From Sedimentibacter saalensis (GTDB taxonomy: Bacteria; Bacillota; Clostridia; Tissierellales; Sedimentibacteraceae): a stretch of 64,000 nt of DNA. The stretch lies in contig NZ_VLKH01000001.1 in assembly GCF_007830175.1 (NCBI RefSeq), positions 496,001 through 560,000 of the forward strand. Direction: 5' to 3'. The translations under genes were made by a program, and so were the position numbers. Shown here in pieces: positions 1-64,000 of this stretch (position 1 is its first letter; each line of letters begins with the position of its first letter). The notes beneath the pieces were generated by a model, which was given only the letters and a program-made list of their open reading frames with translations, was not told the DNA's origin and did not search any database.

Positions 1-10
1 TCATTCGTTC

Positions 11-685
11 TTACTGATTGCTTATGTTTAACGAATCTAGATATTCAATTATTACATCTCTTGCCAACTTAAGATGAATGTTATTATATTTCCAAGCTTT
101 TTCGAAATTTCTTTCTTTGATTCCTTCAACTAATCCTCTATGTTCCTCAAGCGACTCCTTGAATCTGCCATCTCTGCTTAATGATATTGTTCTAAACGGT
201 TGAAGCAAGGGATTAACATTATTTACCATGTTTGAAATTATTTCATTTCTGCTGATGGTAAAGAGCATGTTATGTAATTCTGCATCTAACTTGCAGTATT
301 CCTTAACATCATTTTTATCATATTTCTTTTTCAACTTTGCATATATTTTATCCAACATTTCGAAATCTTCTTCTGTTGCAACTTCCACAGATTTCTCTAT
401 GGCGAACTTTTCCATAACCTCTCTAAATTCAAAAATATTGTATATGTCCTTTTTGCTTAATATTTTAACAAATACACCTTTATTTGGAATGTTTTCCAAA
501 AGGCCTTCACCCACTAATTCTTTTAATGCTTCACGGACTGGTGATCTGCTGACATTTAAAATCTTTGCCAGCTTACTTTCCTGCAGCCATTCTCCCGGCT
601 TTATTTCACCTGCTATTATTTTGTCTTTTATAATTTTATAAACTTGCTCTTTAATAGTTGGTAGTTTTATAACTTCATTATCCAT
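11..685 (-). CDS. GntR-family transcriptional regulator, FadR/FCD subfamily
   Basis: A 224-residue DNA-binding regulator. The N-terminal winged helix-turn-helix covers about residues 10-75, with the GntR recognition-helix motif SRSPVREAL at 46-54. The C-terminal all-helical FCD ligand-binding domain (about 80-215) carries Asp/His residues (DAELHNML, EEHRGLVEG) of the kind that hold a metal and an organic-acid effector in this family. Length is normal for the subfamily and the gene is complete, ending 10 bases inside the window. It is the last gene visible on this strand, so its targets may lie outside the window or be the transport and serine genes just upstream. Family assignment is firm; the effector is not deducible. 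Confidence 0.9.
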   Translation of the reverse strand: MDNEVIKLPTIKEQVYKIIKDKIIAGEIKPGEWLQESKLAKILNVSRSPVREALKELVGEGLLENIPNKGVFVKILSKKDIYNIFEFREVMEKFAIEKSVEVATEEDFEMLDKIYAKLKKKYDKNDVKEYCKLDAELHNMLFTISRNEIISNMVNNVNPLLQPFRTISLSRDGRFKESLEEHRGLVEGIKERNFEKAWKYNNIHLKLARDVIIEYLDSLNISNQ

Positions 686-860
686 TTTAAACTTCCCTTT
701 TTCTTATGTAATATATCCCAATCATAACGACATTAAGCTTCATAATAAATCGAAAAAAGATAAACATTTTACTATAGTTTACCAATGATTACAAACATAT
801 GTTAATTTTAATATATCATAAATCAAAAAATTTTCAATATTATTTTCAACCTTATTCAAA

Positions 861-1394
861 TTATTGTCTACTTTTAGCTCTATTATTAATATTTACTAAG
901 ACATACACAATAGACGGTACAAATAGCAGTTGAATGATTATTCCTGGAATACCTGCTATTACTGCTCCCTTTATGTAAAGAACAGGATTCATCTTTACAC
1001 CGAACAGTGCAACCAGCGCCGCTACAGTAATACCTGCTGCTATTCTTCCGGCGGCCATTGCACCTATCAGGGAAGGTATAATCTTCATTTTCATTTTTCC
1101 TGACAAAAGTGAAGCTGTCAGTGCATATGTGCCAAGCTCAACCATCATAATAACTGCCATGGGAAATAAAACAGGCATACCTGTTAATACGCTGCTTACA
1201 AGGGGTGTAATGATTCCCAAGCTCAGGGCTAACGAGGGTGAAAGCAAGAATCCCCCAATTAAAACAGGTATATGCATAGGCAAAGCTATTTGACCTGTAA
1301 GCCCAAACAAATGAAATATCATTGGTAGTATTAATCCTGTTGCTAGCAAAAGCCCACCCAAAACAATTTCTTTTGTTGTAATTTTATTATTCAT
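861..1394 (-). CDS. ECF-type transporter substrate-binding (S) component, putative
   Basis: A 177-residue, very hydrophobic protein with about five to six predicted membrane segments and no ATPase motif. Its start (TTKEIVLGGLLLATGLILP) and short polytopic layout resemble the S components of energy-coupling-factor vitamin importers, which bind the substrate and dock on a shared EcfAAT module encoded elsewhere. An AGGAGA ribosome site precedes the ATG. No riboswitch is visible upstream to hint at the substrate. It lies between the DUF3842/DUF1893 pair and the GntR regulator, all on the same strand. Family is likely; substrate unknown. Confidence 0.65.
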   Translation of the reverse strand: MNNKITTKEIVLGGLLLATGLILPMIFHLFGLTGQIALPMHIPVLIGGFLLSPSLALSLGIITPLVSSVLTGMPVLFPMAVIMMVELGTYALTASLLSGKMKMKIIPSLIGAMAAGRIAAGITVAALVALFGVKMNPVLYIKGAVIAGIPGIIIQLLFVPSIVYVLVNINNRAKSRQ

Positions 1395-1435
1395 AATATA
1401 TCTCCTGATTTCTATTATTTTTATATTTGTTTTAC

Positions 1436-1480
1436 AAAAAAACCATGAAAATTAACGTGTTAACCTTCATGGTTTTTTTC
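1436..1480 (-). terminator. Intrinsic terminator overlapping the end of the DUF3842 gene
   Basis: A 12-bp inverted repeat (TTCATGG half at about 1466-1472, CCATGAA half at about 1442-1448, extended by A/T pairs) ends in a run of seven T on the minus strand. The ascending arm lies inside the last codons of the DUF3842 gene, so coding and termination signals overlap. Confidence 0.75.
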
Positions 1481-1888
1481 ATTCAATATTTTTTTCATTG
1501 TAGAAGTAAGTTCGTTGAAAATTGTTTTAAACTGCATGTCTTCCAGACCAACAACATCTATGTTGCACTTGCTTACAGGAAGGAGAAGTTTTCTCGCCGG
1601 GCTGCTTGCTATTGCCTCAGACATCTTAGGGCTTATTTCACCCATCATGGAATTGGCGGCTATTATGGCCAGCGGTCCTATAATAATGTCAACTTTCATA
1701 CAGTTCCATGCTATTGCATTTTCTCCCGTTGCTCCTTCATGGGCTCCGGATTTCAACATGTTGGAAGTGGCTTGAGAGTTAGTACCCAGGGCGATGATTT
1801 CAATTTCGCTGTTGTTCAAAGACTTCAGTCTTTCAACTACCTGGCTTCCGATTCCTCCACCCATTCCATCTATAACGGCTATTTTCAT
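1460..1888 (-). CDS. DUF3842 family protein
   Basis: A 142-residue conserved protein of unknown function. The N-terminus (IAVIDGMGGGIGSQVVERL) is a glycine-rich beta-alpha-beta start resembling a nucleotide-binding Rossmann fold, and the rest looks like a small alpha/beta protein (for example MKVDIIIGPLAIIAANSMMG). Its ATG overlaps the stop of the upstream DUF1893 gene by four bases (ATGA), so the two are translationally coupled. A terminator follows at once. I recognise the family from its N-terminal sequence; no function is known to me. Confidence 0.8.
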   Translation of the reverse strand: MKIAVIDGMGGGIGSQVVERLKSLNNSEIEIIALGTNSQATSNMLKSGAHEGATGENAIAWNCMKVDIIIGPLAIIAANSMMGEISPKMSEAIASSPARKLLLPVSKCNIDVVGLEDMQFKTIFNELTSTMKKILNEKNHEG

Positions 1889-2313
1889 AATAAACCTATG
1901 CTTTCTAAAAAATTCTTTATTCCTGACTTTAGTTCGTCTATGTCATTTGTCTTAAGTGACAGAGTTTCAACAGGACACATTCCTGTTTTATCTCGGTTTA
2001 TTATATATGGAGCTGATTCATCATACTCCAAAATCATCGGTGATTCCTTTAAGACTGCTAAGGCATTTTCTGAAATGAGATGCGTATGCAGTTCTTTGAT
2101 TTTAGCATATTTACAAAGCATTGCAGCAGCCTTGCCTGTAACCTTGTCTGCAACGCTTGAACCTTCAAGTTCATCTTTAAGCTGTTCAACAGCGGTAAAT
2201 AATGGTTTGATTCCTATTCCTGTGCTTGAGAAGACAAGTTTCCCATTCTTGACTATTGCCAAAGAAAGTTTTTCATTGTCCAAAAACTCTTTAGCCATGT
2301 CAATGTCTTTCAT
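1885..2313 (-). CDS. DUF1893 family protein
   Basis: A 142-residue soluble protein that matches the DUF1893 pattern: KEFLDNEKLSLAIVKNGKLV near the start, followed by GIKPLFTAVEQL and a VADKVTGKAAAMLCKYAKI segment. DUF1893 adopts a deaminase-like fold in known structures, but the catalytic His/Cys set of cytidine deaminases is not evident here. It is the first gene of a two-gene unit with DUF3842. Function unknown. Confidence 0.75.
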   Translation of the reverse strand: MKDIDMAKEFLDNEKLSLAIVKNGKLVFSSTGIGIKPLFTAVEQLKDELEGSSVADKVTGKAAAMLCKYAKIKELHTHLISENALAVLKESPMILEYDESAPYIINRDKTGMCPVETLSLKTNDIDELKSGIKNFLESIGLL

Positions 2314-2449
2314 TTAATCAGCTCCTTAAAAATAATGACCAATTAATTTGATTAATTGATCCTGCGATTATTTTGTAAATGTCATTCATTGCGTTTGACC
2401 TACCAGCAATAATCCCTCACTATCGGTCGGACATATTTGTTAGGTAAAG

Positions 2450-2535
2450 CGGAAGAGGTGGGATTTGAACCCACGTGCCCCGGAAGGCAACCGCATTTCG
2501 AGTGCGGCTCGTTATGACCACTTCGATACTCTTCC
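2450..2535 (-). tRNA. tRNA-Ser (anticodon CGA)
   Basis: Read on the minus strand, an acceptor stem GGAAGAG/CTCTTCC with discriminator G encloses a class II tRNA of 86 nt. The anticodon loop is CTCGAAA (anticodon CGA), there is a long variable arm, and the T-loop is GTTCAAATC. The CCA end is not encoded. It lies between sdaAA and the DUF1893 gene. Confidence 0.93.
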
Positions 2536-2612
2536 ATAATATTGCAGAAGCTAAGATTAAATAACAGTATAAGTTTATCCAAAACAAACTTTTTTGTCAA
2601 CACATTTGAGAT

Positions 2613-2640
2613 AAAAATTAAAAAGGAGGGTTTCCCCTCC
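2613..2640 (-). terminator. Terminator of the sdaAB-sdaAA operon
   Basis: On the minus strand GGAGGG-GAAA-CCCTCC is followed by TTTTTAATTTTT, starting 4 bases after the sdaAA stop. It is a textbook GNRA-loop intrinsic terminator. Confidence 0.9.
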
Positions 2641-2643
2641 GGA

Positions 2644-3519
2644 TTATTCCCCGAATATTTCTTTTTTCAGCCTTTGGCCTGTTGGTGTTATTGCAATTCC
2701 TCCCATTGCAGTTTCTCTAAGCTCTGAAGGAAGTGCCTTTCCTACCTTGTGCATCGCCCATACTACTTCATCAAATGGGATTTTACTTTCTACGCCGCTC
2801 ATGGCCAAATCTGCAGTTGTAAGTGCGCTCACTGTTCCTGCAATGTTTCTCTTGGCGCATGGAACCTCTACAAGTCCTGCAACAGGGTCACAAACCAGAC
2901 CCATGACATTCTTGAACACTATGGCTGCAGCATTCAATGCCTGCTCGGGAGATCCTCCCATCATTTCAACAACTGCTGCTGATGCCATGGCAGCTGCAGA
3001 ACCGCATTCAGCCTGACAGCCTCCTTCGGCTCCTGCCAGTGTTGCATTTTTGGCAATTATTATTCCCACCCCTGAAGCCGTAAACAAAGCATTTATTAAA
3101 TCTTCTTCTGTTTTATTAAGCTTTTCTCCTGCTGAAATAACAACTGCAGGCACAATCCCGCAGGAACCTGCAGTAGGGCATGCAACTATTTTTCCCATGG
3201 CAGCATTCACTTCTGACGAAGATATGGCTCTTGCCATGGCCCTGTTCATGAAATCTCCTGTCAGTGTTTTTTCGCCGTCTGCATACTGCCTTATTTTATA
3301 TGCATCTCCACCTATCAGGCCGCTCACTGATTTTATTTCATTTTCCTGTGCGTAGGAAGCGGAGTTCATCATTACATGTAGGGTTCCTTTCATTTTTTCA
3401 ATGACTTTTTCACGGCTTAGACCGCTTTTTTCTGCTTCTTCTCTTATTGTGTATTCATATATGGTCAAGTTTTCTTCTCTGCAAATTTCTGTTAATTCTC
3501 TTCCGCTGGAAACAAACAT
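2644..3519 (-). CDS. sdaAA: L-serine ammonia-lyase, iron-sulfur-dependent, alpha subunit
   Basis: Catalytic subunit of the two-subunit, oxygen-sensitive serine dehydratase that converts L-serine to pyruvate and ammonia. The 291-residue length is standard for the split enzyme. Visible conserved cysteines that hold the [4Fe-4S] cluster lie in CPTAGSCGIVPA (about residues 113-119) and CDPVAGLVEVPC (about 210-221). The ATG directly follows the beta-subunit stop (TAAATG), and a strong terminator closes the operon. Serine catabolism by this enzyme is typical of anaerobic amino-acid fermenters. A cation symporter gene upstream on the same strand could supply serine. Confidence 0.95.
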   Translation of the reverse strand: MFVSSGRELTEICREENLTIYEYTIREEAEKSGLSREKVIEKMKGTLHVMMNSASYAQENEIKSVSGLIGGDAYKIRQYADGEKTLTGDFMNRAMARAISSSEVNAAMGKIVACPTAGSCGIVPAVVISAGEKLNKTEEDLINALFTASGVGIIIAKNATLAGAEGGCQAECGSAAAMASAAVVEMMGGSPEQALNAAAIVFKNVMGLVCDPVAGLVEVPCAKRNIAGTVSALTTADLAMSGVESKIPFDEVVWAMHKVGKALPSELRETAMGGIAITPTGQRLKKEIFGE

Positions 3520-4200
3520 TTATGCTCCTCCCTCCAAAATAGGATTTATAAACTCTACATTTTCAACTTCTTCCATTTCCTTGATTTTGTTTATTATTTC
3601 ATCAGGTATCATACTGTCTGTTTCCAGAGCCATGGTTGCTTTTCCTTTTCCGCTTCTATATACTTTCATTGTTCCAATGTTCATGTTTTCATCATAAAAA
3701 AGCGAAGATATTTTTGAAATCACCCCCGGCATGTCTTTGTGCTGAGTGAGAAGGGTCGGTTTTTCTCCTGTGAACTCCACACTTTGTCCGTCAATATCGA
3801 AAATAAAAATATTTCCTCCACCTATTGATGAACCTGTAACTTCAGTTACTCGTCCGTCTTCATTTGTTATTATGAACTTCACTGTATTTGGATGAACATC
3901 TCCCATGTCTTCCACTGTAAAAATTACTTCAATTCCCTTTTCCTCTGCAATTTCAAACGAGCGTTTCAAATTTTCGTCCCATGGGTCCATGTTCAATATT
4001 CCGGCAATCAACGCCTTGTCTGTTCCATGTCCTTTGTATGTTTGCCCAAATGAACCATGCAGCATAAATTCAACTCTTTTTATGTTGCTTCCTGCAATAT
4101 TTCCGGCCACTTTCGCAAGTCTTGCTGCTCCGGCAGTATGGGAGCTTGACGGTCCAATCATCACAGGTCCCAGAATATCAAAAACTCCATAGTCTCGCAT
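3520..4200 (-). CDS. sdaAB: L-serine ammonia-lyase, iron-sulfur-dependent, beta subunit
   Basis: The 226-residue beta subunit. The N-terminal half has the conserved GPVMIGPSSSHTAGAARL segment (about residues 11-28), and a C-terminal ACT domain begins near PTLLTQHKDMPGVISKI (about 148 onward). In this family the beta subunit completes the active site and the ACT domain contributes to serine response. It is the first gene of the sdaAB-sdaAA operon and abuts sdaAA with no spacer. Confidence 0.95.
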   Translation of the reverse strand: MRDYGVFDILGPVMIGPSSSHTAGAARLAKVAGNIAGSNIKRVEFMLHGSFGQTYKGHGTDKALIAGILNMDPWDENLKRSFEIAEEKGIEVIFTVEDMGDVHPNTVKFIITNEDGRVTEVTGSSIGGGNIFIFDIDGQSVEFTGEKPTLLTQHKDMPGVISKISSLFYDENMNIGTMKVYRSGKGKATMALETDSMIPDEIINKIKEMEEVENVEFINPILEGGA

Positions 4201-4282
4201 AATTTTCTCCTTTTTAATTGGTGATTATATTTTATACATAATTTTGTAAATTTACAATAATTTTGTACAAATTATTTCATGA

Positions 4283-4320
4283 ATCAGCCATGTCTTCCTG
4301 CTGGGACAGACATGGCTGAT
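4283..4320. terminator. 13-bp-stem hairpin between symporter gene and sdaAB
   Basis: ATCAGCCATGTCT and its exact complement are separated by a 12-base loop, 3 bases after the symporter stop. The clearest T run is on the plus strand (TTTTTATT), yet the gene that needs termination is on the minus strand, where only a weak T-rich tail follows. It probably acts as the symporter terminator; polarity is uncertain. Confidence 0.6.
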
Positions 4321-4322
4321 TT

Positions 4323-5486
4323 TTATTCCTTGCTGATTGTATCAACTATCATGGCAACCGCCTGGTCACCTGATACATTACATGCTGTTCCGAAGCTGTC
4401 CTGTGCAATATACAAGGCAATCATCAACGCCAGCATCGGTTCCGTGAATCCCAATATTAGTTCCAAAAGCCCCAGGGATGCCATAACTGCTCCTCCGGGG
4501 ACACCAGGAGCTGCCACTATGGTAATTCCAAGCATAGCTATGAATCCAGCAAAAAGATTCAATTCAATGGGATATCCATTAAGAAGCATAACTGACATGG
4601 CACAAGTTGTTAATGTAATTGTACTGCCGGACATGTGAGTTGTTGCACAAAGCGGTATAACAAACTCTCTTATTCCCTTTGATATGTTCATTCTTTCTGA
4701 GCACTGCAGATTTACCGGTATTGTCGCTGCTGAAGATTGTGTTCCCAGTGCAGTCATATACCCTGTTACCTGAATTCTAAGAGATTTGAACAAGTTTTTT
4801 TTGCTTATTGAGCAACCCACTGCAAACTGAAATACTATTATTACCAGGTGCATTGCTATAACTATTAAGAATACTTTCCAGAAAACAGAAAATACCGTTG
4901 CAACCTGCCCTGTGTATGTCATGTTCACAAAAACTCCTACAATATAGTAAGGAAGAAGAGGAATAACTATGCTTTCTATTACCTTTGTAATTATTTTTTG
5001 AAAACCATCTGCTGCTTTTCTGAGAGGTTCGTTATTGATTGCTGAAATTCCAAGTCCCAGTATAAAAGCAAGAATAAGAGCTGAAACAACTTGCATAATA
5101 GCCGGCATTTGAACCGTAAAGTATGGTTCCAATGCTGCCTTTGCTTCCGTTATTCCGCTTGCAGTGTCAGGTGTTATTATTGTCGGCAGCAATGTCGAAG
5201 CCACAAAATATGCGGCAAATCCTGAAATAAGAGTGAAGCCGTATGCTATACCAACTGTTATTCCCAGAAGTTTTCCTGCCCCTGTTCCCAGCTCAGCAAT
5301 ACCTGCAGTTACAAATCCCAATATGAGCAACGGAATTATAAAGCCAAGGAAATTGCCGAATATGGAACTGAATGTGACAAATATTCGGTTTATCCAGCTT
5401 GGAGCGACGCTTCCCAATATAAGACCTACTATTATACCAATTATAATCTTGGAAATAAGGCCTAATTTAAATTTTTTTTCTGCCAT
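4323..5486 (-). CDS. Dicarboxylate/amino acid:cation symporter (DAACS family), likely serine/threonine or glutamate type
   Basis: A 387-residue membrane protein of the GltP/SstT family that couples Na+ or H+ to uptake of acidic or small neutral amino acids. The fold shows about eight membrane helices and two re-entrant hairpins. The serine-rich HP1 motif is present (TQSSAATIPV), and the HP2/TM7 region has MSGSTITLT and the TM8 motif DSFGTACNVSGD. It sits just upstream of the serine dehydratase operon on the same strand, with a hairpin between, so serine/threonine uptake is a reasonable inference. The signature residues seen do not by themselves fix the substrate. Confidence 0.85.
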   Translation of the reverse strand: MAEKKFKLGLISKIIIGIIVGLILGSVAPSWINRIFVTFSSIFGNFLGFIIPLLILGFVTAGIAELGTGAGKLLGITVGIAYGFTLISGFAAYFVASTLLPTIITPDTASGITEAKAALEPYFTVQMPAIMQVVSALILAFILGLGISAINNEPLRKAADGFQKIITKVIESIVIPLLPYYIVGVFVNMTYTGQVATVFSVFWKVFLIVIAMHLVIIVFQFAVGCSISKKNLFKSLRIQVTGYMTALGTQSSAATIPVNLQCSERMNISKGIREFVIPLCATTHMSGSTITLTTCAMSVMLLNGYPIELNLFAGFIAMLGITIVAAPGVPGGAVMASLGLLELILGFTEPMLALMIALYIAQDSFGTACNVSGDQAVAMIVDTISKE

Positions 5487-5620
5487 AAATTTCTCCTTAA
5501 TATTTTTTAATCAATAAGTTATGTAATATTAATTAATGATTATACATGAAATAACTTATTATTTTGCAATACCATTAATATAACCACAGAAAAATCTATT
5601 ATGCAAAAAAGCAAAAAACC

Positions 5621-5793
5621 CAATCCTTGGATTGAGTCTGGAATAATGACAAAACTTATATATGGACGTTGTCATTCTGAGAGCTTGCTCGATGAATCTC
5701 ATATTTACAACAAAGATGAGATCCTTCACTAACGTTCAGGATGACAGCGTCGGGTTTTGTCTATAGTCTAACTTCAATCCTTGGATTGAGTCT
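5621..5793. repeat. Terminator-nested MITE-like element, locus A (core type 1)
   Basis: Two direct copies of CAATCCTTGGATTGAGTCT (5621-5639 and 5775-5793) bracket a 135-bp insert. The insert starts with an End II-like sequence (TCTGGAATAATGACAAA) and finishes with End I (GACTATAGACAAA when read on the minus strand). The core is the type 1 palindrome (TGTCATTCTGAGAGC ... GTTCAGGATGACAGCG). The repeated 19-mer is the hairpin of the terminator of the downstream aldo/keto reductase gene. The gene-proximal copy keeps the upstream A tract and the distal copy keeps the T tract (GGGTTTTTT, minus strand). The rest of 5487-5620 is leader and promoter DNA of the symporter gene. Confidence 0.85.
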
Positions 5794-5813
5794 TTGTATG
5801 TACGTTACATTTA

Positions 5814-6833
5814 TTATTCTAAATTTTTAAATGTTTCTACGGCATGTTTAAGTTTATCCACAATATGCAGATTGTATGGACATTTTCTTTCACATTTTCT
5901 GCATCTCACACATGCATCTGCTTTTACCGGCATTCCGTCATACTTCAGCTTTCCGTATTCAGGCAGATTATATCTTATGGCATATCCTTCATATACAAAC
6001 ACATTAGGTATGTCTATTCCTTCAGGACATGGCTTGCAGTATCCGCATCGTCTGCAGAAATCATTTCCTAAGGATTCAACTTCTTTTTTAATTTCTTCCA
6101 TTTCTTCTTGTGTCAAAGGTTCACCATCTATACCAATGGCAGCATTTTCTGCAACCTGGCTTACTGAATCCATACCGGGAATAGCCACTGTAATTAAATT
6201 GCTGTTCATTATGTATTTAAGAGACAATTTTCCTTTGCCAAAGGCCCCTCCTGCAATAGGCTTCATTGCTATTGTTCCCATTCCTTTTTCAAGAGCTTTT
6301 GTAAACAGTTCCGTTCCTTGAGATTCAACAGGATTAAATGGAAATTGAACAGTTTCAAATTCGTCATTTTCAATTGCCTTAAGTAATATTTCTCTTATGT
6401 GTCCGGTGATTCCTATGTGTTTAATGAGTCCCTTTTCTTTTGCTTCCACCAGTGCCTTTAATGCACCGTTTTCTGAAAGAACAGTATCAAGCTGTTCCAT
6501 TTTGCTTACGTTGTGAACTTGGTACAGATCAATATAATCAAGCTGCATTGTTTTTAAGCTTTCTTCTATGAAATTTTTCATTGATTCATAGTCATATCCC
6601 ATTGCCTTTGTTGCAATATAAAAGTTTTCACGTCCTGCTTTTTTAAGTGCATTTCCAATATATTCTTCGCTTACTGTGTATCCTCTTGCAGTATCGATAA
6701 AGTTTATTCCTCTGTCTCTGCACTCCAACACTATTTTTGTCGCTTCTTCCTGATTTACCCTTTGTATAGGTATTCCGCCAAATCCTATGACAGAAACCTC
6801 CATCCCTGTGTTCCCTAACATTCTCTTTTTCAT
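5814..6833 (-). CDS. Aldo/keto reductase with C-terminal twin [4Fe-4S] domain
   Basis: A 339-residue oxidoreductase. The N-terminal TIM-barrel aldo/keto reductase domain (about residues 1-240) starts MKKRMLGNTGMEVSVIGFGG and includes the NFIDTARGY catalytic segment. Two cysteine clusters follow: C260/C263/C266/C270 (CRRCGYCKPC) and C308/C311/C314/C318 (CVRCRKCERKC), as in ferredoxin-type domains. This fusion is frequent in anaerobes; the substrate is unknown. The frame is open for 51 more codons upstream. I chose the ATG at 6833 because an AGAGG ribosome site lies 7 bases ahead of it and the conserved barrel starts there. Confidence 0.88.
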   Translation of the reverse strand: MKKRMLGNTGMEVSVIGFGGIPIQRVNQEEATKIVLECRDRGINFIDTARGYTVSEEYIGNALKKAGRENFYIATKAMGYDYESMKNFIEESLKTMQLDYIDLYQVHNVSKMEQLDTVLSENGALKALVEAKEKGLIKHIGITGHIREILLKAIENDEFETVQFPFNPVESQGTELFTKALEKGMGTIAMKPIAGGAFGKGKLSLKYIMNSNLITVAIPGMDSVSQVAENAAIGIDGEPLTQEEMEEIKKEVESLGNDFCRRCGYCKPCPEGIDIPNVFVYEGYAIRYNLPEYGKLKYDGMPVKADACVRCRKCERKCPYNLHIVDKLKHAVETFKNLE

Positions 6834-7014
6834 ATTCATACCTCTGTCGATTATTCGTATCATTATATAATAGATGTTTTTTTTAGTCAAACACAAGTGA
6901 AATGAATCTGAAGCATTTAATCCTTCATAATCCGTAAAAATCACGGTATTACGGTGATTCTGACTAAAATAATATTGCTTGTTCACAAATTTTATATATT
7001 CTGATTCTGCGCAT

Positions 7015-7048
7015 AAAAATATCCAGCAACAATTGCCGGATATTTTTA
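7015..7048. terminator. Symmetrical hairpin in a divergent intergenic region
   Basis: AAAATATCC-A-GC pairs with GC-C-GGATATTTT around a 7-base loop, with T runs on both strands. No gene ends here: the aldo/keto reductase and the radical SAM gene diverge. It could be the relic of a lost gene's terminator or stop an antisense transcript. Confidence 0.5.
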
Positions 7049-7170
7049 TGATTTGGAAGAAGATAAAAAAAGTATTATCTGATATAGTTATTAACTTATT
7101 AGCAATTATTATTCATGTTTTATTTAAAAATATAATTCGACAAGTTTTTCAAAAAATATGAAATAAGATT

Positions 7171-7320
7171 ATGTGCACATTTTCACCTTTTTAATCTAAA
7201 ATGTGCACATTTGTGGATAAATCTGTTGACAAGTACCAAAAAAAGCATTAAATTTGTGTATAACTTCTCTAAACATTTTAGAGAGCCTGTGTATAACTTA
7301 TAGAAATGTGCGGTGAATAA
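7171..7320. promoter_or_regulatory. Cluster of three perfect DnaA boxes next to an AT-rich tract
   Basis: TGTGGATAA at 7212-7220 and TGTGTATAA at 7255-7263 and 7288-7296 are reverse complements of the DnaA box TTATNCACA, all in the same orientation, with starts 43 and 33 bp apart (about four and three helical turns). Two copies of ATGTGCACAT (7171-7180, 7201-7210) lie beside them, and a very AT-rich stretch covers about 7080-7170. A one-mismatch box (GGTGAATAA) covers 7312-7320 at the start of the next gene. No dnaA or dnaN gene is nearby, so this is more likely a DnaA-binding or titration site, or DnaA control of the adjacent gene, than the main origin. Confidence 0.6.
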
Positions 7321-8242
7321 TATGTGGAACGACAAAAATTATCATACTTTGGATTATGAAATGAAAGATTTTTTTGGAGAAAAAGCAATTAAATTGTCGA
7401 TTGACGGCGGATTTACGTGTCCAAACAGAGACGGCACAATTGGGGTCAGAGGCTGTATTTTCTGCAGTGAAAGGGGCTCCGGTGATTTTAACTCCGAATC
7501 TTGCAAGTCAATTTCAGAACAAATTAATGAGCAAAGAGAAATAATGTCAAGAAAATGGAAAAGCAGCACATACATCGCTTATTTTCAAAGTTATACAAAC
7601 ACATATGACACTGTTGAAAACCTGAGGAAAAAATTCAACGAAGCATTAATCTGTGAAAATATTAAAGGAATTGCCATAGCTACAAGACCTGACTGCATCA
7701 GCGAAGAAGTTCTTGAACTTCTTGCTGAACTAAATGAAAAGACATTCTTATGGGTTGAGCTGGGCCTTCAGACAATAAACAATTCTACTGCAAATTTAAT
7801 AAGAAGAGGCTATAGTCTTGATGTGTTTGAAAAGACTGCAAAAATGCTTAAAACCAAGAACATAAGGACTGTAATCCACCTGATAATGGGGCTTCCCGGA
7901 GAAGACAGAGAACAAATGCTTAAAAATATATCCTATGTTTCAGCATTAAGACCCTGGGGGGTAAAAATTCACATGCTGCACATACTTCAAAACACGGATC
8001 TGGCAAAGTTTTACCTCAACACTCATTTCAATGTCATGTCTCATGATGAATATGTGGAGTTAATCTGTGATTCTTTGGAACTTCTTAATGAGGACATAGT
8101 TATCCACAGGCTGACAGGTGACGGAAAGAAATCTGATTTAATTGAACCAAGGTGGACACTCAATAAGCTTAAGGTTTTATCCGACATAGACAAAGAACTT
8201 AAGAAAAGAAACAGCCTACAGGGAAAATACGCACCATTGTAA
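7313..8242 (+). CDS. TIGR01212-family radical SAM protein (YhcC/YtqA type)
   Basis: A 309-residue (from the GTG) radical SAM enzyme. The family-specific cluster motif CPNRDGTIGVRGCIFC is present, with three cysteines for the SAM-bound [4Fe-4S] cluster, followed by Elp3-like segments (GIAIATRPDCISEEVLELL, WVELGLQT, VIHLIMGLPGE). Proteins of this family are linked by homology to RNA-modifying Elp3-type chemistry; the exact reaction is not settled to my knowledge. Either GTG at 7313 or ATG at 7322 could start translation, as neither has a strong ribosome site. The upstream region holds the DnaA-box cluster. Confidence 0.85.
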   Translation: MNNMWNDKNYHTLDYEMKDFFGEKAIKLSIDGGFTCPNRDGTIGVRGCIFCSERGSGDFNSESCKSISEQINEQREIMSRKWKSSTYIAYFQSYTNTYDTVENLRKKFNEALICENIKGIAIATRPDCISEEVLELLAELNEKTFLWVELGLQTINNSTANLIRRGYSLDVFEKTAKMLKTKNIRTVIHLIMGLPGEDREQMLKNISYVSALRPWGVKIHMLHILQNTDLAKFYLNTHFNVMSHDEYVELICDSLELLNEDIVIHRLTGDGKKSDLIEPRWTLNKLKVLSDIDKELKKRNSLQGKYAPL

Positions 8243-8290
8243 TGTTAATGTAATACTATAATGGGTTTTATATACTATAATTGTTATAAG

Positions 8291-8318
8291 AAATACTATA
8301 CATTTATAGTATTTTTTT
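8291..8318 (+). terminator. Terminator of the TIGR01212 radical SAM gene
   Basis: AAATACTATA and TATAGTATTT form a 10-bp stem with a CATT loop, followed by seven consecutive T. It starts 49 bases after the stop codon. Confidence 0.85.
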
Positions 8319-8392
8319 ATTGCTGAACAGCAATTTCTGGCAGGAGTTCATGCCAAGATTATTATAAATATTGTTAGACAGGTGCAAATAAA

Positions 8393-10723
8393 ATGAAAAA
8401 ATTATCGTTAATAACATTGATTGCAATACTAGCCCTCAGTGTTTCTAATGTCTCATATGCATCAAGCTTTCCTGATATAAGCAAAGATTCTGTTCTGGAA
8501 GAATCCGTAGGCTTGTTGTCAAGCTACGGAATTATTCAGGGGTATCCTGACGGCACATTCAAGCCTGACAAGTCTGTTACGCGAGCTGAAATGGCTAAAA
8601 TGATGACTGTGGCTGCAGGTTATTATGAGTATTCCAAGAACATGACCTCTGTATATGAGGATATGCACGGGCATTGGGCAGAAAGCTATGTTGAACTGGC
8701 AAATGTACTGAACATAGTTAAAGGAATTTCTCCAACTACATATGGTCCGGATAACCTTATTAAATTTGAAGAAGCATACACAATGATTGTAAGGCTTCTG
8801 GGATACAGCGATGAATCGCTTTCAGGACAGTGGCCCAGCAACTATTATAAAAAAGCACTGGAACTGAACTTGTTTCAGGATGTGGACACTTCTAAAGTAT
8901 TTGCATCCAGAAGAGACATAACAGTAATGCTTGATAACGCCCTTGACTGTATGATTGTAAAATCAAAGGGTACAGGTGGTGTAACTCTTACTGACAAAAC
9001 TCTGATGTCACTGCTAGGTAAAAAAGAAACAAGGGTAATTACATTAAGTGATTTAAAAATCGAAAGCTTTGATTATACTGATTATTTGTTCAACAAGTGG
9101 GATGTTTATTACAACAACTCAGGCAAGACCGTGTATGTAAACAATCCAAGATACAACGAATTTACAGGAACGGTAACAAGCCTGCTCTCAAACAGAGTAA
9201 TATTTGTAACAGATGATTATGGAAATGTGAGAGCATTTCAACTTCCTGAAATACCAATAGTAATAAACGGCAAGAAGGGAAACTTCAACAATCTTGAAAA
9301 AAGCCGCATTAAAGTAGTTTATGAAGATGACTCTTTCAACGGGGATGTAATAGGAATAATTGCCTACAAGCAAACGGCAGTTAAAGTAATTGGAAGAACA
9401 GACCTGTACAACACAGGAAGCAAGTACTTTGCCGGGAAACAACTGCCTGTAACAAGCAGCAATGAAATAAACCAGGCTAAGCTTCACATAAACGGTGCTG
9501 CCTCTTCACTGGAAGATATAAAGACCAATGACGTTGTATATTTTTATGAAACAAATGAATCAGACAAAGTAACTAATCTTACTCTTGATGTAGTCAGATC
9601 CCAGACAAGCGGAATTGTAACTGATGTTCAGACTTCCGGCAATGCAACATATTACACAGTTAACAGCATAAGCTACAAGACTGGTGATAATTTTATATTT
9701 ACTGAAAAAGCATCTGTAAATGACAATGTAAATCTAATACTGGACAAAAACAACAATATCATTAAACTTGAAATACTTAATTACGGCAAATATCCATCAA
9801 CATTTGGAATTGTCATAAGTTCTGCCAACAGCACTAACGGAAATGTGTCAGCTAAAATACTGGACGAATACGGAGCGCTTAAAACTTATTCACTGGCTGA
9901 CAATTCAAGCGTAGTAACAGTGACTGAGTCCGGAACGGGACTCTTTAAGTACACTAACTTGAAAGAAAGAGACTTTGTGGCATTTGACCCTGTTTCAAGC
10001 GGCAATGTGAAAATAATAAACTACATGCCTGCAAAGTATATTGCCAACAACTACAACCAACAGACACACACATTATCAAACGGATACTGGATGTCTCCTG
10101 ACACTTATATTGTATATGAACAAAACGGCAAGTACCAGCTCCTTGAGTTAAGCCAGCTGGACACTTATCTGGAGGGAAAGGCAGTAATTGGTTACAAAGG
10201 AGAAGTTGAAGCTCTTTACCTTACAAAAGGAATTAAGCCGACAAGCTATGTGACTGTTACCCCGGAAACTCCGCAAAGCTACAACGGAACAATTTATGGA
10301 GTCATAAAGGGCATTACAAAAATAGATTCAAGCACAAGCCACGTGCAGTTTTACAACAGCAGCAACGTGTTCTCAGTTTCAAACTCATCAGCTGCAGGCA
10401 CAAAGGTTTCAACAGTGCTCAATTCATACGTTAAGGCTGTAATAGTGAACGGAGTTATAACAAGCGTTGAAAAAGTTACTTCCGAAACAGATAAAATAAA
10501 AATCACACAGGTTTACTCAAACCAGCTGTTGATAGACGGCATCACATACATGGAATATTCATCATCAGTTACAGTCTACAACCTGACAACGGACGGCTCC
10601 GGCAATGTAACAAGCTTCAAGGCCGGTTCGAAATCAGACATAAAATCAGGCTCCACAGCTCAGCTGTATGACCTATACGGCGGTTTTGACGGGATAATAG
10701 ATGTAATACTGATATTTAATTAA
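8393..10723 (+). CDS. S-layer homology (SLH) domain cell-surface protein
   Basis: A 776-residue secreted protein. A signal peptide covers residues 1-24 (hydrophobic core, cleavage near VSYASS). Three SLH repeats follow at about 27-70 (FPDISKD ... GYPDGTFKPDKSVTRAEMAK), 85-130 (YEDMHGHWAE ...) and 140-190, which anchor proteins to secondary cell-wall polymer. The remaining roughly 570 residues are rich in Ser, Thr, Asn, Val and Tyr and look like tandem beta-domains. I see no catalytic motif. Gly/Ser/Asn-rich turns and absence of cysteine in this part suggest an extracellular structural role. A ribosome site (AGGTG) precedes the ATG. It is a single-gene unit whose terminator has been split by repeat element E. 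Confidence 0.85.
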   Translation: MKKLSLITLIAILALSVSNVSYASSFPDISKDSVLEESVGLLSSYGIIQGYPDGTFKPDKSVTRAEMAKMMTVAAGYYEYSKNMTSVYEDMHGHWAESYVELANVLNIVKGISPTTYGPDNLIKFEEAYTMIVRLLGYSDESLSGQWPSNYYKKALELNLFQDVDTSKVFASRRDITVMLDNALDCMIVKSKGTGGVTLTDKTLMSLLGKKETRVITLSDLKIESFDYTDYLFNKWDVYYNNSGKTVYVNNPRYNEFTGTVTSLLSNRVIFVTDDYGNVRAFQLPEIPIVINGKKGNFNNLEKSRIKVVYEDDSFNGDVIGIIAYKQTAVKVIGRTDLYNTGSKYFAGKQLPVTSSNEINQAKLHINGAASSLEDIKTNDVVYFYETNESDKVTNLTLDVVRSQTSGIVTDVQTSGNATYYTVNSISYKTGDNFIFTEKASVNDNVNLILDKNNNIIKLEILNYGKYPSTFGIVISSANSTNGNVSAKILDEYGALKTYSLADNSSVVTVTESGTGLFKYTNLKERDFVAFDPVSSGNVKIINYMPAKYIANNYNQQTHTLSNGYWMSPDTYIVYEQNGKYQLLELSQLDTYLEGKAVIGYKGEVEALYLTKGIKPTSYVTVTPETPQSYNGTIYGVIKGITKIDSSTSHVQFYNSSNVFSVSNSSAAGTKVSTVLNSYVKAVIVNGVITSVEKVTSETDKIKITQVYSNQLLIDGITYMEYSSSVTVYNLTTDGSGNVTSFKAGSKSDIKSGSTAQLYDLYGGFDGIIDVILIFN

Positions 10724-10733
10724 ACAATAAAAA

Positions 10734-10880
10734 ACTAGGCTGCTAGTTCAGACTTGATAATATGTTTATTCGGATTGTAGGGGTGGATCTTGTATCCGCC
10801 CGCGGGAGGGCACGAGACCCTCCCCTACATAATTGAAATAAACTTGTCATCTAACTGAACAAGGCATTGCCTAGTTTTTT
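10734..10880. repeat. Terminator-nested MITE-like element, locus E (core type 2)
   Basis: A degenerate left hairpin copy (ACTAGGCTGCTAGT, 10734-10747) and a better preserved right copy (ACAAGGCATTGCCTAGT, 10859-10875, then TTTTTT) bracket a 111-bp insert. The left end is TCAGACTTGATAATATG (End I-like); the right end, on the minus strand, is TCAGTTAGATGACAAGT (End II). The core is GTAGGGGTGGATC ... CTCCCCTAC (type 2). The ancestral terminator was probably ACTAGGCATTGCCTAGT followed by T6, terminating the SLH gene. This is the most eroded of the six copies. Confidence 0.75.
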
Positions 10881-10919
10881 CATTTAATATTTAATTCTTC
10901 ACTCTTAACTCTTAATTTA

Positions 10920-12476
10920 TTATACGATTTTTGTTGTGAAGTCTTCGATGTTCCATACATCTGTCACAAAGCTTTCATAGAAATAAGGCTCATGGCTTAC
11001 AAGAAGAATTGTTCCCTTGAATTCCCTCAGTGCCTTTTCCAGCTCATCCTTAGCTTCAGGGTCAAGATGGTTTGTAGGCTCATCCAGAATTAAAAAGTTA
11101 AGTTCCTTCAAAAGTATTTTGCACAGCCTTACCTTGGCATTTTCTCCGCCGGACAAGACCTTCATCATGCTTGTGATGTTTTCTGTGGTTAGTCCGCATC
11201 TGGCCAGCTCAAGCCTCACCTCATGATTTGTAAGAGAAGGATATTCTCCCCACACCTCATCGAGGGCTGTCTTTGTGTTGTTTCTTGAATCTTCCTGCTC
11301 AAAGTAGCCATAAGCAACATTCTCCCCGAATGTCACAGAACCGCTGATGGGAGGTATAATTCCAAGCATTGTCTTGAGCAGCGTTGACTTTCCAAGACCG
11401 TTTACTCCCACAAGGGCAATCTTTTTGTTTCTCTCAACCTGGAAGTTAAGAGGTTTTGTAAGTGGATGGTCATAACCTATTACAAGGTCTTTGGCATCTA
11501 TTAGGAAGCGGCTTGGAGCTTTTGTTTCCTTGAACTTGAATGTTGGTTTCGGCTTGTCTCTCGGACGCTCCAGTATATCCATCTTTTCAAGCTGCTTCAT
11601 ACGGCTGTTTGCCATTCCTCTTGTAGCAACGCGGGCTTTGTTTCTTGCTATGAAATCTTCCAGCTTTCCTATTTCTTTTTGCTGCTTTTCATATTCTCTT
11701 TCTTCCTTGGCCTTGTTCAATTCATAAATTCTTGTAAATTCCTCGTAGTTTCCAACATACCTTGTCAGAGCACAGTTCTCAACGTGGTAAATTATGTTGC
11801 ACACATTGTTTATGAAAGGAATGTCGTGTGATATAAGGATAAATGCATTTTCATAATTCTGCAGGTAATTTGTAAGCCACTGAATGTGGTTTTCATCCAG
11901 GTAGTTTGTAGGCTCATCCAGCAGAAGTATTGTTGGGTTTTGAAGCAATAGCTTTGTCAACAGAACCTTGGTTCTCTGTCCTCCGCTAAGCTCATCAACA
12001 GGCTTGTCAAGGCCTATGTCTCCAAGTCCTAAACCGTTGGCTACTTCTTCAATTTTTGAATCTATAATGTAAAATCCGCTGCTGTCAAGAATAGTCTGTA
12101 TATCCGCTGCATCTTCCATCATCTTGTTCACTTCATCATCATCGGCTGTTGCCATGTTTTCATACAATGATAAAAGTTCCTGTTCCATTTTGAACAAGTC
12201 ATCAAATGCAAGCCTTAAATTTTGTCTGATCGTTGTACCTGCCTTCAGGGCTGAGTGCTGGTCAAGGTAGCCAACTGTCACTCTTTTTGACCATTCAACA
12301 GTACCTTCATCAGGCATGAGTTTTCCAGTTATAATATTTAAAAATGTAGACTTACCTTCGCCGTTTGCTCCGATGAGAGCAACATGCTCGCCTTTTAGAA
12401 GTCTGAATGACACATTTTCCAATATTGCGCGGGCTCCGAAGCCATGGGTTACATTTCTTACGTCTAATACGCTCAT
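10920..12476 (-). CDS. ABC-F family ATPase (ribosome-associated type)
   Basis: A 518-residue soluble protein with two ABC ATPase domains and no membrane segment. Walker A motifs are GANGEGKST (about residue 35) and GVNGLGKST; signatures are LSGGQRTKV and LSGGENAKV; Walker B motifs are ILLLDEPTNYLD and FLILDEPTNHLD. A charged linker (about 240-310, KAKEEREYEKQQKEI) joins the domains, as in ABC-F proteins that act on the ribosomal E site. Roles range from translation-factor activity to antibiotic protection and cannot be told apart here. I chose the ATG at 12476, which has an AAGGAGA site and begins the first ABC domain. Confidence 0.88.
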   Translation of the reverse strand: MSVLDVRNVTHGFGARAILENVSFRLLKGEHVALIGANGEGKSTFLNIITGKLMPDEGTVEWSKRVTVGYLDQHSALKAGTTIRQNLRLAFDDLFKMEQELLSLYENMATADDDEVNKMMEDAADIQTILDSSGFYIIDSKIEEVANGLGLGDIGLDKPVDELSGGQRTKVLLTKLLLQNPTILLLDEPTNYLDENHIQWLTNYLQNYENAFILISHDIPFINNVCNIIYHVENCALTRYVGNYEEFTRIYELNKAKEEREYEKQQKEIGKLEDFIARNKARVATRGMANSRMKQLEKMDILERPRDKPKPTFKFKETKAPSRFLIDAKDLVIGYDHPLTKPLNFQVERNKKIALVGVNGLGKSTLLKTMLGIIPPISGSVTFGENVAYGYFEQEDSRNNTKTALDEVWGEYPSLTNHEVRLELARCGLTTENITSMMKVLSGGENAKVRLCKILLKELNFLILDEPTNHLDPEAKDELEKALREFKGTILLVSHEPYFYESFVTDVWNIEDFTTKIV

Positions 12477-12583
12477 ACTATCTCCTTTTTCAATTACTTC
12501 CCATATAATAATAAAATTTGACGCTGTTGTAAACATATTTTTCATAAATATGTGGTTTTTAAATACAATTTTTTTACTATTCA

Positions 12584-12612
12584 TTGATTTAATCACCACG
12601 TTTTGATATAAT
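12584..12612 (+). promoter_or_regulatory. Sigma-A promoter of alr-glyA
   Basis: A -35 TTGATT (12584-12589) and a perfect -10 TATAAT (12607-12612) are separated by 17 bp. The alr start codon follows 38 bp later with a TAGGAGGAA ribosome site. Confidence 0.7.
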
Positions 12613-12649
12613 TAGCTAATAAGTAATTTATTAGGAGGAATCAATATAA

Positions 12650-13777
12650 ATGAACGTAAAATTAAGGCCTGCCTGGGTCGAAATTAACAGAGAAAAAGCT
12701 ATTCATAACTTTCTGGAAGTGAGAAGAGCTGTTGGTCCCAACGTAAAAGTATGCGCTGTTGTAAAAGCCGACTGCTACGGTTTGGGTGCAATTGAAATGT
12801 CAAAAATGTATCTTGAAAACGGCGCAGACATGTTTGCTGTTGCTGTAATAGGAGAAGCTTTTGAACTTCGCCAGGAAATTAAGGGTAAAGATATTTTGGT
12901 TCTTGGATATACAAATGAGGAATTCTACGAAGATGCTATAAACGAAGACATCACTCTTACAATTTACAATTACGAACATGCTGTTAAATTGAACAAGACA
13001 GCTGAAAAATTGAACAAGACAGCAAAAATTCACATTAAGGTAGAAACAGGAATGAACAGGCTTGGTTTCCTCCCAACTGAAGAAAATGCCGACAAAGTTG
13101 CTGAAATTTCAAAACTTAAAAATATAAAAGTAATAGGAGCTTTTTCACATCAGGCTAAGGCCGATGAAAAAGACAAAACTACTGCACACATGCAGGCAGG
13201 AAGATTCATTGATTTCATGAAGATGCTCGAAGAAAGAAACGTTGAAATACCTGTAAAACACATTGCAAACAGCGCAACAATCATTGAGATGCCCGAGTAT
13301 TACTTCAACATGGTGCGACCGGGCATAATCCTTTACGGATTTTATCCTTCTGATGAAGTAAGCAAGGAAGAATACAAATTCGAAATTTGTGCAACATTAA
13401 AAGCAAGAGTTGCCAATGTAAAAACATTGGAAGCAGGTGAAGGAATAGGCTACGGACACCTGTTCAAAACTGAAAAGCCAACAGTTGTTGGAACTATTCC
13501 GCTAGGATATGCAGATGGATACTCAAGACTTTTGTCTAACAAGGGTTATGTTGTAATCAAGGGAGTTAAGTGCAGAATCCTGGGCAAAGTATGCATGGAT
13601 CAGTTCATGGTTGACTTATCAGAAGTTGAAAATCCACAAATAGATGATGTAGCAATTGTGTACGGAGATGGAACTGACGGTGCAATGACAGCTGAAGATG
13701 TGGCAAACATGAGAGGTACCATTTCATATGAAGTTTTGACCAACCTGGGAAAAAGACTCCCAAGAATATACATTTAG
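12650..13777 (+). CDS. alr: Alanine racemase
   Basis: A 375-residue PLP enzyme interconverting L- and D-alanine for peptidoglycan. The PLP lysine is K39 in VVKADCYGLGA, and the second-domain tyrosine region is GEGIGYGHLF near residue 265. VETGMNRLGF and GIILYGFYP are also typical. An internal 7-residue tandem repeat (KLNKTAE/KLNKTAK, about residues 113-126) is encoded by a 21-bp DNA repeat. Ribosome site TAGGAGGAA. The gene is followed after 9 bases by glyA, so the two form an operon. Activity on serine is possible given the glyA linkage but cannot be shown from sequence. Confidence 0.93.
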   Translation: MNVKLRPAWVEINREKAIHNFLEVRRAVGPNVKVCAVVKADCYGLGAIEMSKMYLENGADMFAVAVIGEAFELRQEIKGKDILVLGYTNEEFYEDAINEDITLTIYNYEHAVKLNKTAEKLNKTAKIHIKVETGMNRLGFLPTEENADKVAEISKLKNIKVIGAFSHQAKADEKDKTTAHMQAGRFIDFMKMLEERNVEIPVKHIANSATIIEMPEYYFNMVRPGIILYGFYPSDEVSKEEYKFEICATLKARVANVKTLEAGEGIGYGHLFKTEKPTVVGTIPLGYADGYSRLLSNKGYVVIKGVKCRILGKVCMDQFMVDLSEVENPQIDDVAIVYGDGTDGAMTAEDVANMRGTISYEVLTNLGKRLPRIYI

Positions 13778-13786
13778 GAGGAATTC

Positions 13787-15010
13787 ATGAATTTTGATTT
13801 AGTTGAAAAATACGACATTGATCTTTACAATGCAATGATGGAAGAAAAAGAAAGACAAAACATAAACATCGAGCTTATTGCTTCAGAGAACTTTGTTTCA
13901 GAAGCAGTTCTGCAGGCAATGGGAAGCCATCTTACAAACAAGTATGCTGAAGGATATCCGGGCAAAAGATACTACGGAGGATGCGAATTTGTAGATAAGG
14001 TTGAAAATCTGGCAAGAGACAGAGCAAAGAAAATATTCGGTGCAGATCATGCCAACGTACAGCCTCATTCAGGATCCAATGCAAACTTCGGAGTTTATTT
14101 TTCAGTATTAAAACCCGGAGATAAAATCCTGGGAATGGACTTGTCACACGGAGGACACCTTACACACGGCAGCCCTGTAAACATGTCAGGCTCATACTTC
14201 AACGTTGTTTTTTACGGTGTAAACAAAGAAACTGAAACCATTGACTACGATCAGGTCAGAGAAATTGCAAAACGTGAAAAGCCTAAAATGATAGTTGCAG
14301 GTGCCAGCGCATACTCAAGATTCATAGACTTCAAGGCTTTCAGAGAAATTGCAGATGAAGTGGGAGCTTACTTCATGGTTGACATGGCTCACATTGCAGG
14401 ACTTGTTGCTGCAAAACTTCATCCAAATCCTGTTGAATATGCAGATTTTGTAACTACAACTACTCACAAGACACTGAGAGGCCCAAGAGGCGGTATGATT
14501 TTGTGCAAGAGCGAATTTGCCCAGAAGATTGACAAGGCAATTTTCCCTGGAATACAAGGTGGCCCGCTGATGCATGTTATTGCAGCCAAAGCTGTTTGCT
14601 TCAAGGAAGCCATGGAACAAGACTTCAATGTATACCAGCAGCAGATCGTCAACAATGCAAAGACACTGTCTACAGAGTTGATGAACAAAGGATTCAGAAT
14701 CGTGTCCGGCGGAACAGATAACCACCTTATGCTCCTTGATTTGCAAAACAAAGGCCTCACTGGCAAGGAAGCAGAAAAGATGCTTGATGAAATTCACATA
14801 ACAACAAATAAAAACACAATTCCATTTGATCCTCAAAGCCCGTTTGTAACAAGCGGATTGAGAATAGGAACTCCAGCAGTTACAACAAAGGGAATGAAAG
14901 AGGCTGAAATGGCTGAACTTGCAGATATAATCGACTGCTCACTCTCTAAAAAACAGACTGAAGATGAATTGAGGAAGAGAGTTTTAAGTTTAACATCAAA
15001 ATTTAAATAA
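13787..15010 (+). CDS. glyA: Serine hydroxymethyltransferase
   Basis: A 407-residue PLP enzyme that interconverts serine and glycine while charging tetrahydrofolate with a one-carbon unit. The PLP-binding [13 protein letters not shown] motif places the lysine near residue 228. [15 protein letters not shown] and [15 protein letters not shown] near the N-terminus are signature segments. Length is normal. It is the second gene of the alr operon, preceded by AGGAGGA, and is closed by a strong terminator. Confidence 0.96.
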
Positions 15011-15021
15011 GTATGACATAC

Positions 15022-15066
15022 AGAGGACATGCCGGCATATAATATACAAGGTATGTCCTCTTTTTA
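15022..15066 (+). terminator. Terminator of alr-glyA
   Basis: AGAGGACAT (15022-15030) pairs with ATGTCCTCT around a long loop that includes GCC/GGT pairing, followed by TTTTTA. It begins 12 bases after the glyA stop. Confidence 0.85.
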
Positions 15067-15213
15067 CCGCATGCATTGTATTTACGGAAAACGTAAACCC
15101 TTAGAGATTGCAACAGCTTAAAAATTACATTTTACAAGTATAAAAAGCATGTACAATATGTAATCATTGTACGCAATTTAAAGAAAGTTGTGTCTGTAAT
15201 GCGGAAAATTTGC

Positions 15214-15242
15214 TTGCAAAAAGGCGACACCGGTGTTATAAT
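15214..15242 (+). promoter_or_regulatory. Sigma-A promoter of the liv operon
   Basis: TTGCAA (15214-15219) and perfect TATAAT (15237-15242) with a 17-bp spacer, 34 bp before the livJ start, which has a GAGGAGA ribosome site. The upstream 15066-15213 shows no T-box or other recognisable leader. Confidence 0.75.
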
Positions 15243-15276
15243 CATAGAAATTTAATAAATAGCGAGGAGAAGAGTT

Positions 15277-16452
15277 ATGAAAAGATTATTATCTTTATTT
15301 TTGTGCGTGATTATGGTAATTTCACTGTTCACAGGATGTACTAAAAAAGAAGAAACTTCCGGTGATGCTGCTGGCAGTTCTGACGTTATAAAAATCGGTG
15401 TTTTCGAACCTCTTACAGGTGAAAACGGCGGCGGTGGACTTCAGGAACTGGACGGCATCAAGTATGCAAACAAAATGTATCCGGAAGTTTTAGGAAAGAA
15501 AATTGAATTAGTAATAGTTGACAACAAGAGCGACAAGGGTGAAGCAACAACTGCTGTAACCAGACTAATTGAAAAAGATAAAGTAGTAGCAATAATAGGT
15601 TCATATGGTTCAGGTGTTTCAATTGCAGCAGGAGACATCATAAAGAACGCAAAGATTCCTGCAATGGGTGCTTCTTGTACAAATCCTATGGTTACTCAGG
15701 GAAATGAATTTTATTTCCGCGCATGCTTCCTTGATCCATTCCAGGGAAGAGTAATGGCTAACTATGCATTGCAGCAGGGTGCTAAGACTGCAGCTGTAAT
15801 CATGCAAAACGGAGATGATTACTCAGTAGGTCTTGGAAACTTCTTTATTGATGCTTTCAAGGAATTGACAGGAGATGAAAAGAGCATAGTTGACGTTTCT
15901 GAATTCCAGGTTAACGACACAGACTTCAATGCAATACTTACAAACATCAAAGCTAAAAACCCTGATGTTATATTTGCTCCAAGTTCTGCAACAACAGCTC
16001 CTCTTATTATTAAACAAGCAAGAGCACTTGGAATTGAATGTCCTATTATGGGCGGCGACACTTGGGAAAACCCTGCAGTTATAGATGTTGCCGGTGATGA
16101 TGCTGAAGGCATTGTTTTGTCTACATTCTTTGATGAAAACGACCCAGCTACTGAAGAAGCTAAAACATTTGTTACAGGCTACAAGGCTGAACTTGCAGGC
16201 AAAGAACCTATAATCCCTGCTGTTGCAGCATTGGGCTATGATGCTTACCTTTTAGTAAGAAATGCTATTGAACAAGCCGGTTCAACTGATGGTGTTAAAA
16301 TTCGTGATGCTATAGCAGCAACAAAAGACTTTGAAGGCGTTACAGGTATTATCAACTTCACAGCAGAAGGCGATGCAGATAAAAATATAGCTGTTATCAA
16401 GACTGTTAAAGACGGACAGTTTGTATACATTGACACAGTTGAAGTAAAATAA
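15277..16452 (+). CDS. livJ: Branched-chain amino acid ABC transporter, substrate-binding lipoprotein
   Basis: A 391-residue periplasmic-binding-protein-type lipoprotein. The signal peptide ends at the lipobox SLFTGC (Cys21), followed by an acidic linker. The mature part starts IKIGVFEPLTGENGGGGLQ, typical of the Leu/Ile/Val-binding (type I fold) family, with GSYGSGVSIAAG in the ligand-cleft region. It leads a five-gene operon, and the hairpin after it should raise its yield relative to the membrane genes. The family also binds other amino acids, amides and urea, so the ligand is not certain. Confidence 0.9.
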   Translation: MKRLLSLFLCVIMVISLFTGCTKKEETSGDAAGSSDVIKIGVFEPLTGENGGGGLQELDGIKYANKMYPEVLGKKIELVIVDNKSDKGEATTAVTRLIEKDKVVAIIGSYGSGVSIAAGDIIKNAKIPAMGASCTNPMVTQGNEFYFRACFLDPFQGRVMANYALQQGAKTAAVIMQNGDDYSVGLGNFFIDAFKELTGDEKSIVDVSEFQVNDTDFNAILTNIKAKNPDVIFAPSSATTAPLIIKQARALGIECPIMGGDTWENPAVIDVAGDDAEGIVLSTFFDENDPATEEAKTFVTGYKAELAGKEPIIPAVAALGYDAYLLVRNAIEQAGSTDGVKIRDAIAATKDFEGVTGIINFTAEGDADKNIAVIKTVKDGQFVYIDTVEVK

Positions 16453-16469
16453 TCTTTATTGATCTTGTA

Positions 16470-16496
16470 AGGGCGAACTAGTCGTTCGCCCTTTTG
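16470..16496 (+). terminator. Attenuating hairpin between livJ and livH
   Basis: GGGCGAAC-TAGTC-GTTCGCCC (16471-16491) followed by TTTT. It is a short-T-run terminator that probably lets part of transcription pass into livHMGF. The stem resembles the GTAGGGGCG-type repeat cores seen elsewhere in the window, but it lacks their ends. Confidence 0.7.
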
Positions 16497-16528
16497 CAAT
16501 TATTCAACTAGTAATTGGAGGAATAAAT

Positions 16529-17422
16529 ATGACTTTTGAAGTATTTATGCAACAGCTGGCCAATGGTATATCAATAGGTAGTCTTTATGCCCTGTTAGCC
16601 ATTGGTTATACAATGGTTTATGGAATTTTAAGACTTATAAACTTTGCTCACGGCGATATATTCATGATGTCAGCATACTTTATGGTTTTCGGAATGGTCA
16701 CATTCGGACTTCCCTGGTATGTTTCTGCTGCAATAGTAATAGTGGCTGCAGTAGCACTGGGTGTCCTCATTGAAAAGGCAGCTTACAAATCTCTCAGGGA
16801 TGCACCACGTATGTCCATAATGATTTCTGCCATAGGCGTATCCTTTTTGTTGGAGAATCTGGCAACTTATTTGTTTACAGGAGTTCCGAAAGGATTCCCG
16901 GACATAGATATTTTGACCCGAGCTATAAGCTTCGGCAATGTATCCCTGTCTGTGGCAACAGTTGTTACTCCCGTTGTTACAATCATTTTGCTATTTGTTG
17001 TGCTTTTCATAACAAACAAAACAAAAATAGGAATGGCCATGAGAGCTGTTTCCAAGGATTTTGAAACTGCCAGACTCATGGGAATTAACATCAACAGAGT
17101 AATTTCAACAACATTTGTAATAGGTTCAGCCCTTGCGGCTGTAGGGGCAATACTATGGGGCTCTAAATACCCTTCAGTAATCCCACTCATGGGTGTTATG
17201 CCCGGACTTAAGTGCTTCATAGCTGCTGTTTTAGGCGGTATAGGCAACACTACCGGAGCTGTGCTGGGCGGATTTATTTTGGGAATGTCTGAAATAATGC
17301 TTGTTTCATTTTTACCGTCTTTGACTGGTTACCGAGATGCAATTGCATTCATAATATTAATAATAGTATTGATAGTTAAGCCGACTGGACTTCTAGGAGA
17401 GAAGGTGACTGATAAGGTATGA
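16529..17422 (+). CDS. livH: Branched-chain amino acid ABC transporter permease LivH
   Basis: A 297-residue inner-membrane permease with about eight hydrophobic segments. The N-terminus QLANGISIGSLYALLAIGYT and the segment LINFAHGDIFMMSAY are LivH signatures, and the C-terminal GLLGEK ending is typical. AVLGGIGNTTGAVLGG is the cytoplasmic loop region that contacts the ATPase. Ribosome site TTGGAGGAA. Its end overlaps livM by four bases. Confidence 0.93.
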   Translation: MTFEVFMQQLANGISIGSLYALLAIGYTMVYGILRLINFAHGDIFMMSAYFMVFGMVTFGLPWYVSAAIVIVAAVALGVLIEKAAYKSLRDAPRMSIMISAIGVSFLLENLATYLFTGVPKGFPDIDILTRAISFGNVSLSVATVVTPVVTIILLFVVLFITNKTKIGMAMRAVSKDFETARLMGININRVISTTFVIGSALAAVGAILWGSKYPSVIPLMGVMPGLKCFIAAVLGGIGNTTGAVLGGFILGMSEIMLVSFLPSLTGYRDAIAFIILIIVLIVKPTGLLGEKVTDKV

Positions 17423-18507
17423 TGAAAATAGAGAAAAAAGAAAACAATTTAGTTAAAAATGCTGTGCTCATAATAATTTTTGCAGCTATTATAGTTCTTT
17501 TGGACTTGGATATTATCGGAGACAACTATGTAAGGCGTGTTTTAAATCTTGCAGCTATTTATGCCATAGTGAGCGTTTCAATGAACCTCGTAAACGGCTT
17601 TACCGGATTGTTCTCATTGGGACAGGCAGGCTTCATGGCCATAGGCGCTTACACTGTTGCAGTATTCACAGTGCCTGTGGAAGCACGCAAGGCCATATTT
17701 TACATTGTTCCTCAGAGTCCCTTGGTTGCAAATATAGAACTTCCGTTTTTCGTAGCTCTTATACTTGGAGGACTGTTAGCAGCACTGGTTGCCATACTCA
17801 TAGGAATGCCTGTTCTTCGTTTGAAAAGCGACTATTTGGCAATAGCAACACTGGGATTTTCTGAAATCATCCGTATTGTGTTTACAAACACAAAGACAAT
17901 AACAAACGGTGCTCTCGGCATCAAGAGTATACCTCAAATGCCTACTATGTGGGTCTTCTTCGGAGCAATGATAATATCTGTAATATTAATTGTTCTACTG
18001 ATTAATTCAAGCTATGGAAGGGCATTTAAGGCAATAAGGGAAGATGATATTGCTGCTGAAGCCATGGGAATCAACCTTTTCAAACACAAAGTATTATCAT
18101 TTGCAATTGGAGCATTCTTTGCAGGAATAGGCGGAGGCCTTCTGGCATCACTGCTTGGAACCGTTGATCCTAAACAGTTTTATTTCACAATGACATACAA
18201 CTTCCTTCTCATTATAGTCCTTGGAGGAATGGGAAGCATATCAGGAACTGTAATAGCATCATTTGTAGTAACCGTTGGACTTGAAGTTCTTCGTTTCTTC
18301 GATGACAGCCTCGTTTTGTTCGGATATGAAGTACCCATATTCAGAGCAGGTTTCAGAATGGTTATATTCTCCATATTATTGATGATATTGGTTCTGTTCT
18401 TCAGAAACGGCTTAATGGGGCAGAAAGAACTTTCCTGGAAAATGGTAGGTGACTTCATCAAAGGGAAAAAATCTCCCAAGAAGAACCGTAAAGGAGGTGC
18501 CGCATAA
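17419..18507 (+). CDS. livM: Branched-chain amino acid ABC transporter permease LivM
   Basis: A 362-residue permease partner of LivH. The conserved block VNGFTGLFSLGQAGFMAIGAY and the later IVLGGMGSISGT loop identify it. About nine to ten hydrophobic segments are visible, and a basic tail (KGKKSPKKNRKGG) closes the protein. The ATG overlaps the livH stop (ATGA) and the last base is shared with the livG start, consistent with coupled translation. Confidence 0.93.
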   Translation: MMKIEKKENNLVKNAVLIIIFAAIIVLLDLDIIGDNYVRRVLNLAAIYAIVSVSMNLVNGFTGLFSLGQAGFMAIGAYTVAVFTVPVEARKAIFYIVPQSPLVANIELPFFVALILGGLLAALVAILIGMPVLRLKSDYLAIATLGFSEIIRIVFTNTKTITNGALGIKSIPQMPTMWVFFGAMIISVILIVLLINSSYGRAFKAIREDDIAAEAMGINLFKHKVLSFAIGAFFAGIGGGLLASLLGTVDPKQFYFTMTYNFLLIIVLGGMGSISGTVIASFVVTVGLEVLRFFDDSLVLFGYEVPIFRAGFRMVIFSILLMILVLFFRNGLMGQKELSWKMVGDFIKGKKSPKKNRKGGAA

Positions 18508-19283
18508 TGAGCGTTTTAAAAGTTGACAGCGTTGTAATGCAGTTTGGCGGTGTTGTTGCAGTAAACAACCTTAACATAGAAGTTGAAAAAGGTCACATTC
18601 AGGCACTCATAGGTCCTAACGGCGCCGGAAAGACAACTGCATTCAATGTTATAACTGGCGTCTACACGCCCACTAAAGGCAACGTATATTTGAACAATGA
18701 AAAAATTACCGGCCTAACACCGGACAAAATAGCAATGAAGGGCATTGCAAGAACATTCCAGAACATACGTCTTTTTAAAAATCTGACGGTTCTTGACAAC
18801 ATACTGATTGCAAACCACCTTCATGTAAAAAGCAACTTTATTTCCAGCACACTGCGCTTGCCATGGTCAAAGGCCGAAGAAAGACACATGAGAGAAAAAT
18901 CTGAAATGCTGTTGAACAAGCTGGGTCTTTTGCACCTTAAAAATGAAATTGCTAACTCTCTTCCTTATGGAGAGCAAAGAAAGCTTGAAATAGCAAGGGC
19001 CCTTGCAACAGATGCAAAGCTTCTATTGCTGGATGAACCGGCTGCAGGCATGAACCCTCATGAAACAATGGCACTTAGTAACTTCATCCACACCATAAGG
19101 GATGAGTTTGAACTTACGATTTTCATGATTGAACACCATATGGACCTTGTAATGGAAATATCAGACAAAATATATGTGCTTGACTTCGGACAGCTTATAG
19201 CAGAAGGCACTGCAGATGAAGTCAAGAACAATCCAAGAGTAATAGAAGCGTATCTGGGGGTGGAAGAAGATGCTGAAAATTAA
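18507..19283 (+). CDS. livG: Branched-chain amino acid ABC transporter ATP-binding protein LivG
   Basis: A 258-residue ABC ATPase. Walker A is GPNGAGKTT (about residue 36), the signature region is SLPYGEQRKLEIARAL (LivG proteins use YGEQR instead of SGGQ), and Walker B is LLLLDEPAAGMNP. IARTFQNIRLFKNLTVLDN is a LivG hallmark. It pairs with LivF on the LivHM permease. Confidence 0.94.
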   Translation: MSVLKVDSVVMQFGGVVAVNNLNIEVEKGHIQALIGPNGAGKTTAFNVITGVYTPTKGNVYLNNEKITGLTPDKIAMKGIARTFQNIRLFKNLTVLDNILIANHLHVKSNFISSTLRLPWSKAEERHMREKSEMLLNKLGLLHLKNEIANSLPYGEQRKLEIARALATDAKLLLLDEPAAGMNPHETMALSNFIHTIRDEFELTIFMIEHHMDLVMEISDKIYVLDFGQLIAEGTADEVKNNPRVIEAYLGVEEDAEN

Positions 19284-19980
19284 TGATCTGCAGGTAAATT
19301 ACGGCGGAATATCCGCAGTAAAAGGCATTAACATCCATGTTCCTGAAAAATCTATTGTTACTCTCATAGGAGCCAACGGAGCTGGAAAAAGCACCACATT
19401 AAGAGCAATAGCCGGACTTGTTAAAGCAAAAAGCGGAGAAATAGCCTTCCAGGGTGAAAACATACTGGGCATGGACACAATAGACATAGTTGCAAAAGGA
19501 ATCACACTGGTTCCTGAAGGAAGAAGGGTTTTTGCAAACCTATCAGTTCTTGAAAACCTTAAAATCGGTGCTTATCTTCAAAAAGACGGAATTGAAGAAC
19601 AAATCCTTAAAGTTTATGATTTGTTTCCAAGGCTGAAGGAAAGGTCATGGCAGCTTGCAGGAACACTTTCAGGAGGAGAACAGCAGATGCTGGCTGTAGG
19701 AAGAGCATTGATGGCAAAGCCTAAGCTCATAATGATGGATGAACCTTCACTGGGGCTGGCACCACTTATAGTTAACGGTATATTTGACATCATAAAAGAA
19801 ATCAACAAACTTGGTACCACTATACTTCTCATAGAGCAAAATGCCAACAAGGCTCTAAAGGTTGCAGATTACGGTTATGTGCTTGAAACAGGAAACATAA
19901 CAATGGAAGGAAAAGGTCTTGACCTTCTCCAGGACGAGAGAGTCAAAGAAGCATATCTGGGAACTTCTAAAGCAAAATAA
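19270..19980 (+). CDS. livF: Branched-chain amino acid ABC transporter ATP-binding protein LivF
   Basis: A 236-residue ABC ATPase. Walker A GANGAGKST, signature LSGGEQQMLAVGRAL, and Walker B LIMMDEPSLGLAP are present, with the LivF-specific LVPEGRRVFANLSVLENL. Its start lies 14 bases inside the end of livG. It completes the operon; a bidirectional terminator follows. Confidence 0.94.
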   Translation: MLKINDLQVNYGGISAVKGINIHVPEKSIVTLIGANGAGKSTTLRAIAGLVKAKSGEIAFQGENILGMDTIDIVAKGITLVPEGRRVFANLSVLENLKIGAYLQKDGIEEQILKVYDLFPRLKERSWQLAGTLSGGEQQMLAVGRALMAKPKLIMMDEPSLGLAPLIVNGIFDIIKEINKLGTTILLIEQNANKALKVADYGYVLETGNITMEGKGLDLLQDERVKEAYLGTSKAK

Positions 19981-20017
19981 ATAAGACAAGACCAGGGAAC
20001 TTGTTGTATGCATAATA

Positions 20018-20054
20018 AAAAAACGGAGGATATCATGGATATCTTCCGTTTTTG
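20018..20054. terminator. Bidirectional terminator between livF and the metal permease gene
   Basis: AAAACGGA-G-GATATC pairs with GATATC-T-TCCGTTTT around ATG, with T5 on the plus strand and T7 on the minus strand. It serves the convergent livF and permease genes. Confidence 0.88.
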
Positions 20055-20909
20055 TTACATGAACAATTGTATCAGTACTCCTGCAATTACGCTTGAAACG
20101 TAGATGTACAGAAGAATTTTGAAATTTTCCTTCATATTTTCATTGACTCTGAACAAAACAACAAGCCCTATTCCTGCTCCTGTTGACAGACCTGCTATTA
20201 CTGAGCCGAAACTTAGGCTGCCCTCAACGAAGAGCTGTGTAAGTATAACTGAAGCTGCACAATTGGGTATAAAGCCTATTAATGCTGCCAGTGCCGGCTG
20301 AAATATGCTGTTGGTTAAAAGAAACTTGGATAGATTTTCTTCTCCTATTAAGGCAATGATAATATTCAGCACCAAAGTTGTCAAAGTCATGAATATGAAT
20401 ATGTTAAATGTATGCTTTGCTGCCGGAATTAAAATGCCCTGGTTTTCACATCCGCAGTGCTCATGTGAACACATGTGGTGGAGGGCCTCTGATCTTTCAT
20501 TATTTTTGTTTTTGCTTCCTTTGGAGAATCTATTTAAAATGAAATCTGCAAACAGTCCTGCTGCCAAAGCAACAATAATCTTTACAGATATTAGTTTCAA
20601 AAGTATTCCTGCGTTGTTTGGATTGGCCAACATAACAGGTATTGCTTCGTCAGAAGTTGAAATAAATACTGCTATTAATGTTCCTGTTGTAATGATCTTT
20701 CCTGCAAATAAGTTTGATGCTGCTACTGAAAACCCGCACTGAGGCACCGTTCCCAGCAATGCTCCGCCAAAAACCCCGAACTTTCTAAGTCCTTTTACGA
20801 GTTTTTCCGAAGATTTGTGTTCTATATATTCGATTGCTAAATATGCTGCAAATAAAAAGGGTAATATTTTCAAAGAATCTACAATAGTATCCTCAAGAAT
20901 TTCCCACAT
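20055..20909 (-). CDS. Putative heavy-metal/manganese exporter, ArsP_2-type 10-TM permease
   Basis: A 284-residue polytopic membrane protein made of two similar halves. Each half carries a cysteine motif in the membrane: TVPQCGFS (54-61) and IPNCAASV (214-221). The central cytoplasmic loop holds [11 protein letters not shown] (144-154), a likely metal-binding segment. This arrangement matches the putative heavy-metal exporter family PF11449, sometimes annotated as a manganese transporter. Transported ion not known. Single gene with a CAGGAGG ribosome site; promoter region about 20920-20990. Confidence 0.75.
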
Positions 20910-20990
20910 GTTGCCTCCTGTTAGAAATATTTGTAAATTTATTATACTTTTTTATTTCTATGTTTGTCAACTTATTAAAAATATTAAAAA

Positions 20991-21147
20991 GTTGCTCCGC
21001 AACTCCGCTATGGGGACCTATGTCCCCCTTCGGCGTTAAAACGCATACGCGTTTTAACTGAGCACCCCCCTTGACGGCAAGGACGTCCGACATGCACTCC
21101 TCGTTTTTAATATGGTAGGAAAGTAAACTTTCCAACCATATTAAAAA
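20991..21147 (-). repeat. Multi-hairpin structured repeat, copy 1 (type 3)
   Basis: A 157-bp sequence directly after the hup terminator. On the plus strand it has a conserved hairpin GTTGC-TCC-GCAAC, then GGGGAC-CTAT-GTCCCC, then a copy-specific hairpin (GTTAAAACGC-ATAC-GCGTTTTAAC), then CCTTG-ACGG-CAAGG, and a copy-specific A/T-rich outer hairpin around AGGAAAG/CTTTCC. Read on the minus strand it ends GTTGCGGAGCAAC-TTTTT, itself a terminator shape. The second copy is at 55363-55523. Conserved loops plus compensatory stem changes suggest a structured RNA or a palindrome-rich mobile element. Confidence 0.7.
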
Positions 21148-21165
21148 GCCGTATAAACGGCTTTT
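21143..21165 (-). terminator. Terminator of hup
   Basis: On the minus strand GCCGT-TTAT-ACGGC followed by TTTTTAAT, about 35 bases after the hup stop. Confidence 0.85.
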
Positions 21166-21195
21166 AGATATGTGTAAATATTTAATTGGTCTTAA

Positions 21196-21471
21196 TTAGT
21201 TTACAGCTTCTTTCAAAGATTTTCCTGCTTTGAATACTGGAGCTTTTGATGCTGGTATATCTATTGTTTCGCCAGGATTTCTAGGATTTCTTCCTTGTCT
21301 TTCTTTTCTGTCTCTAACTTCAAAAGTTCCAAACCCTACTAATTGAACTTTGCCGCCTGCTACTAGTTCGTCTTTTATTGTTTCCATGAAACCATTTAAT
21401 GCTTTTTCTGCATCTTTCTTAGTAAATCCAGTTTTTTCTGCAACGCTAGCAATTAAATCAGCTTTATTCAT
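21196..21471 (-). CDS. hup: HU family DNA-binding protein
   Basis: A 91-residue histone-like protein that bends and compacts DNA as a dimer. It has the standard start MNKADLIASVAEKTGFTKKDAEKAL and the arm signature GFGTFEVRDRKERQGRNP (the proline at the arm tip intercalates into DNA). Full length. AAGGAGGG ribosome site. It lies downstream of yabN and spoVB, a gene order shared with many Bacillus and Clostridium relatives. Confidence 0.96.
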   Translation of the reverse strand: MNKADLIASVAEKTGFTKKDAEKALNGFMETIKDELVAGGKVQLVGFGTFEVRDRKERQGRNPRNPGETIDIPASKAPVFKAGKSLKEAVN

Positions 21472-21520
21472 AAAAAACCCTCCTTAATAAAAATGTAGTT
21501 TGTTTTTTTTATCTAAATTC

Positions 21521-22954
21521 CTATTGGAACTTTGATTTTTCCCACAGCTCATCCATTTCTGTCAGAGTCATATGCTTTAAGTCTTTGGTTGAATTATTTT
21601 CAATATATTCAAATCTGTCGATAAATTTGTTAATTGTCCTGTTCAATGCAACGTCAGGATTAATTTTCAAAAATCTTGCCATATTGACCAGTGCAAACAA
21701 CAAATCCCCAAATTCTGCTTCCATTTTGTCCGCGTCATTGTTGTCGTATTCTTCAGTAAATTCCAGAAGTTCTTCCTTAATCTTAAGAATGGCTCCTTCT
21801 ACATCAGGCCAGTCAAAGCCAACTTCTGCAGCACGCTTTTGTATTTTGTAGCTCCTGCTTAAAGGTGACAATGCCTTTGGTACATTCTTTAGATTGTCGG
21901 TATATGTATTAAGATTTTTTTCTTTCTGCTTTGAAGATTCCCAGCTTTCAAGCGCCTCATCAGCATTGTTGGCCTTTACATCTCCGAAAACGTGCGGATG
22001 TCTTGAATACATTTTTTTACAAACATTTGTAAGGACATCGTTTATGTTAAAATATCCTTCCTCGCTGCCAAGTTCCGCGTGGAAAACCACTTGGAAAAGC
22101 AAATCACCGAGTTCCTCCACAAGATTATCAATGTCATCGTTGTCAATTGCATCAACAACTTCATATGCTTCTTCTATAACGTGCTGCCTGATGGAGTTAT
22201 GTGTCTGTTTCTTATCCCACGGGCATCCGTCAGGTCCTCTTAAGACTTTGACAATCCTTAACAGATTATTTACATTATACACTGTATTTTTTGAAATTTC
22301 AATAGGCAGAATGCAAATATATGTTGAAAATCCGTATTTTTTTTCTTGATCCAGCAAAAATAGGGGTATTTTTTTAACATTTTCTTCCAAAACGTCGACT
22401 ATGAGCACCTCAGAAGTGTCAGGATACAATTCCATAAGTTTCAATTTAAGCCCTGAAGCAATGTCCTCGTCATATACCTGAGTCACAATGTTAAAGGAAT
22501 TTATGTCAAAAGAGAACTCGTCTGCTTCCAGACAATCCAGAACAGCTATGCTCTTATAGTCCGTATGGCCGGATAACTTAATGCATTTGTCAAGAAAACT
22601 CATTCCATCAATTATTATTATATTTATTTCGTCTTTATATTCATCAATTAATTTTTTTGTCACTATATCGCCATAATATGGGCTTCCTGCAGTGCAATAG
22701 TTGATCTTGCCGTGCTCTTTCGCAAGTTCTGCAACGGTATGTGTTATTTTTTCATAAACCGCATCAAAGGATTCATATTTTTCAAAATAGTCATCAAAAC
22801 TCTTTATATTGATTTCTTTTCTTAGCTCTCCAACAATGGGGTGTCTGTCTGTTCGGGCAAAAGCGGGAATATTTTCCTTCAGTGCATTGTATGCCTTAAC
22901 AGTGAGATCTTCAACTTTCCCTGCTCCCAATCCTATTATTTGAACTGTATTCAT
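21521..22954 (-). CDS. yabN: Fused tetrapyrrole-methylase-like / MazG nucleotide pyrophosphohydrolase (YabN type)
   Basis: A 477-residue two-domain protein. The N-terminal half (1-215) is a tetrapyrrole methylase fold (VQIIGLGAGKVEDLTVKAY; INYCTAGSPYYGD). The C-terminal half (about 225-477) is a MazG NTP pyrophosphohydrolase with LRGPDGCPWDKKQTHNS, the metal-binding EEAYEVVDAI and EELGDLLFQV helices, and a second, weaker MazG repeat (EFGDLLFALVNMARF). MazG enzymes remove aberrant NTPs; the role of the methylase-like part is unknown. The gene starts 1 base after the spoVB stop. Confidence 0.92.
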   Translation of the reverse strand: MNTVQIIGLGAGKVEDLTVKAYNALKENIPAFARTDRHPIVGELRKEINIKSFDDYFEKYESFDAVYEKITHTVAELAKEHGKINYCTAGSPYYGDIVTKKLIDEYKDEINIIIIDGMSFLDKCIKLSGHTDYKSIAVLDCLEADEFSFDINSFNIVTQVYDEDIASGLKLKLMELYPDTSEVLIVDVLEENVKKIPLFLLDQEKKYGFSTYICILPIEISKNTVYNVNNLLRIVKVLRGPDGCPWDKKQTHNSIRQHVIEEAYEVVDAIDNDDIDNLVEELGDLLFQVVFHAELGSEEGYFNINDVLTNVCKKMYSRHPHVFGDVKANNADEALESWESSKQKEKNLNTYTDNLKNVPKALSPLSRSYKIQKRAAEVGFDWPDVEGAILKIKEELLEFTEEYDNNDADKMEAEFGDLLFALVNMARFLKINPDVALNRTINKFIDRFEYIENNSTKDLKHMTLTEMDELWEKSKFQ

Positions 22955-22955
22955 T

Positions 22956-24551
22956 TTATTTCCTCACAAATCTCCTTAGTTTTTCCCCTTTTGGTATTAA
23001 CTCCAAATCTTCCTTTGTTATTGCTCCTGTAAGGAATAAGAACACAACATAGACTACCACTGCTGCTCCTATTGATCCTAATGTAGCAAGATTCTGGCTT
23101 CCTAAAACTGACCTTAAAATTCTGAAAGATATGCTAACTGCTGCTGCCATAGCTGCTGCTGAAAGAAGAGGCCTTGCTGAAACTTTTATTAAACTTATCT
23201 TTATTTTCGTGCTTCTGTTTATATCCCACCAGTTTAAGAGTGCTACAACCAGGTATGATATGGTTGTGCTTATGGCAGCTCCTCTTATGTTAATTGACGG
23301 CATTCCTATTAGTATGTAAGAAAAAACAACTTTTACAACCAATCCCACAGCCAGGTTCTTCACAGGATGGAACTGTTTGTTCACAGACTGCAAAATTGCC
23401 GTAAACGACTGAACCAATGTGAGGAATATTACGCTTATTGCCATTATTTCAAGAAGAGCTCCTGAGCTTGCATGCTTTGCAGGTCCGATTGATGGATACA
23501 ACAGTGCTATTATTGGCTCTGCGAGCATAAAAAGACCAATGCCGCAAGGAAGCCCTATGATCATGGATATTTTAACGCCTGCATTTGCAGTGTCATTTAG
23601 TTTCTCATACTGTTTTCTGGTGAATGTTTCTGTTATAACAGGCACAAGGCTCATTGCAACTGCAGTTGAAAAAACCTGCGGAAAGTTGATGAGCGTCTGT
23701 GCTGTCCCGCTCAGTTCGCCGTACATGTCAACAATTTCTAAGCTTGTGTACCCGATTGCACCAAGTCTGTTTGATACTATGTATGAATCTATCATTCCCA
23801 TGAGAGGAGCAATGGATGCACCTATGGTAATTGGCACCGCTATGTACAAAAGACCCTTTACCACATTCCACACAGGTTCTTGTTTATTGTTAGATGAAAG
23901 TTTGATTTCTTCCTTGATGCTTTTCCTGCTCAGGAAAAACATGACATAAATCAATACCAGTGCTGCCAGTCCGCCTGCAGATGCTCCAAATGTTGCTCCG
24001 GCTGCTGCTTCTTCCAGTCCTCTGCCCACAAGGGTATAAGCAAGGTACAGACCTACAGAAACTCTGAAAACCTGTTCTATTATTTGTGACAGAGCTATTG
24101 GCATCATGTTTTGTGATCCCTGGAAGAACCCCCTGTACGCCGATAAAAGAGGAACGGCAAACAACGCAGGAACAAGAGCTATCATTGAATAGTATGAACC
24201 AGGAAATCCAAGGAATGTTACAAGACTTCTTGCAAACACAAGAACAACAACCGATGAAACAAGTCCTATTAAAAAGAGTCCCCATCTTGATACCTTGTAT
24301 ACCTGGTAAGCTCCTTCATAATTCTGAAGAGCTCTTTTTTCTGAAACCATTTTTGCTATTGCTGTTGGAAAACCTGACAAAGACACAACCAGCAGCAGGT
24401 TATAAATGTTGTAGGCAGGCTGGTAATAGCCTATTCCTTCTGTTCCTATTAAATTAGTGAGGGGAATTCTGTATACAGCTCCCAAAATTTTTACCAACAG
24501 CCCTGCAACACTAAGTATTGCAGCGCCCTTAACAAAATTTTCTTTAGACAT
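22956..24551 (-). CDS. spoVB: Stage V sporulation protein B-type polysaccharide flippase (MOP superfamily)
   Basis: A 532-residue membrane protein with about 14 hydrophobic helices. The start KGAAILSVAGLLVKILGAVYRIPL and the segment GIGYYQPAYNIYNLLLVVS are typical of SpoVB/YabM/MurJ-like flippases that move lipid-linked precursors across the membrane. In spore formers SpoVB acts in cortex synthesis. Start chosen at the ATG at 24551, which has AGGAA upstream and matches the family N-terminus; the 17 codons before it lack that match. It leads the spoVB-yabN-hup unit. Confidence 0.88.
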   Translation of the reverse strand: MSKENFVKGAAILSVAGLLVKILGAVYRIPLTNLIGTEGIGYYQPAYNIYNLLLVVSLSGFPTAIAKMVSEKRALQNYEGAYQVYKVSRWGLFLIGLVSSVVVLVFARSLVTFLGFPGSYYSMIALVPALFAVPLLSAYRGFFQGSQNMMPIALSQIIEQVFRVSVGLYLAYTLVGRGLEEAAAGATFGASAGGLAALVLIYVMFFLSRKSIKEEIKLSSNNKQEPVWNVVKGLLYIAVPITIGASIAPLMGMIDSYIVSNRLGAIGYTSLEIVDMYGELSGTAQTLINFPQVFSTAVAMSLVPVITETFTRKQYEKLNDTANAGVKISMIIGLPCGIGLFMLAEPIIALLYPSIGPAKHASSGALLEIMAISVIFLTLVQSFTAILQSVNKQFHPVKNLAVGLVVKVVFSYILIGMPSINIRGAAISTTISYLVVALLNWWDINRSTKIKISLIKVSARPLLSAAAMAAAVSISFRILRSVLGSQNLATLGSIGAAVVVYVVFLFLTGAITKEDLELIPKGEKLRRFVRK

Positions 24552-24789
24552 AACAATTCCTTTCCTGCAAATATATTTATACTTTAATATATTATTGCAC
24601 ACAAATGTTTATTTTTCCTAAATTTTATAATATTTTAATCTTATGCTGAAATTTAGTTTACCACAGTTTTACTGCCTTTTAAAGAGAAATTTGTTGAATC
24701 CATCATTTTATAGGATTGACATTAATTTTGTTTTTTATATCATTAGTTTGTGATATAATTTTGTAAGGTTAAACATAAAGGAGCAATTG

Positions 24790-27036
24790 ATGGAAACACT
24801 GAAAGGTACAATCATTGAAACAATTTTCCGCAATAGTGAAAACGGCTATACTGTTGCGTTAATGGAGGCTGACAATGACATTATAACAGTGACCGGGGTT
24901 TTTACTGCCGATGTTACAAGTGAAACCATAGAAGTTTACGGCAAAAAGGTGAAGCATCCCAAGTATGGCGAGCAGTTTCAGGTGGACATGTACAACACCG
25001 TCCTTCCATCAAGTCTCGTCCAAATTGAAAACTACCTTTCCTCAGGACTCATTAAAGGAATAGGAAAATATACAGCAAAAAAAATAGTGGAGGTCTTCAA
25101 GGAAGACACATTCAGCATAATTCAAAAAAATCCTGAAAGGCTCACTGAAGTTGAAGGTATAGGCGAAAAAAAGGCCGATATGATTGCCAAAAGCTTTGCA
25201 GAACAATCAGACATCAAGGAAATCATGATATTCCTTCAGAGCCATGACATAAGCACAAGCTACAGCGTAAAAATCTACAAGGAATACGGCAAAAATACAA
25301 TAAATAAGATTGCTGAGAATCCATACAGATTAACTGAAGACATTTACGGCATTGGATTTAAGCTTGCAGATAAAATTGCAGCTTCTCTGGGTGTTGAAAA
25401 AACTTCTCCTTACAGAATATCCTCAGGAGTCAAGTATGTTCTCAAGGATTTCGCCTCAAGAGGAAATACATATGTACCATACGAAATTCTTTTAAACAGC
25501 ACACTGGCGCTTCTTGAAACAAACGGTGAAGGCATAGAGGATGAAATAAGGAACATGGCTTTTAACGGCGGCATTCACATTGAAAAAATTTACGACGAAC
25601 AGGTTGTTTATTATGTCCCTTACCACACAGCAGAAGTAAATGTATGCAGAGACCTTATAAACCTTGCGCGCACGGATTTTGGCATGTCTGAGGAAGACAT
25701 ACTGCCTTTTCTTGATGCAGCACAGGAAGAATCTTCAATTGTTCTTACGGATATGCAAAAAGAAGCAGTACTGCAGTCAATTTTAAACGGCGTCACTGTC
25801 ATTACAGGAGGACCGGGAACAGGTAAGACAACTATAATACTATCTATACTAAGGATTTTTGAAAAAATGGGAAAAAAGGTGTTTCTTTGCGCACCAACAG
25901 GCAGAGCAGCCAAGAGAATCACAGAATCCTCTGGAAGAGAAGCACGAACAATTCACCGCATGCTTGAGTATGCTTACGGCGAAGATGACAGCAACCTTTC
26001 GTTCAACAAAAATGAAGAATCACCTCTGGAATGCGATGCAGTGATAGTTGATGAGGTATCCATGGTTGACATACTGCTCATGAACAACCTATTAAGAGCT
26101 ATAAAACGAGGAACAAGGCTTATTCTGGTTGGAGACGTGGATCAGCTTCCATCAGTTGGAGCAGGAAATGTGCTATCAGACATTATTAATTCAAGCACCA
26201 TTAAAACCATACGACTGGACACAATATTCAGGCAGTCAGCAGGAAGCATGATTGTACAAAATGCCCATCTCATAAACAAAGGGGCAATGCCTTTGTACAA
26301 CAAGAAGGACTGTGACTTTTTCTTCATGAGGGAAGGCCGCAGCGACGACCTGACGGACCTGGTAGTGGATCTATATGAAAACCGCCTTCCATTGAAGTAT
26401 GGCTTCAACCCCTTAAAGGACATACAGGTTCTTTCCCCCATGAAAAAAGGAGATGCAGGTGTGATTGAACTCAACAAGAAACTTCAGGCTGCAGTTAATC
26501 CTCCTTCAAAAATAAAAAAAGAAAAATTGTACGGCAAGTACACATTCCGGGTAGGCGACAAAGTCATGCAGATTAAAAATAACTATCAGGCTGAATGGAA
26601 AATAACCCACAAGGATGGTACCACCATAACAGGAGAAGGAATTTACAACGGAGACATAGGATATGTAATTTTCATAGATGAAACAGAACAGCAGCTGTTT
26701 GTGCAGTTTGAAGAAGAAAAAGAAGTTGCATATCCTTTCAGCCAGCTTGATGAACTGATACTTGCATATGCCACCACTGTCCACAAAAGCCAGGGAAGTG
26801 AGTTTCCCGTTGTAATAATGCCAATTGTGTGGGGACCACCCATGCTTCTTACAAGAAACTTGTTTTACACTGCCATAACAAGGGCAAAAAAACTTGTTGT
26901 TCTTGTGGGAATTGAAAAGTACATGCGCGACATGGTCAACAACAACAAAATCGATAAGCGCTACTCTGCTCTTGATTACAGGCTGCGCTCGGCAGTTGAA
27001 ACATATGCAATGCTGTCCGAGGGCTTTATGGAGTAA
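24790..27036 (+). CDS. recD2: SF1 ATP-dependent DNA helicase, RecD2/TraA type
   Basis: A 748-residue 5'-3' DNA helicase. An N-terminal OB-like domain (1-90) is followed by helix-hairpin-helix repeats (IKGIGKYTAKKIVEVF, VEGIGEKKADMIA, IYGIGFKLADKIA), then the SF1 motor with Walker A GGPGTGKTT (about residue 338), motif II VDEVSMVD, GDVDQLPSVGAG, and C-terminal ATTVHKSQGSEFP and NLFYTAITRAKK. RecD2 acts in DNA repair without RecBC. ATG at 24790 preferred over the preceding TTG because of AAAGGAG spacing. Three bases separate it from comF. Confidence 0.95.
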   Translation: METLKGTIIETIFRNSENGYTVALMEADNDIITVTGVFTADVTSETIEVYGKKVKHPKYGEQFQVDMYNTVLPSSLVQIENYLSSGLIKGIGKYTAKKIVEVFKEDTFSIIQKNPERLTEVEGIGEKKADMIAKSFAEQSDIKEIMIFLQSHDISTSYSVKIYKEYGKNTINKIAENPYRLTEDIYGIGFKLADKIAASLGVEKTSPYRISSGVKYVLKDFASRGNTYVPYEILLNSTLALLETNGEGIEDEIRNMAFNGGIHIEKIYDEQVVYYVPYHTAEVNVCRDLINLARTDFGMSEEDILPFLDAAQEESSIVLTDMQKEAVLQSILNGVTVITGGPGTGKTTIILSILRIFEKMGKKVFLCAPTGRAAKRITESSGREARTIHRMLEYAYGEDDSNLSFNKNEESPLECDAVIVDEVSMVDILLMNNLLRAIKRGTRLILVGDVDQLPSVGAGNVLSDIINSSTIKTIRLDTIFRQSAGSMIVQNAHLINKGAMPLYNKKDCDFFFMREGRSDDLTDLVVDLYENRLPLKYGFNPLKDIQVLSPMKKGDAGVIELNKKLQAAVNPPSKIKKEKLYGKYTFRVGDKVMQIKNNYQAEWKITHKDGTTITGEGIYNGDIGYVIFIDETEQQLFVQFEEEKEVAYPFSQLDELILAYATTVHKSQGSEFPVVIMPIVWGPPMLLTRNLFYTAITRAKKLVVLVGIEKYMRDMVNNNKIDKRYSALDYRLRSAVETYAMLSEGFME

Positions 27037-27038
27037 TT

Positions 27039-27758
27039 ATGAAAGATTATGTTGAATCGTTTCTGGAGCTTTTGTACCCCGAAAAAAACACATGTTTCTT
27101 TTGTGAAACTCATGATGAAGCAATATGTGACAGGTATATCTGCAAAGACTGCGAAAGAACAATGAAAAAGATTGTTCCTCCCATATGCATAAAGTGTTCA
27201 AAGCCCATTGACCTGAATTCTCATGAAGAACTTTGTTCTGACTGCAGAAAACATGATCACAGCTTTGAAATGTCAAGGTCTGTCTTTTTCTATGAGGGCA
27301 CTGTGAAAAAGGGAATATATTTGTTTAAATATTACAACAAGCCATATTTCTACAGGTTTTTCGGAAAGTGCCTCGTTGATTTCATGGAGGATACAAGCTA
27401 TGGTAGATTTAATCTTGTTGTTCCTGTCCCCCTTCACCGCTCGAAACTGAGGAAAAGAGGATACAACCAATCGGAACTTCTGGCCAGGTACATTTCAAAT
27501 AAAACAGACATGCCTTATGGGGATGTATTAAAAAGAATAAAGAAAACGCCTAAGCAAAGTCAGGTGACAAAAGAAGACAGAAGAAAAAACCTTATTAATG
27601 CATTTGATGTCAAAAAAAGCATGGCTGGACTGCTCACAGGAAAGAATGTACTTTTAGTTGATGATGTGTTCACAACAGGCTCCACAGCAGATGAATGCTC
27701 CAAGACTCTCATAAAAAACGGCGCATCCAAAGTATATGTAATCACAATAGCAAGATAA
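27039..27758 (+). CDS. comF: ComF-family amidophosphoribosyltransferase-like protein
   Basis: A 239-residue protein. The N-terminal zinc-ribbon-like part has CxxC pairs (CFFC, CKDC, CIKC, CSDC at about residues 19-70). The C-terminal half is a phosphoribosyltransferase fold with the PRPP motif VLLVDDVFTTGST (about 205-217) and RKRGYNQSELLA. ComF proteins are needed for DNA uptake during transformation, although the catalytic role is unclear. Placement after recD2 is consistent with a DNA-uptake or repair role. Its terminator has been split by element B. Confidence 0.9.
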   Translation: MKDYVESFLELLYPEKNTCFFCETHDEAICDRYICKDCERTMKKIVPPICIKCSKPIDLNSHEELCSDCRKHDHSFEMSRSVFFYEGTVKKGIYLFKYYNKPYFYRFFGKCLVDFMEDTSYGRFNLVVPVPLHRSKLRKRGYNQSELLARYISNKTDMPYGDVLKRIKKTPKQSQVTKEDRRKNLINAFDVKKSMAGLLTGKNVLLVDDVFTTGSTADECSKTLIKNGASKVYVITIAR

Positions 27759-27762
27759 TAAA

Positions 27763-28050
27763 AAATCAGGCGCAAGCCTGATTGGTCCATGACAAATTTA
27801 TATTTGGATGTTGTCATTCTGAGAGCTTGCTCGAAGAATCTCATGTTTTCAACAAAGATGAGATCCCGCAGTTTCGCACACAAATTTATTAATTCGCTAA
27901 CGCTCACATAAATTTGGTGCTCATTGCGAATAACCTACCGCTATTTTTCAGAAAAACACCTGAAAAATAGGGTTAGGGCAACTTTCACTATCGTTCAGGA
28001 TGACAGCGTCAAAGTTTGTCAATATTCTAAATCAGGCGCAAGCCTGATTT
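27763..28050. repeat. Terminator-nested MITE-like element, locus B (core type 1), itself interrupted
   Basis: AATCAGGCGCAAGCCTGATT occurs at 27764-27783 (after an A tract) and again at 28030-28049 (before TTTTACATTT). Between them lie 246 bp: an End II-like start (GGTCCATGACAAA), the type 1 core, and End I (GTTTGTCAATATTCT). The core is split between GAGATCC (ends 27866) and TTCACT (from 27984) by 117 bp of unrelated sequence, which includes a perfect CTATTTTTCAG/CTGAAAAATAG hairpin (about 27941-27970). The element fills the whole space between the convergent comF and cyclo-ligase genes. Confidence 0.85.
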
Positions 28051-28076
28051 TACATTTAATTCTTAATTCTTCATTC

Positions 28077-28649
28077 TTAATTTTTATACATGTTCTTTTC
28101 TGTAATTATCATATCCATCTTAATATCGTGCTCTTCCGATGGAACTTCGTCAAGCACCTGAAAATCATATGCTACTGCAACTGCCTTTGCACCATCTTTC
28201 AAGCTGCACAATATGCGGTCATAATATCCCTTTCCAAAACCAATGCGGTTTAAATTCTTGTCAAAAACAACTCCAGGTACAACAACAAGGTCAAACTCCT
28301 CCGGCTTCACCGGCAGAATTTTATCTTTTGCAGGCTCATAATAACCAAACTTGCTTTTAACCAGATCTTCCTCTACGCTTTTAAGCTCTGATGGAATAAT
28401 GGCTGTATTAACAGTGTCCGTGTAAGGAATCACTACTCTCTTTTTTTCCTGAAGCATTTTCTTAATGAGAGTCATTGTTTCCACTTCATTATTAAAAGCC
28501 ATGTATACAAACACTACCCGGGCTTTTTCGTATATGTCCAATGCAGTTAACTTTTCTATTATCACAGCGCTTTTTTCTGAAGAATCATCCTTTTCCATGT
28601 TGTTTCTGATGTTAAGCATTTTCTTTCTCAAATCGCTTTTATTTTCCAT
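28077..28649 (-). CDS. 5-formyltetrahydrofolate cyclo-ligase
   Basis: A 190-residue enzyme of one-carbon metabolism that uses ATP to convert 5-formyl-THF to 5,10-methenyl-THF. The C-terminal signature VVVPGVVFDKNLNRIGFG followed by GKGYYDRIL is intact; the N-terminal DLRKKMLNIRNNM basic segment is standard. Length normal. TAGGAGAG ribosome site; the upstream M50 protease gene ends 7 bases before its start, so they are co-transcribed. Confidence 0.92.
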   Translation of the reverse strand: MENKSDLRKKMLNIRNNMEKDDSSEKSAVIIEKLTALDIYEKARVVFVYMAFNNEVETMTLIKKMLQEKKRVVIPYTDTVNTAIIPSELKSVEEDLVKSKFGYYEPAKDKILPVKPEEFDLVVVPGVVFDKNLNRIGFGKGYYDRILCSLKDGAKAVAVAYDFQVLDEVPSEEHDIKMDMIITEKNMYKN

Positions 28650-28656
28650 GGCTCTC

Positions 28657-29274
28657 CTAAAAAATCAATGTTATCAGCATATTGTAGACAAAATTTATTC
28701 CAGGGCTTATGATGAGGCTCACACCGTTGAATACAATCAAAAGAAGCATTGCAAATCTCAGGTGATCGTAATATTTGTAGTAGAAGTTCCACACCTTTGC
28801 TCCCCCAATGCTCCCCAAAATATGGTGGCCGTCAAGAGGCGGTATTGGAATCAGGTTAAACATCATGAGAACAAGATTTATGATAACAGTGTTCTGCAAA
28901 ACTTCCCAGATTATTTGTCCAAGCTGGTTGTAAGGCAGGTAATTGTCTGCAAGTTTAAGAAAAAACACAAACAGTGCTGCTGTCAACAGGTTTGCCAGAG
29001 GTCCTGCTATGGACACAATGGCGTCATCTCTTCTGGGATTCTTAAAATTTCTTGAATTGATCATAACAGGCTTGGCCCATCCAAATCCAAAAAGCAAGAG
29101 GCATAAAAAACCCATGGGGTCAATGTGATGTATTGGATTTAATGTGAGTCTCCCTTGAATTCGCGGGGTATCATCCCCCATTTTTACGGCGGCATAGCCA
29201 TGAGAAAATTCATGAATTGAAATTCCAAGCAAAATCCCAGGCAATACCAATAATTTATTTATTAAATAGTTCAT
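28657..29274 (-). CDS. Site-2-protease-like M50 zinc metalloprotease (YwhC/FtsH-independent type)
   Basis: A 205-residue intramembrane protease. The zinc motif HEFSH is at 21-25 in the first membrane helix, and the third ligand lies in NLIPIPPLDGHHIL (about 135-148). About five membrane segments and no PDZ domain, typical of the short YwhC-like bacterial members. Substrate unknown. First gene of a pair with the cyclo-ligase. Confidence 0.92.
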   Translation of the reverse strand: MNYLINKLLVLPGILLGISIHEFSHGYAAVKMGDDTPRIQGRLTLNPIHHIDPMGFLCLLLFGFGWAKPVMINSRNFKNPRRDDAIVSIAGPLANLLTAALFVFFLKLADNYLPYNQLGQIIWEVLQNTVIINLVLMMFNLIPIPPLDGHHILGSIGGAKVWNFYYKYYDHLRFAMLLLIVFNGVSLIISPGINFVYNMLITLIF

Positions 29275-29326
29275 AGTTCCTCCTTGTATTATAATAATAC
29301 AAGATTTAACTTAAATATATCTGAAA

Positions 29327-30661
29327 TTAATCAACATAATCAGTCGGATCTTGATTTTTATAAACAATGGCTGTTTCCAGCCTTCTTCCCTTTATTTCAG
29401 TAATTTTGATTTTAAGTCCGTACTCATCCATCTCCATTGTGCTTCCGTCTTCCGGAATGATTCCCAGAACTCCGAAAACAAGACCTCCAAATGTGTCAAA
29501 GTCCTCATCAGGCAACGGGATGCCCAGCTGTTTTGATACATCGTCAAGATAAGCAGAACCCTTTATTTTCCACGTGTCTTCATCAATTTTTTCTATTGTT
29601 GGTTCTTCCGGTGTGAGGTAATCATCGTCGAAGCTTCCCACTATTTGTTCAATCAAATCGTCCATTGTGATGACACCGCTCATTCCGCCGTATTCATCAA
29701 ACACAACTGCAAAATGATTCCTTGTTTTTTTCATGTTTTGAAACATTACATCTGTTCTGACTGTTTCAGGAACATAATATGCAGGCTTCACAGCTTTGTC
29801 CAATACGTTTTGTCTTGATTTGTCCTTGAGTCTGAAATAATCCTTCACATTCAAAACACCAATTACATTGTCAGCGCTTCCGTCGCACAGAGGATATCTT
29901 GAGTGTCTGCTTTCAGTAATTTTCTGCTCCCATTCTTCATCGGTTTCATCAAGCCACAAAATGTTCACTTCAGTCCTGTGAGTCATTACTTCTTCAGCGG
30001 TCTTGTTATCAAATTCAAAAATATTCTGTATCATTTCCTTTTCGCTGACATTGATGGAACCCTTTTCACTTCCCACATCAACCATCATTCTTATGTCTTC
30101 TTCTGTAACTTCTTCATCTTCCGAGTTGGGGTCAATTCCAATGAGTCTCAATATGCCGTTTGTGGATGCAGTCAAAAGCCATACAAGCGGTTTAAATACC
30201 TTTGATATGAAATAGAGCATTCCGGACATAAAAAGTGCCATTTTTTCAGCATTTTTCATGGCGACTCTCTTTGGAACAAGCTCTCCGAACACTAGAGTAA
30301 AATATGACAATATCAGTGTTATAACAATGACAGAAATAGTATTCAATGTTGAAGCAGGAATGTTAAGACCTGTTTCTATGAGAAAATCCGTGAGTTTGCT
30401 GGCAAAATTGTCCGCAGCAAAAGCACTTCCGAAAAATCCGGCAAGAGTTATTCCAACCTGGATTATTGATAGAAATTGCGACGGCTGCAGCGTAAGCCTG
30501 CTGAGTTTTATGGCGCGTTTGTCCCCTTCTGCTGCCATTTTTGCCATTCTGTTATCATTCATTGAAATGACGGCAATTTCTGCAGAAGCAAACACCGCGT
30601 TGACAGAAATAAGTATTACCTGTAAAATAAGTGGACCCAATATGGAGCCTTCTTCTAACAA
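29327..30661 (-). CDS. CNNM/CorC family transporter-associated protein (hemolysin C type)
   Basis: A 444-residue protein with an N-terminal CNNM membrane domain (about 1-190, starting ILGPLILQVILISVNAVFASAEIAVIS), two CBS domains (about 205-325, VMTHRTEVNILW, VVFDEYGGMSGVITMDDLI) and a C-terminal CorC/HlyC accessory domain (about 345-430, KIKGSAYLDDVSKQLG). The family is linked to magnesium or cobalt efflux. Translation starts at TTG, with AGGAGG 8 bases upstream. Confidence 0.9.
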   Translation of the reverse strand: MLEEGSILGPLILQVILISVNAVFASAEIAVISMNDNRMAKMAAEGDKRAIKLSRLTLQPSQFLSIIQVGITLAGFFGSAFAADNFASKLTDFLIETGLNIPASTLNTISVIVITLILSYFTLVFGELVPKRVAMKNAEKMALFMSGMLYFISKVFKPLVWLLTASTNGILRLIGIDPNSEDEEVTEEDIRMMVDVGSEKGSINVSEKEMIQNIFEFDNKTAEEVMTHRTEVNILWLDETDEEWEQKITESRHSRYPLCDGSADNVIGVLNVKDYFRLKDKSRQNVLDKAVKPAYYVPETVRTDVMFQNMKKTRNHFAVVFDEYGGMSGVITMDDLIEQIVGSFDDDYLTPEEPTIEKIDEDTWKIKGSAYLDDVSKQLGIPLPDEDFDTFGGLVFGVLGIIPEDGSTMEMDEYGLKIKITEIKGRRLETAIVYKNQDPTDYVD

Positions 30662-30829
30662 AGTAAAAACCTCCTAAGTTTAACTAAATATTAAAAAAAT
30701 AATAACATATATATTATAACCAGTCAATATTCATTTATAATAGCCCTATTTTTCAATTTTATTAAATAAAAGTTGATATATACTGTTTAATATTGTAAAA
30801 TTATAGTATCTGATTACATGGAGGCAAAC

Positions 30830-31408
30830 ATGTTTTTTGAAGCTTTGATTTTAGGAACAGTAATAGGATTAATAAGAAGAGGAAAAATATCACGACTGGC
30901 ATACGTTCATTTCTCCGGACGGCCGCTCATTTTTATTTCTGCTGTCTTGTATCTTGGAATAATTATTATGAATCTTGGTCTTTATGACTACAGCTCATTT
31001 CTTTATTCGGGATTTCTGCTTGCTTCATTTGTTTTAACACTTATATTCTTAATATTGAACATAAGCATGAAGTTCATGTTCATTCCACTTGGGGGATTGT
31101 TCTTAAACCTTCTGGTATTCCTGGTAAACGGCCTTAAATTTCCCCTTGAGGCAGAAGCTGCTTCAAGAATTTACGGTGCTGAAATTTATGACTTGTTAAA
31201 CAACGGAAAAATTTTATTTTTCGTCTCCGCAGAAAATGCACGTTTGAGCTTTCTCGGCAATGTCATTCCTGTAGGCAGCTTGTTTGTAGCAAGCATAGGT
31301 GACATAATAGCCGCCATAGGAGTAACACTGGTTGTGCAGGCTATAGTATCTGACAAGTTCATTCAAAACAGAAGCAGGATCACATTTTCAAAAAATATAT
31401 TTCGTTAA
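30830..31408 (+). CDS. DUF5317 family membrane protein
   Basis: A 192-residue protein with about five membrane segments. The start FFEALILGTVIGLIRRGKISRLA and the end DIIAAIGVTLVVQAIVSDK match the DUF5317 family of uncharacterised clostridial membrane proteins. I use the ATG at 30830 because GGAGG lies 5 bases ahead; an in-frame ATG at 30818 would place the ribosome site inside the gene. Single-gene unit, function unknown. Confidence 0.75.
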   Translation: MFFEALILGTVIGLIRRGKISRLAYVHFSGRPLIFISAVLYLGIIIMNLGLYDYSSFLYSGFLLASFVLTLIFLILNISMKFMFIPLGGLFLNLLVFLVNGLKFPLEAEAASRIYGAEIYDLLNNGKILFFVSAENARLSFLGNVIPVGSLFVASIGDIIAAIGVTLVVQAIVSDKFIQNRSRITFSKNIFR

Positions 31409-31420
31409 TAAAATAAAAAC

Positions 31421-31450
31421 AATGCGCCGGTCCGGCGCATTTATTTTTAT
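31421..31450. terminator. Bidirectional terminator between DUF5317 and stomatin genes
   Basis: AATGCGCCGG-T-CCGGCGCATT flanked by A- and T-rich tracts, located between two convergent genes. Confidence 0.88.
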
Positions 31451-32370
31451 TTTTCTTTCATTGTTTCAGAAAGTGCCGTTGCAAGTCCTGCAAGTCCCTG
31501 CAGTTCAGACGGTATGATAATTTTTGTTGCCTGGCCGTTTGCAGCCTTTTCAAATGCTTCAAAGCTCTTCAATGTAAGTACTTCCTTGTTCGGCATTGCT
31601 TCTCTTATCATTACAATACCATCTGCAGTTGCCTTCTGGATGCTTAATATTGCTTCAGCCTCTCCTTCTGCTTCTCTTATAGAAGCTTCCTTCTTAGCTT
31701 CAGCTCTTAATATTGCAGCTTGTTTTTCTGCTTCAGCTTCAAGAATGAGAGATTCCTTTTTACCTTGTGAAACAAGTATTGCAGCATTTTTCTGACCTTC
31801 TGCAATAAGAATAGACTCTCTTTTTTCTCTTTCGGCCTTCATTTGTTTTTCCATTGCATTTTGAATTTCTTTAGGCGGTATGATGTTTTTAACTTCAACA
31901 CGATTTATTTTAATACCCCATGGGTCAGTTGCTTCATCAAGTACAATTCTCATTTTAGTGTTTATTATTTCTCTTGAAGTAAGTGTCTGGTCAAGCTCCA
32001 GGTCACCTATGATGTTTCTCAGCGTTGTGGCAGAAAGATTTTCAATTGCTGCCATTGGTCTGTCAACGCCGTATGCGTAAAACTTAGGATCTGTTATCTG
32101 AAAAAATATAACTGTGTCTATCTGCATTGTTACATTATCCTTTGTGATAACCGGCTGAGGCGGAAAATCCACTACCTGTTCTTTCAGAAGAACCTTCTTT
32201 GCTATCTTGTCTACGAGCGGAAGTTTCACATGAATTCCAACTCCCCATGTTGCCTGATATGCCCCAAGACGTTCAATAACATATGCATTTGCCTGTGGAA
32301 CAACTCTTATGTTTGTTGCCACCAGCACAATCAAAACGAACAATAAAAATATAAAACCTATATAACCCAT
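31447..32370 (-). CDS. SPFH/Band 7 (stomatin/QmcA-like) membrane scaffold protein
   Basis: A 307-residue protein: an N-terminal membrane anchor (1-22), an SPFH domain (about 23-190, VVPQANAYVIERLGAY and VDFPPQPVITKDNVTMQID), and a long charged coiled coil (about 180-250, many Ala/Glu/Lys). These proteins form ring-like scaffolds in the membrane. It is co-transcribed with an NfeD-like gene 9 bases upstream, the standard stomatin-NfeD partnership. Confidence 0.92.
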   Translation of the reverse strand: MGYIGFIFLLFVLIVLVATNIRVVPQANAYVIERLGAYQATWGVGIHVKLPLVDKIAKKVLLKEQVVDFPPQPVITKDNVTMQIDTVIFFQITDPKFYAYGVDRPMAAIENLSATTLRNIIGDLELDQTLTSREIINTKMRIVLDEATDPWGIKINRVEVKNIIPPKEIQNAMEKQMKAEREKRESILIAEGQKNAAILVSQGKKESLILEAEAEKQAAILRAEAKKEASIREAEGEAEAILSIQKATADGIVMIREAMPNKEVLTLKSFEAFEKAANGQATKIIIPSELQGLAGLATALSETMKEK

Positions 32371-32379
32371 AATTCCCTC

Positions 32380-32811
32380 CTATTTTCTTTCAACTATGAG
32401 CTTTACGCCCACAATTTTCTTTATAACAACCATTTCACCTTCTGCTATTACTTCATCGTTCAATGAACGAGCAGACCACACCTGACCTCCGACCTTCACT
32501 GTACCCTCATTGTTTATGTTGTTGATTTCAGTTACGACCTTAACATATTCTCCAATAAGGCTTTCAGCATTGGTCCTTGTTTTTCCCACCTTAAGCTTTT
32601 CAACAAAAAATGGCCTTGTAAGAAACAAACATAATATAGATACCAGAAGGAACACAACTATCTGTATTTCTATGCCTGCCCCGGCAAAATATACAACCCA
32701 CGCAGCCACCCCTCCAATGGCAAACCAGATTGTGGTGAGACCCATTGTAAAAGCTTCAATTGCCAAACACGCAGCTATTATCAGAAGCCACGCCCAACTA
32801 ATATATTCCAT
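32380..32811 (-). CDS. NfeD-like membrane protein with OB-fold domain
   Basis: A 143-residue short NfeD. Three to four membrane segments (about 5-75) precede a C-terminal OB-like beta-barrel (about 85-140, LIGEYVKVVTEINNINNEG, GEMVVIKKIVGVKLIVE). No serine-protease domain, so it is the short class. Such proteins work with the adjacent stomatin in membrane quality control, by family inference. Confidence 0.9.
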   Translation of the reverse strand: MEYISWAWLLIIAACLAIEAFTMGLTTIWFAIGGVAAWVVYFAGAGIEIQIVVFLLVSILCLFLTRPFFVEKLKVGKTRTNAESLIGEYVKVVTEINNINNEGTVKVGGQVWSARSLNDEVIAEGEMVVIKKIVGVKLIVERK

Positions 32812-32875
32812 AACATTCCTCCTCTGCCTATATTATATACCACATTTCAATGAAGGTAAACATTTTTAACCGTTA

Positions 32876-34444
32876 TTAATCAATTATACCGCTCAATGTC
32901 TGATAAGGATTTACATAAGAGTTATAAATACTCACTGCATAATGAAGGTGCGGCCCTGTAGAAAATCCTGTTGTGCCTACAGTTCCAATGACATCTCCTT
33001 TTTTAACCTCTTGACCCTTTAACACATCTATGGTGTCCAAATGGTAGTATGAAGTGAAAAGACCCATGCCGTGATCTATTACAACAGTGTTTCCGGGAGA
33101 CAAAAGACCTTCCATTGCAAATGTTACAATACCGTTGTTTGGGGCAGAAACTTCTGTTCCCTTGGGTGCTGCAATATCTAGGCCTGAGTGCCTTGAAGAT
33201 GACTTTTCATTATTTACATATCGTATTTCAGCGAAATCTGTTGTGAGTTCTCCTTCAACAGGCATTGCAAATGTGCCTTCCCATAGCTTTTTGTCTGATG
33301 ACACAGTCCTTGCCGGCTTAACCAGTTCAGCAAATTCAAGGATGGCAGCACTGTCGTTGTTTGACTGGTTAAGATTTTCATCCACAGTAAGATACTGAGT
33401 TTTGAAGGACTTTTCTTTTACAATCAATGTTTTTTCGATTTCATATTCTACAGCTTTGTCCTTCATTACTTTAGCCGAGAGCTTGTATTCTCCTGCAGCT
33501 GTATTTAAGTCAATGGGACTTATGTACACATTTTTATCTTTATAAAGATAATTTTTAATATCAACCTTTACAGCATCTGTCTGAATTGAAACTGTCTCAT
33601 CTGCATTTAAGTTATTAACCTGGACTATCAAAATATTGCCCGGGTAATTTTCTCTGGTGACTATGGAAACATCCACATTCTTGTCAACAGTGGCAGTGAA
33701 GCTTGATGTGCTGCTGCCGTAAAAATCTGAATTCTGCTTCATGAACCACTGTGCCTGGCACTCTATGTAATACTCTCCGTCTGATGCTGCCTTTTGCAGA
33801 ACTTCTTCAACTGATGAACCTGCAGCCACAAGATTTCCCTCAGAGAAAAGCCTTATTACCTGGCTGTCTGGATTTGTCTCATATTTAAATTCAATGAGGT
33901 CAGCATCATGAATTAAAAGTTTCCCTCCATTGATTTGTGAAGTCTTAAGGATCCCTTGTTTCTTCACAAAACGGCCTTCTATGTTTTTATATGTCCAGTC
34001 GTACTTAATGTCCGGAGTAACATTTTCGCCGTTTAGTACAACGTGTGAGTCATAAATTGTATTGTCAACATATATATATGAAAATATTTCATTCAAAAAA
34101 AGCAGATGTGCTTCCTTATCCCTGATTTTATACAATTCATCATTCTTAGTTACATATGCAGCCTGATTTTTCATGTCAAAATACAATGTGTGCACATCTT
34201 TGTCAGAGCCTGAAATAAGGTTGATTTCAAAAGGAAAATAACCAGTTGTATCCTTTTCGGTTTTTTCTGCTTTATTCAGGGCATCCATGATGGATTTTGC
34301 ATCCACGCTGTCTTTTTCAATCAAAGTGCTCTCATTTGTAACAGTGTTCACAGCTTCTATCCGGTCTATGTTTGAAAGGGATAGCTTACAGCTTGCTGCA
34401 AACAAAGCGGAAAACAGAAGCAAAATTAAAATTATTTTTTTCAT
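32876..34444 (-). CDS. M23-family peptidoglycan-metallopeptidase lipoprotein
   Basis: A 522-residue surface lipoprotein. The signal peptide ends at lipobox FAASC (Cys19). The N-terminal roughly 400 residues are beta-rich and unassigned. A C-terminal LytM/M23 domain (about 415-515) has the zinc motifs HSGLD and GPHLHYAV and TSYYHLD, so the site looks complete and D,L-endopeptidase activity is likely. The ATG at 34444 has a perfect AAAGGAGG site; the longer upstream frame is not needed. Confidence 0.9.
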   Translation of the reverse strand: MKKIILILLLFSALFAASCKLSLSNIDRIEAVNTVTNESTLIEKDSVDAKSIMDALNKAEKTEKDTTGYFPFEINLISGSDKDVHTLYFDMKNQAAYVTKNDELYKIRDKEAHLLFLNEIFSYIYVDNTIYDSHVVLNGENVTPDIKYDWTYKNIEGRFVKKQGILKTSQINGGKLLIHDADLIEFKYETNPDSQVIRLFSEGNLVAAGSSVEEVLQKAASDGEYYIECQAQWFMKQNSDFYGSSTSSFTATVDKNVDVSIVTRENYPGNILIVQVNNLNADETVSIQTDAVKVDIKNYLYKDKNVYISPIDLNTAAGEYKLSAKVMKDKAVEYEIEKTLIVKEKSFKTQYLTVDENLNQSNNDSAAILEFAELVKPARTVSSDKKLWEGTFAMPVEGELTTDFAEIRYVNNEKSSSRHSGLDIAAPKGTEVSAPNNGIVTFAMEGLLSPGNTVVIDHGMGLFTSYYHLDTIDVLKGQEVKKGDVIGTVGTTGFSTGPHLHYAVSIYNSYVNPYQTLSGIID

Positions 34445-34527
34445 AATACCTCCTTTTCCGTTAGTTTTTGATATAAACAGTGTTTTATACATTATATTTT
34501 GTGAGCTGAATTTTATTCATTTGATTG

Positions 34528-35337
34528 TTATTTAAACAAATGCATGAGAGGAAACAGCCCCAACAATATTATTTCAATTTTCAATACCCTCATGTAAGCC
34601 TGATTGTCGCCAAAGTCGAAATACTCTCCTGTTATGGAATCAAGCACGTCTGTACGGCTTGAAAACGACGAGTATCTTTCATTCAACTCATAAAAATTGC
34701 TCATTTTTTCGAATATACGCCTGGATTCAATTGTATTGCCGAATTCAGAAGGTCTGTCGAGAATTCTGGCACTTTCAACTGTCATGTACTTAAATCTAAT
34801 GCACTTTGCAATTGTGGGAATAACTTTTTTCCTGTCTGTCCTCATCCTTCCCTTGTTAAGATGAATAATAAAATTGTCAGCTTCATCCAGCACTGTTGAC
34901 AGTTCAGATTCAATTTTGCTCAACTCCGTTGATTTTGCAAGTATACTTGCAACTATATCATCAATGATTTTGTTGTACTGGACTTTTTCTTCGTCATCCT
35001 CCCACAAAGCTGCATAACCGTCATCACCCACAATAATAGTATGGGTTTCATAAAAGCGCGTCAACAATTCCATGCGGGTATCTGTAAGTTTGTTGAGGTA
35101 CTCCATGAACACATGTGATTCGTTTATGTCAAAATTTAAAAATGTAATGCATCCGTATCTGTAAAGGTAAACTGCCTTATTTGGAGAAGCGTACTTAAGA
35201 ACTTTTTCAACTTCATTGCTGCCGATTTTTACGAATTCCCTCCATCCCGCATCCTGCTTTATGTTGAAATAAGTAGCCAGCTGCATTATGGGAAGCTTCT
35301 TGCCTGCTTTGAATGAATAAAAACTTAATGTCTTCAT
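34528..35337 (-). CDS. RMD1/DUF155 family protein, paralog 2
   Basis: A 269-residue protein of the RMD1/RMND1 (DUF155) family, better known from yeast and mitochondria. It shares with its upstream neighbour the AVYLYRYGCITFLNFD beta-strand, a long helical stretch (IDDIVASILAKSTELSKIESEL), ESARILDRPSEFG and EKMSNFYELNERY. A C-terminal hydrophobic segment (IEIILLGLFPLMHLF) suggests a membrane anchor. It is divergent from, but clearly homologous to, paralog 1. Function in bacteria unknown to me. Confidence 0.8.
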   Translation of the reverse strand: MKTLSFYSFKAGKKLPIMQLATYFNIKQDAGWREFVKIGSNEVEKVLKYASPNKAVYLYRYGCITFLNFDINESHVFMEYLNKLTDTRMELLTRFYETHTIIVGDDGYAALWEDDEEKVQYNKIIDDIVASILAKSTELSKIESELSTVLDEADNFIIHLNKGRMRTDRKKVIPTIAKCIRFKYMTVESARILDRPSEFGNTIESRRIFEKMSNFYELNERYSSFSSRTDVLDSITGEYFDFGDNQAYMRVLKIEIILLGLFPLMHLFK

Positions 35338-35344
35338 ATTTCAC

Positions 35345-36169
35345 CTACTTGAACAAATCAAGGACCATTAAAACAACTTCTATAACAATCAATATTACTA
35401 CAATCCACTCCATGAACAATCCCCTCATAGAATGGCTTATGGCTCCAAGACCATCCACAATGCTTTTCAATATTTCAGTCTTGCTCTTAATTACTTCATA
35501 GCGGTCATTCAGCTCAAAAAATTCAGACATTTTTTCATAAAAATGTGCGGCTTCGCTGTTTGTCCACGTAATATCAGGTTTATCAAGTATCATTATGTAT
35601 GCTATGGTGTTGTATTCATGTCGTACAATCCTGGATGTTGTCTTTGCAAGTTCCTTGTTTCCAATATTTAGTTTTCCCTTTTCCAGGTTATCTATTTTTC
35701 CTTCTATGTTATCAAGAATTTTTACAAGCTGATGCTCGATTCTTTCCAATGCCACAGATTTTGCAATTATAATTGAAATGAGTTCAGCATAAAATAGTTC
35801 CTTGTCCGGTATCTGAACATAGCTGTCAGTAAACTCCATTTCCTCGCCTTCTGTAAAGTGGAGGTTGTAATCATCCTTGAACGTATTGTAGTGCTCTATG
35901 TCAATTTCCGGTTTAATGCTCTTAAGGTATTTCATCAATATTTCAGTGTGCTTCTGATTTGAATTTACAAAAACAATGCTTCCAAATGAAAACACCAGCA
36001 CCTTCTCATCTTCACCGGGACTTTCACCTATTATTTTTCCAAGAACGGCATCCTGAAGTATCAAGGGCTCCTCCCATGTATACTTTTTCTTGATTCCGCA
36101 CTCCACAGCAATTTTGTTAAGATCGATTTCATTAGTTATGGCATAGGTTTTAAACTCTAAATTGTTCAT
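35345..36169 (-). CDS. RMD1/DUF155 family protein, paralog 1
   Basis: A 274-residue member of the same family. It has FSFGSIVFVNSN near residue 65, a long helical region (SVALERIEHQLVKILDNIEGKI), EYNTIAYIMILDKPDITW and YEKMSEFFELNDRYEVIKSKTEIL, and ends in a clear transmembrane helix (WIVVILIVIEVVLMVLDLF), the usual C-terminal anchor of this family. It is followed after 7 bases by paralog 2, so the pair is one transcription unit and probably arose by tandem duplication. Confidence 0.85.
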   Translation of the reverse strand: MNNLEFKTYAITNEIDLNKIAVECGIKKKYTWEEPLILQDAVLGKIIGESPGEDEKVLVFSFGSIVFVNSNQKHTEILMKYLKSIKPEIDIEHYNTFKDDYNLHFTEGEEMEFTDSYVQIPDKELFYAELISIIIAKSVALERIEHQLVKILDNIEGKIDNLEKGKLNIGNKELAKTTSRIVRHEYNTIAYIMILDKPDITWTNSEAAHFYEKMSEFFELNDRYEVIKSKTEILKSIVDGLGAISHSMRGLFMEWIVVILIVIEVVLMVLDLFK

Positions 36170-36276
36170 AATGCACCTCTTTCTATCGGTATCAATATTA
36201 TATATACCCCGATTTTTGTTAACTATAACATTACTTCCATATAATTCATTTTAATTCAATTTTGAAATATATGCAA

Positions 36277-36304
36277 CAGGAACCTGGCATATGCCAGGTT
36301 CCTG
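36277..36304. terminator. 28-bp perfect palindrome after the nucleoside ABC operon
   Basis: CAGGAACCTGGCAT and its exact complement meet without a spacer, 4 bases after the last permease stop. A T run is lacking (GTTGCATATATTT on the minus strand), so it may be a weak terminator or a transcript-end stabiliser; a protein-binding site is also possible. Confidence 0.55.
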
Positions 36305-36308
36305 AATG

Positions 36309-37265
36309 TTATCTTTCTTCTCTGAAATAATTGACGCCACAGCTTGCAGGCTGTGAGTTTTCCTTTGATTTTCTTATTGATGTTATTACAAGCACCAGAG
36401 CAGTGATTACGAAGGGCAGCATGTCATAAAACGCACTTGGTATTGTAATCCATGTCTTTGGAAAATAATATTTTAAAATGTTGAAGGCTCCGAATATAAA
36501 TGAACCGAAAATTGCCTTTGTAGGACTCCAGGAAGCAAATATTACAAGGGCCACAGCAATCCATCCAAGACCATTTACTGAGTTGCTCATCCATACTCCT
36601 CCGCAGATTATCATGGAGCTGTAAGCTCCTCCTATTCCGCAGATGCCTCCTCCAAGGAGGATGTTAATATACTTTATTTTTGTTACTTTTATTCCGGCTG
36701 CATCGGCTGCTGCCGGGTTTTCTCCAATGGCCCTTAAATTAAGTCCCATTTTTGTATGGTTGAGATAAATTCCGCAAAGTATTGCCGCCAGAATTCCAAG
36801 ATACACAAAAGGGTTGTACTGGAAAAACAGCTGTCCCACAACCGGTATGCTGCTTAATCCTGGAATGTTTATGTTGCTTATGGTAGCAGTAATCTTTTCC
36901 GGAAGCTTCAACGAGCTGCTTGCTGAATTCACAAGCATGTATTCTCCCACAAAATTTGAAAGACCTGTTCCAAATATAGTAAGGGTAAGACCTGTAACGT
37001 TCTGATCAGCCATGAATGTCACCGTAAGAACTGCATATATTAACGCTCCAAGCATTCCTGCAGCAAAAGCTGCAATTAAGGCAAAAATGAAGCTGTCAGT
37101 CAGCAGCCCTGCCATGAAGCCTGCACAGGCACCCATAGCCATCATGCCTTCAACACCAAGGTTTAAATGGCCAGCCTTTTCGCTCATTATTTCGCCCAGA
37201 GTTCCGAACAACAGAGGTGTTCCTGCAAATACTGCAGCTATTAAGAAGTTTAAAAACATGTTCAT
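36309..37265 (-). CDS. Nucleoside-type ABC transporter permease 2 (NupQ/BmpG-like)
   Basis: A 318-residue permease of the branched-chain/ribose-like BPD_transp_2 family, about eight to ten membrane segments. AGTPLLFGTLGEIMSEKAGHLNLGVEGMM near the start and GLNLRAIGENPAAADAAGI are typical of BMP-linked nucleoside permeases. The last gene of a four-gene operon, sharing its first base with the end of the preceding permease gene. Confidence 0.88.
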   Translation of the reverse strand: MNMFLNFLIAAVFAGTPLLFGTLGEIMSEKAGHLNLGVEGMMAMGACAGFMAGLLTDSFIFALIAAFAAGMLGALIYAVLTVTFMADQNVTGLTLTIFGTGLSNFVGEYMLVNSASSSLKLPEKITATISNINIPGLSSIPVVGQLFFQYNPFVYLGILAAILCGIYLNHTKMGLNLRAIGENPAAADAAGIKVTKIKYINILLGGGICGIGGAYSSMIICGGVWMSNSVNGLGWIAVALVIFASWSPTKAIFGSFIFGAFNILKYYFPKTWITIPSAFYDMLPFVITALVLVITSIRKSKENSQPASCGVNYFREER

Positions 37266-38359
37266 TAACGGGCACCTCCTTTTCCTCTTACAATGAATCT
37301 ATATCGGATGAAGAATTCACATCCAAGTATGAAAAACAATATTATTCCCTGAAGTACAGCAGCAGAGTATGTTGAAACGCCATATGTTGACTGCATTACG
37401 CTGCTTCCTTTTTCAAGCACGCTGAACAAAAATGATACCCAGAGTATGCTTACGGGATTTAAGTTTGCAAGCCATGCCACAATGATTGCTGTAAATCCTA
37501 CGCCTCCTGCAACTGAAGAAGCCAGCGTCATGTCAGAACCTGCTGACTGTATCATCCCTGTTATGCCGGCAATTCCTCCGCTTAAAATCATGGTGCGCAG
37601 AATTATTTTCTTAACGTTCATACCTGCATATTTTGCAGTGGACTGACTTTCACCAACAACGCTTATTTCATAGCCGTGTTTTGTATATTTTAAATACACA
37701 TACACAACAATCACCAGTATAATTGCAATAATCCATCCGAACTGCACCCCCAGAACCTTGTCGATCTGAGCATTAGCTTGAAAACGTGCAATTTTAGGAA
37801 ATCCTGAAGAACCCGGGTCCTTCCAGGGGCCATCCCTGAGAAATGATATTATATGAAGCGCTATATAGTTGAGCATCAGTGTGAACAAAGTTTCATTTGT
37901 TTCAAATTTTGATTTGAAGTATGCAGGCAATAATCCCCACAAACCTCCTCCGATAAATCCTGCTGTAAACATTACTGCAAGCAGCAGGGCATGAGGCCAG
38001 TCGCTGTGAAACAGAGCAAAATATGATGAACATATTGCTCCCATAATAATCTGTCCTTCGGCTCCTATGTTCCAGAAGCGCATTTTAAATGCCAGCGTAA
38101 CTCCAAGAGATGATATCAAAAGCGGTATCATAAATTTTACTGTTGCCTGTATTGCCATTTTGCTTCTGAATGCACCCGATATAATAGTTCCGTAAAGTTC
38201 TACCGGATTAAATCCTATTAACAGTATGAACAGACCTCCTGCAAGAAGAGCCAACGCAAAAGCAATTATTCTAAGCTTCATTGTTTCCCTTTTTGAACGT
38301 TCTGCAATTTTGACAGTACGAATAAGGGGTTCTTTTGTTCTTTTCATTTTCTCACTCAT
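37265..38359 (-). CDS. Nucleoside-type ABC transporter permease 1 (NupP/BmpF-like)
   Basis: A 364-residue permease. After a basic cytoplasmic N-terminus comes a run of about nine hydrophobic segments with FWNIGAEGQIIMGAI and YEISVVGESQSTAKYAGM, which mark this permease class. Its start lies within the end of the ATPase gene (8-base overlap), and its last base is shared with the next permease. Confidence 0.88.
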   Translation of the reverse strand: MSEKMKRTKEPLIRTVKIAERSKRETMKLRIIAFALALLAGGLFILLIGFNPVELYGTIISGAFRSKMAIQATVKFMIPLLISSLGVTLAFKMRFWNIGAEGQIIMGAICSSYFALFHSDWPHALLLAVMFTAGFIGGGLWGLLPAYFKSKFETNETLFTLMLNYIALHIISFLRDGPWKDPGSSGFPKIARFQANAQIDKVLGVQFGWIIAIILVIVVYVYLKYTKHGYEISVVGESQSTAKYAGMNVKKIILRTMILSGGIAGITGMIQSAGSDMTLASSVAGGVGFTAIIVAWLANLNPVSILWVSFLFSVLEKGSSVMQSTYGVSTYSAAVLQGIILFFILGCEFFIRYRFIVRGKGGAR

Positions 38360-39887
38360 CCTGATCCACCCCTTCCATGCTCTTTCCTGTCATCATGAGT
38401 CCTATTTCTTCTTTTGATGTTGATTTTGCATCAACAATTCCTTTGACTTCACCGTGGCATAGAACCATTATTCTGTCTGAAAGCTCCAAAAGAACATCAA
38501 GGTCTTCTCCTATGAACAATATTGCAACTCCCTTTTTCTTTTGTTCGTTAAGCAGGTCATAAATAACGTAAGATGAATTGATATCAAGCCCTCTAACAGG
38601 ATATGCAGTAATGAGCACGTTGGGGTTTGATTCAATTTCTCTTCCCAGAAGGACTTTCTGAACATTTCCTCCTGACATCATTCTTACAGGAGTGTCAACA
38701 TTTGGTGTTACTATTTCCAGCTTCTTTTTCAATTCTTCCGACAGTTTTCTGGAAGGTTTCTTGTCTATAAAAAATCCTTTGTTATTTTTGTATGATTTGA
38801 GCATCATATTTTCCACCATGCCCATGGAGCCTACTAGTCCCATGCCAAGGCGGTCTTCAGGCACAAAGCTCATGCTTATGCCCAGATTTATAATTTCATC
38901 GGGGGTCTTGCCTATTATGTTTTCCTTGTTGCATAGCACTGCCCCTTCCTTTACTTTCATTAGTCCTGCAATTGATTCGCAGAGTTCTTTTTGGCCGCTT
39001 CCTGCTATTCCTGCCACTCCAAGAATTTCTCCGCTTTTAAGCTTGAAGTTTACATTTCTTAATGCATAGGTTCCGTCATCATTCATTACTGATAAATCAA
39101 CTGCCTTAAGAACTGTGTGTTTTTTTTCAATTTCCGGTCTTTCGATTTTTAAGCTTACAGTCCTGCCCACCATGAGTTCAGTCAGCTGTTTTTCATTTGT
39201 TTCTTTAGTCACAACCGTATCAATGAGTTCGCCTTTTCTGAGTATTGATACGCGGTCGCTAATAGCCATAACTTCATTGAGTTTATGGGTGATTATTATG
39301 ATTGCGCTTCCTTGTTCCTTCATTTTTCGTAGTATTGCAAATAATTTTTCAATTTCCTGGGGAGTGAGAACAGCTGTGGGCTCGTCCAGAATTAAAATCT
39401 GAGCTCCTCTGTACAGCACTTTCAAAATTTCAACTGTTTGTTTTTCACTTACAGACATGTTGTATATTTTTTTCTCCGGCTCAACTTCCAGTCCGAATTT
39501 GCTGCTGATGTTTTGAATTTTTTCCTTCAATGCCTTTGGTTTAAGATATTTTTCCTTTGTGCCCAGCACAATGTTGTCCATTGCGTTTAAAACTTCCACA
39601 AGCTTAAAATGCTGATGAATCATGCCAATTCCAAAATCAATTGCTTCTGTTGGAGAGCTTATTGCAACTTCTTCTCCTGCTACGGAAATTGTGCCGTTGT
39701 CAGGGTAGTAGATGCCTGACAGCATATTCATCAATGTAGTCTTGCCAGAGCCGTTTTCTCCAAGCAAAGCAAGAATTTCGCCATATTTGATTGTAAGGTT
39801 TATGTTGTTGTTTGCAACCACGCTTCCGAAGGTTTTAGTAATTCCCTTCAGCTCAATCGCATATTTTGTTTCATTTGATTTTGACAT
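38352..39887 (-). CDS. Nucleoside-type ABC transporter ATP-binding protein (NupO/BmpE-like, duplicated ATPase)
   Basis: A 511-residue protein with two fused ABC ATPase domains as in RbsA. The first has Walker A GENGSGKTT and Walker B ILILDEPTAVLTP; the second has a variant Walker A (GIAGSGQKE) and MSGGNVQKVLLGREI, as usual for the C-terminal domain of this family, with ITAYPVRGLDI in place of a canonical Walker B. It energises the two permeases downstream. Confidence 0.9.
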   Translation of the reverse strand: MSKSNETKYAIELKGITKTFGSVVANNNINLTIKYGEILALLGENGSGKTTLMNMLSGIYYPDNGTISVAGEEVAISSPTEAIDFGIGMIHQHFKLVEVLNAMDNIVLGTKEKYLKPKALKEKIQNISSKFGLEVEPEKKIYNMSVSEKQTVEILKVLYRGAQILILDEPTAVLTPQEIEKLFAILRKMKEQGSAIIIITHKLNEVMAISDRVSILRKGELIDTVVTKETNEKQLTELMVGRTVSLKIERPEIEKKHTVLKAVDLSVMNDDGTYALRNVNFKLKSGEILGVAGIAGSGQKELCESIAGLMKVKEGAVLCNKENIIGKTPDEIINLGISMSFVPEDRLGMGLVGSMGMVENMMLKSYKNNKGFFIDKKPSRKLSEELKKKLEIVTPNVDTPVRMMSGGNVQKVLLGREIESNPNVLITAYPVRGLDINSSYVIYDLLNEQKKKGVAILFIGEDLDVLLELSDRIMVLCHGEVKGIVDAKSTSKEEIGLMMTGKSMEGVDQDE

Positions 39888-39930
39888 AATAACTCCTTAT
39901 CCTATATTACATTATGCATTTAAAGAAACA

Positions 39931-39952
39931 AAGGGGTTAAAATTAACCCCTT
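39931..39952 (-). terminator. Attenuating hairpin between binding-protein and ATPase genes
   Basis: AAGGGGTTAA pairs with TTAACCCCTT; the minus-strand tail is TTGTTTCTTT. It probably reduces transcription beyond the binding-protein gene, as seen after livJ. Confidence 0.65.
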
Positions 39953-39975
39953 GCTGTATGTGCTATTTAACTAAA

Positions 39976-41160
39976 CTATTTTACTGTTACTGTCTTGTAA
40001 TACCATTTAATATTTCCTGTAATTGTTGCATCGTCAAGAGTCTTTCCTTCTTCTCCAACTGTCTTACCGTCATTTGTTTCAATAACGCCGTCAAATACGT
40101 TGAAGCTTCCATCAAGCATTGATGCTCTTGCTGCTTCTATTGCTTCTTTTGTTCCTTCTGCTACTATGCTTTCATTGAGAGGTGCTATGTCAACAAGTCC
40201 TTCTTTCATTCCGCCGTAGTAGTTTTCGCCTGTCCAAGTTCCGTTTATAGCATGCTCAACAGCCCATGTATAATATGCTGACCAGTTCCATACTGCAGAT
40301 GTCAATGTAGCTTTAGGAGCATCTTTAGACATGTCTGAGTTGTAGCCTACACCAAAAGCTCCTGCTTTTTCAGCTTCAAGCTGTGGGTTAGGTGTGTCAC
40401 AGTGCTGTGCTATTACGTCGCAGCCTTCTGCCAGCAATGCTTTTGCAGCATTTGTTTCTTCTTCTGGTGAGAACCAGCTGTTAGTTACTTTTACGTAAAC
40501 TTTAGCATCCGGATTTACAGAATTAACTCCCATTGCAAAGGCATTTACGCCTCCTGTAACTTCTGAGTTATCCTGTCCCATAGCAGCAACATAACCTATG
40601 AGGTTAGATTTTGTTTTTAAACCTGCTGCAATACCTGAAAGGTATCTTGCCTGATAAATTCTTCCGAAATAGTTGTTAAAGTTTGCATTATTTCCTTTGT
40701 AGCCTGTGCCGTGTGAAAATATAACCTCAGGATATTCTTCTGCCAATGCTTCCATTGTGTCCATGTATCCCCAGCTTGTACCGAAAATTATGTTTGCTCC
40801 TTCTTCTATACATTCAAGGATTGCTGTTTCTGTTGCAGTTGGGTCTGTATCATTTACGTTGTTCTTGCGGATTATCTGGCTGTCATCAAGTCCCAATGCT
40901 TTCTGCATTCCAACTATGCCTTGATCATGTGCAAATGTGTATCCAGAACCATCTGCAGGATTTCCTATGTGGATAACTCCGATTTTAATATCTTCTTTTG
41001 CAATTGCAGGTAAGACACCTGTTGCTTCAGCAGGTTTTTCTGCTGCCGGCGCTTCTGCCGCCGGTTCTTGTTTAGCAGGTTCCTCAGTCTTTGATGAACA
41101 TGCTGTAAAAAGAGAAAGAGTCAATAAAAGTGTTAACAAAATGCTGATAAATTTTTTCAT
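39976..41160 (-). CDS. BMP-family ABC transporter substrate-binding lipoprotein (purine nucleoside type)
   Basis: A 394-residue lipoprotein: signal peptide with lipobox SLFTAC (Cys21), an Ala/Pro/Glu linker, then a Med/BMP domain (EDIKIGVIHIGNPADGSGYT; IIFGTSWGYMDTMEAL; CDVIAQHCDTPNPQLEA). BMP/PnrA proteins with this permease set import purine nucleosides. The guanine-class riboswitch in its leader supports that role directly. ATG at 41160 with GGAGGAC upstream; the frame extends further but the extra 35 codons overlap the leader RNA. Confidence 0.9.
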   Translation of the reverse strand: MKKFISILLTLLLTLSLFTACSSKTEEPAKQEPAAEAPAAEKPAEATGVLPAIAKEDIKIGVIHIGNPADGSGYTFAHDQGIVGMQKALGLDDSQIIRKNNVNDTDPTATETAILECIEEGANIIFGTSWGYMDTMEALAEEYPEVIFSHGTGYKGNNANFNNYFGRIYQARYLSGIAAGLKTKSNLIGYVAAMGQDNSEVTGGVNAFAMGVNSVNPDAKVYVKVTNSWFSPEEETNAAKALLAEGCDVIAQHCDTPNPQLEAEKAGAFGVGYNSDMSKDAPKATLTSAVWNWSAYYTWAVEHAINGTWTGENYYGGMKEGLVDIAPLNESIVAEGTKEAIEAARASMLDGSFNVFDGVIETNDGKTVGEEGKTLDDATITGNIKWYYKTVTVK

Positions 41161-41321
41161 TCTTGTCCTCCATAAATTTTTTAATAAAACATATTTTATA
41201 TGAGAAATGGCGCCGCCCTTTCGCATAATTCGATAAAATACGCCGCTTTCATAAAATATGCACATACGAAATGTGCGCGGCTGTTACAAGATGAATTCAG
41301 CATCCAAATTTCTTTCGGAGC

Positions 41322-41354
41322 ATATAAAAAGCGAATAGCATAATATCTATCCGC
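41322..41354 (-). terminator. Riboswitch-controlled intrinsic terminator
   Basis: On the minus strand GCGGATAG-ATATTATG-CTATTCGC followed by TTTTTATAT, about 25 nt after the aptamer. It is the likely expression platform of the purine riboswitch. A second, weaker hairpin (GCACAT-TTCGT-ATGTGC) lies near 41257-41275. Confidence 0.7.
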
Positions 41355-41377
41355 ATCATTATAATAGAAAATAGCTC

Positions 41378-41448
41378 TTCAATAGTCAAACAATTTACGG
41401 TCGTTCGGTAGAAACTTTGGATCCATATCATCCACATTATATTGATGC
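41378..41448 (-). ncRNA. Purine riboswitch aptamer, guanine class
   Basis: On the minus strand the conserved purine-riboswitch core is present in order: ATATAAT, GATATGG, AAGTTTCTACC, CCGTAAA and TTGACTAT. The P1 stem is TCAAT/ATTGA. The specificity base in GACTAT is C, as in guanine/hypoxanthine-sensing members (adenine sensors carry U). It lies 5' of the BMP nucleoside ABC operon, so purine sufficiency should stop transcription at the hairpin 41322-41354. Confidence 0.92.
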
Positions 41449-41477
41449 TGTTTATTTAATTATTAATTTCAATTACT

Positions 41478-41506
41478 ATTATAACTCATGAAACAGGAAT
41501 AAGCAA
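41478..41506 (-). promoter_or_regulatory. Promoter of the riboswitch-controlled nucleoside ABC operon
   Basis: Minus-strand -35 TTGCTT (41506-41501) and perfect -10 TATAAT (41483-41478), spacer 17 bp, about 30 bp upstream of the aptamer. Confidence 0.7.
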
Positions 41507-41593
41507 TAACATTTTTGCAAATAATTTTCGTATTATTGAATAATATGTTCGTTATATTTCAATTATATTTCGTCTTTCAAACTAAAACAAGGA

Positions 41594-42346
41594 TTATTTT
41601 GTAATAATTCCCACAGGACAATGGTCACTTCCGAAGATTTCGGAACAAATAAATGCATCTACAAGCTCATCTTCAAAAGATTTAGATGTGATAAAATAAT
41701 CTATTCTCCATCCTATGTTTCTTTCTCTTGACTTTGCAAAGTTTGACCACCAGGAATATGCTTCTTCTTTATCCGGATAAAAATGTCTGAATGTGTCAAT
41801 GAATCCGGACTCTGTGAGAACAGTCATCTTTTCTCTTTCCTGGTCCGTAAAACCGGCACTCTTCCTGTTTGTTTTAGGATTTTTCAAATCTATTTCCTTG
41901 TGAGCAACATTCAGGTCTCCGCACATTACAACAGACTTCTTTTCATCAAGCTTAAGAAGGTAGTTTCTGAAGTCATCTTCCCACTTCATTCTGTAATCAA
42001 GCCTTTCTAATTCTCTTTTTGAATTGGGAGTATACACATTCACAAGATAAAACTTGTCGTACTCAAGAGTTATGACTCTTCCTTCCTTGTCGTGTTCTTC
42101 AATTCCAAGCCCGTAGGAAACAGACATCGGCTCTTGTTTTGAGAAAACAGCAGTGCCTGAATATCCTTTCTTTTCAGCATAGTTCCAGTATTCGTGGTAT
42201 CCTTCCATGTCCAGTTCGATCTGTCCTGACTGCAGTTTTGTTTCCTGAAGGCAGAAAATATCTGCATCAAGCATCTTGAATGCATCCATAAACCCTTTGT
42301 TTACGCATGCCCTCAATCCATTTACATTCCATGATACTAACTTCAT
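41594..42346 (-). CDS. exoA: Exodeoxyribonuclease III (AP endonuclease)
   Basis: A 250-residue Mg2+-dependent AP endonuclease/3'-exonuclease of base-excision repair. All family motifs are visible: SWNVNGLRA, FCLQETKLQ, NVYTPNS, MCGDLNVAH (catalytic Asp), RIDYFITSK and GSDHCPVG (catalytic His). Length normal, single gene. Confidence 0.95.
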   Translation of the reverse strand: MKLVSWNVNGLRACVNKGFMDAFKMLDADIFCLQETKLQSGQIELDMEGYHEYWNYAEKKGYSGTAVFSKQEPMSVSYGLGIEEHDKEGRVITLEYDKFYLVNVYTPNSKRELERLDYRMKWEDDFRNYLLKLDEKKSVVMCGDLNVAHKEIDLKNPKTNRKSAGFTDQEREKMTVLTESGFIDTFRHFYPDKEEAYSWWSNFAKSRERNIGWRIDYFITSKSFEDELVDAFICSEIFGSDHCPVGIITK

Positions 42347-42481
42347 ACAAATCTCCTTAAATGTAATTTAATCACTTTATAAAAACTGTATTTACAATAC
42401 AATATACCATATGGTATTATTTTTTCAAATAAAAATATTGCAAATGATTTTATATTTATTATACAGAAAGGAGTCTGCTTA

Positions 42482-43753
42482 TTGCAAAGAGAATTTGGTA
42501 AAAAAGGTTTAAATTACATATTCAGAAATGATACCTTAATAAGAATACTAATGGTCTTTCCCACAGTACTTCTTATTTTCGCCTTTATTTATGATTCACC
42601 TACGTATATTTTTTCAGGTATTCATAAGATAGTTGTGTCCCCGGACATACTTCTCACTGACTATCTTGAAACCGGAGGTTTGGGAGCTGCATTTCTTAAT
42701 GCTTCGCTGCTTACTTTCGCCAATATTTTAATCATTTATAAGCTTAAGGCTAAAATAAACGGTCCGATCATAGCTGCCTTGTTAACAATAACAGGGTTTT
42801 CATTCTTCGGCAAAAACATATTCAATGTATGGCCCATATACTTGGGTGGAATTCTTTACTCCAGATACCGAAAGACAGAATTCAAAAACATTCTGATAGT
42901 CATGATGTTTTCAACAGCACTGGCCCCTATTGTGACAGAGCTGTCCTTCGGGCTGCACCTTACCCCTTATTTAAGACTCCCTATAGGAATTGTGACCGGC
43001 ATACTGTCCGGATTTGTTGCAACTCCCTTGTCAGCTAACATGAACAAGCTTCACGACGGCTACAACCTGTACAACATGGGATTCACCGCAGGTCTCATAG
43101 GAACAATATTCAACTCCCTCTTAAAAAGTTTTAACATAAACATAGCTCAGCAGAAAATTTTGTCCACAGAGTACGATGCTACCTTAAAATTAATCTTGCT
43201 GTTCTTTTTCTTGTTTTTGATTGTTCTTGGATTTTTGGGCAACGGCAGAAGCTTTAATGGATATGAAAGAATTTTGAAGCGTTCAGGAAGACTGGTAACT
43301 GACTTCACCCAACATGATGGATATTCCCTTACTTTTTTGAACATGGGAATCATGGGGCTTTTATCTATGTTGTTTGTTATAATATTAGGAGGAGTATTTA
43401 ACGGCCCTGTATTTGGAAGCGTGCTTACGGTATCAGGTTTTTCAGCATTTGGCAAGCATCCCAAAAACACAATTCCAATAATGGCAGGTGTTTTCCTTGC
43501 TGGAGCTCTTAAAATATGGGACCTAAATGCAACTGGCGTTATTATAGCAGGGCTCTTTGGAACTACTCTGGCTCCAATAGCCGGTAAGTACGGTTTCCTT
43601 GCAGGAGTGGTTGCAGGATTTTTGCACTTGTCAGTAGTCATGAATGTCGGAATAATTCACGGCGGCATCAATTTGTACAACAATGGATTTTCCGGAGGCA
43701 TTGTTGCTTCACTTATGTTCCCGGTTCTTGAAGCATTAAAAAAAGGAGAGTAA
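42482..43753 (+). CDS. DUF1576 family polytopic membrane protein
   Basis: A 423-residue protein with roughly ten to twelve membrane segments in two similar halves: NKLHDGYNLYNMGFTAGLIG near 195-214 is echoed by GIIHGGINLYNNGFSGGIVA near 395-414, and ITGFSFFGKNIFNVWPI by VSGFSAFGKHPKNTIPI. The pattern matches DUF1576 and suggests an internally duplicated transporter or channel. Start is TTG, with AAAGGAG 8 bases before. A small gene follows 2 bases later and is surely co-transcribed. Function unknown. Confidence 0.8.
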   Translation: MQREFGKKGLNYIFRNDTLIRILMVFPTVLLIFAFIYDSPTYIFSGIHKIVVSPDILLTDYLETGGLGAAFLNASLLTFANILIIYKLKAKINGPIIAALLTITGFSFFGKNIFNVWPIYLGGILYSRYRKTEFKNILIVMMFSTALAPIVTELSFGLHLTPYLRLPIGIVTGILSGFVATPLSANMNKLHDGYNLYNMGFTAGLIGTIFNSLLKSFNINIAQQKILSTEYDATLKLILLFFFLFLIVLGFLGNGRSFNGYERILKRSGRLVTDFTQHDGYSLTFLNMGIMGLLSMLFVIILGGVFNGPVFGSVLTVSGFSAFGKHPKNTIPIMAGVFLAGALKIWDLNATGVIIAGLFGTTLAPIAGKYGFLAGVVAGFLHLSVVMNVGIIHGGINLYNNGFSGGIVASLMFPVLEALKKGE

Positions 43754-43755
43754 AA

Positions 43756-44100
43756 ATGAAGTACGAAATACAGAAAATTACAAGAATAATTGATGTTATT
43801 GTTGATTTTTACATGAGTCACCAGGCTAAAAAGCTCAGCATGTCCATAGAGGATACAGAGGATACGTACATATTGATTTTTGAGGCAGAACAAATAGTCT
43901 GCTCCGAAAAAACTGCCAATGGACTTAATAAACTTTTAAGTGCCGGTAGACAACCGGAGGTTGAAGAGGTGTACTGGCAGCTTGGCAGCAATGATGTTGA
44001 AGGTGATGAAATAAATCTTGTGGGAATGATGGTTGATGAAGTAAAAATTGATTACAATTGTCCTCATCTTAAAATAACCTTAGTGAGAAATAAAAAATAA
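43756..44100 (+). CDS. Small acidic hypothetical protein co-transcribed with DUF1576
   Basis: A 114-residue soluble protein with mixed alpha/beta character and no recognised domain. It has two conserved-looking parts: an N-terminal helix (IQKITRIIDVIVDFYMSHQAK) and a C-terminal strand-rich part (NLVGMMVDEVKIDYNCPHLKITL). It begins 2 bases after the DUF1576 stop with an AAAGGAGAG site. The tight coupling suggests it is a cytoplasmic partner of the membrane protein. Not recognised beyond that. Confidence 0.65.
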   Translation: MKYEIQKITRIIDVIVDFYMSHQAKKLSMSIEDTEDTYILIFEAEQIVCSEKTANGLNKLLSAGRQPEVEEVYWQLGSNDVEGDEINLVGMMVDEVKIDYNCPHLKITLVRNKK

Positions 44101-44412
44101 GAGGCACAGCCTCTTTAGACTATTGACAAACCTAATTTTCCACATTCGTAGGGGCGGATCTTGTAGAGACCACTGAAAAAGTCTATTTTGTCATCCTGAA
44201 CGTTTAGTGAAGGATCTCATCTTTTATTGAAAACATGAGATTCTTCGAGCAAGCTCTCAGAATGACAGCGAATAAATGTATAGTTTTTCAGTGACGTCAT
44301 CTTGTATCCGCCCGTTTTATTAATTCAATAATATTGTTATCTTCGAGAGTACAGTAGTCCTCCCCTACAATATTGAACAACTTTGGCAGCAAGTTGAGAG
44401 GCGCAGCCTCTT
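44100..44412. repeat. Terminator-nested MITE-like element, locus C (core type 2 with an inserted type 1)
   Basis: AGAGGCACAGCCTCTT (44100-44115, directly after the hypothetical gene's stop) and AGAGGCGCAGCCTCTT (44397-44412, before TATTATTTTT) bracket 281 bp. The left end is TTAGACTATTGACAAAC (End I); the right end on the minus strand is TCAACTTGCTGCCAAAGT (End II). The core is GTAGGGGCGGATC ... CTCCCCTAC and is interrupted by a second element at 44166-44298. The unit also separates the gene from the convergent tautomerase gene. Confidence 0.85.
44166..44298 (-). mobile_element. Nested MITE with 8-bp target duplication (type 1 core)
   Basis: A 133-bp insert flanked by perfect 8-bp direct repeats ATCTTGTA (44158-44165 and 44299-44306). 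Its own terminal inverted repeats start GAGACCACTGAAAAA and, on the other strand, GACGTCACTGAAAAA. The interior is the type 1 core in reverse orientation (GTCATCCTGAACG ... CTCAGAATGACAGCG). Removing it restores GGCGGATCTTGTATCCGCC, and the equivalent uninterrupted site exists at locus E (about 10782-10800). No coding capacity; the mobilising transposase is not in the window. Confidence 0.88.
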
Positions 44413-44413
44413 A

Positions 44414-44602
44414 TTATTTTTCATCACACTTAAGTACTCCGCCTTGAGAGTAATTTTCAAATTCCATTTCTCTTATAATAATCTTAACAGCTTCTTTAGG
44501 ACAGTTTGCTGTTTCAACAACAGCCTGAGTAACCTTTTCAGCTAAGGCTCTTTTTTGTTCCAGTGTTCTTCCCTTTAACATTTCAACTTGAATTATTGGC
44601 AT
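44414..44602 (-). CDS. 4-oxalocrotonate tautomerase family protein
   Basis: A 62-residue tautomerase-superfamily protein with the catalytic N-terminal proline (Pro2 of MPIIQVEMLKGRTLEQKRAL) exposed after Met removal. Arg/Lys positions expected in the family (KGRTLEQKR) are present. The natural substrate is unclear outside aromatic-degradation clusters. It follows the ornithine-racemase-like gene on the same strand with a 39-base gap, so the two may form one unit. Confidence 0.88.
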   Translation of the reverse strand: MPIIQVEMLKGRTLEQKRALAEKVTQAVVETANCPKEAVKIIIREMEFENYSQGGVLKCDEK

Positions 44603-44641
44603 TTGTGCCTCCTATGATTTATATTTTCATTATAAATGAAT

Positions 44642-45730
44642 TCAGTTTATTATTTTTTTAGCTATAAAATCAGACAGCGATGTAAAAAGCATTGCCTGGT
44701 ACAATACATTGAATTCAACAATGTCTCCCAGTTTGTAACTTTTCTGGCTGTCGTGAATGTCAAGAATTGTGTGATCGCTGCTTGCTCCAAGCACTTTTAT
44801 TCCCTTGTCCCTTGGTACAAGCTTTGATGAATCTCCTACATCCTGATTTCCAAGTGCAACAATTGCTCTTTTTCTAATTCCCCTGTCTTCGTAATGGGCA
44901 TGTTCTCCAAATGCATTGACCATGAGTTCACCAATGGGGTGTGTTGGTTTTTCATTTATTTCAATTATTTGAGCCTTTAAAACAAATGTATCTGCATCAA
45001 GGCCTTCAATATATGTATCCCAATAAAGCGGTAGATCCTGAGTGTTTGCTATTCCTTCGCCTATTCTTAAATGATTGATTTTTTCAGGAACTCCTCCTCT
45101 CATTAACAGAGGCAAAGTTGTTGTTCCTCCTCCTGAAACAATGTTCAATTTTCTATTAATTTTCTTCTCTATTTCAACTGCAGCTTCACTAAGTTCTGTA
45201 AGGTTTTTTGTTGTGGGAGCAACAGAACCGTAGCAGCTTAAGTTTGCACCTATTCCTTCAAGCTCCATGTTGTGAAGCTCATATTCCGTAAACTGGGCAA
45301 GGTCAAGAAGCTCCTCTCTTGTAAACACACCTTCTCGAAGGTCCCCAAGGTCATACATGAGTATTGCCTTATATTTTTTGTTTTGGATTTTTGCTTCTTT
45401 ATCAAGCATAACCAGTGTTTCTTTTTCTGAAACAAGGCACATGTCGCTGTATCTGACAACCTCTTGGATTTCGCAAGCCATTGGTATTCTCACAAGCAAC
45501 ATGGGAGTTTTCATCCCCTTGTCCTTCAATGCCTTTAATTGCTCTATTCTGGAGCTGCCTATCTGGACACACCCTCCTTCAGCCATTTCAAATGCTCCTT
45601 CTATTATTCCTCCGAAGCCTTTTATTATGCCTGCAACGCTTATTCCGCTTTTTGCACAAACTTGAGTAACTATTTTAGTATTGGCGCGAAGCCTTTTCAA
45701 ATCAACTTCCAGCACAGGATATTTTTCCAT
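44642..45730 (-). CDS. Ornithine/alanine racemase family PLP enzyme (Orr-like)
   Basis: A 362-residue fold-III PLP enzyme distinct from the Alr at 12.7 kb. It starts YPVLEVDLKRLRANTKIV; the PLP lysine is expected in GISVAGIIKGFGG (about residue 38), and IVSGGGTTTLPLLM and HLRIGEGIANT are typical of the ornithine-racemase-like group. In amino-acid-fermenting clostridia Orr makes D-ornithine for the oxidative ornithine pathway. No oraSE genes are visible here, so substrate is inferred only from family resemblance. Confidence 0.82.
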   Translation of the reverse strand: MEKYPVLEVDLKRLRANTKIVTQVCAKSGISVAGIIKGFGGIIEGAFEMAEGGCVQIGSSRIEQLKALKDKGMKTPMLLVRIPMACEIQEVVRYSDMCLVSEKETLVMLDKEAKIQNKKYKAILMYDLGDLREGVFTREELLDLAQFTEYELHNMELEGIGANLSCYGSVAPTTKNLTELSEAAVEIEKKINRKLNIVSGGGTTTLPLLMRGGVPEKINHLRIGEGIANTQDLPLYWDTYIEGLDADTFVLKAQIIEINEKPTHPIGELMVNAFGEHAHYEDRGIRKRAIVALGNQDVGDSSKLVPRDKGIKVLGASSDHTILDIHDSQKSYKLGDIVEFNVLYQAMLFTSLSDFIAKKIIN

Positions 45731-45960
45731 ACTTCCCCCTACTAATTCTTTGTGTTTTAATTTACCCGTAAAGAACTCCTAATGGCAAATTTGATTTTGA
45801 AGAAAACAAATCCACCAGGCAAAGTAATTACATTAATATGATACCACATAAATAGGTTTCTTTATAGATTTTTTTTGTATAACATGAAGAATTTGAAAAC
45901 ATATGTGCAAAAATAACTTAATTTTGAAGTCCAGATTTTATGTCCTCGGTACAAATTAAA

Positions 45961-47283
45961 TTATTGCTCTAATAATACGCTCTCATTTCCAACATATAAA
46001 TTTATTAAATCGTCATCATTAACTAACTCCCTTATTCTTTCATACACCGGCAAAGCTTTCACTCTCATTTCTTTTTTTGTTTCGTCCGGCAGTTCAAGTA
46101 TTGTCATGCCCTTGTCAACAAGTGATTGTTTTCTTTGCTGAAGACTTTCATCTGCTCCTTCACGTACGTATGCCGTTGCATTAGCAGCAGCTTCTTCTAT
46201 TATTGCTTTTTCAGCTGCACTCAGGCTGTTGTAGTATTTATTGCTCGTTATTAAATTTACTAAATGCGGCAGGTGTCTGGTTCTTACAAGATATTTTTGC
46301 TGTTCATACAACTTCAAAGCAATTATATTTTCATATGGATTGTCTGCAGAATCTATAAATCCAAGCTGTATTGACGAATATATTTCACCCACAGGCAGAG
46401 GAACTAATTTAGCCCCAAGAAGCCTCCAAAATTCTTCATGGTTTTTATTTTGAATGGTTCGTATACTTATTCCATTGAAATCATCTATATTTTGTATTTC
46501 CTTGTTTGTTGTAAGCTGTCTGAACAATGGATCAGAAAATCCCAAAAGTTTGTAGCCGCCGTCTTTGTAAACATCACTGATTTTTTCATAAAATTCAGCA
46601 TTGTTAATTGCTTTTCTTAATTCATTTTCATCTGCATGAACCATGGGCATGTCAAAAACAGACAATTGTGGCATGAAATCTACCTGTGGCGGTGTAGTTT
46701 GAACTATTAAATCAATATTGTCTTCATACAGAATGTTTTGAAGCATTTCCCTGTCTGTTCCCAGTTTCGCATCAGTATTTATATCTATTTTTATTTTTCC
46801 GCTGCTTAAATTATTTACTTCTTCGGCAAATCTCTCAGCATAAATGTAAGATGGTGAACCCACTGGGGTTACCATACCCAGTGTCATGGTAAGTTCCCTT
46901 ATTTCATCCTCAGGCAATTCTGATCCGGTTGGGAAAACTTGAATGTCTTTATATAGTGGATGATGATCAGCCCTTAGTCTTTGATCTTCCAATGCCAATG
47001 GAATTAAGCTGATATTTAATTTGTTCACACAACCCGGATAAAATTGTACCCTATTGATTTGAGTTGGAAAATATCCCAATGCATCAATGCTTATGCTGTA
47101 TTCATTGTTTCCATTAGGTGAAATTACCCTTATTTTTGCATTGTCTACTGGTGAACCCTCGCATGTGAATATCTTCAAATGTAAAATTCCCTTTTGATTT
47201 TTGTTTTTATTAAACATATCAAGACTTAATATAAAAGCACTATCCTTTGAATACATGTAATCGCAGTAATACAATAATAACAC
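45961..47283 (-). CDS. TRAP-type DctP substrate-binding domain fused to a spore/cortex-protein-like N-terminal beta-domain
   Basis: A protein of up to 440 residues. Residues about 120-435 are a DctP-type TRAP binding domain (LGMVTPVGSPSYIYAERFAEE is its start; GISIRTIQNKNHEEFW contains the conserved ligand arginine; GFIDSADNPYENI). Residues about 33-105 resemble the small beta-domain at the front of clostridial peptidoglycan-binding proteins (GYFPTQINRVQFYPG then NISLIPLA). There is no convincing signal peptide or lipobox and no DctQ/DctM gene in the window. The start is GTG at 47283 or, with better spacing to AAAGGAA, TTG at 47274. The domain fusion is unusual. Confidence 0.75.
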   Translation of the reverse strand: MLLLYYCDYMYSKDSAFILSLDMFNKNKNQKGILHLKIFTCEGSPVDNAKIRVISPNGNNEYSISIDALGYFPTQINRVQFYPGCVNKLNISLIPLALEDQRLRADHHPLYKDIQVFPTGSELPEDEIRELTMTLGMVTPVGSPSYIYAERFAEEVNNLSSGKIKIDINTDAKLGTDREMLQNILYEDNIDLIVQTTPPQVDFMPQLSVFDMPMVHADENELRKAINNAEFYEKISDVYKDGGYKLLGFSDPLFRQLTTNKEIQNIDDFNGISIRTIQNKNHEEFWRLLGAKLVPLPVGEIYSSIQLGFIDSADNPYENIIALKLYEQQKYLVRTRHLPHLVNLITSNKYYNSLSAAEKAIIEEAAANATAYVREGADESLQQRKQSLVDKGMTILELPDETKKEMRVKALPVYERIRELVNDDDLINLYVGNESVLLEQ

Positions 47284-47400
47284 TTCCTTTTGTTATATTT
47301 AACTCATATTTCATAATATTCGCATGGATGTAAATTGATATAAAAAGTATCATTTAATTATTTTGTATTAACTTTATATACAACATGTGAGCTGTTAGAT

Positions 47401-47438
47401 AAAAAAAATGGCTAACTGTTTATTCAGCAAGCCATTTG
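47401..47438 (-). terminator. Terminator of tadA
   Basis: AAATGGCT pairs with AGCCATTT, followed by an uninterrupted T run (T8 on the minus strand), just after the tadA stop. Confidence 0.88.
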
Positions 47439-47442
47439 TAAA

Positions 47443-47901
47443 CTATTTACTTTTTTGTTTCCTGAGTTCTGAAAAAAAATCCTTTATTATTGCTGTACAC
47501 TCTTCCTCCAGTATTCCAAGACGAACATCTATCTGATGATTGAGTTTTTCCATCTGAACAATATTCAATACAGAGCCGCAGGCTCCGGTCTTTAAGTCTC
47601 TTGTTCCCACAACAAGTTTCTCAATACGGGCATTTACCAGTGCACCGGCGCACATGGCGCAAGGTTCCAGCGTAACATACATTGTGCAGCCCGGCAGACG
47701 CCACCCTCCAAGATTTTTGCATGCATCCTTTATGGCTGAAATTTCAGCATGTAGAGTTGCATCTTTCAGAGTTTCTTTCTGATTGTATCCTCTGCCTACA
47801 ATTTCCCCATTTCTCACTATTACTGCCCCTATTGGAACTTCGTTTATTTCATATGCTTTATACGCCTCATTCAAGGCTTCTTTCATAAATAATTCGTCCA
47901 T
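47443..47901 (-). CDS. tadA: tRNA-specific adenosine deaminase
   Basis: A 152-residue zinc deaminase that converts A34 to inosine in tRNA-Arg(ACG). The zinc ligands and catalytic Glu are present: HAE (H51, E53) and PCAMC (C81, C84). Full length and single-gene. In many Firmicutes tadA precedes the SRP RNA and dnaX; no such genes follow here. Confidence 0.95.
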   Translation of the reverse strand: MDELFMKEALNEAYKAYEINEVPIGAVIVRNGEIVGRGYNQKETLKDATLHAEISAIKDACKNLGGWRLPGCTMYVTLEPCAMCAGALVNARIEKLVVGTRDLKTGACGSVLNIVQMEKLNHQIDVRLGILEEECTAIIKDFFSELRKQKSK

Positions 47902-48091
47902 TGTTATTCCTTATTTTTAATATATCCAATTATAGTTTAATTCTTCGCCATTAGTCAATACATAAGTAATTATTACCTATTTACTTTTACATTCAAAAAA
48001 ACTATAATATTTAAGAACTAAGTATGATTTGATGGAACAAAACGGCTTGAATTTGAGTCTAATATAAAGACATGCAATAAAGGAGGACAAT

Positions 48092-49159
48092 TTGAAAAAT
48101 ATTATAAAGAAAATATCAGTCCTGGGACTGTGCATAGGCATTACAATAAACATGAATGGCATAACATACGCAAGCGTACTTGATGCAATAACTAATGAAC
48201 CTGACTTCACAGAAGTACAAGTTCAGGAAAATAAAAATACAGAAGAAGTCAATAATACAACAACAGAAAATAAGGATGCTGCGGTGAGCACTTTAAATTC
48301 AACTGCAAAAAGCTCTTCCTTTTCAGATATTTCAAACCACTGGGCAAAAAACTGGATTGAAGAGGCTGTTAAGCTTGGCTTTGTTTCAGGTTATGAAGAC
48401 GGAACATTCAAGCCGGATCGTACTGTTACAAGAGCAGAATTTTCAAAGCTTTTAAACAGCGCGTTGCACACAGAAAACAAAGTAGACTTAACATTCACAG
48501 ATGTAAAAAAAGCTGACTGGTTTTATGCTGAAGTACAAAAATCAGTTGCTTCAGGATTTTTCTCGGGTTATGAAAACAACACCTTCAAACCAAACAATCC
48601 AATCAAGCGTGAAGAAGTTGCAAAAGTTGTAAGCTGCACCATAACCACAGGAGACATTGACGGAGAAGGAGCAACCCTTCTGAAAGATTACAGCACCATA
48701 CAGGAATGGGCCAAGCCAAGCGTTAATACTGTTTACAACAAGGGCTACATACTCGGATACCCAACAGGTGTGTACATGCCTGCTAAAGCCCTCACAAGGG
48801 CAGAAGCTGTAAAAATAATCTGCGACATAGTAGAAAATGAAAATATAGAGCGCGGATTCAACATCACAAATTACAACGAGTCATATTACAGTGCTGTTGT
48901 TGTAGGAAATCTGAACATCCTCGATTCCGTAGGAACAGGAAATGTGTATATAAAAAATGTTGTTGTGCTTGGGGACATTGTAATATCAGCTTCAAAGGTA
49001 AACACAGTAAATCTTTCAGATGTAAAAGCAAGAAACATAATTGTTAAAGATCAAAACAACCCGGTTAAAATAGTGTTAAACGATAATGTTACAATTGCAA
49101 AAACACAGCTGCCGTCAGTTGCACTCATACAAAGACTTGGAACAAACATAAACATATAA
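48092..49159 (+). CDS. SLH-domain surface protein with beta-solenoid-like tail
   Basis: A 355-residue secreted protein. A signal peptide (1-27) is followed by a Thr/Asn/Glu linker and three SLH repeats at about 75-118 (FSDISNHWAKNWIEEAVKLG), 135-180 (FTDVKKADWFYAEVQKSVA) and 200-245 (YSTIQEWAKPSVNTVYNKG), all with the TRAE/REE-type anchor residues. The remaining roughly 95 residues (SAVVVGNLNILDSVGTGNVY, VVLGDIVISASKVNTVNLSD) look like short repeating beta strands of a solenoid. Starts at TTG with AAAGGAGG 5 bases upstream. Role in the S-layer is inferred. Confidence 0.85.
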   Translation: MKNIIKKISVLGLCIGITINMNGITYASVLDAITNEPDFTEVQVQENKNTEEVNNTTTENKDAAVSTLNSTAKSSSFSDISNHWAKNWIEEAVKLGFVSGYEDGTFKPDRTVTRAEFSKLLNSALHTENKVDLTFTDVKKADWFYAEVQKSVASGFFSGYENNTFKPNNPIKREEVAKVVSCTITTGDIDGEGATLLKDYSTIQEWAKPSVNTVYNKGYILGYPTGVYMPAKALTRAEAVKIICDIVENENIERGFNITNYNESYYSAVVVGNLNILDSVGTGNVYIKNVVVLGDIVISASKVNTVNLSDVKARNIIVKDQNNPVKIVLNDNVTIAKTQLPSVALIQRLGTNINI

Positions 49160-49231
49160 GAAATTTGATGTTGGACAATACAACTTTGTAAGAGGTTCAA
49201 CTAATATCATATAATGTTATTAAACAAGAAC

Positions 49232-49262
49232 AAATGCCGGACTTCTTAAGTCTGGCATTTCT
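49232..49262 (+). terminator. Terminator of the second SLH gene
   Basis: AAATGCCGGACTT and AAGTCTGGCATTT form a 13-bp stem with one G-U pair and a three-base loop, followed by CTTTG. Confidence 0.8.
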
Positions 49263-49310
49263 TTGTATACAGAAAACTACTTCAGTGGCTGTTTGAGAAA
49301 CCCTCAAACA

Positions 49311-50081
49311 TTAATCTTCTTTCCTTTTATAAGCCTTCATTGCGAAAATATATGCAACAACAAGAATACCAAGACACCATGCCAAAGCAATCCATATATC
49401 ATTGCCTACAGTCTGACCCTCAAGCAGTGCACGGATGGCATCCACTATGGAAGTAACCGGCTGGTTTTCAGCAAAGGCACGAACCATTGGCGGCATGGAA
49501 TCAGTAGGAACAAAAGCCGAACTGGTAAATGGAAGGAAGATAAGAGGGTAGGAAAAGGCTCCTACACCATCCACCGATTTTGCAGACAGTCCGGCAATGG
49601 CTGCAATCCATGTCAAAGCCAGCGTAAACAACGCAATTATCCCGGCTACAGCAAGCCATGATAGTACTCCAGCCGATGAACGGAAGCCCATAATGAATGC
49701 TGCAAGAACAATTACGACAACGGAAATTGCATTGGATACCATTGAGGTCAGCACATGACCCCACAGTGCTGCTGAACGAGCAATCGGCATGGAATGGAAT
49801 CGTTCAAAGATCCCGCTTTTTATATCCATAAAAAGACGGTAAGCCGTATAGGATATACCACTTGCTACTGAAATAAGCATGATACCTGGCAGCAGATAAT
49901 TCACATAGTTATCCGTGCCGGTTTGAATAGCTCCACCTAACACATATACAAACAGCAGCATCATGGCAATCGGAGTGATACAAACCGTGATAATTGTATC
50001 CATGCTGCGGGAAACATGGCTCATAGAACGCCAAGCCATAACGCTAATATCGCTGAAAAAATGTTTCTTTAAGGTTTCCAT
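49311..50081 (-). CDS. ABC-2 type multidrug exporter permease (DrrB-like)
   Basis: A 256-residue membrane protein with six hydrophobic segments, an N-terminal cytoplasmic stretch (SDISVMAWRSMSHVSRSMD) and the ABC-2 signature region FERFHSMPIARSAALWGHV. It pairs with the ATPase encoded directly upstream (adjacent with no gap) as a DrrAB-type drug or lipid exporter. It ends the PadR-DUF1048-DUF1048-drrA-drrB cassette. Confidence 0.88.
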   Translation of the reverse strand: METLKKHFFSDISVMAWRSMSHVSRSMDTIITVCITPIAMMLLFVYVLGGAIQTGTDNYVNYLLPGIMLISVASGISYTAYRLFMDIKSGIFERFHSMPIARSAALWGHVLTSMVSNAISVVVIVLAAFIMGFRSSAGVLSWLAVAGIIALFTLALTWIAAIAGLSAKSVDGVGAFSYPLIFLPFTSSAFVPTDSMPPMVRAFAENQPVTSIVDAIRALLEGQTVGNDIWIALAWCLGILVVAYIFAMKAYKRKED

Positions 50082-50846
50082 TTACATTTCCTCCCTCTTG
50101 TCTATTATTGTGAGGAATATTTCCTCCAATGTGGGCTGTTTTTCCACATACTCCTCTTTAGCAGGCGGGAACAGCTTTTTTAGTTCATCAAGAGTGCCGT
50201 TTGCGATAATCTTTCCTTCATGCAGAATGGCGATTCGATCAGCAAGCTGCTCGGCTTCCTCCAAATATTGCGTTGTCAGGAACACTGTTGTGCCGCTATC
50301 AACTAGCTCTTTTACAGTATTCCAAACCTCTATACGTCCCTCTGGATCAAGTCCGGTTGTCGGTTCGTCAAGGAAGATAAGCTGTGGATTTCCTATAAGG
50401 CTCATGGCAATGTCCAGTCTGCGGCGCATACCGCCCGAATATGTGGAAACCCTTCTGTCAGCAGCATGATACAGTCCTAGACGGTTAAGCAGATCAACAG
50501 CAACCTGACGAGGATTGGAAACGTGGCGAAGCTTAGCTATCATCATGAGATTTTCCCTCCCAGTCAATATCTCGTCTACAGCGGCGAATTGCCCTGTTAA
50601 GCTGATTGACTGGCGAACATAGTCAGGCTTTGCCGATACATCGAAGCCGTTTATTGTGGCAGTTCCGCTGTCCTGTTTAAGCAGCGTTGTGAGAATTTTT
50701 ATAATCGTTGTCTTTCCTGCTCCGTTAGAGCCTAGAAGAGCAAAAATACTTCCATTTTCCACCTCAAAGTCAACACCTTTCAAGACATGAAGACCTTTAT
50801 AGGATTTTTGCAGCCCTTTTACCTGAATTGCTTTTTCCAATTTCAA
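50082..50846 (-). CDS. ABC multidrug exporter ATP-binding protein (DrrA-like)
   Basis: A 254-residue ABC ATPase: Walker A GSNGAGKTT (about residue 40), signature YSGGMRRRLDIAMSL, Walker B LIFLDEPTTGLDP. The C-terminus (EYVEKQPTLEEIFLTII) is typical of DrrA-like exporters. It is co-transcribed with DrrB and the DUF1048 genes. Confidence 0.92.
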   Translation of the reverse strand: MKLEKAIQVKGLQKSYKGLHVLKGVDFEVENGSIFALLGSNGAGKTTIIKILTTLLKQDSGTATINGFDVSAKPDYVRQSISLTGQFAAVDEILTGRENLMMIAKLRHVSNPRQVAVDLLNRLGLYHAADRRVSTYSGGMRRRLDIAMSLIGNPQLIFLDEPTTGLDPEGRIEVWNTVKELVDSGTTVFLTTQYLEEAEQLADRIAILHEGKIIANGTLDELKKLFPPAKEEYVEKQPTLEEIFLTIIDKREEM

Positions 50847-50855
50847 TTTCCCCCT

Positions 50856-51206
50856 TTAATTTGTTTTATCCTTCTCCTTTTTTATAGCCTTGTAAACTTC
50901 CTGATCAACTGATTCCTGATATATGTCAGCGTAAGTTTTTGAATCTTTAATCAGTTCGTCGCAAAATGACGCTACATCATTGCCCGTCACTTCCAGCACC
51001 CCTTTTCCCAAGGCCGCACCACCTTCAAATAGATCGACTATCCCTGACAGCAGACCAAATCCTTCTGAAAGCTCTACAGGTCCTACTTTGTAGAGATATT
51101 TTTGAATTTCATCATAAACAATCTGATAATCCTTCGGCAATGCTTTGACACGTGCCATGTGCGCACGCCACTCTTTTTTTCCTTCAATGATATCCTGTAT
51201 TCTCAT
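50856..51206 (-). CDS. DUF1048 family protein 2
   Basis: A 116-residue helical protein of the DUF1048 family, homologous to the next gene upstream: both share a start like GKKEWRAHMARVKALPKDYQ, then a VLE/LFE-containing helix, and GNDVASFCDELIKD. The family is found with PadR regulators and drug ABC exporters. It sits 9 bases before drrA. Function unknown. Confidence 0.85.
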   Translation of the reverse strand: MRIQDIIEGKKEWRAHMARVKALPKDYQIVYDEIQKYLYKVGPVELSEGFGLLSGIVDLFEGGAALGKGVLEVTGNDVASFCDELIKDSKTYADIYQESVDQEVYKAIKKEKDKTN

Positions 51207-51215
51207 TTTATCCCC

Positions 51216-51563
51216 CTATTTACCTAATTTTCTTGCAATATTATTGTTTAGCTGCTGACGCCACTTGTCACGAAAAGAATTTGCTCCTTCATCACCAACC
51301 AGTGCTGAACAGAATCCTTTAATATCGTCTCCCAATACTTCTTGTGCACTCTGACCTTCTGCTGACGTTTCTTCGAGCAGTTCAAGCACACCATTTATAA
51401 TTGGCATGAGGTTGCGACCGGTAAAATCTGTGTGCTCCCAAATATATAAATTAATTTTTTCCCATGCTGCTTGATAATCAGACGGCAGTTTTTTGGCTCT
51501 CAATTCAAAATTTTTATATTCTTTTGCCATGTCACTGCCCGTAATTTTTTCAAAAAAATTCAT
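51216..51563 (-). CDS. DUF1048 family protein 1
   Basis: A 115-residue paralog of the gene that follows. MNFFEKITGSDMAKEYKNFE starts it, and LGDDIKGFCSALVGDEGA is the conserved C-terminal segment. The ATG at 51563 shares its A with the TAA of the PadR gene (TAATG), which fixes the start; the frame before it is the end of the PadR gene in another frame. Confidence 0.85.
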   Translation of the reverse strand: MNFFEKITGSDMAKEYKNFELRAKKLPSDYQAAWEKINLYIWEHTDFTGRNLMPIINGVLELLEETSAEGQSAQEVLGDDIKGFCSALVGDEGANSFRDKWRQQLNNNIARKLGK

Positions 51564-51895
51564 TATTTCTTCTCCTTTAATTGATTTATTTTTGATGAAA
51601 CAAATTCCCACTTTTCCCAAAACCGGGAAAGTTCTTCACGCCCACCATCGTTAAGCCTATAAAACTTACGGGGCGGTCCCATATCCGATGGTTTTTTTTC
51701 TATGTCCACAAGTTTATTTTTCTCAAGTCGAACTAAAATAGTGTAAACCGTTCCTTCCACAACATCTGTAAAGCCTAGAGCATTCAGTCTTCGTGTGATT
51801 TCGTAGCCGTATGTTTCTCCGCGGCTAATAATTTCAAGGACACAGCCCTCAAGCACGCCTTTGAGCATTTCAGTTAGATTTTCCACATTAATCAC
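51563..51895 (-). CDS. PadR-family transcriptional regulator
   Basis: A 110-residue winged-helix repressor. LEGCVLEIISRGETYGYEITRRL is the DNA-binding helix region, EGTVYTILVRLEKNKLV the wing, and the C-terminal helix serves dimerisation. It leads the operon PadR-DUF1048-DUF1048-drrA-drrB and, by family rule, represses it until a drug-like ligand binds. An AGGAGTGAT ribosome site precedes the start. Upstream DNA to 51960 contains near-palindromic A/T-rich repeats (ATTACTGG, ATTACTTATT) that may be the operator. Confidence 0.9.
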   Translation of the reverse strand: MINVENLTEMLKGVLEGCVLEIISRGETYGYEITRRLNALGFTDVVEGTVYTILVRLEKNKLVDIEKKPSDMGPPRKFYRLNDGGREELSRFWEKWEFVSSKINQLKEKK

Positions 51896-52016
51896 TCCTT
51901 ACTATTCTGTATTACTGGTATTCAGTATTACTTATTACAGGTACATAGTAACACTTAATAGCATAGTTGTCAAGAGGTATTTTTTTAAAATACCATAAAA
52001 GTTTTCATGCAAAAAA

Positions 52017-52212
52017 AGAGCCTTTTCAGGCTCCTATACTATTGACAAACCGTAGGGACGGACCTCTGTCCGCCCGGGGCTATTAATTAAAGTTGTTATC
52101 TGCGGGAGAGCACAAGGCTCTCCCCTACGAACTTAGATTTCAAGTTCACGACAATTGCCAATATTAATTAATTTAATGACTTTGTCATCAATCTGAGAGC
52201 CTTTTCAGGCTC
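52017..52212. repeat. Terminator-nested MITE-like element, locus F (core type 2)
   Basis: AGAGCCTTTTCAGGCTC occurs at 52017-52033 (after A7) and at 52196-52212. The 162-bp insert starts CTATACTATTGACAAAC (End I) and ends, on the minus strand, TCAGATTGATGACAAAGT (End II). The core is GTAGGGACGGACC ... CTCCCCTAC. The hairpin terminates the ABC permease gene to the right; only the distal copy has the T7 tail. Together with the PadR promoter region (51896-52010) this accounts for the whole gap. Confidence 0.85.
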
Positions 52213-52235
52213 TTCGGGTATTTCTATTATAATCA

Positions 52236-53972
52236 TTATTTTAATTTCAGGTAGTCAAGAGTATTTTCAAATCCTGTAAGGTTTATTACATCTACTCCCC
52301 GGTCTTCTTTTTCTCCCTGAATCCTCTTGTCAATTATCTGAAGAGTATACCCACTGTAGAACTTCTTGTCAATTGCATAATCATAGTAATAAAATACAAT
52401 TGCATTGAAGGCATTTTCAACGTCTATGGACTGATTGTCAACATCCTTTATGAGATATTCCCTGATTTCATCAAAGTCAACATTGTCAGCTGCAATTCCT
52501 TCCTTGTCTGTATATGTTACATAGCAGTACAGATTTTCTGAGTTGTAGTTTTCTTCATCATAAAGATAAAAATATTTGTTTCTTTTCATTTCTTCAGAAC
52601 TAATTATGTCATAGGCAAGATTATCCTTTGTTTCATTGTCTGCGCCGTCACTGTCAGTAATATTGTAATCTCTTATTACTACACTTCCGTCATCCATGAG
52701 ATATGAAATTACTATGTTGTTCATGTAGTAGTCCCCGTAATCGTAATCACGGCCTTTTATTAATTCTCTGTGAAGATCTGCAATATTTTCAATTGATTCT
52801 TTATCAGTGAACAATATTAATCCTCTTTCCTTCTGCCATTTCAGGAATTTATCACGGTTGTTTAAAATGTCTTCATCCAAGTCGTCAATGTAGTTGAAAA
52901 CATATCTGTCATTGCCCACATAGGCCATCTTCACATTTTCTATGTCTGGCACAACACCCTTGTACTGGTTTGCAAGCATTATTGTTGCTCCTGTAGCAGC
53001 AGTAAATATTACAAAACTCACTGCAAAAACCTTTAAGGACAACCTTGATATTTTGAAAGTTTTTTCGATTATTGCAACTATTATATAATAAGAAAGCAAT
53101 GCCATTAATATTGATACTGTAATTTTGCTCAGTACGTTGTTGTCATAGGACATTACCGAAAAAGCTGCCGGAACAATGAGGCTTGCAAGAACTGATACAA
53201 AATATTTGTAACCGTCAAACACAATAAGGTTTCCTGTGTTTTCATTCTTCCTTTTTCTAAGAAACTTGAATATGAGCAATGTTATTCCTAAGAGTATTGT
53301 TCCAAGAAGCAATATATATATGAAATCAACAGGGTCTTCCGAATATTTAATGAAATATATATATTCCATATTGTAAAATTTGTTTACGAAATATTCCATG
53401 AGCACACTGGAGCTGAAACCCGGAACTATGTTTTCAAGTATTGAGAAAACAAACATTATTACAAGGTAAATTATCAGAGGCAGGCAAAAGTTGAATATTG
53501 TCATTGTACCGGCCATTATTGTGTTACCTGCCAGTATGGAAGACAATGAAACAAGAAGCACACCGGCTGCAAGCCAAGGAATTATAAATTTAAACACCTC
53601 TAGCATTTCAATTCTGAGACCCTGAAACACAACCGACAATATAATCAAGAATAAAAGGTATGTTGTAAAAATAATGTCCGCAACTATATTTATGCTCATT
53701 TGCTCCGCAATTGGAACGGGTTTAGACTTATAATAAGCAAGCTTTGAATCGTTGTGAAGAAAATTATTGTCTACAAGACAATTTATAAAAACCAGTACAA
53801 ATAGTTCAAATATTCCGAAAAATATGAAAAATTCCTCATCTGCCTTTAAAATATATGGTATTAGCATTGTTGTAACAAATATGATGGTTGTTGATAACAG
53901 GAACCATCCTTTTTTGGATTTAAGAGAATTAATGAGCAAATTAAAAAATGTGTTATTTTTCTTCAGATCCAT
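52236..53972 (-). CDS. ABC-2-type transporter membrane protein, large
   Basis: A 578-residue membrane protein with about nine to ten hydrophobic segments in the first 340 residues (LNSLKSKKGWFLLSTTIIFV, IVADIIFTTYLLFLIILSVV) and a long soluble C-terminal part (about 345-578, DIENVKMAYVGNDRYVFNYI) probably outside the cell. It resembles the unnamed permeases found with YtrA-regulated ABC ATPases. ATG at 53972 has GGGAGG 8 bases upstream; the gene overlaps the ATPase gene by 20 bases. Substrate unknown; antibiotic or lipid export is only a guess. Confidence 0.75.
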   Translation of the reverse strand: MDLKKNNTFFNLLINSLKSKKGWFLLSTTIIFVTTMLIPYILKADEEFFIFFGIFELFVLVFINCLVDNNFLHNDSKLAYYKSKPVPIAEQMSINIVADIIFTTYLLFLIILSVVFQGLRIEMLEVFKFIIPWLAAGVLLVSLSSILAGNTIMAGTMTIFNFCLPLIIYLVIMFVFSILENIVPGFSSSVLMEYFVNKFYNMEYIYFIKYSEDPVDFIYILLLGTILLGITLLIFKFLRKRKNENTGNLIVFDGYKYFVSVLASLIVPAAFSVMSYDNNVLSKITVSILMALLSYYIIVAIIEKTFKISRLSLKVFAVSFVIFTAATGATIMLANQYKGVVPDIENVKMAYVGNDRYVFNYIDDLDEDILNNRDKFLKWQKERGLILFTDKESIENIADLHRELIKGRDYDYGDYYMNNIVISYLMDDGSVVIRDYNITDSDGADNETKDNLAYDIISSEEMKRNKYFYLYDEENYNSENLYCYVTYTDKEGIAADNVDFDEIREYLIKDVDNQSIDVENAFNAIVFYYYDYAIDKKFYSGYTLQIIDKRIQGEKEDRGVDVINLTGFENTLDYLKLK

Positions 53973-54849
53973 ATCCGGCACCTCCCAGTTCTGTTATGAA
54001 TAATTCTTCAAGGCTCATTGACAGTCTGTCAAAAAGTAAAACATTGAAGTCTTTTTTCAATTGTTTTTCAAATTCCTCTGCATCGCCTGCAAGAGTACAA
54101 ATGTTTATGCTTCCTATTTTCAATGTTTTTAATATATTAAATTTACTGTAATCAGATGGGTTAAATTCCCCTTCAACTGCAAACTGAACCCTTTTTATGT
54201 CAACCTTCATTTTTTCAAGGTTTTCTTCTTTAAGTATTTTCCCCTCATGCATTATACCAACTTTGTCGCATATGTTATCTAATTCCTTCAGGTCATGGGA
54301 TGATATGATGACAGTCATTTCATTGTCCATTACTTCCTGTATGAGTACATCCCAAAATTTTCTTTTTATTACTGCATCCAGTCCGTCAACTATTTCATCC
54401 AGAAGCAAAACTCTTGGCTGTACAGATATGGCCAGCACGAAAGCTGCCTGCTTTTTCTGTCCTTTAGACATCTTGTTCAGGTTCTTATTTACATCTATAT
54501 TGAAATAATGAACAAGCTTGTTAAACTTTTCTTCTGATATGTTTTTGTACATGAGCTTTTCATAAAGGAATAATTTCTTCAAAGAATACTGATATGGAAA
54601 AAACAAACTGTCCTGAACAAAATAAAAATCCTTTATTGCTTCTGATTCTTCCACAACCTTATTGTCATTAAAATAAACATTTCCTTCATCCTGACTGTAA
54701 ATAGACATTATATGTTTCAGCAGAGTTGTTTTGCCGCAGCCATTTGAACCAACCAGACCATAAATCTGGCCTGTCTCGGCATTTATGCTCACATTGCTCA
54801 ATACTTTAAAATCTCCGAATTTCTTGCTTAAATTTTCTACCCTCAGCAT
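53953..54849 (-). CDS. ABC transporter ATP-binding protein (YtrB-like)
   Basis: A 298-residue ABC ATPase: Walker A GSNGCGKTT (about residue 36), signature MSKGQKKQAAFVLAI (SKGQ variant), Walker B VLLLDEIVDGLD (Glu-Ile instead of Glu-Pro). The ATG at 54849 follows AGGAGG by 4 bases. It is the middle gene of a regulator-ATPase-permease operon. Confidence 0.88.
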   Translation of the reverse strand: MLRVENLSKKFGDFKVLSNVSINAETGQIYGLVGSNGCGKTTLLKHIMSIYSQDEGNVYFNDNKVVEESEAIKDFYFVQDSLFFPYQYSLKKLFLYEKLMYKNISEEKFNKLVHYFNIDVNKNLNKMSKGQKKQAAFVLAISVQPRVLLLDEIVDGLDAVIKRKFWDVLIQEVMDNEMTVIISSHDLKELDNICDKVGIMHEGKILKEENLEKMKVDIKRVQFAVEGEFNPSDYSKFNILKTLKIGSINICTLAGDAEEFEKQLKKDFNVLLFDRLSMSLEELFITELGGAGYGSEEK

Positions 54850-54859
54850 AATGTCCTCC

Positions 54860-55231
54860 TTATTTATTGCCTTCATTCAATATATTCTTAACCAGCCTTA
54901 TTACTTCTTCATCTTCAAGTCCAAGTTCTTTTAATGATCTAATGGTGCTGTTCAATTGTTCTTCCATGGTCTTTATGTGCACGCTCCTTATTTCATCTGC
55001 ATTTTTAACAAAATTTCCTTTACCCTTCACCGTGTAAATATAATTGTATTCCTCCAAGCTTTTGTAAGCCTTTTGAATTGTATTGGGGTTTATTTTGATC
55101 ATGGCCGCAAGTTCTCTTACAGATGGCATCTTTTCATCAGGTTTAAGAGCTTTTGACAGAATAAGCCTTGTCATCTCATCGTATATTTGTTCATAAATAG
55201 CCTTTGAACTATTGTTGTCAATTTTTATCAT
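54860..55231 (-). CDS. GntR-family regulator, YtrA subfamily
   Basis: A 123-residue short regulator: the winged helix (IYEQIYDEMTRLILSKALKPDEKMPSVRELAAMIKINPNTIQKAY) fills residues 11-70 and a short helical dimerisation tail follows, without the large effector domain of FadR types. YtrA regulators repress cell-wall-antibiotic-responsive ABC operons and their own genes. The first gene of the operon; the palindromic operators in its promoter fit autorepression. GGAGGTG ribosome site. Confidence 0.9.
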   Translation of the reverse strand: MIKIDNNSSKAIYEQIYDEMTRLILSKALKPDEKMPSVRELAAMIKINPNTIQKAYKSLEEYNYIYTVKGKGNFVKNADEIRSVHIKTMEEQLNSTIRSLKELGLEDEEVIRLVKNILNEGNK

Positions 55232-55277
55232 TTTACACCTCCTGTCGGAATAATACTATCTGTATTAGTACACTTAG

Positions 55278-55318
55278 TACAGTAACTGTATTATATGTTA
55301 TAGTACAGTAATTGTCAA
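55278..55318 (-). promoter_or_regulatory. Promoter with YtrA-type operators
   Basis: Minus-strand -35 TTGACA (55318-55313) and -10 TATAAT (55295-55290) are both perfect with a 17-bp spacer. A 13-bp palindrome TACAGTAACTGTA (55278-55290) overlaps the -10 end, and a second one-mismatch copy (TACAGTAATTGTC, 55304-55316) lies in the spacer and over the -35. A repressor bound there would block the polymerase directly. Confidence 0.8.
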
Positions 55319-55362
55319 CATGAATATATCTATTATTTCAGCCAATAATTGACAACAAAAAA

Positions 55363-55523
55363 GTTGCTCCGCAACTCCGCTAGGGGGACCTATGTCCCCT
55401 TCGGCGCAAAAAATACTAACGTATTTTTTGCTGAGCACCCCCCTTGACGGCAAGGGCGTCCCGCCCTTTGCAATCGCCGTTTTTTATATACTAGGAAAGA
55501 GAACTTTCCTCGTATACAAAAAA
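55363..55523 (-). repeat. Multi-hairpin structured repeat, copy 2 (type 3)
   Basis: A 161-bp relative of 20991-21147. Conserved parts: GTTGC-TCC-GCAAC, GGGGAC-CTAT-GTCCCC, TGAGCACCCCCC and CCTTG-ACGG-CAAGG. Changed but still base-paired parts: the middle hairpin is AAAAAATAC-TAAC-GTATTTTTT, and the outer stem is TATAC/GTATA around AGGAAAG-AGAA-CTTTCCT. A GGGCG-TCC-CGCCC stem-loop appears here in place of GGACGTCC. It starts right after the terminator of the AEC permease gene on the minus strand and ends GTTGCGGAGCAAC-TTTTTT. Confidence 0.7.
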
Positions 55524-55545
55524 GACTTGTACAAATGCACAAGTC
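55518..55545 (-). terminator. Terminator of the AEC permease gene
   Basis: On the minus strand GACTTGT-GCATTTGT-ACAAGTC followed by TTTTTT, 14 bases after the stop codon. Confidence 0.88.
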
Positions 55546-55559
55546 ACTTACTCTTTATA

Positions 55560-56483
55560 TTAAATTACAGTGTATAGCCAGAAAAACAGCGGTATTGTCA
55601 CAAGGGAGAACAAATGGGTTATAACAACAATTTTAGAACCAAATACACCATCAGAACCATACCTTTGTGCTAAAATCGGCATTAATGTTGCAACCGGCAG
55701 GGCTGCATAGATTACAAATATCTGCTCGATCATAGGCTCAAAATTTATAAACTTGAATATTAAAATCATAATTAACGGAGAAAGAACTAGCCTGAAAAAT
55801 GTGGCATAATAAGCTTGTCTGTTTACAAGTGATTCTCTCACTCCCATGGTCTTAATTTTGCTTCCTATAATAATCATTGCTAAAACCGTAGTGACATTGT
55901 TGAGCAAATCCATAAGATTTGTTGCAAACATCGGCAGTTTAATCTGTGTTATGTACAAGAACAGCCCCACATAAATCCCTATCATTCCGGGATTTAATAA
56001 TATATCTTTCACATTACTCTTGCCCTTGTCCTTTCCAATCATAATAGCCATTCCGTATGTCCACATAAGTATGATGTTTGGAGTTTGAAACATTGTTGCA
56101 TAAAACATTGCTCCGTTTCCATAAAGCTGATTGACAAGAGGAAATCCCATGAATCCGCAGTTCATCATAGGAACTGTAAACTTAAACATTTTTTTCTTTT
56201 CTTCATCCTTTGTGCCGATTGTGCCCAAGTTACCAAGCGCCACTAAAATAATATGAAATATAATAGCTATGCCAAGCAAGGATACACCTGTTTTAACCTG
56301 TTCAAAAGAAAATTTAATGTACATTGCCTTTATAACCATGGCTGGAATTGTGATGTTCACAAGTATAAAAGATAAGGAATTTTCTGCATCATCATTTAAA
56401 ATACTCTTACTTCTTAAGTAGTACCCAACAGCCATCAATATGGCCATCAGGATTATGCTGTTCATGAGTGTTTCTAATATCAT
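55560..56483 (-). CDS. Auxin efflux carrier (AEC) family transporter
   Basis: A 307-residue membrane protein with ten hydrophobic segments in two five-helix halves. The N-terminus (ILMAVGYYLRSKSILNDDAENSLSFILVNITIPAMVI) and the last-half segment (ALPVATLMPILAQRYGSD) are AEC signatures. In bacteria these carriers move malate, other organic acids or amino acids. Isolated gene; substrate unknown. Confidence 0.88.
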   Translation of the reverse strand: MILETLMNSIILMAILMAVGYYLRSKSILNDDAENSLSFILVNITIPAMVIKAMYIKFSFEQVKTGVSLLGIAIIFHIILVALGNLGTIGTKDEEKKKMFKFTVPMMNCGFMGFPLVNQLYGNGAMFYATMFQTPNIILMWTYGMAIMIGKDKGKSNVKDILLNPGMIGIYVGLFLYITQIKLPMFATNLMDLLNNVTTVLAMIIIGSKIKTMGVRESLVNRQAYYATFFRLVLSPLIMILIFKFINFEPMIEQIFVIYAALPVATLMPILAQRYGSDGVFGSKIVVITHLFSLVTIPLFFWLYTVI

Positions 56484-56668
56484 ATGTATTTAAGCTCCTT
56501 TTCATTATGTCCAATTCACAAAAGAATACCATTAAACCTTTCAACTTTCAAGAAAATTTTACAAACGTTTTCTAAAATTATATTCAAATTTATACCATGA
56601 TTTTTGATTTCCATACTTAACGGTGTAAATGTACGCCTATGGCAATCGGCTTAGAATTTTCAAGAAAA

Positions 56669-56835
56669 AACAGCACTTTCGTGCTGTCAGTTTGATGATA
56701 AAGTATTTAGGACGTTGTCATTCTGAGAGCTTGCTCGAAGAATCTCATGTTTTCAGTAAAGATGAGATCCTTCACTACCGTTCAGGATGACAGCGTCAGG
56801 GTTTGTCAATAGTCTGAACAGCACTTTCGTGCTGT
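56669..56835. repeat. Terminator-nested MITE-like element, locus D (core type 1)
   Basis: AACAGCACTTTCGTGCTGT occurs at 56669-56687 and 56817-56835. The 129-bp insert starts CAGTTTGATGATAAAGT (End II) and ends GTTTGTCAATAGTCTGA (End I). It holds the complete type 1 core (TGTCATTCTGAGAGC ... TTCAGGATGACAGCG). The right hairpin touches the oppF stop codon; the left copy has the T6 tail on the minus strand. The remaining 56484-56668 is leader DNA of the AEC gene. Confidence 0.88.
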
Positions 56836-57770
56836 TAATCTAGCTGTTTTCTGTATTCTGAAACTTCTCTTTCATTTCCCAGAATAAAATGTCCCGGTAC
56901 TATTTCAACCCAGGAAGGAGGATTTTTGTCATAATCAAAATGAGAACTTCCCGGATCATATGATTCAATTTTTTTATTTCTTTCAACTCTTGGGTTAGGA
57001 GTCGGTATTGCAGACAATAAAGACCGCGTATAGGGATGCAGAGGACAATCAAAAAGCATTTCTGTTTCTGCAAGCTCCACAATTTTTCCCTTGTGAATAA
57101 CAGCAATTCTGTCTGAAATAAAGCGAACAACAGACAAATCATGGGCAATGAACAAATATGTGAGTCCTTTTTGCTTTTGAAGTTCAGACAAAAGGTTTAT
57201 AACCTGGGCCCTTATTGAAACATCAAGTGCAGATATGGGCTCATCGGCAATAATAAGCTCAGGCTCCATTACCAAAGCTCTTGCTATTCCTATACGCTGC
57301 CTTTGTCCACCGGAAAATTCGTGTGGAAATCGGCTTGCAAATTCAGGAAGAAGTCCAACATCCAGCAGTGCCTGCTCAACTATTTTTTTTCTGTTTTCTT
57401 CAGTACCGTAGTTTTTCAGATTGTACAAACCTTCCGAAACAATGTAGTCAACTTTTGCTCTTTCATTTAATGATGCCATTGGGTCCTGGAATATCATCTG
57501 TATTTTTTTTGTAAGAGCCCTGTCTGTGTCAGAGTCAATTTTACCGCTTATTTTCTTGCCGCTGTAAATTATTTCTCCGCCGGCAGCTGGATTTATTCTT
57601 ATTATAGCCCTTCCGATGGTTGTTTTTCCCGAACCTGATTCTCCTACAAGGCCGAACGTTTCTCCCTTGTATATATTGAAGTTTACATCATTTACTGCAA
57701 CAAACTTATTATTTTTGTTTCCGAACTCAACCCTTAAATTTTTAACTTCCAGCAGTTTTTCCTTATTCAT
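56835..57770 (-). CDS. oppF: Oligopeptide ABC transporter ATP-binding protein OppF
   Basis: A 311-residue ABC ATPase: Walker [10 protein letters not shown] (about residue 42), signature [15 protein letters not shown], Walker [13 protein letters not shown], and the Opp-type C-terminal extension ([17 protein letters not shown]). It dimerises with OppD. Last gene of oppABCDF, overlapping the oppD end by 8 bases. Its terminator hairpin begins at the stop codon and is the target of element D. Confidence 0.94.
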
Positions 57771-58833
57771 TTAAGGCACCCCACTTTTCTCTCATTTTTT
57801 GAATCATCAAAGGAGGTTCAACCTTTGGTGCTCTTGGATCCAAAAGCCAGGTGCGGGCCTTGTGTGTAGGGCTTACTTCAAAATAAGGAGGCCTTTGTTC
57901 AAAGTCTATTTTAAGTGCTCTTGGGTTTCTGGGAGCAAAAGCATCTCCTACAATTTCCTTGAACAGATTTGGTGGTGTACCTTTTATTGAATACAAAGGT
58001 TCCCCCTTTATGCCAAGCTGAGGCAGAGATGACAAAAGTGCCCATGTGTACGGATGCTTTGGATCAAAAAATACTTCTTCAGCAGTTCCAAGCTCCACAA
58101 TGTCTCCCGCATACATGACTGCTATTCGGTCTGCGACATTTGCAACAACTCCCAGGTCATGGGTGATATAAATTATTGTGAGGTCGTATTTCTGCTGCAA
58201 ATTCTTCAACAACTGCAGTATCTGAGCCTGTATTGTAACATCCAGAGCTGTTGTAGGCTCATCGCATATCAATATGTTTGGGTTGCATGCCACTGCAATG
58301 GCTATTACAACTCTTTGCCTCATTCCCCCTGAAAATTCGTGAGGATATTGCCTGTATCTTCTTTCAGGATCTGTAATTCCCACATCATTTAAAATTTCTA
58401 TGGTCAATCGTCTTGCTTCTTCTCCCTTTAAACCCTGATGAAGCTCAATGGATTCCTGAACTTGTTTGCCTACGGTTTTCAAAGGATTGAGACTTGTCAT
58501 TGGATCCTGAAATACCATGGCAATTTCCTTACCTCTGATTTTTATCCAATCATCTTCAGTCTTGTACCTGGCCATGTCCTGGTTTTTATACATAATTTTC
58601 CCGGACTCTATTCTTCCGTTAGCATCTAAAAGGCCCATAAATGATTTTGTGAACACTGACTTGCCTGAACCTGATTCTCCAACTATGGCAAGGCTCTCGC
58701 CCTTATGAAGGTCAAGGGATGCTCCCCTTATGGCAGTAAGTTCCTGGCCTCTTAAATTGAATTTTATTACTACATCTTCAGCTGATAATATTACTTCACC
58801 ATTTAATATTTCTTCAATTGATTTCTGTGCCAT
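57763..58833 (-). CDS. oppD: Oligopeptide ABC transporter ATP-binding protein OppD
   Basis: A 356-residue ABC ATPase with GESGSGKSV Walker [16 protein letters not shown] signature, [12 protein letters not shown] Walker B and the oligopeptide C-terminal domain ([16 protein letters not shown]). Longer than average because of a C-terminal extension (about 300-356) containing [16 protein letters not shown]. It starts 8 bases after oppC. Confidence 0.94.
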
Positions 58834-58841
58834 ACGCCCTC

Positions 58842-59810
58842 CTACACATGATTTCTGGGGTCAGCAGAATCTGCAAACACGTTTCCGATTACATAAAATG
58901 ATACTGTTACAAGTGATATTACAGCAGCAGGGAAAAACAGCTGATACCTTGAACTTGGAACCATCATCAGAGCCCTTCCTTCATTGATCAGATTGCCCAG
59001 TGAAGGTATATCAAGAGGAAGTCCCATTCCTATATAAGAAAGGAATACTTCATTTCCTATGGCTGCAGGTATGGCAAGTGCCATTCTGAGCATTATAACA
59101 GAAACAAGGTACGGAAGAAGGTTTTTGGTTATTATTCTCTTTGTAGGAGTGCCAAGACATCTTGATGCCAGGTTGTATTCTCTGTCTCTTATGATTATTA
59201 TGAGATTGCGCACAAATCTTGCCATCTGCAGCCATCCGGTCATACACATTGCAAAAATTATTGTAGGAATACTTGGTTTCATAATATATGTTAAAATTAT
59301 CAATACCACCGTTGTGGGTATGTTGTCCCACACGTTGTAAATTTCAGTTATTATGGCATCAAGTTTTCTCACGTAACCCCAAAGAGCCCCTATTGTAATG
59401 CCAACAATTGCTTCAAACAATCCAACGGCAAAACCTATGAAAATTGATGTCCTTGTTCCGCTCCAAACCCTGGACCACAAGTCCTGACCTATGGAATTAG
59501 AGCCAAACAAAAACTCCTCTCCCGGCGGAACATTGCGATATTGCAATCCTGTAGCAGGATCTATATATATTTGTGTAGGGCTTTTTTGATTTGGTAAATA
59601 CGGCTGTAACAAAGTGAACACCACAATAACCGCCACTATTATCAAAAATGCCACTGCTGTTTTGTTTTTCATGAATACCTGCAGTGTTGATCTCCAGAAA
59701 GAATAATTTGAATATCCGGTCAGTTCAGATTTTGATTCATCATATTCTGCAAATTCAAACATTGAAGGATCTATGTTGTCTGCCAGTTTCTTAATTGTCT
59801 TGCTGCCCAT
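58842..59810 (-). CDS. oppC: Oligopeptide ABC transporter permease OppC
   Basis: A 322-residue permease with six membrane segments and the N-terminal OppC-specific cytoplasmic region. The ATPase-docking EAA loop is ASRCLGTPTKRIITKNLLPYL (in the SRCLGTPTKRI region, about 215-235). Forms a heterodimer with OppB. Its first base is the last base of oppB, so translation is coupled. Confidence 0.92.
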   Translation of the reverse strand: MGSKTIKKLADNIDPSMFEFAEYDESKSELTGYSNYSFWRSTLQVFMKNKTAVAFLIIVAVIVVFTLLQPYLPNQKSPTQIYIDPATGLQYRNVPPGEEFLFGSNSIGQDLWSRVWSGTRTSIFIGFAVGLFEAIVGITIGALWGYVRKLDAIITEIYNVWDNIPTTVVLIILTYIMKPSIPTIIFAMCMTGWLQMARFVRNLIIIIRDREYNLASRCLGTPTKRIITKNLLPYLVSVIMLRMALAIPAAIGNEVFLSYIGMGLPLDIPSLGNLINEGRALMMVPSSRYQLFFPAAVISLVTVSFYVIGNVFADSADPRNHV

Positions 59811-60751
59811 TATCTTGATCCTCCTTCACCGCTTAATTTAATCCTTGGGTCAAATGATGCCATTAGAATATCTCCAAGCATCAGACCTATTATTCCTATT
59901 GAAGAGTACAACAAAGACAATGCCTGTACCAATGTGTTGTCCTGTCTTTGAATTGCAGTTACCAGCAATCCCCCTGTTCCCGGAATTGAAAACAATGATT
60001 CAACGTAAATGGAACCGGCCACTGTGTAAAGTATTGATGCCGGAAGATATTGAGCCATTGGAACAAAAGCATTTCTCATTACGTGTCTAACCATAATTTC
60101 CTTGTTTCTTAAACCTTTTGCCCTTGCCAGTCTTACATAATCTTTATTTAATTCATCAACCATGTATCTTCTTATCCACATTGCATAATATGCTATGTTT
60201 ACAAGTGACAAGCACATTACAGGAAGTATCCAGCTCTTTGGGTTACTTTTATCGAACAACAGCGGAAGCTTAAACCACTGTGTGAAAAATACCTGTATGA
60301 GAAGATAATATATTACTGCAGGAACTGCATTAGCTCCCACAACGTAGCCTGTACCCAGTTTGTCCCAAAACTTACCTTTAAACCTTGCCATGAGAATACC
60401 CAGACTTAATCCAAGCACCAATGAAACAATGAGTGATGCCAGACCAAATTTCAGGGAAATCATGAGCTTTTCTCCCAATATATCTGAAATTTGTGCCTTG
60501 GGCCTGTATGTTATGGACTGACCAAAATCTCCTTTCAGCACATCTGTGTAAAAGTCTTTCAGCTGAATATACCATGGATCTAAAAGCCCGAGATTTTCTA
60601 GTTTAGCCATTTTTTGTGCTTCATCGAGCTTGTCATAGTTAGAACCGAAGTATCCTTCAACAGGCATTAAGCGCATCAGCAAAAACACAACTGTAACTAC
60701 TATTATCAATGTAACAAATGACCTAAACAGCCTGCTTATATAATATTTCAT
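59810..60751 (-). CDS. oppB: Oligopeptide ABC transporter permease OppB
   Basis: A 313-residue permease: N-terminal membrane helix (ISRLFRSFVTLIIVVTVVFLL), six segments in all, and the EAA loop YVRLARAKGLRNKEIMVRHV. The ATG at 60751 follows GGAGAGG; the frame continues 7 codons upstream, but that part contains the ribosome site. Confidence 0.92.
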   Translation of the reverse strand: MKYYISRLFRSFVTLIIVVTVVFLLMRLMPVEGYFGSNYDKLDEAQKMAKLENLGLLDPWYIQLKDFYTDVLKGDFGQSITYRPKAQISDILGEKLMISLKFGLASLIVSLVLGLSLGILMARFKGKFWDKLGTGYVVGANAVPAVIYYLLIQVFFTQWFKLPLLFDKSNPKSWILPVMCLSLVNIAYYAMWIRRYMVDELNKDYVRLARAKGLRNKEIMVRHVMRNAFVPMAQYLPASILYTVAGSIYVESLFSIPGTGGLLVTAIQRQDNTLVQALSLLYSSIGIIGLMLGDILMASFDPRIKLSGEGGSR

Positions 60752-60795
60752 GCGTTGCCTCTCCTTCTGCATTTTTTTGCTGCTAAAATAAATCA

Positions 60796-60811
60796 GGGGC
60801 TAGATAGCCCC
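60796..60811 (-). terminator. Attenuating hairpin between oppA and oppB
   Basis: GGGGCTA and TAGCCCC around a two-base centre, followed by TGATTTATTTTA on the minus strand. It probably favours oppA expression over the rest of the operon. Confidence 0.6.
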
Positions 60812-60825
60812 CAATCCATTACAGT

Positions 60826-62727
60826 TTATTTTGCTGCATCTTTTATAGCTGCATCACGTGCTGCCTGCCATTCTGTTTGAGCTGCGTTGAATTCTTCTGT
60901 ATTTAATGGTTTAGCCAATAGTCTTTGTCCTTTCCACCTGTTGGAGGAAATTCCAAATGCAGAGTAAGGAGTTTCAAAAGGATGAACCTGTGATGCAACG
61001 TAACCATCACCGCCGCTTACGTTGTAAGGAATTACAAATGCATTGTCAATAAGCATTGCTTCAGCATTTGCAAACAGTTCATAACGTTTTGTCAAATCAG
61101 TGTATTCAGTCTTAGCTTCATTTACTATAGCTTCATATGCATCAAAGAAATTCTTTCCATCAGCAGTAACTTCAGTTGTATACTCTGGGAAGTTGTAATT
61201 TCCTTCTCTTCTGAATGGGTCTGTATATGTCTGTGGATCTGCATAGTCAGGACCCCAGTTGCATTTCATTATTGCATAGTTACCTGCACGTCTTGTTCCA
61301 TCAAGGAAGCCTGTAGGAGCATGAGGAAGCAGTGTTATTTCAATAAAGTCTGAACCAAGCAATGTTTCAAGCTGTTGTTTAACAACCTGAGCTTCATTAG
61401 CCCATGAAGTTGAGTTTGTGTTGTACGGCATCAATACTTTAATTGGGAATGTAGCACCGGATGCAGTCAATTCTTCTTTAGCCTTGTCTCTTAAAGCTAC
61501 AGCTTCTTTTTCATTGAAGAATTCTCTTGCTGTAACTGCTGCTAAGTTTCCTGTCTGAGTAAAGTCTACACCATTTTCTGATGCAAAGTTTGGAGGTGTA
61601 ATAGTGTTTATTATTCTGTATTCTGGATTGTATGGATCTTCAGTCTTCATGGAAGCAATTCTGTTGAATCCTGCAACTACAGCTTTTCTGAAATTGGAGT
61701 TATTAACTGCCAGTTTCCAGTTTTCAGGTTCATATTCAGCATCAAATGTAGGTTTAAAGTTAAATGCGTAGAAATATGTGTATGTTCCTAATCTGCTAGG
61801 TCTTACCTGATCCTTAAGAACAGGGTCTTTCATCCATTCATCAAGGCTTGCAGGAGGAATTATTACATCTGATATTTCTCCACGTTTGTACATTTCACCT
61901 GCCAGTGCAGTTGCTTCTTTGTTGTATTTGTAGTTAAGTTCTGTTATGAATATATTTGCAGCATCCCAGTATGTTGGATTCTTTTTAAGAATTCTCTGCA
62001 TCTGAGGTTCAAATTCTGACAATAAATATGATCCGTTGTAAAGAAGAGCAGAGTTTGATGTTCCAAACATATCTGCCATTTCATCAAGGAATGGTCCGTA
62101 TGCAGGGAAGAAGCAAACATATGTAAGCATTGATTCAAAATATGGTATTGGTTCTTTCAATGTATAAACTAATGTATAATCATCTTCTGCCTTAACTCCT
62201 ACCTGGGCAAAATCTGTAATTTCTTTATTAAAATATGCTTCAGCGTTTTTAATTACACTGTAGAAAATATTTGCTGTTTCTGACTCGTTTGCAGGATCTA
62301 AAAGATACTGTGCAGCGCTTACAAAATCGTTTGCTGTTGTTTCAGCAACTTCATTTCCTTCATAGTCAACCCATTTTACGCCTTTTCTCAAATGAAATGT
62401 CCATGTGAGTCCATCATCTGATGATTCCCATGATTCTGCCAAAGCAGGCTGGATTATTCCATACATGTCGTAGTCAACCAATGTGTCAACCAGGTTTGCT
62501 GCCAGAGCAAAGTCAACGTTTGTTGCAGTGGTCAAATAGTTTATGCTTGTTACTTCTTCAGCATAAACAGTCTTGTAAACCTGCTCTTCTGCATATTTTC
62601 CGCCTTCTGTAATGTCTGCAGGTTGTTCTGATGCTGCAGGTTCTTTGGCAGGCTCTGTTGTTGTTCCGCTTGAACAAGCTGTCAGTATCATTGTCAATAC
62701 TAACAATAATGATAATATTTTTTTCAT
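60826..62727 (-). CDS. oppA: Oligopeptide ABC transporter substrate-binding lipoprotein OppA
   Basis: A 633-residue extracellular peptide-binding protein of the SBP_bac_5 family. Lipobox ILTAC (Cys18) and a Thr/Pro/Glu linker are followed by the conserved LAESWESSDDGLTWTFHLRKGVKWVD region (LRKGVKW near residue 120) and a C-terminal NWGPDYADPQTYTDPF segment that lies in the peptide cleft. First gene of the operon, GGAGGGAAA ribosome site. It makes peptide uptake, and thus peptide fermentation, likely. Confidence 0.94.
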   Translation of the reverse strand: MKKILSLLLVLTMILTACSSGTTTEPAKEPAASEQPADITEGGKYAEEQVYKTVYAEEVTSINYLTTATNVDFALAANLVDTLVDYDMYGIIQPALAESWESSDDGLTWTFHLRKGVKWVDYEGNEVAETTANDFVSAAQYLLDPANESETANIFYSVIKNAEAYFNKEITDFAQVGVKAEDDYTLVYTLKEPIPYFESMLTYVCFFPAYGPFLDEMADMFGTSNSALLYNGSYLLSEFEPQMQRILKKNPTYWDAANIFITELNYKYNKEATALAGEMYKRGEISDVIIPPASLDEWMKDPVLKDQVRPSRLGTYTYFYAFNFKPTFDAEYEPENWKLAVNNSNFRKAVVAGFNRIASMKTEDPYNPEYRIINTITPPNFASENGVDFTQTGNLAAVTAREFFNEKEAVALRDKAKEELTASGATFPIKVLMPYNTNSTSWANEAQVVKQQLETLLGSDFIEITLLPHAPTGFLDGTRRAGNYAIMKCNWGPDYADPQTYTDPFRREGNYNFPEYTTEVTADGKNFFDAYEAIVNEAKTEYTDLTKRYELFANAEAMLIDNAFVIPYNVSGGDGYVASQVHPFETPYSAFGISSNRWKGQRLLAKPLNTEEFNAAQTEWQAARDAAIKDAAK

Positions 62728-62753
62728 TTTTCCCTCCTCAAAATTATAAATAA

Positions 62754-62769
62754 ATTGGCTTCAGCCAAT
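62754..62769 (-). terminator. Small hairpin between tRNA-Arg and oppA
   Basis: ATTGGCT-TC-AGCCAAT followed by TTATTTATAATTTT on the minus strand. It may end the tRNA transcript or act as a weak attenuator ahead of oppA. Confidence 0.45.
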
Positions 62770-62805
62770 ATATTACTAGCATACGTTTTCATAGCGAAAT
62801 AAAAA

Positions 62806-62882
62806 TGGTGCACCTGAGAGGAATCGAACCCCCGGCACATGCCTTAGGAGGGCACTGCTCTATCCTACTGAGCTACAGATGC
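62806..62882 (-). tRNA. tRNA-Arg (anticodon CCT)
   Basis: On the minus strand GCATCTG-TA-GCTC begins a 77-nt tRNA with acceptor GCATCTG/CAGGTGC (one G-U), discriminator A and an encoded CCA. The anticodon loop is CTCCTAA (anticodon CCT), the T-loop GTTCGATTC. A T5 run follows directly. Confidence 0.93.
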
Positions 62883-63125
62883 ACATTTATTTATCTATTA
62901 TTGAATATTACACTAATTTTTGATTTTTGTCAATACGCTTATTGGGTACTTGGCCTTGTGAATTTTATAATTATGCTTTTCGCGCTTTATTTAATAAATT
63001 CTTTAAAGCGTTTATTGTTAATTATATTATGAAATTTCAACGTACGACATATTTTCACATTTTTTTCGGAGTTTTGCTGCAGAAATATTTATGCAAACGT
63101 TATTTTTAATTAATTGAAATATAAT

Positions 63126-63166
63126 CATTATGCTGAATACATTTACGTTTTATACTCAGCATAATG
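63126..63166. terminator. Long-loop hairpin after the carboxypeptidase gene
   Basis: CATTATGCTGA (63126-63136) and TCAGCATAATG (63156-63166) enclose 19 bases. The T run (TTTTT) is on the plus strand; the minus-strand tail is ATTATATTTC. It lies 11 bases beyond the carboxypeptidase stop and probably terminates it. The gap from 62883 to 63125 shows nothing else I can name. Confidence 0.6.
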
Positions 63167-63176
63167 ACTTTTTACC

Positions 63177-64000
63177 TTATTCAAATAAAGAGCTGAAAAA
63201 CCTTAAAATCCTCACAAAGATATTTGCTTTTTCAATATTTTCATTTACTGTTGCATCAACTTGTCCTACTTCCTCATCATTTACAAGTATGCTTATGGTT
63301 CCAATCTTGTCGCCCTTCGATAATGGAGCCTTCACTTCCTGGTTGTATGTTATTTTAGTTCTTACAATGTCTTCCTTGTTAACAAGTTTCGAGTAGTCCT
63401 GAGCAGGAAATATGTCAACTTTTCCTAATTTTGAATTTGTAATATAAACACTGTCCATGGACTGCGATGTATCAGCCAGTTTTTCCATAGTGAAGTTATT
63501 TTTGCCGTATTCAAGAAGCAATTTTGTTTTTTCCAGTCTTTCTTCGGCAGTTGCGCTGCCCATGAGAATTGCTACAAGCCTGTAGTCCTGTCCGTTGCCT
63601 TTTACCGGCATTGTAGACACCAGACACAAACCTGCCTTGTCCGTATAACCTGTCTTAAGACCGTCAGCACCTTCAACTATTCCAAGTATGGGATTTGTTG
63701 CTGTCTTGCTGTAATTTCTTTCGGGCACAACAAGCTGAGGCTCTTTTGTTACTTCCAGCATTTGTGGATATGTCAGAAGGATGTGCCTTACAAGTTTGTA
63801 TATGTCTGAAACTGACATGTGGTTCTGACCTGTTTCATTGTCATCAATTGGAAGTCCATGAGGATTTACAAAGCTTGCAGATAAAAGCCCCAGCTCTGAG
63901 GCTTTGGAATTCATCATGATTACAAAATTGTCCTCAGTTTTTCCAACATGCTCTGCAATAGCAGTTGCACAGTCATTGCCGGACACTATGAGCATGCCTT
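63177..64000 (-). CDS. D-alanyl-D-alanine carboxypeptidase (PBP5/DacF type), C-terminal part
   Basis: About 274 codons of a serine D,D-carboxypeptidase; the start and the SxxK motif lie beyond the window edge. The second motif is at the edge (VSGNDCA, the SxN motif) and the third is GLKTGYT (KTG). After the catalytic domain comes the beta-sandwich PBP5_C domain and a C-terminal amphipathic segment (IFVRILRFFSSLFE) that anchors the enzyme to the membrane. It trims pentapeptide side chains of peptidoglycan; DacF versions act in sporulation. Confidence 0.92.
   Translation of the reverse strand, partial: GMLIVSGNDCATAIAEHVGKTEDNFVIMMNSKASELGLLSASFVNPHGLPIDDNETGQNHMSVSDIYKLVRHILLTYPQMLEVTKEPQLVVPERNYSKTATNPILGIVEGADGLKTGYTDKAGLCLVSTMPVKGNGQDYRLVAILMGSATAEERLEKTKLLLEYGKNNFTMEKLADTSQSMDSVYITNSKLGKVDIFPAQDYSKLVNKEDIVRTKITYNQEVKAPLSKGDKIGTISILVNDEEVGQVDATVNENIEKANIFVRILRFFSSLFE

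Follow-up and report, generated by a model that had tools for sequence, protein, structure and literature searches.

The window, a 64,000-nucleotide stretch of the Sedimentibacter saalensis genome, carries two copies of an element of ~165 bp which is multi-copy and mobile, enters the genome at intrinsic terminators in a nearly fixed orientation and is structured, and which we take to be a non-autonomous element specifying a conserved structured RNA and moved in trans by a helper. We put the probability of this reading at roughly 0.78, a figure that covers mobility in trans, terminator targeting and the structured RNA; a step in which the RNA would itself be the template for insertion lies outside that figure. 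An initial annotation of the window had described a repeat of two copies, with sequences and positions that proved correct, but searching the 3.83 Mb genome (G000) with a covariance model of the full element found ~32 full-length copies and ~8 deletion derivatives.

Copy 1 (20986..21147, minus strand, RNA sense) scores 171.6 bits with covariance model R1 and copy 2 (55357..55523, minus strand) scores 193.6 bits with the covariance model; the two are 81% identical over 156 columns (E 7e-37). All features given here lie on the minus strand and, read along it, the element opens with an AT-rich 5' hairpin, H1, whose base is the T-run of the preceding terminator (21104..21147 in copy 1, where the stem base is the T-run and its complement; 55480..55523 in copy 2, where the 5' base TTTTTTG(T) matches the target site and the other arm is unrepaired). 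A conserved core follows, starting with hairpin H2 (AAGGGCG/CGCCCTT at 55452..55468 in copy 2) and continuing through the unpaired GGGGGGTGCTCAG, the variable hairpin H4 (21035..21058 in copy 1, GTTAAAACGC/GCGTTTTAAC; 55406..55431 in copy 2) and CGCCGAAGG. Beyond these come hairpin H6 (GGGGACATAGGTCCCC) closed by H5 (H5/H6 occupying 21005..21033 in copy 1, as GGGGAC-CTAT-GTCCCC closed by CCG/CGG), then TAGCGG and a 3' terminator hairpin, H7, of the form GTTGCGGAGCAAC-TTTTT (20986..21003 in copy 1, GTTGC-GGA-GCAAC-TTTTT; 55357..55375 in copy 2). The predicted RNA folds of copies 1 and 2 are far better than those of shuffled sequences (z -5.9 and -7.0).

Both copies are sandwiched between a terminator upstream and a perfect TTGACA/TATAAT promoter downstream. 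The gene upstream of copy 1 (21196..21471) encodes what its sequence suggests is an HU-like DNA-binding protein, and copy 1 starts at the T-run of its intrinsic terminator hairpin (21148..21161, GCCGTTTATACGGC), with the consensus promoter TTGACA-18-TATAAT of the next gene just downstream at 20941..20970. Copy 2 adjoins the host terminator hairpin at 55524..55545 (GACTTGTGCATTTGTACAAGTC), downstream of a gene for a putative membrane transporter-like protein of 307 aa (55560..56483), and is followed by the consensus promoter TTGACA-17-TATAAT of the next gene (55290..55318). The position of both copies directly behind a terminator, as the initial annotation had it, is borne out. A purine riboswitch is also found in the window, at 41363-41464 (minus strand, 82.9 bits).

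The window copies match the Rfam family RF02937 (Clostridiales-2 RNA, type sRNA) and do so on the minus strand only, so the orientation given in the initial annotation is antisense. The RF02937 core of copy 2 (55394-55485) scores 61.7 bits, above the gathering score of 58.6, as do loci L002, L005, L009 and L014, and the core of copy 1 (42.5 bits) falls under it together with L003 and L012, although copy 1 aligns with the other copies along its whole length. The Rfam family and the element have the conserved core, the strand and the hairpins in common, but the RF02937 model comprises 82 core positions only and includes neither H1 nor the 3' terminator, nor does it tell of high copy number, mobility or terminator targeting. 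No paper that names RF02937, let alone one describing mobility or terminator insertion for it, was found in a search that covered little of the subscription literature, so that an earlier description is possible.

Compensatory stem changes, first noticed between the two window copies, hold when many more are aligned. In 43 aligned copies from the genus, standard pairs make up 98.4% of the pair cells and 14 of the 47 pairs have changed on both sides, giving a covariation score of 0.189 compared to 0.069 for shuffles (0/500 reach it) and <=0.039 for slid partners. An alignment across lineages shows changes on both sides in 43/47 pairs (score 0.379 against 0.113), with the reservation that it was fitted to the structure and so is biased towards it, and that some of its rows are weak antisense or partial matches. 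Among 34 long sequences there are 41 G-U pairs to 21 A-C mismatches, which favours an RNA on the minus strand, and the unpaired core motifs are among the best-conserved columns over many families. Together the Rfam match, the many-copy covariation and the G-U bias support the prediction of a conserved structured RNA read from the minus strand, as the initial annotation had suspected apart from its strand.

The distribution of the element is patchy and its copy number differs widely between genomes. A DNA search gave matches in 9 of 24 other genomes of the same genus (15/24 being without a match) and 0 matches in 16 genomes from other families of the order, and with the RF02937 model the family was found in 29/391 genomes of the class, in 21 genera and often in multiple copies. 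Genome and viral contigs were also scanned with a degenerate pattern, which yielded mostly chance matches, and only those confirmed by covariance model were kept; the confirmed matches outside the genus include Dethiobacter and Anaerosolibacter MAGs and a single contig assigned to Omnitrophica, perhaps through a binning error. In a Clostridia MAG, one copy (L307:3043-3358) has extra nested hairpins in H2 and H6, bringing the element to ~316 nt. Carriage by phage or plasmid was rejected, since blastn against 72,556 plasmids and 50,697 phage records returned no match to the element. The complete genome of a relative, G014, contains five identical copies and others at 95-99%, which points to recent spread.

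Insertion is directed to intrinsic terminators. In G000 28 of 30 copies share the sense of the host gene and begin where the hairpin of its intrinsic terminator ends, and in G014 14 of the 16 full-length copies follow, in the RNA sense, a stem ending at the T-run, compared to about 10% of control T-runs from the same loci which lie next to a hairpin (22/241 in G000 and 22/210 in G014). Where an upstream reading frame could be called, the nearest one runs in the same sense as the element in 43 of 49 copies, and a replication-strand preference in G014 was rejected as the orientation of the element simply tracks that of the genes. The target is marked by a hairpin rather than by a sequence. Because the element brings its own terminator, the insulation of the neighbouring genes is probably kept after insertion, and a terminator T-run, lying between the terminator and the next promoter, would be a safe site for both host and element. 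In G055 and G299 a Clostridiales-2 element (L136 and L137) is read through in frame inside an AddB-like ORF, adding ~50 residues relative to B. subtilis AddB with the main hairpins kept.

Comparison with related genomes shows that the element is mobile, its insertion being polymorphic and the empty sites intact. Sites orthologous to L004, L008, L009, L010, L013 and L019 are empty in G003 and that of window copy 2 is empty in both G003 and G022, reading CAAGTCC-TTTTTTGTTGTC in G022 as against CAAGTC-TTTTTTG|TATACGAGG...GCAAC|TTTTTTGTTGTC where it is filled. L014 and L015 are likewise unfilled in relatives, but with diverged junctions, and at the three examinable sites of G014 the relatives have a terminator at the corresponding place without the element. 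The suggestion of a non-autonomous mobile element in the initial annotation is supported by these empty sites in sister species, but its statement that there is no flanking duplication is not, as both sides show the terminator T-run, in many cases together with a few more bases of the target.

This duplication comprises the T-run and 0 to ~8 further target bases (5 to ~14 in total), the bases adjoining the T-run on both sides being G in copy 2 and L004, ACA in L008 and A in L009. Past the T-run, the left and right junctions of a copy agree with each other in a copy-specific way, over a mean of 2.37 bases compared to 1.59 when the right sides were shuffled (0/5000), in a set where some copies are orthologous to each other and hence not independent. 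Most DNA transposases, in contrast, make duplications of fixed length. In G014 both element ends are constant in nearly all copies, the 3' end being CTCTTTTTA, from which it follows that the element itself contributes some of the 3' T-run and that the target is not the sole source of the "duplication". The 5' base of H1 is target-like and its 3' arm is the complement, with arms that match in L004 and L009 and mismatch in L008 and L030; no terminal inverted repeats were found between the ends TATACTAGGAAAG... and ...GGAGCAAC(T). Truncated copies in G014 retain the 3' end, with one exception, and the L019 orthologue in G022 retains ~14 bases of the 5' end together with the 3' part. 5'-truncated copies were dropped as proof of target-primed insertion because internal deletions look alike. 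L074 and L088 (G000 and G013) have an internal deletion between the GGGGG runs flanking H4 and keep both element ends.

Searches for a helper, made by neighbourhood and by named protein families, gave nothing linked to the element. The neighbourhoods of 30 distant loci share no common gene, no coding region was found in the element, and an autonomous version with the same ends was rejected since the separated end matches at L186-L189 hold ordinary genes or deletion relics and no transposase between the ends. No reverse transcriptase (PF00078) was detected in G000, G022, G011 or G007, all of which carry the element, and the reverse transcriptases of G014 are group II intron proteins of larger introns, unlinked to element copies. 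Y1 transposases are found in G000, G003 and G014, those of G000 and G014 being near the REP-associated model, but Y1 genes are present in most genomes and equally common in genomes of the genus that lack the element, and none was found adjoining any element copy in G000 or G014. TnpB (PF07282) was above cut-off in 1 of 14 genomes of the genus, that one without a detected element, and was absent from the complete genome G014, where expansion was most recent; Rfam scans of the copies gave no match to HEARO or any other guide-RNA family.

These results bear on several other explanations. A Y1/HUH transposase of the IS200/IS605 or REP-associated kind could move the element as single-stranded DNA, the end hairpins then being read as DNA, and the hairpin at each end, the lack of terminal inverted repeats, the orientation fixed relative to the target motif and the presence of Y1 genes in G000, G003 and G014 (the G000 and G014 ones close to the REP-associated model) would all suit this. 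However, insertion of IS200/IS605 elements is not known to make a target duplication, whereas target bases are found on both sides here; there is no GTAG tag, Y1 genes are as frequent in genomes of the genus without the element and are not next to the copies found in G000 and G014, and conservation of the whole core with a G-U bias exceeds what recognition of DNA ends would need, so we consider this unlikely. A DDE transposase or site-specific recombinase with T-runs as its sites might instead move it as a MITE or small integrative element. This would account for the T-runs that flank nearly every copy and for the AT-rich duplication, and has a parallel in the Bacillus cereus BCR repeats, for which PMC6542083 describes repeated TTTAT motifs and a possible recombination-like mechanism. 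This view is somewhat doubtful, as terminal inverted repeats are lacking, the duplication varies from 5 to ~14 bases, target bases such as the G of copy 2 stand on both sides, which simple reciprocal exchange does not give, and the target is marked by a hairpin and not by a sequence. The initial annotation had speculated on an orphan guide RNA of a TnpB/IscB-type nuclease, and a structured RNA on a small mobile element is what such a guide would look like, but with TnpB, the nuclease searched for, nearly absent from the genus, no guide-RNA family match, and an element that ends in its own terminator without a flank-derived guide, this is very improbable.

Two further explanations would do without a role for the RNA in mobility, or without any function in RNA. 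If the element were retained for its use to the host, as a regulatory sRNA or 3'-UTR module in dispersed copies, its mobility being old and incidental, then the sRNA type given by Rfam and the conservation of the core in many families of the class would be expected; the 15 of 24 genomes of the same genus without a DNA-search match, the very variable copy number, the identical recent copies in G014 and insertion even within the addB frame in two species make this improbable. Quasipalindrome correction is an established mutational process, and the stem changes could be due to template-switching during replication, which would keep DNA palindromes perfect without any RNA function; indeed, L009 and other young copies still have complementary H1 arms. 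Several arms stay unrepaired, however (L008 and L030), every other helix covaries too, conservation is among the highest in unpaired core motifs and the 41:21 ratio of G-U to A-C is in excess, and thus we find this explanation improbable as well. The initial interpretation is, overall, partly supported.

The reading we prefer, of a terminator-targeting element with a structured RNA that is moved in trans, gives the RNA a role, since conservation at the RNA level extends over the entire core. The RNA would be produced by read-through from the host gene or from a nearby promoter, would end at its own U-tract and would join a mobility machinery whose protein is supplied in trans. A more tentative extension, possible rather than probable, is that this RNA is the template for insertion: a bottom-strand nick between the A-tract and the hairpin of a terminator would leave ...AAAAAA-3', which could pair with the UUUUUU end of the RNA and prime cDNA, and the far end might then be joined through microhomology of the target (TTTTTTATAT...) with the 5' arm of H1. 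Such a target-primed, RNA-template model would explain the orientation, the requirement for a T-run (an A-tract primer on a U-tract), the variable duplication and the 5' microhomology. The lack of a detected reverse transcriptase in four carriers, G000 among them, weakens the RNA-template step, unless the helper has been lost or was missed.

Several known systems resemble the element in part. Eukaryotic SINEs have a non-coding structured RNA, spread in trans, and show a variable target duplication with the 3' end retained. By analogy only, the element may be likened to them in its non-coding structured RNA, presumed spread in trans, variable duplication and retained 3' end, but neither an internal promoter nor a partner reverse transcriptase is evident here; a bacterial counterpart of a SINE, in which a 165-nt non-coding RNA undergoes reverse transcription primed at a terminator A-tract, with its own U-tract as the priming end and a reverse transcriptase borrowed in trans, is a rather unlikely proposal. 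Group IIC introns insert at intrinsic terminators (PMC4424553) and the element too lies in sense directly after them, but it has no catalytic domains or reverse transcriptase, makes a target duplication and not a precise insertion, and is far shorter; an intron remnant was rejected as Rfam scans that do detect true introns in the genus gave no catalytic-domain match in the element. REP elements are likewise short, palindromic, intergenic and non-autonomous, with RAYTs proposed as helpers in trans (PMC3733652), but the element has no recognised GTAG/CGTC end tag, its conserved core is far longer and its target is a terminator. Repeats of Bacillus cereus (bcr1 and others), compared by description only, are similar in being short (100-400 bp) and present in tens of copies in each genome, and in having a T-rich motif and possibly a recombination-like mobility, but belong to another host group, and the passages of PMC6542083 concerned contain neither terminator insertion nor this sequence.

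An orphan Rfam family gains context from these observations, as the Clostridiales-2 copies of this genus are mobile-element insertions with a precise landing site. They also caution that a family catalogued as "sRNA" and present in many copies could be a selfish repeat and, if the RNA does belong to mobility, the element would represent a new sort of small mobile system based on RNA.

A second dispersed repeat of ~130 bp, with the core GATCCTTCACTATCGTTCAGGATGACA and ends near TTGACAAA/TTTGTCAA, was seen in dozens of places in G003 and G022. It occurs in the window at 5720-5746, 27979-28005 and 56766-56792 (plus strand), and further places are L016:1765, L025:1711 and L176-L181. At L016 and L025 a terminator hairpin flanks this repeat on both sides, as if duplicated on its entry into a terminator.
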